A stretch of 64,000 nucleotides of DNA from Epinephelus fuscoguttatus (Eukaryota; Chordata; Actinopteri; Perciformes; Serranidae), in NCBI RefSeq assembly GCF_011397635.1, contig NC_064759.1, positions 18,562,428-18,626,427 of the forward strand, in the 5' to 3' direction. Under the pieces are notes generated by a model. That model saw only the letters and a list, made by a program, of their open reading frames with translations, ran no database searches and was not told the origin of the DNA. The translations under genes and the position numbers were made by a program. Each line of letters starts with the position of its first letter. Position 1 is the stretch's first letter. Positions 1-64,000 of this stretch are shown here, piece after piece.

Positions 1-780
1 GTTACTGTAAATCCATTTTTCCAGATTATAAAATGACAGAATAAGACGTTTTTCAGACAGTTCTTGTGGGGAGTTGATGGGGCTGAACCATGTGAGGAGG
101 GCCCCAAAAAGGGACTGAACATGGGCTCCAGAGAGTAAAGTTACATTATTAACAGTTAAACAGTTAAAAACGAATGGTGCTCAAAGTGCAAAAAGACAAT
201 TTTTAAAAAAGTGAATGAAAACACCCCAAAATTAGACTTGTTTGTTGCCCTAAGTAGGCGCAGTTTCACAGCAGCCCAAGACTTAAGATACTGTAACATA
301 ATTGAGGATGTACTGAGTGACTGCAAACGGCCAAAAATGGGTTTATTACTTAGAGTCAACACGGCATCATGGAGGGTTAAGTATTAAGCAACACAAAGAC
401 TTGGTATTGGGATATGTGCAGATGTGAAGCCCTGATTATATCTGACTATATTTATCTATCTTTCCTCTGTGTTTGACTGTTAGTTTAATGTTTTTAATGT
501 ATGTGGTTTATTTGAGGGTGACAGGTCTGCTCAGCTGATTTATGTACAACAGCAAACGGATATGAAACTGATGTACCATGAGAGTTCATGTGAAATGGAG
601 TTTGAAACGTGAACAGGATTTGAGTAGGCTACTCTGTCATAATTAAAACAAAACCTGGAACAAACTGATACATGGGTCTGATCACATTTTAATAAATGGG
701 AATCACATCTAACAGGATGTGAATGTTTCTGTGACCAGACACTGAAGGCAGCTGGAAGCTATCTGATGTGACTGTGTGTT
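1..780. other. 5' flank of P450 gene 1, duplicated upstream of gene 3
   Basis: No coding exon is seen here. From about 365 to 780 the sequence is collinear with about 43738-44170, upstream of gene 3. Shared landmarks are the run reading ctatctatctttcctctgtg, the following TTTAATGT run and the segment just before the promoter. The duplicated unit therefore includes roughly 0.5 kb of 5' flank. Bases 1-360 show no recognisable element. Confidence 0.6.
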
Positions 781-902
781 TTTGTCACCACCCGCGATCC
801 CGTCCACTGCTCAGATGAGGCACACTTAATATCCAACAAGCCTGAAGTCACCTTCAGTTGTGTTCAGAGTTTTTCCTCCAACGACGCACGGACTCACCTG
901 AG
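781..902 (+). promoter_or_regulatory. 5' leader and proximal promoter region of P450 gene 1
   Basis: This stretch just upstream of the ATG is conserved in front of all three P450 copies. It holds a TTTTGTCACC(A/G)CCC block (781-792) resembling a CACC/GC-box, and a perfect inverted repeat CTGAAG-4 nt-CTTCAG (842-857). No convincing TATA box is visible. The position of transcription start is inferred, not seen. Confidence 0.5.
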
Positions 903-12336
<11,434 letters not shown>

Positions 12337-12429
12337 GAGGAAATTACAGTAGGAGAGGATATAAACCTAGAAAATACATTGATCAGTCAGGGTAATTTGT
12401 CAGGAGTTCACATTTCTTCATTTCTTATA

Positions 12430-13324
12430 GGGCTCAAAAGGGTAAACGTAGCGGAGGTGGAAAAATTGCAATGCATTGTGGGCTTTGCGGGCAATTGGAA
12501 AGTTGTTTATGTTTCGCGACGCTACACTTGTGTTCTGTTGGTGTTTTAGCATTTTAAAAGTAACTGTATCGTTTGAAAATGGTGCAGACTTGCTGTGTCA
12601 TTAACTGCCACAATCGTTCTCACGATCACTACAGGAAGAAGATCGATGGGCTGAAATAGAACTAGGGACAAATCTAACACAGCTGTGCAGTCAGGACTTT
12701 TAATCCCGTTTAAAAAAAAAAAAAAAAGAAAACAAAAGTACACATCTTGATGTCACTAAAAACATTGTTTCTCAGTTGTCTCCACAGGAGTAAACTTGTC
12801 CTAAATTGTGGTTAAGAAGTGAAAGTAAAAAATAAAGATACACACCATGTTGTGCCCACCCATGTATGACGATGGGGAGTTAGAGATTTATGGTGTGAAA
12901 ATGCCCCTAATTCTGGAATAACCAAGAAGCCCATACATATTTACCACATAAATGAAGAGTGGAATTTAGGCTTCAAAATATTTTTTGTTTGAAATAAACT
13001 GGTCCAGCAGACACCAAGATATGTTAGTCAGAACCTGAGTAAGCAAACAGGCAACACCACACGGAGGTGGGACACACTGAGGCTTGTAAAGTTTACATAC
13101 CTCTGAAATGACGACGGTCTTCTCTTTAAGGCGTAAATTTTGGAGGTCCTGCACCCACCCAAAGTTTGCTTGCCCACGAGCCCTTAAAGATTTGCCCAGT
13201 CCATTTAAATCTCTTGCTTCACGTCTCTCTCCCGGCGCAACGCAATGTAAACAAAACAATTTGCCCGTAAAAATGACGCTGGTTACACACAATGCATTGC
13301 GAAGTCACATGCCCTTTTGAGCCC
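12430..13324 (+). mobile_element. TIR element with THAP-domain remnant, in the 3' flank of gene 1
   Basis: Terminal inverted repeats GGGCTCAAAAGGG (12430-12442) and CCCTTTTGAGCCC (13312-13324) bound about 0.9 kb. Both sides are flanked by TATA (12426-12429 and 13325-13328), a possible target duplication. A second inverted match, CACAATGCATTGC, lies inside each end. At 12579 an ATG opens MVQTCCVINCHNRSHDHYRK, the Cys-x4-Cys start of a THAP zinc finger, cut off by a stop 26 codons in. THAP domains occur in P-element and Kolobok transposases. This looks like an internally deleted, non-autonomous copy. Confidence 0.7.
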
Positions 13325-13374
13325 TATATTTCGAGAGGGACCCAACTGCAGTCAAGATGGCCGACTAGGGCGCC

Positions 13375-13515
13375 GCCATATATCTAGTCTATACCGGAAA
13401 GTTGGAAAGTCCCAAGCGGAAGTTTCTTCTTCGTGTAATTTTTTGCTTATTCCGTGGCCATACTGATTAGCGGGTTGTGTTCAGAGAACGAGAGAACGGT
13501 AAGAAAAATAATCTT
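13375..13515 (+). promoter_or_regulatory. Possible TIR-borne promoter and first exon donor of the 4.2-kb element
   Basis: Just inside the left TIR are ACCGGAAAGT and GCGGAAGT, ETS-like sites. They are followed by an ordinary-looking donor, AACG|GTAAGA, at about 13500. The layout suggests transcription entering the element from its terminus. This is inferred from motifs only. Confidence 0.3.
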
Positions 13516-14436
13516 TTAATTATCACCCAACGAGTGTGGTATGGTTTCTAAGATGTAATTCGTGCTATTTACAAATGCGATGCATCGAAGAATTAGAGTG
13601 TCATGTCTCGTAAAGGCTGTTTCTCCACTTGACTCGATGGTCTGGGCTAACGTTAGCTTAGCCAAAGAAAGTACGCAAAGTCGTATGGCAATTTTTTCAG
13701 CGTTTTTGGTGTGTGTATTACCCTATACACACACGCGCATATTTATTTCTTACATATATATGTATGTGTGTGTATAAATAGATACAAACAGTCAGTGTGG
13801 GTCAAAATGCTGTAACAGGCTGTTTTTTTATGGTGGAGGGTCTCTAACATCAATTTAAAAAAGTTAAAAAAAGTCAAATATTTCGCTGCAGGTGGTGGTG
13901 GCACACCGGTCAGCAGGCTGGTGCACTGGCAGTATACTATATGTGAACAAAACAAGAAATAATTAAATGCCAAAACTAGAAAACAAAATAAACCCTCTTT
14001 ACCCCAACAGAAACACACCCAAATTAATACCAGTGCCACAGCAAACCTTAAAGGATAACACCACAAATCGACAGGTGAACTCCCACTGCACCAGCTGCTC
14101 CTGTGACCAAAGGCCAACACCAGCTGCAGCACTACAACAAAAAAAACAGAGTTATAAGTTGTACTCCAACTACTAAAAACAAAATCCAAATATAATAGTA
14201 GGTCAGAACGGCAATCAGCACTTTCCCTGTAAATTTAACAGAGCACGTGTTAAATCTCAGGCTACAGACATGCAAACAATGGTTGATAATAAGGAGGCAT
14301 TCTCATACCTTGCCCCTGGCACTACTGTAGGACTGTTAGGACCCTTTACAAAAAAAAGAATAAATTATTGGCAGACCCACATATTTACACAGTTTCTATA
14401 TTTACATACTATATACAAATAAAATACCTCAGGGTG

Positions 14437-14438
<2 letters not shown>

Positions 14439-14503
<65 letters not shown>
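14439..14503. repeat. (AT)n array
   Basis: About 65 bp of pure AT alternation, self-complementary and able to extrude as a cruciform. The IYIYIY reading frames on both strands are artefacts. Confidence 0.95.
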
Positions 14504-14506
<3 letters not shown>

Positions 14507-14639
14507 GTTCGTGTGATCCTGGTCACATTATTATTACCATCAAGGAACATATCTGTTGCCCGGACATAGAACTGTTGGCTGTTGGACTCAGGCCGTGTTA
14601 TTTGCCAAAGGAGTTTTCACATGCTATTATTATTATCCC

Positions 14640-14886
14640 TCCTCATCCTCATCCATCCTTCAATCATGTCACCATGGCAACAACACTTTGGGTTTTTTTT
14701 TACACTAGTATGTGTGCCATTGCTGTATATATTGTTGCATATATTCTATTGTATTGTACATATTGTTGTACATTTTATATTTCTATATGTTATACTACAG
14801 TCTTTGTTGAATAGGAGCAACTGTAACACTAACAATTTCCCCCCGGGGATCAGTAAAGTATTTTTGATTCTGATTCTGATTCTGAT
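14640..14886 (+). mobile_element. Rex/L2-like LINE 3' end with (ATTCTG)n tail
   Basis: The plus-strand sequence ends AATTTCCCCCCGGGGATCAG, then TAAAGTATTTTTGATTCTGA with three ATTCTG units. This is the classic 3' terminus of Rex1/L2-type fish LINEs. Only the 3' untranslated region is present. Confidence 0.7.
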
Positions 14887-14903
14887 ATATTCTTTTCTTC
14901 CAG

Positions 14904-15054
14904 ATGCACCCTTCTATAATTGAAAAAGGCGACAGGCTGAAGTGCACAACCGTGTCGCCATCTGTGTTTGCGTGTCCTCTCTGCCCCAAATTCACTACCA
15001 AAAGCGAAAGTGTCATCCAGAGGCACTTGGCGAATCATGCAGTGCATTTCAAGG
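14904..15054 (+). CDS. Candidate C2H2 zinc-finger exon inside the 4.2-kb TIR element
   Basis: The segment follows TTTTCTTCCAG (3' splice-site-like). It starts with ATG and runs open to AAGG|GTATGT (donor-like). It encodes about 50 residues including CPLCPKFTTKSESVIQRHLA followed by NHAVH: a C-x2-C ... H-x4-H pattern compatible with a C2H2-type finger. I do not recognise the family. It may be one exon of a transposase or a captured host exon, or a chance open frame between repeats. No partner exons could be assigned. Confidence 0.35.
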
Positions 15055-16071
15055 GTATGTTCATCAAAACATCAAAAAAAAAAAAAAAAATCTGTGCACA
15101 CCTGAGTGTGTGACAGGTGCGTCAGAGGAAAATTCAACTCGAAGAACAATTAGGGAGACTCCCGCACACTGTCTCGCTTTGTCTTGATTTATTGAATAAA
15201 CGACCTTCATCAGGTATACTTGCAGCCTGCAAACATTTCTACACATGTGCACGACTTAATGTAGCACTGTTATGTCTGTTGTATAACTCTACTTCCCTAC
15301 CTCGTGCAATACTGTATGTTTACACTGTGTGTTGTATCTCTATGCAATATTTATTCCACTGTGTATCGCACTGTAAAATCTCGCTGCTAATATTCTGTGT
15401 AATCCGTAAATGTAAACATAGTTTACATTGCTTACATGGCTTAGTATGTACATTGCTTAGTATTTTTATTCTTAATGTTACACACCATGTGTATATTGTA
15501 CAACTCTGTACACAATTATCCTGCACATATATCCATATCTCTCCCATATATATGTACAAGTGAAAGGTGTATATACTGTAAGTAGTCTTGTGTGTATAGC
15601 CCTGCCCATTTAGTACTTTTTATATTTGTTATATTTGTATATCTTTGATTCTAATATGTATATACAAATGTTCTGATTTTTAGCTTAATTTTATAAGTAT
15701 CCTACTGTCACTTTCTCCTTCCTATCTGTACAGCTTGAGCTGCTGTGACATGATTGAACTCAGTAAAGACGTTGTTTACAAAAAAGAGAACTCCAAGTGA
15801 AGTTATTATTGCCAGTATGATAGTGTAATATTGTGTTTTATTGGATTCCAGAAATAAAATAGAATTAACAGAAGACTGACAATAGGAAAATATAATTATT
15901 GCATTCATTTAATAGCTAAACTGGATAATGAACACATCTCTAGACCCAGGAAATACCTGTTCTGTTGCAGTAACAAATGTCTGGCGCCATTGTGTTGCCC
16001 ATGATGTCCCCACTCATCCCTGAAGATCCCTGGTGGATGAAAATACAACCAGCAGGATTGAAGTCATTTCT

Positions 16072-16790
16072 CTAAGCTGCTCTTCTGTGCCTTTGAACAA
16101 ACGGGGTGTGGGGAGCTGTGTCTGCACAGTGTTTGAATGATATTTGTAGCAGAGGCAGATTAATACACCATGAATCTACAACAATTTTCCTTCCTCCCCA
16201 GCAGACTGCAGCATAAAACAACACACTTGCCACCACAGACTGATAAAACATCTGCAGCATCTTACTACAGATGTCAAGAGATCTGAGCTTCCTTAAGAAA
16301 AAGAGGTGGCTCTGCCTTTTGTAGAGAGCGTCTATGTGTAGGGACCAGTCCAAATTATTATCCAGGTGTACACCTAGATACTTATGACTTGGCACCACCT
16401 TGATGTCCATCCCACAGGTATTCACTGGCTGAAGAGGGGGCTTGGACCCGCAGAAATCTATAATCATTTCCTTGGTCTTTGAGGTGTTCAGTAGGAGACA
16501 GTTCTTGTGACTCCAGTCACTGAAGGCTTTTATCAGTTCTCTGTATTCAGATTCCTGCCCATTCCTGATACATGCCACAATGGCAGTGTCGTCCGAGTAT
16601 TTCTGGATGTGGCAGGACTCAGAGTTGTATTTGAAGTCTGCTGTGTACAGTGTGAACAGGAATGGAGCCAGGACAGTCTCCTGTTGAGCCCCATGCTGCT
16701 CATTAATGTTCCAGAAGCACAGTTCCCCAACCTGACATACTGTGCGCTTCCTCTCAGGTAATCTGTGATCCAGGAGATAAAGGAAGGATC
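16072..16790 (-). pseudogene. Non-LTR retrotransposon reverse transcriptase fragment
   Basis: The minus-strand frame 16578-16072 encodes LNTSKTKEMIIDF, YLGVHLDNNLDWS and SVLFYAAVCWGG, the region after the RT catalytic core in Rex/L2/CR1-like LINEs. Upstream (16730-16533) another frame carries the preceding segment with altered residues where the catalytic loop should be. The piece is therefore frameshifted and dead. It lies inside the 4.2-kb TIR element. Confidence 0.8.
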
Positions 16791-17068
16791 ATATGATTAA
16801 TGCATAATGTCTGGGCAGTACAACCCTTACACTGTACCACCAATGATTTACAGTGCTTTCTTTTTTACTGTTAACATAAATTAATATTAACCATATGCTA
16901 ATGTAAGTATGACATTTGTTGTGACCATGTGTGCATGTTGCAACTGCAGCCTAATCTGAAAGTGCTGTTTATTTGGTTGTGTAAATTCTCATTTTTTATT
17001 AAATCTCAGTTTATTTAATCTGAGAATTCACTTTATTTAACTTTAGTTATTCTTCAGTCCTATTGTGA

Positions 17069-17070
<2 letters not shown>

Positions 17071-17127
<57 letters not shown>

Positions 17128-17130
17128 TGG
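17071..17130. repeat. (GT)n microsatellite
   Basis: About 60 bp of GT repeat with one AT interruption near the right end, followed by CCACCACCACAC. Confidence 0.95.
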
Positions 17131-17535
17131 CCACCACCACACAAACATACACAAACAAACAACATATTTACATTCGTATTCATAACGTTGATATTAAAGT
17201 TAAATCCATGAAACGTTAGCATTATAACTTAGTGATATTATTGTAGGCTTTTAACTAACTTCTGAGTTTTACAGTAGCCTATAAAGTCGTGGCGAGACAA
17301 TTAACTAGTCACTTATACCGTTACGATAAACATGTAACTGCACAAAATGCATAAAATTATGTTATGTGTAAACGTACGTGTTTTTTAAGCTTTTATTTTT
17401 GTTTTAGCTCGGTCATATTTCCGGGATCGAGCGGCGATTAACCAACTTCCGGTTGTGACTTCCGGCATGGATTGGATGTATGGCGGCGCCCTAGTCGGCC
17501 ATCTTGACTGCAGCAAGGTACTCTTGTATATTTCC

Positions 17536-17541
17536 AATAAA
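17536..17541 (+). terminator. AATAAA in the resumed 3' flank of gene 1
   Basis: The sequence just right of the two TIR elements, about 17540-17700, is collinear with the 3' flanks of gene 2 (about 34030-34200) and gene 3 (about 52570-52700). The original 3' UTR of gene 1 therefore resumes here. AATAAA at this point could be its polyadenylation signal, but only if the 5.1-kb insertion is read through. Confidence 0.3.
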
Positions 17542-17699
17542 ACCCTTGCAGTGTAAAATCACAAGCAGATAATTGTAGTACAGTATTTCATTTAGTGGCT
17601 GAGTATGTTTTTGATTAAATTAGTTGCTGAAAAAGAAGTTGTATATGTATTTTAGAGTCATTTTCTCACACTGTAACAGTTTTTAATGAGATATTTTAT

Positions 17700-18645
17700 A
17701 TGTGAAAAAGGAATAGGAGGACAACTGCACAAAATCAGGACCAATCAGAACTTGATCTCATCTGTGACATGAACTCACCCTCCACTCTGGATGGTAGCAA
17801 GTGTTTACACTGCAGGAGAAACATGTTTTTATTTTTGTTTCTATTTCCTCAAAACCAAGAAAAAACTGCATTCAAAAGGAAAAACATTGACACCTGGTGG
17901 GCAAAGTATAAAAGTGCGTGTGGGGGTGGAAACTTAAAAAGTAACTAAACCCCCAAACCACTTTTTTTTCCAGTTGAAAAGCAATGTATATGGGTATTTA
18001 GTAGTGCTGTTGACTGATTCAGGTCTAAATCTTCACATTTGAGTGTAAAGTATTTGTATTCTACATATTGTGTTAAAATATGCACAGTGGCCGCCCTCTA
18101 CAGGTTGATACCTGGCTATTGTAATTGAATTTTGCTATGTGCTGTTCTGGTGCCAAGTGAGGTATATATGGAGGCAGCTCTTGTCTGCAGAGGAAAATAT
18201 GGCACATTAATTGCCTTCTGGACACCTATTTCTGCACCTCTGGTCCTAAACATACAGAGTAACACCATTTTACATCAGAAATTTGATGTTAAAAACTGCA
18301 GCGCTATGTTAATCATGACACAAGGTGGCTCGCTGTTTCAAATAAAAAACATCTACAAAACTTATATTAGTGGTCAAAACAAAATTTAATTAATTGGAGG
18401 GAGTGGCTGCTGAGGCTCATGGGTACTGTAGTACTTTAAAAAGAAAATTTATTTCTATTTCATTTACATTGTATAAAAACAGCAGCAGAGCACAGGAGGA
18501 ATTCAATCTTCTTTACTGTAAGAAACAGAAATTCATTTTTTTGAATGGTTTTTATTTCTTTTATTGTACAGAATGATAAGTCTGATGCAAATAAAAACAA
18601 AAACAAGACGTCGCACATATTTAAAAACAAATATTGACACGGCAG
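17700..18645. other. Intergenic, nothing recognised
   Basis: AT-rich sequence with short open frames lacking motifs or splice context. No element termini were identified between the gene 1 flank and the element starting at 18646. Confidence 0.5.
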
Positions 18646-20177
18646 GGGCCTGTATCACGAAGCAGGATTAATGTCTTAGCGAGGTAACTTCAGGGTTAAC
18701 CCTGGGTTTTCGGTCTCACGAAGCCGGTTCAGTTCTTATCGGGGTAGATCACCATGGTAACTTACTCTGAGCAGCTATCCTGCTCCGGAGCAGGGTAAGT
18801 TCAGGTTTGAATCTGATCCTATAAAAAGCACCACCCACTGGCCAATCAGCTGTTCAGAAAAAAATGACTCCGCTGACAGAAATGCAGCCCAGTCATGACG
18901 GGAAGTTTAATTCATTTGATTGATTTTGATTTGAAAGTTTATTTTGAACATTAAAAAAGAAAAGAAAGCAACAACAACAGACAATGAAAAGATTGTTCAA
19001 AAAGGAGTGGAAAGAAGTCAAAATTTCATCCCACGCCTTCATAAGAAAGAAACTGATCATTTGCGGACACTTAATAGCACCATTAATTAGTGCCAACATT
19101 TTGTTTTGTTGGAGGAATTGATCCCTGTTAAAGATAATGGGCCTAATTGACAGCTTTGCTGCTGGAAATGTGGAAAGCAGCCTATCATGTCTACACTTCA
19201 TGGTGTTTGAGGGATTTTCCTTTTTGTTTTTTAAAGAGGGAGACTAGGTATATTTTTGCGCATGCAGCTGTTAATTTCTAACACAGCTCAATATCAGGAT
19301 GATTTTATTCAGACTATCAATTTGGTGTTGATATGATTTAATTGTGGCGTCAGCTTTAAGCTTTATTGTAGCATATATAACGTTATGACAAAGAAGACCA
19401 GTTTATCAGACGCAATGATGTTAGACGATAATTGTAATACACGCAATTCATCTGCGCAGCATTGATTTCATGGGATTAAAGGGTGTGACCAGTGTCAGAT
19501 GTACAGGTACAGGTACTGCAGCTACTTGAAGCAGTGATGAGTAATTTAACCTACACATCTTTTTTTTTGCTCCCTTGTTTTGTCTTGATTTTTCCCTCTC
19601 TCCTCCTCTCTTTCTTCTTTCCTGACCCGTTTTTTTTTCTTGTCTATCATGTGATTTCATTGACGTTGTGACAGGGGAATTTCTTTGATAAGCTTTTAGT
19701 GGCTTCTAACCTCTCCGGCACTTTTCTTTTTTTAATCTTGTAAATGTTATACTGTCTGTTTTTAATATTATGTGCAAATAAACTAATCTAAACTAAAACT
19801 AAACATTATTCATCCCGTTATGCGTTGCCACACGTTTCCTCCTCCTGCAGCTGCCACTGTGTTGGCCTTTTCTGTAATGTTGCTTTTCTCCTCCTCATAT
19901 TTTAGTAGAATTAATCTCTGATCCTCACGAGAAATACTTTTTTCCCCTCACATACAGCGCTCTGTGACGCTCAGTGACACTGCGCCTCTCTCATGATTGT
20001 GATTGGTCCGCTGCGTGCGTGTTCACGGCTCTTGACAAAGCAACCCTGGGTTGAGTTACAGAGTTGATATCCAGCGTCGTGATACCGATTATCCTGATTG
20101 CCATTGTTTGGGTTAGTCAACCCAGGATAGGTCTGGGTAACCCAGGAAAGGTTGATCTCGCTTCGTGATACATGCCC
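18646..20177. mobile_element. Non-autonomous TIR element with CAG flanks and a nested LINE tail
   Basis: Left end GGGCCTGTATCACGAAGC (18646) and right end GCTTCGTGATACATGCCC (to 20177) are inverted copies with one mismatch. CAG flanks both ends (18643-18645 and 20178-20180), consistent with a 3-bp target duplication. Subterminal AACCCTGGG/CCCAGG motifs recur at both ends. From about 18905 to 19200 a minus-strand LINE 3' end with tail CAAATCAAAATCAATC is nested inside. No transposase was seen. A PIF/Harbinger relation is only a guess from the 3-bp duplication. Confidence 0.65.
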
Positions 20178-20383
20178 CAGGTCAGTACAACCACACTGAG
20201 CTGATGAATCATCAATGTATGACCAGTAAGTCATAACAACTTATGTCTTAAATTTACTCCAACTTCACATACTGAGTTATTGAATTTCATCTTAACTGTA
20301 TGAGTTGTCATTATTTCAACTGAGTAAATGTAAATTCCATTGTGCCAAAATAATGTGTGAGTTGTAATTATGGGTACATGTTT

Positions 20384-22100
20384 TTTAGGGCTGTCAATCA
20401 ATTAAAATATTTAATCACAATTAATTGCATGACTGTCCGTAGTTAATTTGTGATTAATCACATATTAATCACATATTTTTTATCCGTTCTAAATGCACCT
20501 TAAAGGGATATTTTTCAAGTTTTTAATGTTCTTATCAACATGGGAATGGACAAATATGCTTGCTTTATGCAAATGTATGTTTATTATTATTGAAACAATC
20601 CAAACAATGACAAATACCGTCCAGAATATTCTCTAGAATAACCTCAAAGGTACTGCATGCTCAAAAAATATGCTGAAAGCATACCATGGAAAACTCAAGT
20701 CTGACAAACAACAACAGATGGACATACTGACCTGAATCTAACATTACTTTGTAATACTAACAGTGTGGTGTCCAACTTGTCACTTGTAAATAAATATCCC
20801 ATTTTTTCTTTAAGCATGCATCACATTAACACGTACATTGGTCAGTTAAATTTTCCATCATTTAAAGATCATTTCTGGGATCATTCACACTTAAAGCAAA
20901 TAATCTCATACAATGTAATTGTGTCTATAATGTTACATGGGAAAATAAATGCTCACAAAAACATCCCCTTCTACAGAGTGGGATCAAGACAGGGTGATAC
21001 AAAGAAGGAATTACAGAAAATAAAGTGTGCATGTAACAGTGGGGAGTGTGAAACAGAGCTAGGACTCTGGTATATAGTGCAGTTAGGCTATAGGTTGTAC
21101 TTCCATTTCTTTGGATAAAACAGTCTATACTTCTCTTTGCTCTTCTATTGCAATCAGCAGAGGCTGAGCAGCCCAGCCTCCTTCCTCCTCATTTATTTCC
21201 TGACAAAATGAACATAGAAACACCACAAATGAAAAGAACTACAACATACAGTAAATGGGTTGTTCCCATTACTTCTGTGTCTTTACACTTAGCCAGTTGC
21301 CCAAACAGACAAGCCTGTTTACATTTTTGGACGACAGGGCAGCTCGCTTCTTCTGAACAACATGCCCAAACAGTGAAAATAACCCCTCACATGGTACGGA
21401 TGTGGCAAGTGTTGCCAGGTACTTGTGTGCAAGGCAGGCCATCTGGCTGTGTGCCCCATCATGTTTGGACCACACCGGCTGGGGACAGTCCTCCATGCCA
21501 ATAATGGGCTCTGCCCTGTATTTCTCAATACAGTCCTCCTCTTTATCAGACAAAGACACTGGGGCAAGCATGAGAGCTGGTCTTTTCATTGGTGGCTCAG
21601 GCGTCTCTGGATGTTCCGGCTGTGCAGACCTCTCCCTCTCTCTGAGCAAGGCACTGACCGAATGCCACACCTCATGTCTGTCAGGTTTGCTCTTAGGTTC
21701 AAGGACACTTGATGTCCTTGAACCATCAAGAGGGTCCCAGAGGGTCCCTTTTTGAAAATCCACAACTGTCCGTACCCGTAAAGCTCAGTAGCCTACCATA
21801 ACCAAACCATTACTCATCATTATGTCTACGTCAAAGCTGTACCTGCCCACACCGTTAATTAAAGTCCCTCCATGAAAACTAAAAAGGATCTTCCTTGGGT
21901 GTCTTGAACTCGATTTAGGCTCATCGCCGGAGTCCTCCAAAGTGGTCAAAGGTTCATTTTGTGTCATTTACTTCTAAAATAAAAGGAATTACAGCTTGAT
22001 AATAGCAATGTAAATGTCACAATATAACACATTTACTGGGCATCTATTCATTTGTTTTATTCTGTAAAATACAAAATATATTTTGGTTCTCTTACACTGC
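20384..22100 (-). pseudogene. hAT-family transposase remnant
   Basis: The minus-strand frame 21763-21269 ends in LAHKYLATLATSVPCEGLFS, GHVVQKKRAALSSKNVNRL and LGNWL, the C-terminal hAT dimerisation region (as in ZBED-like transposases). A short acidic N-terminal-like frame lies at 21967-21785. Downstream at 20388-20500 is the GGCTGTCAATCAATTAAAAT sequence with TTAATCAC repeats that is common at the ends of fish hAT elements. The catalytic middle is missing and no matching opposite TIR was found, so the copy is deleted and inactive. Confidence 0.75.
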
Positions 22101-22189
22101 CGGCCCACGTGTTCATTTTTACCTGTTCCCGCACAGCTTTTGTGGGTTACCCATCAGGTACCCGTGGATACCTGACCCCATGCAGGACT

Positions 22190-22755
22190 CTGGAATGGAG
22201 ATGTTCAGTGCACATTATGTCCTGGAACTTGTAGGAAGGAAAAAACAAGATAGAAGTCATTTCAGTCCTGGACCCAACCGCACACAAAATAGTTACAGTC
22301 CACTGGCGCTTTGGATGGTCAGTTAGTACAAATGACAGTTGAACAAAAAACCTCCAAAAGGCTCCAACACCTCAAACACAGCAGAGAGGTCACCTTGAGT
22401 GGCTGGGGGCCTGGCTCTGTGACCCTCAGTGGCTCCTTCCTAGCGTTTCAGTTGCCTCATAGCGCCACCTGCTGGAGGTAGAATTAAGATTGTGCCAAAA
22501 GTCACGTGATTTTTTTTGTCTTAGTACAATATATTTGTTTGTACATACTGTGTTTGTTTCTGAAACATAATGTATCAGAAAAATGTGTATTTGTTTGATA
22601 GGTGTGTTTTGTATTTGCAAAACAATATGCATTAGTTCGTTAATTATGTTTTGTATTTGTCACCCACACTGTGTTTGTTAGTGAATCACAGGGCATTTGT
22701 AAAGCGTAATCTGTTAAGTTTTGCCAGGATATTAGCTCCATAGAAACTGACTGTG
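22190..22755. other. Intergenic, nothing recognised
   Basis: No gene, splice-flanked exon or element terminus recognised between the hAT remnant and the promoter region of P450 gene 2. Confidence 0.45.
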
Positions 22756-22893
22756 TTTTTGTCACCGCCCCCTGATACTGCAACCTTATCTCATTAACCT
22801 TGCAGAGGAGGCGCAGTTCATCTCCAACAAGCCTGAAGTCCCCTTCAGTTGCGTTCAGAGTTTTTCCTCCAGCGACGCACAGACTCACCCGAG
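22756..22893 (+). promoter_or_regulatory. 5' leader and proximal promoter region of P450 gene 2
   Basis: Contains TTTTTGTCACCGCCCC (22757-22772), a GC/CACC-box-like block shared with gene 3. The perfect inverted repeat CTGAAG-TCCC-CTTCAG at 22833-22848 is in the same place relative to the ATG as in the other copies. No TATA box is seen. Confidence 0.5.
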
Positions 22894-34007
<11,114 letters not shown>

Positions 34008-34011
34008 AGGG

Positions 34012-36470
34012 AAATTACATTACACTCATGCTATAAAACCACAAACAGATCATAGTAATAAGATTAACTGTGCCGTATTTTAATTAGTGGCTGAATATGT
34101 TTTGGGGAGAAATTACTTGGCTGAAAAAGAACTTGCACTTGTATTTTAGAATCGCTTTTGCACATTGGAACAATTTCATAATGAGACATTTTGCAGTTGC
34201 AATAATTAGACAATGGTATGATGATAGGACAGCAGTAATTCACTCCATAGGGACTTGGGTTAGGAACTGGAAAATTCTACATATTCACCAAGGCATGATA
34301 TACAAAATAAAATACCTGATGTAGCAGAGACTGCACCTTATAGAGAGGGATACATATTTTGGCACACTGCATGTTCATCCTGGTGGGACAAGTAGACAAC
34401 CTCATTCGCGTCATGTTATAAGAGCCATATGAGAGCAATGCAATATTACTATTGTCTATTTTGCATATATGTATATACTTAAGATCATGCCTAGCACCTA
34501 GGCCAGTTCATCCTGTGGCCCATCTTGGCTGTTTTTAGACATTGTGATCAAAATAATCACAATGCAATAAAAATTTTCTCATTAAAACGAGGTTGTTTTC
34601 AAGTATTCTTATCCGAAGGTTACATTTGCGCTTAAAAATCACTAACATTTTCCTCCAGGGGAGAATGCTCCCGGACTGCCTGCCTAATTTTGGTCTCATA
34701 TCTTGACACCTTTTCCAGTACTCTGGAGTTTGCAGGTCTGTGTTACTGCATCATCCACTTGATTAGCCTATATGTAGTGGTTTTTAGTTTTATTGGTGGT
34801 TTACGGCTAAGGGCAGTACCAGATCAGGTCAAATCAATAAAAGGTTTAACTAAGCATTTTACAGGGTCAGTGACATTTAGTCTGCCTTTTTTAGTGCTCA
34901 ATAAAAAGGTAGTGTGAACTTTACCTTTATTTGTATTCAGTAGTGTAAACCTTTTCTTTAAACAGTGCTTACACATTAACAAAGTTTACTGCCTCTGTAC
35001 AGATTCAGTTTTCCCGTCATAACAACAGTGATTTATGGTGTTACTCAGCGGGCTGAACTGTCAGTTCCATCAAATACATCACACTCAACTTCACCACACC
35101 ACAGACTCTATGTGTTGTAGCTGCTGCTGCATGAGTGAGAGCTCTGCGCTGGGCACAGTGACAGGGCTAACTGTTAGCATCACATGGATTATGTTACCTA
35201 ATGGTTGTTAACAGGTTTAAAGACAGAGTCGAGCTGTTTCTGTGTCATAGTGAGTTTGCTGGGGCTGTTTAACAACTCTGTGTTGGATGTTAGCCATTGC
35301 TGCTGTGTTAGCTCATGCTAACCGGGCAGATGGGAAGAGAGCGGCTTTCAAGGTGGCACCAACAGAAAGTTTGGTGATCTAGTAGGGAGTCGGGATTGTC
35401 CGGCATCAGACCCTTTGCACATAAAAGGATCAAATGCAGGTATATTTCATTACAGCTGAAAATGCCAGAGGGTTACAAGTCAGAAGTAATTCATTATTTA
35501 TTTACCCACAAGGATAAAAAGTCACCAGCACAGTTTGTAAAAAGGAAACTTTCTTGATCTCTGATCCCATGAAAAGGCCACTTGAATTGCCAAGAAAACA
35601 GCTCAACTTTAGTGGTAACTTCACACTGTGCCTAAGTACAACTTACTACGAGCTACGTAGTAACTACGAGCCTCTTTGTTTATAGTAAGACTGATATCTT
35701 ACACTCTAAAGTCCCCACTACAAGCTCTACCAAAAGGGAGTACTAAGAGGCATCATGGTGGCGTTTTGGTTAAGATGCATGCCGTACACTGTGACCATAT
35801 GTCATTATGTTTGAGGGCTTTTCTTGCAGGTCACTTCCCCCCTCTCTCTTCATTTCCTGTCACCTCTCTGCCTTTGAATCAAAGCAGAAATACCCCCCAA
35901 AGAGTAAGACTACCATTTCATGGGACCTTTGCATTTGCAGTACACTCTGTATAAAGCCATTACATAGGGTACCTGTTCATGTGCTGCCGTCCTTCAAAGA
36001 TACAGTTCCAATGTCTCAAGTCAATTCAGGGCAAACTAAACATCAGCAGTACTGTATAATCTGCAAGTTGCATGCAGAACATCTGTGCACAAAAAGAAGG
36101 GGGATCAAAGTGCAAAAAATAATAAAAAGTGAATAAAAACAGCAGCAAATGTTTCAGTCCTTGACTATCATCAGTGCCATTGACATGAGTGCTACAACAG
36201 ATATAGACACAGACAGATTGCTACCAGGTGTGATGAATCAATCAGCTGGTGCCACTAATTAGATGTGATCAACTCTGAGGAGACCTGACTACCAAATCAC
36301 AATGACCTGTCCAATGAGTATTATACAAATCACATCCTCAAACACCAATGTATGACAGCAAAACATATACAAATGTACAAAAACACAACTATACACTGTG
36401 CATAATAGCAATCTGTCTGTCTGTCTGTCTTTCACCTCCCGGAGGTTAGGCCTATGTGTACCACAGATAT
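34012..36470. other. 3' flank of gene 2, partly duplicated after gene 3
   Basis: About 34030-34200 matches the flanks of genes 1 and 3. About 35455-36060 matches 54580-55260 after gene 3, for example CCAAGAAAACAGCTCA, then TTTAGTGGTAAC and ACAACTTACTAC. The P450 duplication unit thus reaches about 2-3 kb past the stop codon. Open frames here are short and motif-free. Confidence 0.6.
34306..34311 (+). terminator. Candidate polyadenylation signal of gene 2
   Basis: AATAAA about 300 bp after the stop codon. Another AATAAA lies near 34565. Position only; the actual cleavage site is not visible. Confidence 0.4.
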
Positions 36471-36552
36471 ATTTTATTTTTCATTCACCATGGTCTGGAT
36501 GAATACTCGACTCTGATTGGCTGCAGGATGTCCGTTAATAAATGTACACCAG

Positions 36553-36601
36553 TGCCGTAGAATATAACAATTATTATATATAATATAACGACTAATTATT
36601 A
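36553..36601. repeat. Left copy of a 49-bp direct repeat flanking a LINE
   Basis: Starts TGCCGTAGAATATAACAATT and is repeated with two mismatches at 38983-39031. It is interpreted as a long target-site duplication of the LINE between them. Confidence 0.75.
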
Positions 36602-38982
36602 AGGTCAAGGTCAAGGTCACATTTATGTCTATAGCACATTTAAAAAGACAGAAGTCACCAAAGTGCTTTACAAGAACACTGTGAAAATTACAATACCACA
36701 TAAATAGAATGATAAATACCAAAATATAAAAACAGATAAAAAATACAAAAAAACAGAAACAAATATAAAAACAGACAAACAGTTAGAAACAACATCAATT
36801 ACACATAAAAAAAAAAAACCTGAGACAGAGCATACATATATTGCACAGAGTCAAGTCTGGCTCACAACGGGTTCCAAAGCTAACGAGAAAAGGTGAGTTT
36901 TTAACGATGATTTAAATCTTCCCAGGGATTCTGCATGTCTAACATGCAATGGCAAGCTATTCCAGAGCTTGGGAGCAGCCACTGAAAATGCTCGGTCGCC
37001 TTTAGTTTGAAGCCTTGATCTGGGCACTTCAAGCAGCAGATCACCTGAAGACCTAAGGGCTCTGACTGGATTGTGAGTTTTTAACAGCTCCGCCAGATAC
37101 CGAGGGGCCAATCCATGTAAGATTTTAAAAACAAACAACAGAATTTTGAAATGTATTCTAAAATGAACAGGAAGCCAGTGTAAGAACATTAGAATAGGTG
37201 TAATATGGTCCCGCTTCTTGGTGCCAGTCAGGAGGCGAGCCGCTGCATTTTGGACTAGCTGCAGGCGACGAAGGGAGCACTGATCTAAACCAACATAAAG
37301 AGAATTACAGTAATCAAGTCTTGATGATATGAAGGCATGAATGACCCTCTCCAAATCCTTGGAAGACAAATAGGGCTTAACTTTAGCTAGCAATCGAAGC
37401 TGATGAAAAGAACCTTTCACAATCGTGCCAATTTGTCTTTTAAGATTTAGATCAGTGTCCAGAGTCACACCAAGGCTTTTGATCGACCCGCTGATATTTG
37501 TGGTGAGGGTATTCAAATTATGAAAAGAGTGAGTAGAACATTCTGCATTCAAAGACAATAACCTCAGTTTTCGTATCATTCAAATTAAGGTGGCTTTTGC
37601 TCATCCAAAGCTTTATGTCAGTCAGACAGGCTAATAAGGGATTCAGCGAGTGCTCACAGTTCATTTTTAGAGAGAGATAAATCTGTACATCGTCTGCATA
37701 ACAATGAAATGATATATTATGCTTACGAAAAATGGACCCAAGAGGAAGCATATACAAAGTAAACAACAGCGGTCCCAAAATAGACCCCTGAGGCACCCCA
37801 CAAGTTAGAGGAGCCATGCTAGAGGAGAATTTACCCAACATTACAGAGAAAGTCCTGTCAGTCAAATAGGACTGAAGCAGCATGAGGGCCAACCCCCTGA
37901 CCCCCACATACTGATTTAGATGTGACAACAGGGTCCTGTGATCAACAGTATCAAATGCTGCAGTCAGATCTAAGGTCACCAAGACAGCAGCACATCCTGA
38001 ATCTACAGTTAAAATGATATCATTCAGTGCTATGGCGGGGCCTGAAGCCAGACTGAAACTTCTCAAAAATATCATTTTTCTCAAGATAAGCTAACAGCTG
38101 ATTAGCCATTACCTTCTCCAGCACTTTTGATAGAAATGACAATTTAGAAATAGGCCGAAAATTGGAGAGGACAGAGGGGTCAAGATTGGGTTTTTTGAGA
38201 AGCGGCTGCACTGTAGCTCGCTTCAGCGGAGCTGGAAAACACCCCGAAACAAAACAAGCATGGACCAACATTAAGACAAAAGAACCAGTGGAGTTAAAAA
38301 CCTTCTTGAAAAGGGAGGGGATGCTGTCTGCTGGACAGTCAACATTTGATGGCCCACTTTATTTGGGTGGATTCCGTCGTGACTGAGCAGAGGCCTTCGA
38401 TTCCAGAAAAGATTAAGATTGTTAATAAAAGTCACATCATGGGCCCTGCAGGCGGACAGAAGCCTGTAATGAAGGGAGAGGACTCTACTGAAAAGGACGT
38501 CGCCGCGAGAGAGCGGTGCAGTGGGGCCGGAGATGAAGATGGATTTGCCAGATTGTTTTAAAAAGTTTAGAAGGTGGATAAAATCGACCTTGGTCACTTC
38601 AGACTGTTGGCGAGCAGTGTCATTAATGCCCACATGGATGATGAGCCTTTTTATGGAGGTCGGGAGTGATGGCAGAATATTCTGGATTTTTTTTAGGATG
38701 ACGGGGACAGTGGCACCAGGAAAACAGAGTGGTAGCATTAAAAAACCGAACACTCCTAATTATTGAATCACCAATTATCAGTGTGGTGGGAGGAAAGAGT
38801 GGACAGCGAGATGAAGGCTTCGTGCTACCAGAAGGAGACGGCGCCCTCTCAGCAGTCGCAGAGCGGGGCGAATTCACCTGTTGAGGTAAGCAGGCTGGAC
38901 AGGCGGTTGCTGTGGTGATGTGGAGCGGTCCGACACCGGGGGCTGTATTATATGTAATTATTATAATAATTATTATATATAA
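36602..38982 (-). mobile_element. L2/CR1-like LINE, decayed, with SGNH esterase and RT segments
   Basis: Read on the minus strand: LIIGDSIIRSVRFF (SGNH block I, frame at about 38810-38700), then HVGIND and DGIHPNKVGH (frame 38753-38271). Next come RT fingers with FRPISKLSFLSKVLEK and QSGFRPRHSTE (38271-38020), RT palm with LDLTAAFDTVDH, GVPQGSILGP and YADD (38084-37518), and the C-terminal thumb/tail with SRLDYCNSLY and APKLWNSLP (37579-36851). Frames change at several points, so the copy is dead. No endonuclease region fits between the esterase and the RT. The 3' end is a (TGACCT)n-like tail. A direct repeat of 49 bp flanks it. Confidence 0.85.
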
Positions 38983-39031
38983 TGCCGTAGAATATAACAA
39001 TTATTATATATAATATGACAACTAATTATTA
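38983..39031. repeat. Right copy of the 49-bp direct repeat flanking the LINE
   Basis: Matches 36553-36601 with two substitutions. It is followed by further AT-rich partial copies of the same motif. Confidence 0.75.
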
Positions 39032-39039
39032 TATATAAT

Positions 39040-40450
39040 TATTATATATAACAACTATTCAAGGGCTCTGCTGTACACCTGCCAAGTAGTTCCGGTGAAA
39101 CTGCCTGTTAACCGTTCAAAATTAATGCGCTGGCTGCATAATAGTATCAGCCTGTATCTAATTTAAGTAATGGCCGCAGTTAAAGCCTCTGTTTATAATT
39201 AATTTGCACTGAGTGTTGTCTTCAGCGCCTTATCTTCTGAACACCACGGGAGGGAGACTGGACCACACGCTACAGGTACTACACTGCCCCCATGACCTCA
39301 AGCAATCATTTCTCACCCCACTCGCTCGACAGTAACGTAACACGGGAGGTGTTCGTTTGTGATAAGCATGTAGTGGAGGTCTTGGGGACGATGACATATC
39401 TGGATAGCTAGCTAGTCTTACCGTTCAACTTACTGTAAAGTTATATTTATTGTTTGTCAACCGTACGCAACGCAAATGACTTTGAATATAGCTAGCATAA
39501 AGTTAGCTTTCTGGCTATTAGCGGTTAAAGGGTTCTATTGCATCAGCAGGGCGGACTAGCAATAAATTACCCCCCGTTGCTACGTCGTATCTAAGGTTCG
39601 TCCTATTTACTGGAGTAACGTTAATAACGTTTTCATTGCATAAGAACCTTACGGGGCGGTAGGCCTAGGTAAACCCTCAGGTATTACTCAGGTGGGAAAC
39701 CGAGTTGTGTCTTGTGGAAAAACTTTACATTTTGATTGCAAAAATCATAAAATATGAATAAATACTATAACTTTTTATTTCTTTGATAAGTGATCATGGT
39801 ATTAGGGAGAAAATGCCCGTTGAGGTGTCCATTATCACTTTTTAATGGCCGTCACAGAGGCAACCGTCCTTAATGTCGGCTATTAAAAAGAGGTAATCCT
39901 TGCTTATTTTATTTAATCTTAATCTAGAACAATTCGATATTAGGTCTCGTAGGTATAATGTGTCTATTGCTTTCTTAAAAAGCATACAGAGACTAAAATC
40001 AAAATCAAAACAACAAGGCTATTTATAATAAAATAGCCTATCTATAGACCTATCTAAATAAAAAGTAGATAGGTCTACATGTTTAAATAAAAAGAAAACC
40101 GTAATACTTGTACATGGTGGAAATAAATATTAATGGCATTATATTTTGAGACCCATTCAATCGTTCGTAAACCCATATGGTAGCAAAGCCAACTCAAAGA
40201 ATAACTAATGCAAAACAAACCTTCCATCTTGGTCAAAACACCTGAAATTTTCAGACTTTTTGCATTTGTGTAACAGTTTTCATTTAAACCATATTAATTA
40301 AGGTTTGGGATTTTTTGCATTCACATGAATGAATGTAATATTTACCAAAGTTTACGATAAGCAACCAAGTCAGATATTTCTTTGGAGAGGTTAACTTTGT
40401 AAATTAGAATTTCGTATGCATCAAATGGTGTGATCTTTTCTATTTTAATA
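39040..40450. other. Intergenic, no gene seen
   Basis: AT-rich sequence. The first 250 bp continue an older dispersed repeat into which the LINE inserted. Nothing else is recognised. Confidence 0.45.
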
Positions 40451-41820
40451 GGCTACTGAGCCAGTTATTCATGTTTTGCCAAAATTGTAATGTGAATGAC
40501 TTGAATAAAAAAGATGTTCAGTAGTTTTAGGTTCTTTAAGACAAATACAACAGGGGTCATCCTCAAATTCAAATCTCCTTTTCAGTGTTTTGCCAGCTGG
40601 ATAATATCTTTTAATAATTTTAGAGTGTACTTCTTTGGCCTTTGGAGAAATTGGCCAGTTTACATATTTTGAATATCTATCTGTCATGAAACAGAGAGGA
40701 CCCACACGCAGACTCACAAGGCAGAGGCAGGAATAAGGCAAAAACTGAGATTTTACTGAGTTTTTTCAGTAGAGAAAAGTACAGTCCATTGCAAGAGTCA
40801 AAACCAAAAATCCAAGTTATCAAGCAGAGGTACAGAGGCGTCAGGCAAAAACACAAACCAGGTAAACAGGCACAGGTCATTAATCCATAAAGTAACACAA
40901 GGAAACAGGCGGGATACGAGGCAGGCATAAGCACCAACAACGATCTGGCAAACAACAGGGGAAAACTGACTGGTATAAATACTGAGGGGATAATGAGAAG
41001 ATAAGGAACAGGTGTGTAGTGGCTGAGCAGGCTGGTCACTGATTGGCAGACAGTCAATGCAGGGGGAAGGCAAATGGGTGTGGACAGAGTACTGGCGGGA
41101 AAAAACTGGCAGGGCTGACTGGAGGATGAGCAGAGGGGTGTGAGCAGGAGGAGCAGCAGGAGGGTGGGGCTAAGAAGCTCCAGCAGAGTCCATGACACTA
41201 TCCATGATTGCTAAATTATTATCACTTATTCTGATGTTTGTGTCTTTTGCATAGTCATAAAGAATTTACATTTGAGATTTTAACTAATAGTTTTGTTGTT
41301 ACACTTCCTGTCACTGGTAAGTATTTGGCCAGTTCATATTTATGGCATGACGGACATGTCTGTACATGTGAGTGAGAGAGGGTGCTTTGTATTAAGAGCA
41401 CCAGAGGAGGTGGAATTGCTTTACATATTAAGTTGAATTCCCTGTAAGAACACTGTAAATTAAACTTTACCTAAAGGAGTTAAATTTTAAGAAGCTGCCA
41501 CAGTCATCCATCAGGTCTGTAACAGCTATTTTTTAATTGTCATACCAATTTTTATTGAAGTTTTCTTATTCATTGTAATTGCTCTGTTATTCCACAAGGT
41601 GGAGCCATGTAAAGTAAAATTATTATCATCCTCATCATCATTGTAAACAACATCCTCCAACAATACAGAATTTGTCTGTGAAACTTTGACAACTTGGAGA
41701 GCAATTTTGTCATTTTGAAGACACAACAAAATTTCAACCCTCCAATGTTCTTTAAATGTTTCTGGGGATTTGAACCCATATTGACTCTGTTTGTGACACA
41801 AAGGCTTTTATCCATTTTAT
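40450..41820 (-). pseudogene. L1/Tx1-like LINE ORF2 C-terminal remnant, split by a solo LTR
   Basis: The minus-strand frame 41801-41526 contains GSTLWNNRAITMNKKTS. After the LTR insertion, the frame from 40675 carries YVNWPISPKAKEVHSKIIKR and PCCICLKEPKTTEHLFY, a Cys/His cluster found at the end of L1/Tx1-type ORF2 proteins. Stops and frameshifts are present. Confidence 0.6.
40682..41197 (-). mobile_element. Solo LTR with 5-bp target duplication
   Basis: The 516-bp unit begins TGTCATG and ends CATGACA. It is flanked by CTATC on both sides (40677-40681 and 41198-41202), as expected for LTR integration. On the minus strand it contains CAGTATTTATACC, a TATA-like motif. No internal retroelement genes are attached, so it is the product of LTR recombination. 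Gypsy-type origin is likely but not proven. Confidence 0.75.
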
Positions 41821-42289
41821 TTTGAACACTCCTACCCTTGATCCAAAGTCAAGAGATTTTAGACCTCCCTTAATACATTCTTTGACCAGTTGTGATTTAC
41901 TAATATGGTACGTTCGTTTCCTGTATGGTACTGTATACTACTTCAGCACCACAGACAGTGTCATGGATTATTCAATACACAGCACAGTTAGGCTACGGAC
42001 ATTTCAGGGATATTATCAATGTTTTTGGATGCTTATTCGTCCCGCAAATTGCCCACTGATCAGATACATTTCTAATCAGAGCACTCACATAAAAATGTAT
42101 CACTTGCTGAGTGCTTTTTGAGCTGAACTTCTGAAAGATTTTCTAATAAAATCCACATGGGGGGAGCTTATAAATAGTTGTTTCTACATGTCTCTCCCTG
42201 CGGATTTTGTTAAAAACCTTCTTAGCGTAGGCCTACATGCTTATCACAATATCATCCACTCAATCTCAATTACAGCAAAAGCTCCCCAT

Positions 42290-42545
42290 GTCTCAACCCA
42301 AGCTACAGTATACACCTATGTGTTTCCCTATGTTCCTTGTCAGTTTGTCTGAGGTCATTCCTGTGCTCATCCCCGTGTTCTTGGTGTTGCGCCCTGCTCC
42401 GTTTCCTGCCTGGTGTCTTGTGTTCTGTTTGTTTGTTTTTTTTTTAGTTTTGGTTCTTTTGTCATTTGGACTTTCTGCTGTCTGTCTGTTCTGGATGTTT
42501 TTCTGGATGTCTGCATTTGGGTACTTCCTGAACTGACTCCTGACA
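42290..42545 (+). mobile_element. Possible LTR-like fragment
   Basis: A T-, C- and G-rich stretch with CTGTTTGTTTG runs, ending ACTGACTCCTGACAG. In texture it resembles the LTR at 40682-41197. No termini or duplication could be fixed. Confidence 0.25.
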
Positions 42546-43224
42546 GTACTGACAGACAAAGAACAAAGGTCCTCCATTTAGTCGTTCTCCTACACTGTTT
42601 CCTCATTTGAACATTAGTTTCTCATTAAAACAATATGCTATCATGTTATAATTTGAAATAGTTCACGTTATAACAAAATAAAAGTATATTGGAACAAGAA
42701 AAGTTTCTTGTAATAACGTGATAAGTGTGTATGACGTGATAACATGAAAATATCTTGTAGAAACTTGAAAAACATCTTAACAAGAAACATGTAATGTTAT
42801 TGCATTATACTTATACTATACTTGTTTTTTTTCTCCGATGTGGCAGCAATATGCTTCCATACATCTGAGATGAGCCAGTCCTGCACAATGCGTAACAGTT
42901 AGATTTGTGTCTGACTTCATCCCGACATGCTCTGACATCATGCACAAGTGGACAACGATAACCTCACCAGTTTGAGGCGGCCCCAGTTTTTACAGTCAGG
43001 TGCTGCAGTTGCTCTCCACCGAATGCAGGACCGACAGCATTACGGGAAATGCCTGGCTCTCACCTAATCTATCAGATGTTGATTTAGCAATATGACATCT
43101 GATATAAACAAGTAGTTTTTGTTGAATTGGAGAGAGCTTGATTTTAACCGTCTGGTATAAAGGTTTATTCTGTTAACATAATACATGTTGTGTGACTTAT
43201 GGTGACTCTTAGTAGTCAGAGAGA

Positions 43225-43700
43225 TTTACTACATTCAAATTAAGATAAAATAAGATAATCCAATATTCGCCCCACAGCGGGCAAATTTGCAACATTACAG
43301 CAGCAAAGGGATAGTGCAAACAGGAAGTATCAGTAGCAAAAAATAAAATACAAAGCAATATGTATGTACGTAAAATAAGTAAACTGTACAAAACAAAGAG
43401 CAGTTTAACAAGCAAACAGTACAAAAAACACAAAGCAATAATACGGAAGCATCAAAAATAAGCAGAGTATAATAGAGACAGACTGAATGGCTGATTTGAT
43501 TTCACATTATTGACCGATGGAAATATAGATGTTGCACAGTTTAACAATACTGATATTGCACCCGAGTGACTGATTGTAAGCAGTAAAAAATAGAAGCAAG
43601 CTATAATCATAAATAGATTAGCTGAATGGCAGAATTTACATTATTGCACATATAAAGTGTAGACTACAGAGCATAAACCGTAGTTAGTATGTAAACCATT
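43225..43700 (-). mobile_element. Rex-like LINE 3' end
   Basis: On the minus strand it reads GCAAATTTGCCCGCTGTGGG and ends in a TTATCTTATTTTATCTT tail, the usual 3' terminus of Rex-type fish LINEs. It is 5'-truncated, with no RT included. Confidence 0.6.
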
Positions 43701-43737
43701 GCTAGCAAGTCTGTTAACACTGGACTGTTTTAATTAT

Positions 43738-44170
43738 TAAGTATTCAGCAACAGCAAGACTTGTGGTATTGGGATGTTAGAATTCTGAAAACAGCTGTAC
43801 AGATGTGAAGCCCTGACTACATCTAACTATGTCTATCTATCTTTCCTCTGTGTTTAACTGTTGGTTTAATGTTCTTAATGTATGTATGTGGTCTATTTGA
43901 GGGTGACAGGTCTGCTCAGTTGATTTATGTACAACAGCAAACTGATATGAAGCTGATGTATACCATGAGAGTTCATGTAAAATGGAGGTTCAAACATCAA
44001 CAGAAAGCACAGATCGTCTTTTTAGGATTTTAATGGGCTACTCTTTCATAATTAAAACATTTGGAGACTGGAACAAACTGATACATGGGCCTGATAACAT
44101 TTTTATAAATCGGAATCACATCAAACAGGATGTGAGCGTTTCGGCTTCTGGAAACTGATTTGACCGTGTG
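43738..44170. other. 5' flank of gene 3, duplicate of the gene 1 flank
   Basis: Collinear with about 365-780. The shared part ends abruptly at about 43738, next to the LINE tail, marking one edge of the duplicated unit. Confidence 0.6.
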
Positions 44171-44308
44171 TTTTTGTCACCGCCCCTTGATGCCGCAGCC
44201 TTATCCCGTCCACTGTTCAGACGAGATGCAGTTCATCTCCAACAAGCCTGAAGTCCCCTTCAGTTGCGTTCAGAGTTTTGACTCCAGCGACGCACAGACT
44301 CACCTGAG
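44171..44308 (+). promoter_or_regulatory. 5' leader and proximal promoter region of P450 gene 3
   Basis: Carries TTTTTGTCACCGCCCC (44171-44186) and the perfect inverted repeat CTGAAG-TCCC-CTTCAG (44248-44263), both conserved with genes 1 and 2. No TATA box is seen. Confidence 0.5.
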
Positions 44309-52454
<8,146 letters not shown>

Positions 52455-52806
52455 AGGGAAATTTCTGTAGGAAATGCTATAAATCTGGAAAATACATTAA
52501 TCAGTAAAATAACTTTGTGAAGAGTTAAAATATTTTCATTTCTAATGTCCTAAAAAAAAACCTTAACACTATAAAATCTCATACAGGTAATTAAGAAAAG
52601 ATCAACTGTGCAGTGTTTTATTTAGTGGCTGAATATGTTTTTGGAGAAATGAGTTGCTAAAAATAAGTTGTACTTGTATTTTAGGATCATTTTGTCCCTT
52701 CAGGGTTCCAAATCTGTCTGTGGGTCGTAACGAGGAGAGACCTGTGATTAAATGGGGTGAAAGTATTGGAGGTAATAAGCCATGATTGTTGCAGCTTTTA
52801 ATTTAT

Positions 52807-53148
52807 CTACTTATAATATTGCCTTCTTTCTGATCCCACCCAATGTCCAAGTGCGCCACAGGTGCACCAAGGGAGCCTGATTGTGGCATTACCAAAGGTG
52901 TATTTGGCACACTCGACACATTTGGCAGCATGCATTTGACTGTGATCTGGCCACACCACTTGGTTGTCTTCTGGTGCGCACAGAAAGTGGAGGAGACACT
53001 GACCCCCTTTTCTGGCCCCAGTGGTGATATTATGGATATCTACACTGGATGTTGTCCACCACTCAGCCCTGAGGTTCCTAGCACCCATCACTGTCACCTT
53101 TACCAAAAGATTGGCTGGACACATTTGGCTGTGAGGCAGGAACAGCAT
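52807..53148 (-). pseudogene. Unrecognised open frame with weak C2-domain-like start
   Basis: A 113-codon minus-strand frame containing NLLVKVTVMGARNLRAEW, which resembles the first two strands of a C2 domain. The rest does not continue the fold. It has no counterpart after genes 1 or 2. There is no splice context. It could be a decayed exon or chance. Confidence 0.2.
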
Positions 53149-53171
53149 TGGTATTTGTTCATTTATAAAGC

Positions 53172-53690
53172 TTTTTTTTTTAAACTCTTTATTTATAGAT
53201 CATTTTCCTCTTTTAGTACAGGAAGGTAAAACAAAAGACAAATACAAAACATTGAACAATTACCCATATTCAAGGTCCGGGGGTGATCAGTAAATCCAAA
53301 AGACAAAGTATCATACCCAGTACATGCATAGTCTCACTCATTAGCCCAATAGGCTTGCCATTTCTGCCATCATTTTTCCCTTAGATCTTTTTGGAGTCTG
53401 AGTAAGTCATTTGCTCTAGTACATGTAAATGTTTTACGATATTAACAAAAGAATCTGTAGTGGGGGTGTTTTTCTGGAGCCAGCATTTTGTGATGGCTTT
53501 TTTACTTGCAGCCAGCAAGACCCTAAGTAGGTACACATCAGCTTTACTCAACCCATCTGGCATATTCCCAAGACAGAGAGTTGTGGATGATACATTCATA
53601 TTAAAACATAGAACCTTTGAAATAATTTTTTGCCACTTCCCTCCAGAAAAACTGGATGGAGGGGCAAGACCAAATTTATAAAGCTTTGAT
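53172..53690 (-). pseudogene. L1/Tx1-like LINE 3' piece
   Basis: The minus-strand frame 53599-53381 reads LGNMPDGLSKADVYLLRVLL then AASKKAITKCWLQKNTPTT, a pattern seen at the end of L1/Tx1 ORF2 proteins. A 3' untranslated tail rich in ACAAAACAT and AATAAAGAG follows. Confidence 0.6.
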
Positions 53691-53699
53691 ATATTTCAT

Positions 53700-54150
53700 T
53701 TCTTTTAACTCCGGCCTCCCATAATCTTGATACTCATTCACAGAGTAGGTTGTTGCTTCACACTGCCGAAATCGGAACTTAACAGAAGAATGTCATTCTC
53801 TTACAGTGCTCCTTATACATGGAATAATCTGCAAAAGACCTTAGACTTGGACACTGCCACCCTTAGGCTGATTAAATGCCTTATTTCTGACCTTGTTTTA
53901 ATTAAGTGTCAATGTTTTCAACTATACATCTACACCTTAACATATTTATCACCCTGCATTTCTACTTTGAGCAATTATTTATTGTTTTGAATGATTTCAT
54001 TTCTGTTTTAGCTGGTATGCACGATGGTTCTTTGTTTGCTTAGTGATTGTTTTTAATGTCTTTGTTAATGCTCAGCATCACTGAAAATGAGGGTCTCCCT
54101 CAATTGATTTCCCGAGTCATAAATAAAGGTTTGAATGCATTTTTTCAACC
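53700..54150 (+). pseudogene. LINE ORF2 C-terminus and 3' end
   Basis: The plus-strand frame from 53727 contains ELNRRMSFSYSAPYTWNNLQ, the conserved end of Rex/L2-like RT proteins. The 3' end reads GAGGGTCTCCCTCAATTGAT then AATAAAGG. It is short and 5'-truncated. Confidence 0.65.
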
Positions 54151-54579
54151 CCCTACTCAAATCCTATACTGAATACTTAACACACTATCATCCACCATGA
54201 ACCCAAGCATGAAGACCTTAATCAAATCACATAAATAGTATACTGTTCTAAATAGAAATTTATTGTAAGCAAAGTTTCTTGTTGTGACATGTTAAGTTTG
54301 TATGACGTGATAACTTGATGGTATCTTGTTGTAACAAAAACCTTTCAAGCTTTCATTACCTGATACTGATCCTTTCCTTTTTTCCCCTGGTGTGGCAGCA
54401 ACATGGTTCCATACAATACAATACAATGGGGTCTAAACACACTGGATCACCTTTAGTGTCAGTGAATGCCGTTTGCCTATAAACCATCGAATTACTTTCC
54501 TTCAGAGGATGTTTAATTAGATATAAATTTGGAATACAGGCAGTTACTATCTGAGCAAATGCAATGCGACATTATTTAA

Positions 54580-55260
54580 TTACAGCTGAAAACAATGCAG
54601 AGAGTTATGAGTCAAAAGTAATTCATTTTTTATTTACAGTCATATGATTACAAAATCCACACACCCACAAGGACAAAAAGTCACCAGCACATTTTGTAAA
54701 AGTGAAACACCTCGTCTTATGCGGAATTCTGATCTCTGAGCTTTCACTTACTTAAAGATCCCATGAAATGGCTGCTTAAATTTCCAAGAAAACAGCTCAT
54801 CTTTAGTGGTAACCTCACGCTGTACCGAAGTACAACTTACTACTAACTAGTAGCTTCTTTGTTTACAGTAGGACTGATACCTTACAGTCTAATGTCCTGC
54901 CTACAGGCTCCACCAAAAGGGTGTACAAAGAGGCATCTTGGTGGCATTGTGGTTAAGATGCATACTGTATACTGTGACCACAATATTCATTTTCATTCAT
55001 TCATTCATTCATTTCCTGTCACCTCTCTACCTGTGAATAAAAGCAAATATGCACCTTAAAAATTAAGAATACCATTTCATGGGATCTTTCCATTTGCAGT
55101 ACACTGTATAAACCAATTACATAGTGTACCTGTTCATTACATGTTTGACACGGCTAACTATGATTTTATGCTGCTGTTCAAAAACACAGTTCCTATGTCT
55201 CAAGTCAGTTCAGGGCAAACTAAATATAAACAGTATACTGTATAAACTGCACTGTGCTCT
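54580..55260. repeat. Duplicated 3' flank of the P450 unit
   Basis: Collinear with about 35455-36060 downstream of gene 2. It marks the right-hand limit of the segmental duplication. A (ATTC)n microsatellite lies at about 54985-55013. Confidence 0.65.
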
Positions 55261-55867
55261 GCTGCATGTGAATTAATGTTAACACACTAGATGACCATTA
55301 AAACATACTAAATCTTTTCTGTTTTACTACCTTTTTAATGTTGCAGCGAAGTTGGTATTTGTTCCTGTGCTGCCATACGAATTCTGCTATATTCTGTTAC
55401 TACTTAACAACAGTTCAATTAACTCCGGACGTAGAAAACAAAAATCCAAAAGAATAATACGAAGCTTGCAGCACCACCTTCACTGGGTGCCACATATAGA
55501 TTCTGGACAATGTTAAGGCTGGACCGACAGGCCGTAAACAATTATACCTGCAAGTCTGCAGCCAAACCTCACTGAAAACTCTGACCTTTGTGCAGAAGTC
55601 ACCATCTAGTGGCTTGTTTACACTTCAGTTGATGTCACATTGGTCTAATACACGTAATGGAAATGCTTCACATTATGTCAGTAGGTTTTCAAACGGAAAA
55701 GCAGCCCTGTGTTTTGATAGGAACTGACCTTATGTCTGGATTCTGAGACTTACCTGACTGCTCACAATAATATATTTTATATAAAAAGTACTTTTTTGCC
55801 ATTTCTTTAACAGAATTATCAAAACACTTAAGGAGTGAAAAAAAAAAATGTTGAAACGTGTTTAGTT

Positions 55868-55890
55868 TAAAAAAAAAAAAAAAAAAAAAA
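55868..55890. repeat. Poly(A) run
   Basis: Homopolymer A tract of about 23 bp between gene 3 and ppp1r8. Confidence 0.95.
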
Positions 55891-56237
55891 TCTGACATCA
55901 CATCCAAAACATCAAAAACATAACTCATGACCCGTCATATCCATGTAGCCTGTCATTCACAGACAAATGTATGTAACTGCCACTGTGACGCTCAAATGTC
56001 TGTTGGCAATCAACAAGCTTCTGCTGTCTGCTGGCCAACTTATCAAAAGACTAGGCAATGTGTAAATGATATCTTGTGACAGACCACATGGAAACGCGGT
56101 GCCTTTTTAGGATGGTGATGAGTAACACAACCAAAAAAAAAAAAAAAGACTGAGAAGTGAACGACTCCACCTCTGCCAGGTCACAGTCCCTGATGTATCT
56201 GCTGGTAACCTGAGAGTCAGCAGCTTTATCAAACTGG

Positions 56238-59200
56238 TTAGATGAGTAGTGACGGGGTGGGTTTCTTGCCCGGCCAAGCTTCTTTGGCATACTTCTTCTT
56301 GCGTGGCTCGTTGTGGGTCTCTGGTAGATAAGGGGCTGTGACAGGGGTAGGGTTGAGTGTGACAGGGGGCTGGGGAGCCTCTGGGGCCAGGTCCACCTCT
56401 GGTGCTGGATTGGGGAAGGGCAGAGGAAGCCCTCCCTGCATGGCAGCACCTCCTGGAGCTCCTGTTGGCTGGTTCTCATGACTGGTGGGAGGCAAGTCCC
56501 CGTAAAGACCGCCGCCCAAGCTGTAGCCGTGGATGCGTTTCGAGGTCAGGTCTTCAAGACCCAGAGTGTTTTGGCTATCTGATCTGCGTTTCTGCAGCAG
56601 GAATGATAGAGTGATAGTGTCATAATTCTTACTGTAAAAGTTGATACTGGCATATTGTCATTTAAATAAGACAAATAACGAAAACACAAACGTCTCCATC
56701 ATAAGACCATGGTCTGTTGATAATTCCTGAACTGCAGTTTATTTACACAGGTTAGGCACAACAGACTGATTAAAATGCACATGTAAAGGAACACTGTAGT
56801 GAGGCTCAAGCACTTATGCAAGCACTTAAGCACATATGCTTAAATTTGGTATTCTGTACAACGTATAGTGTGGTCAGATATCCACAGCGATTCACTCTAT
56901 GGCATTAGTTATAACATCATAACTTTTTTGCAGACACAGTCCTAATCTGCACTTGGAGCCAGCCAGTTAGTTGAATAATAATTACCATGACAACTTTGGA
57001 TTCCCATAATTAAATGAACATGATCGACTGCAATAATGACATTTAAAATGGGTGCTTCGCTCATAGAAAACTCTGCTGCAAATCAAATCAGGTGCTTCAA
57101 AACCAACAGCCAGCGTCCACTTTTGAAGAGCTGTCATGCCGCTATGCACACACCCTGCAGTAGCAACCTATGAAAAACATTCCTGAATTCTGCAACTGCA
57201 GACGGCTAAATGAAATCCAACCGTCATCATCTGCTGTTTGGACACTTGAGAAAACAAATCATATGCAAAAAGTGCATGTGACTTGTGTCCCCATTAAAAG
57301 CAGCACAACTTGTTAAACCACCTAAAAAAAAACACCACAATCTGCAGTACGATGACTCCATGAAGGCCAAGAAGAATAATGTCGCTTATGTTCCCATATC
57401 GTTACCATTAATCCCCACCACCACTGTAAAAATAAATAAATAAATAAATAAATGCAGGGGGATGCGTATCCATGGAAGAGGGACTGAATTTAGGTGACGA
57501 AGAACTGTGTTTTAGTCTTAGTTTGATGCAAAGATTTTTTTAATTTGTAGCAATGTGGAACAAAGTAAAAGCAGTGATCTGTTGATTCAACTGTGGGTAA
57601 AATGTTTTGGTACAATTTTATTTATATTTTGTTTCTATGTGATGCACTCAGAGTAAGGACCACTCTTATTTGTTGCAAATATTAGTGCATTAGCAGGAAT
57701 GTAACATGGAAGTAAAAGTGCCATTCTGTTTATTTAAATGTGAAAGTGGATTCATAACACAAGACAAAACCAGAGCATCATTGCGAAATGTAACGTGACC
57801 TAATAATGGTTTTATCTCCATTATCTTGTGTTCAAAGTCGATTAAAAGTCGATTTATTGCCCAGCTCTAACACGTAACTCCTGACATTACACATTTTCTA
57901 AGTTGAAGGTCACAAACATACACATAACCCACTGCAAACCATCAGTATGTTATAAATAACTATGAGAACCCTACTCATCTTTTTTTGGAAAAAATCAGAA
58001 TCACACATCTAACTAAAATGGAAGAGACTTTTTGTGTCTGTCTGTCCTACGAATTTCAAGACAATCAGCCTATTGTTGTCACATGTATCCTTTGTATTGC
58101 TGAGGACCCAGTGTAGTATAGTGTTGAGTACCAGCTCTTGAGATCTACAAAACATATTTATTAGTAGTGTGTTACTACTACCAGCGGTACACACTGTGTA
58201 GTGTATTGAGAAGGGACCCTTGTTAACTGTTAAACCGCCAAACGGCATGCTGGGTACAGCTTGCCTTTCTGCTGAAATATACAAAGTGAATCAGAAGTTC
58301 TTAAATAACAAAACCAAAGCTTACCTTGATGGGGATGACAGCAGTCTGGACCATGTTTCTAAAGCGTCCCACTGAGGGGTCTATATCCTCTGTAAGAGTT
58401 TAAAGACAAGTGTTACAATCTGTTGCAGAGTGCAGTTCCTCTCTTGAAAAACAGAAACTCAAATATCTGTTTGGCAATATAGCTTGGTTATATATTTAAA
58501 AACATGACCCCAAAATCCTCTAATTTCCTTCTCAGTTGCATGCAGTGAAACTTTAACACAAGACTCTACAATTTCACAACACTATTAAGAAAGGAGTTTA
58601 ATCCACCACAAAACATAGTCTGGTCTGGCATTGTCATTACAAGCAACAGAATTGTTTAAACATGCAGTTGTTGAAAGTATAACTGAGTTTTTGTGTTTCT
58701 TTCAGCACCGCCTTCACTTTGATTTGTACCTGGGTTAATGATGGAATCCTCTTCATTGAAGGTAACTCTGGAGTTCCTCCGTTTCCTCTTAGGCCTCTGG
58801 ATTTCAAGATTACCCTCCTCGATGGTCAGTAGGGAGATGCGTTTGTTGTGAGCTGTGTTGAACTCTGTCAGGTTCTGGCAGGATACAGGCAGATAAAGAA
58901 AAATGTGTGTAATGTAGCTGCACTGATAAAGATATTACTACTTTACAACATGACATTATACCAGACTGAGCAATAGACATAAACAGATCAATCTCGAGAT
59001 TTTAGTTTTTGTGTTAACACTGATCATACAATCTATGATCTCTGAGGATTAAAACAAAATGCATAATATTACACTTCATAAAGATAACTATAGAAAAGAA
59101 AAGCATGAAAATACATTTTAAACATTGATGTGCATCTATAAAACTGCACTTTGTGGGCAAAAAGATGATAATCAGGAAACAAGAAAGCCATTTTTTTCTG

Positions 59201-61026
59201 TTATGTAGTTTGTGCTTAAGAGCATGAGAATATAGTTATTATTGAGAACCTAAATGTACCTCCAGCTCTGTCTCTTCTTCTGGAAGCCCAAGCAGTCCTT
59301 TCAGCTCCTCGTCCTCTCCTGTCTTACTGTCTCCTGTGCCGGCCGTGCCTTGGGTTTGGGGTTTCTCTCTGATGGTGTATGTCCTTGTTGAGGCCCCAAA
59401 AGATATTGTAGAGTCTATGGGTACTTGCTGAGGCTTGTGTGCCTCCAGACGGATGTGTCCAAGGAAAGTACCGTGAGCTAAAACGATGACAATGAATAGG
59501 AAAGTGGCATATGTTAACTGTGAAACTGTGGCCTGTTGAACTGAATCAAATGTGATTCAGCACTGAAATATCCATTAACGTTTTGGTAGCCTATTAGAAT
59601 AATAAAATCAAATACTACTACTTGACTAGATACATGTTGCTGCAAAAAATGACTTAAGTGAGGTGAATAGACTGAAAACTTTATCTTATTAGATAAAAAC
59701 AGATGTTGCAGAACATCTGAAATCGCAATAATATTGTATTGTGACGTAAGTATTATAATAATAGTAGTTTTTATCCTGTGTATGTCAAACCATGCCAGAT
59801 ACTGGTTATAGATACAGCCTAAAATGAGTAAACGAGATGTGATTGTGAATGGTGTCTTACTGCTGTTGAGGTCTATGAGAAAGACCCTTTTCAGGTGTTT
59901 GTGGTAGACCAGGGCAGCGTGGACACGTGAGCATGACTGATGGTCGATGGTGAAGTCACACCAGTCTGGGTTCCTCCCAAACAAGTAGTACTTCTTTTCA
60001 TCTATGATCAGTTTCTATAAGGAGAGACAGTTTCAGTGAATCATGGTCATTCAAACACTCTTCCAGAGAGATCCATTAACAGTCTGTTATGTCTCTGTGC
60101 CTCTGAGCCATAACTTAACAGTGTTGCTTCCCACTGAAAAGCTTAAATCTCAGGGCTGTTGCTGCTCTCGCACCGTTTGAAGCCGTGCAGCCATAGACAG
60201 TCCCAGTGTGCATCACAGCTGGGACAAAGTGGACTGTCAGGCTCGTATCTGGTGCATTCAACTAAGGGAGTTCCCACAGTTATCTATGCATGCTTTGACA
60301 CTAGTGCACAATAACGTTGAGATGATGTAAAGAGTAAAAATGGCCCAGTTTCCGGTTACCTCCATCAGTTTGTCTCCCTTCATCACGTCCAGATGCAGCC
60401 CCTGGGGCGGCTTGCCTGCCCTGAGAGACATCAGTTGGTGACCGTTTACAACATTTATACAGACTACATACCACGAGTTTATGCACAATTGATCATTACA
60501 AGCGATAACTGAATAGCTTCGCTTTGTTCTTTTGTTATGCTTCAAGGTAAATTCACAAAAACAGGTGCTTGTACCTGTACAGTAAGCTAATGGGAACGTT
60601 AACATCGGTCATCATCTAGCTAACGTTCTTGGAACAGCAACGCTATCAAAGAGCAAAGCAAAGGCTATATAATAAAATGCCTTATCTATATCACGAAACC
60701 TCTTCTAATCACAACTATCACTTTTGAAATTAAAAATACGAAGCACCATCCTGAAAACACACTTTAAAATAAACATCATCCAACGCCATTACTAATTTAA
60801 TAGCGGCGTTAACGAGTTAGCTTGCTAGCTTGCATGGTTGCTAACGCTAGCTTACAGAAACTACAATCTTCTCTCTCTCAGTAAAAGATGAGGGATATGA
60901 GTGCTGTGCTTATATTCATCTGATATTGCATCACAGACAACCGGTTACAACTTTAGCATGTGCATATGCTCACCATGATGGACAATCAAAAGGAGGAGCA
61001 CTTTCTTTGCTTGTTTTAGTCGCCAT
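56238..61026 (-). CDS. ppp1r8: ppp1r8 (NIPP1), nuclear inhibitor of protein phosphatase 1; 7 exons
   Basis: Complete minus-strand gene encoding 349 residues (human NIPP1 has 351). Coding exons in order: 61026-60974, 60420-60360, 60014-59861, 59477-59260, 58874-58730, 58389-58325 and 56591-56238 (stop TAA). NIPP1 binds PP1 in nuclear speckles and, through its FHA domain, phosphorylated splicing and mitotic factors. Seen: FHA domain about 47-100 with FGRNPD, SCSRVHAAL and NSTHGTFLG; basic NLS-like KRKRR (191-195); PP1-docking RVTF (198-201); C-terminal end KKKYAKEAWPGKKPTPSLLI. The start ATG lies in AAGATGGCGAC, and the N-terminus is shorter than human. All splice sites are GT-AG. Intron 2 holds the H/ACA RNA candidate. 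Teleosts can have a and b copies; which one this is cannot be told here. Confidence 0.97.
57430..57452. repeat. (AAAT)n microsatellite in ppp1r8 intron 6
   Basis: Six AAAT units. The rest of intron 6 (56592-58324) shows no recognisable element. Confidence 0.9.
60093..60257 (-). ncRNA. scarna1: Candidate H/ACA-box scaRNA (SCARNA1-like) in ppp1r8 intron 2
   Basis: Read on the minus strand, about 165 nt fold as hairpin-hinge-hairpin-tail. The 5' hairpin is closed by GCACC (60255-60251) pairing with GGTGC (60174-60170) and has an upper stem GACAGTCC/GGACTGTC. The H box AGAGCA lies at 60168-60163. The 3' hairpin is closed by GCC-CTGAG pairing with CTCAG-A-GGC and has an apical stem CAGTG/CACTG. 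The ACA box at 60098-60096 is three nt from the proposed 3' end. Human SCARNA1 (ACA35), a guide for U2 snRNA pseudouridylation of about 166 nt, lies in an intron of PPP1R8; host, strand and size therefore agree. I could not verify primary-sequence identity, the guide pockets or a CAB box. Confidence 0.72.
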
Positions 61027-61098
61027 CTTGCCTCATCTTCTCATGGCCGAGCTGCATGATGGGTAACCGTCACTCTGGGTTACTGGGAGTTGTAGTCC
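61019..61098 (-). promoter_or_regulatory. ppp1r8 promoter with YY1-like and ZNF143-like motifs
   Basis: On the minus strand GGACTACAACTCCCAGTA (61098-61081) matches the known ZNF143/Staf site. AAGATGGCGAC across the start codon (about 61029-61019) matches YY1. Together they suggest a TATA-less housekeeping promoter with transcription start a few tens of bases upstream of the ATG. Several upstream ATGs (61057, 61044, 61036) could form short upstream frames if the transcript begins before them. Confidence 0.55.
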
Positions 61099-61099
61099 A

Positions 61100-62280
61100 A
61101 ACACATAGCTTCCAAATTTAACCACCAAGTCAAGTTAGTAAAATACATAATGTGCCTAATAAAACTGAAAGTGGCCAAGAGTATCATGATCATACTGTGC
61201 TAGCATCACTGAGGGTAATTACAGTAGAGAACAACTTTGAGTTTCCTCAACAACCACTAGAGGTCCTCAGAGCCCAGATTTATTACTCAAAATAGCTGTG
61301 TGCTGCAGAACCAATGGTTGTCAAGTGTGTCTTTTTTGGGTTGTTGTTGTGGAGAACTAGTGGCTTGAGAACCAAAGCAACACAAGATATTCTCAGATCT
61401 CAGATATTTATTTTTGATGTAAGAGCATTACGCCTACACGAGTCAAAGTGTTGTCAGGGTAGCATTTGATGAGAGGTGGTACTGCTAAGTTGGATCATGG
61501 AAAGGGGGGGAAACCCCTCAAGAGATTCAATCAACAGACCAGGCTGATCTTTGATATGGAAAGTGTCGTGGGTTTTGTCAGATGCTGTGAGGGGCTGCCT
61601 CATCATGTCACGAAGAGGGGAGGAGGCCTGGTTTATTCGACAGTGCAAATCAGCAGAAGGAAGTAAATGTGCTGTCTTTTCCTGCTATGTGTTTGAGGTA
61701 GATTGAGAGAGCAGAGGGTAAATTCCATGTGTGAGAGATGTGTCATGGGGTACTTTGAGGTGCATCAGGACCAATACATTTGGATACAAGGGTGGTACAC
61801 TTAGTAAAATTAAATTTCCCCACTCTGTCTGTCCTTTCTTTGAAATTTGGCTATTCGTAATCTGTCCGTATAGTTGCTACCTGTTAAAAACTTCGTGTTT
61901 GGTCAAGCCACTGAGTTGTTCATGTGCTTGACATGCAAAGACAAAATGTGGTGTTTTGGATCTTTTCGACCTTCAAACAGTGTTAACAGACAATTGATTT
62001 TGTCCATTTAACAGGTGAGTACGTAATAAGGAATGCCTTGTGTACACATTGTAATATTTGCAGGTCCTACACTCTCTCACACACACATGCACATTTTGAC
62101 ACATTTCCTTATAAGGCTACAAAGCTTATAGTATCTCGGTCTATTTCTCTGGATGACAGCTAATCAAGACTCTATGTCACAATCAGTTAAATAAGAAATA
62201 ACTCAAACACCTTTTTTCGCAACTTCACAGTATAATAATGCACATGTCCTATCACTTGTCCTCCGCCTGTGAATGCAAGC
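61100..62280. other. Divergent intergenic region between ppp1r8 and themis2
   Basis: About 1.2 kb without coding features. Contains a short (CA)-rich stretch near 62080 and no recognisable mobile element. Confidence 0.5.
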
Positions 62281-62301
62281 ACTGTGCAAACACCTCCTGT
62301 A

Positions 62302-62326
62302 ACTTCCTCATTCACTTTTGTGGTTT
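62302..62326 (+). promoter_or_regulatory. PU.1-like and RUNX-like motifs upstream of themis2
   Basis: ACTTCCTC (62302-62309; reverse GAGGAAGT, a PU.1/ETS core) lies ten bases before TGTGGTTT (62319-62326, RUNX), about 90-115 bp upstream of the ATG. The pair fits a lymphoid/myeloid gene. Motif-based inference only. Confidence 0.35.
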
Positions 62327-62415
62327 TTGACTGAGAAAGCAACCTCCTTTTATGCTTCGCTTGCCATTTGCTGTCTGCCTTCATTTTTGATCACAGCACA
62401 CTTGAGGCAGCAGCG

Positions 62416-63592
62416 ATGGCAGGCACGACTGCTTTGCCACTTCAACAACTCATCGCTTCATTGGACAACTCTTGTCTGCCAAAAATTCTACAAGTTTGCT
62501 CTGGAGTGTATTTCCAAGGTAGGCATTTGGTTGTTTTAGTCATTGTGAACTGAAACTGTGAGGGCAGATGAGGACAAAGCTAAGGAGATAAAAGATTTTC
62601 TGAAGAGATTAGACCACTACAAATCGTAATGTGTCTGGATTTCTGTACTGTGTCTGTCTATATCTACTGCACATGTTTATATCTATAAAGTATACATGTT
62701 TCCCTCTTTTCTCAACCCCAAATCAGACATTATTGCAGCCAGTAAGACAGTGCGTATTTGTTTGAGTTGAATAGTTTATATTATCAATGTTTGGTAAAAA
62801 GAAATATTTCTCTTTAGTGTAAGCATCCCAATTAAGAACAATAAGAAGATCTGTTATTAATACTTAATATATCTGCACATTGATTGTTGATCTGGTTATT
62901 TATATCTGTCTTCGTTCTGTTTCTCACTCTCCATTTCAGGGTCTATATATGAAATTTCTGGGAGTGAAGTGTGCTTTTCTACTGGGGATCTGATAAAGGT
63001 CATCAGCATTGAGCTCCTATCAGTTTGCTGCGAGGACATCAGCAACAATGAGAAGTTTGAGCTACCTATCAGCCACACAGGTTGGTCTGAGCTGTTGACA
63101 AGATTCTCATGAGAACAGATAATTTTGTTACGTTGCTGACCACTGACACTTGTTGCTGTTTCTCAGGTTTGTTCAAGGTTGTTCCGGAGGACATGCCGTA
63201 CAGTACAATCGAGGAGATGATGAGCCTGAGACCTGTGGGCCTGGAATCCTGCCTTCCCTTCACTTTCACCAGCCGCTCCAAGATAACCATTGGCAATTTC
63301 ACATTGGGGGCCGGTAGAGCTTTGACTGTGCTCTCTATCGAGCGGCATGAAGAGGAAGAGGATCAGTTGCGCTGCCATGTTCAAGGACAACAGGAAGCCT
63401 CTGCAGAAGTGTCTATCCCATTCTCCTTGCAAGGAGAGTTCAGAGAGTGTGAAAGCGAGGAGCGCTTCACTCTGCGGGAGATCATGTCCTCGCCCTGCCT
63501 ATGCAGTCGAAGGTTTCGCTTCATCAACACCACAAAGTGTGATCGGCCCCTTGTCCTCAGTCCAATATACCAGGTCCACGCCATCATGAACT
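62416..63592 (+). CDS. themis2: themis2, first three coding exons (partial, continues past window)
   Basis: Coding exons 62416-62518, 62940-63080 and 63167-63592 give 223 residues; the last donor is AACT|GTGAGA and the gene continues to the right. THEMIS2 is a Grb2-binding scaffold in B-cell and myeloid receptor signalling. Seen: VCSGVYFQG and SIYEISG followed by STGDLIKV, the opening of the first CABIT domain and close to the human start (VCSGVYFEGSIYEISG). Later come GLFKVVPEDMPYSTIEEM and PLVLSPIYQVHAIM (human has LILRPQYEIQAIM). Junctions are all phase 1. The ATG in GCGATGG was chosen because it starts 34 codons before the first junction, as in the family. The position next to ppp1r8 and divergent from it matches human 1p35.3 linkage. 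The proline-rich C-terminal part lies outside the window. Confidence 0.94.
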
Positions 63593-64000
63593 GTGAGAAT
63601 AACCTACTTTTTATTTTGTTATTTGAAGAGAATTAAAGTTATCTGAATCTTACTTACATAATAGGTTATTATTTTCACATCGTTTAACTCTTGATTAGAG
63701 TACATTAATATATTTGAGTGTTAATTAAAGTGGAATTTAAGTTTTTATTTAGTCAACTATTACACTCAAATGTGATTTTGAAGTAGTTTTACATGAGTGC
63801 GGCCATGTTATGCTATTTCATACCTCACTACTTTTGAACGGCAAATATTTGACTTATATCGATACATTTATTTCTTAGTTTAAAGTTAGTAGTTATGTGC
63901 AGATTAAGGTTTTACAAAACCATTGGTGTAGATTTTGGGGGGATGCAAGGGACACATCCCCTTCAGTATTTAGAATGTGCATGTTTCTCCCCCAATAGAA
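63593..64000. other. themis2: themis2 intron 3 (start)
   Basis: Begins with the donor GTGAGA. The remaining 400 bp are AT-rich with no exon seen; the intron continues beyond the window. Confidence 0.7.

Follow-up and report, generated by a model that had tools for sequence, protein, structure and literature searches.

In human, the scaRNA ACA35 guides Ψ89 of U2 and is hosted by PPP1R8, as stated in the available text of three papers (PMC6023535; PMC7960923; PMC12691288). The zebrafish RNA, ACA35/scarna1, is hosted by ppp1r8b, and the accessible part of PMC6023535 reports that its knock-down by morpholino leads to heart malformations. As a rule, about 14 nt separate the uridine targeted by an H/ACA RNA from its box H or box ACA, and the CAB box of scaRNAs, ugAG, is found in a terminal loop (PMC6466398, available text). 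Here, we analysed a 64-kb stretch of fish DNA (hereafter, the window) and demonstrate, for the segment 60257-60093 of its minus strand, the family match, the host gene, the two-hairpin fold, the boxes and the complementarity between the 3' pocket and the U2 of the same fish. We conclude that SCARNA1 (ACA35) almost certainly has its fish ortholog in this segment, an H/ACA scaRNA that ppp1r8 carries in its second intron and that would be set free from this intron after splicing.

The host gene ppp1r8

When joined, the seven exons give a single open frame that encodes 349 residues and ends with KKPTPSLLI, with AG/GT at every junction (Table 1). The frame of exon 3 matched the Pfam FHA domain with an E-value of 8.1e-10, exon 3 matched PDB 2jpe, the solved structure of NIPP1, with an E-value of 4.4e-31, and a single match to this exon was found in the genome. 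The candidate scaRNA lies on the host strand, flanked within the intron by 102 nt on its 5' side and 78 nt on its 3' side. The first-pass annotation, made from the letters of the window, had assigned it to the second intron of ppp1r8, on the host strand, and both the seven-exon frame and the NIPP1 match support this location.

Other coding sequences were observed in the window. Close to ppp1r8, an ORF at 63091-63636 carries a CABIT domain, an arrangement that fits the human PPP1R8-THEMIS2 neighbourhood. A cytochrome P450 piece is present at 49805-52454 on the plus strand (Pfam p450 for 52221-52454), and near-identical ORF text at 7504-7878 and 49555-49998 suggests a duplicated gene. Several ORFs at 36851-38759 on the minus strand resemble by eye pieces of a LINE-type element.

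Table 1. Positions in the window of the candidate scaRNA, its elements and the parts of its host gene.
Feature	Positions	Strand	Evidence
SCARNA1 (ACA35) ortholog (almost certain), H/ACA-box scaRNA, 165 nt	60093..60257	-	RF00553 match and fold
H box AGAGCA (ANANNA)	60163..60168	-	sequence
ACA box, 3 nt from the 3' end	60096..60098	-	sequence
3' pocket, left guide arm AUUUAA, complementary to U2 nt 91-96	60143..60148	-	U2 pairing test and fold
3' pocket, right guide arm UAUGG, complementary to U2 nt 84-88	60108..60112	-	U2 pairing test and fold
ppp1r8 intron 2 (GT...AG, 345 nt)	60015..60359	-	splice junctions
ppp1r8 exon 1	61026-60974	-	joined open frame
ppp1r8 exon 2	60360..60420	-	joined open frame
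ppp1r8 exon 3, part of the NIPP1 FHA domain	59861..60014	-	joined frame, Pfam FHA, PDB 2jpe
ppp1r8 exon 4	59477-59260	-	joined open frame
ppp1r8 exon 5	58874-58730	-	joined open frame
ppp1r8 exon 6	58389-58325	-	joined open frame
ppp1r8 exon 7	56591-56238	-	joined open frame

Fold and boxes of the candidate scaRNA

The candidate folds into a hairpin-hinge-hairpin-tail structure in which both hairpins are closed and each bears an internal-loop pocket. The hinge holds the H box, and the tail holds the ACA followed by GAG as the 3' end. The minimum free energy of this fold is -63.7 kcal/mol, compared to a mean of -49.25 kcal/mol (sd 3.82) for shuffled sequences (z = -3.78), and none of 200 dinucleotide shuffles was equally stable. 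Hence the two closed hairpins, the H box AGAGCA, the ACA box and the length of about 165 nt described beforehand were all seen in the fold, with a spacing of 14 nt between the 3' pocket and ACA, and the assignment of the segment to the H/ACA type is confirmed.

The window was also searched with a descriptor made of a hairpin with a pocket, ANANNA, a second hairpin with a pocket, and ACA; it contains no SCARNA1 sequence, and its pocket limits were set after the fold was seen, which biases it towards the candidate. On both strands the descriptor returned 11 rows (two of them corresponding to one place) with the candidate on top, at -62.6 kcal/mol versus -45.6 kcal/mol for the next row, a gap of 17 kcal/mol. 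A mean of 6.1 passes was obtained in 60 block-shuffled windows, the best at -44.8 kcal/mol, and 52 of 4000 shuffles of intron 2 (taken without its first two bases) passed, the best at -37.5 kcal/mol; none reached -62.6 kcal/mol in either set.

The terminal loops are AUG for the 5' hairpin and GGAAGCAA for the 3' hairpin, the latter containing GAAG. The CAB-box sequence UGAG was sought in both terminal loops and was absent from them, the sole UGAG of the RNA being located in a stem.

Match to the Rfam SCARNA1 family

The Rfam SCARNA1/ACA35 covariance model (RF00553) matched the minus strand over its full length (positions 1-166 of 166) with a score of 41.2 bits, and the ends of the match equal the 60093 and 60257 assigned from the letters by the first-pass annotation. 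The E-value was 2.7e-5 when 551 nt were compared to 4227 families at a relaxed threshold, and 0.0031 in the search of the whole window. The score is below the gathering score of the family, 45 bits, which is the curator's cut-off for listing and not a trait of the RNA, and an Rfam scan of the window at gathering scores gave no match. The alignment passes over 27 positions of the model in the 5' hairpin, a gap that probably accounts for the missing bits. As mir-466 (E 0.00052) and mir-297 (E 0.0019), both matching a repeat-like stretch at 17084-17172, had lower E-values in the window, the window E-value alone is not decisive.

A search of the 1.05-Gb genome with RF00553 at E-values up to 10, in which 45 of 119,530 first-look candidates were scored and weak copies may be missed, reported a single match, the ppp1r8 intron locus (E 0.012). 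Of the 14 prokaryote genomes included as controls, 3 also yielded matches below the cut-off in this search at E-values up to 10. At the DNA level, one copy of the scaRNA sequence was found in the genome. Membership in the SCARNA1 family is thus based on the E-value, the host gene and the target, with a score under the gathering score, and the strongest argument for orthology is that the sole listed genome match falls in the expected host gene.

The score under the gathering threshold and the terminal loops devoid of UGAG could also be read as the marks of a decayed SCARNA1 remnant that is no longer expressed, the working copy being located elsewhere in the genome. However, no other RF00553 match was reported among the candidates scored, no second DNA match was found, neither the boxes nor the closed stems are disrupted, and the guide arms match the fish's own U2 (see below), so that we consider decay very unlikely.

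Several other weak Rfam matches were noted. In the intron region, a SNORD79-like match at 60084-60026 (19.3 bits, gathering score 47, E 2.3), in which no box C was seen by eye, and a mir-6827 match (E 9.7) were both taken as chance. Elsewhere in the window, an Antizyme_FSE match at 16002-16059 on the plus strand (28.8 bits, gathering score 40, E 0.039) is probably due to chance; on the opposite strand, a nearby ORF at 16072-16788 looks reverse-transcriptase-like by eye. Matches below the cut-off to mir-297, mir-466, mir-3149, mir-1003 and SCARNA7 at 13710-13790 and 16980-17173 are probably simple repeats.

Pairing of the pockets with U2

The genome search for U2 listed 44 matches, of which 12 were fetched. 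Among these 12 loci, only L002, L003 and L004 have the canonical U2 5' end; they are also the three best (175.7 to 189.6 bits) and were used for the pairing test. The two arms of the 3' pocket can form 6+5 pairs with U2, leaving U89 and A90 open. These 11 Watson-Crick pairs flank U89 in all three loci, and the next best U has 7 pairs. When 20,000 mononucleotide shuffles of U2 were tested in the same register, 7 reached 9 pairs, 4 reached 10 pairs and none reached 11. The distance from the ACA box to the start of the right arm is 14 nt. When the RNA is folded alone, the last A of the left arm (A60143) and the first U of the right arm (U60112) pair with each other and close the upper stem; this base pair has to open for two of the 11 guide pairs to form.

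Six of the 12 fetched loci (L002-L007) contain the U2 stretch that can pair with the guide, and the other 6, which are array copies (L008-L013), lack it. A tandem U2 array at G000:C15:5269579-5289565 comprises 24 of the 44 listed matches, mostly 850-880 bases apart and scoring 74.6-102.2 bits. The four copies of this array that were inspected are devoid of the 10 nt before GTAGTATCTG and altered around U89; the array is either one of variant U2 genes or one of pseudogenes.

The 5' pocket is located 11 nt from the H box. With at least 3 pairs required on each side, its best listed U2 site is U65, with 3+3 pairs, and no convincing target was found for it in the three U2 loci. U34 was considered and rejected: by eye, the left arm AGAUAC can pair with U2 36-41 but the right arm fits just 2 positions, and U34 was not listed in the pairing test. 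Of the two internal loops, whose pairing with U2 the first-pass annotation had raised as a check, the 3' pocket fits U89 with 11 possible pairs, and no convincing U2 site was found for the 5' pocket. The latter may have another target or none, as might be the case for a different H/ACA RNA, a guide of rRNA or an orphan, that resembles SCARNA1 by chance. We regard such a resemblance as extremely improbable, since the genome search reported a single SCARNA1 match, located in the very gene that hosts SCARNA1, and since the 3' pocket fits U2 U89.

The SCARNA1 ortholog proposed from the letters is therefore supported by the full-length match, the sole reported genome match, the host intron and the U89 pocket. 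Once released from spliced ppp1r8 intron 2, the scaRNA would be expressed and bound by the H/ACA proteins dyskerin, NOP10, NHP2 and GAR1 and, by analogy with its human counterpart, would present U2 U89 for pseudouridylation. These data support that, in this fish, SCARNA1 is kept in ppp1r8 and aimed at U2 U89. As the ortholog scores just under the Rfam cut-off, annotation that relies on this cut-off misses at least this one.

A guide-target difference between fish and human

In the C84-C85 region, fish U2 reads GGACCAUAUAUUAAAUUG and human U2 reads GGACAAUAUAUUAAAUGG. The Rfam U2 consensus, drawn from many organisms, has a weakly conserved a at the position of fish C85. The fish right arm UAUGG forms five consecutive pairs with the U2 of fish but three with that of human; the human right arm pairs three bases in either U2 and leaves 84-85 unpaired. 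Because the human guide pairs neither 84 nor 85 in either U2, pairing has been gained or lost here, and no pair has been swapped for another. Judging from the sequences, it is possible, although we hold it as doubtful, that C84-C85 of fish U2, which directly precede the AUA-Ψ89 core, and the GG of SCARNA1 changed together, which would constitute guide-target co-evolution at a vertebrate spliceosomal pseudouridine; with a single species pair, co-evolution of guide and U2 cannot be distinguished from chance. The predicted pairing of the fish guide with C84-C85, unpaired by the human guide, is a fresh detail. In a literature search on co-evolution of the SCARNA1 guide and U2, no title among the matches listed was on point, which does not imply absence, and a search for a printed U2 sequence gave no fitting paper among the matches listed, just a frog mitochondrial genome paper. 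The matching bases of guide and U2 offer a modest test case for co-evolution of a guide with its target.

Comparison with described SCARNA1 systems

The fish RNA resembles human SCARNA1/ACA35 (RF00553) by its two hairpins, its H and ACA boxes and its length (165 nt versus 166 for the model), and both share the host gene, the U2 U89 target and the guide core UUUAA; UUAU. It differs from the model by the skipped 27 positions of the 5' hairpin and by its left arm, AUUUAA instead of the UUUUAA of the Rfam consensus. The Watson-Crick guide pairs number 6+5 in fish and 5+3 in human. The right arm is UAUGG in fish and UAUAA in the human guide RNA given in the available text of PMC12691288.

Quail scaRNA1, as described in the accessible part of PMC12385260, is alike in family, target and host. 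At the 3' pocket, the quail primer in that text reads TTATAGCTCAGA whereas the fish has TTATGGCTCAGA; the right arm deduced from the primer is UAUAG, compared to UAUGG in the fish. Zebrafish scarna1 in ppp1r8b shares the name of the RNA and the host gene; however, the available text of PMC6023535 places it in the fifth intron, whereas the intron is the second of six in this fish. We guess that counting may explain this mismatch, as intron 2 becomes intron 5 when the six introns are numbered from the 3' end.

The first-pass annotation had presented the pairing of SCARNA1 with its host from fish to human as notable. The presence of SCARNA1 in ppp1r8 is borne out, but its novelty was overstated, since the zebrafish RNA and its host ppp1r8b have already been published (PMC6023535; also PMC12385260; available text of both). 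As the SCARNA1-ppp1r8 pairing was already known from fish to human, this locus represents a further ortholog, and what it mainly adds is its sequence and the close fit of that sequence to the fish's own U2.
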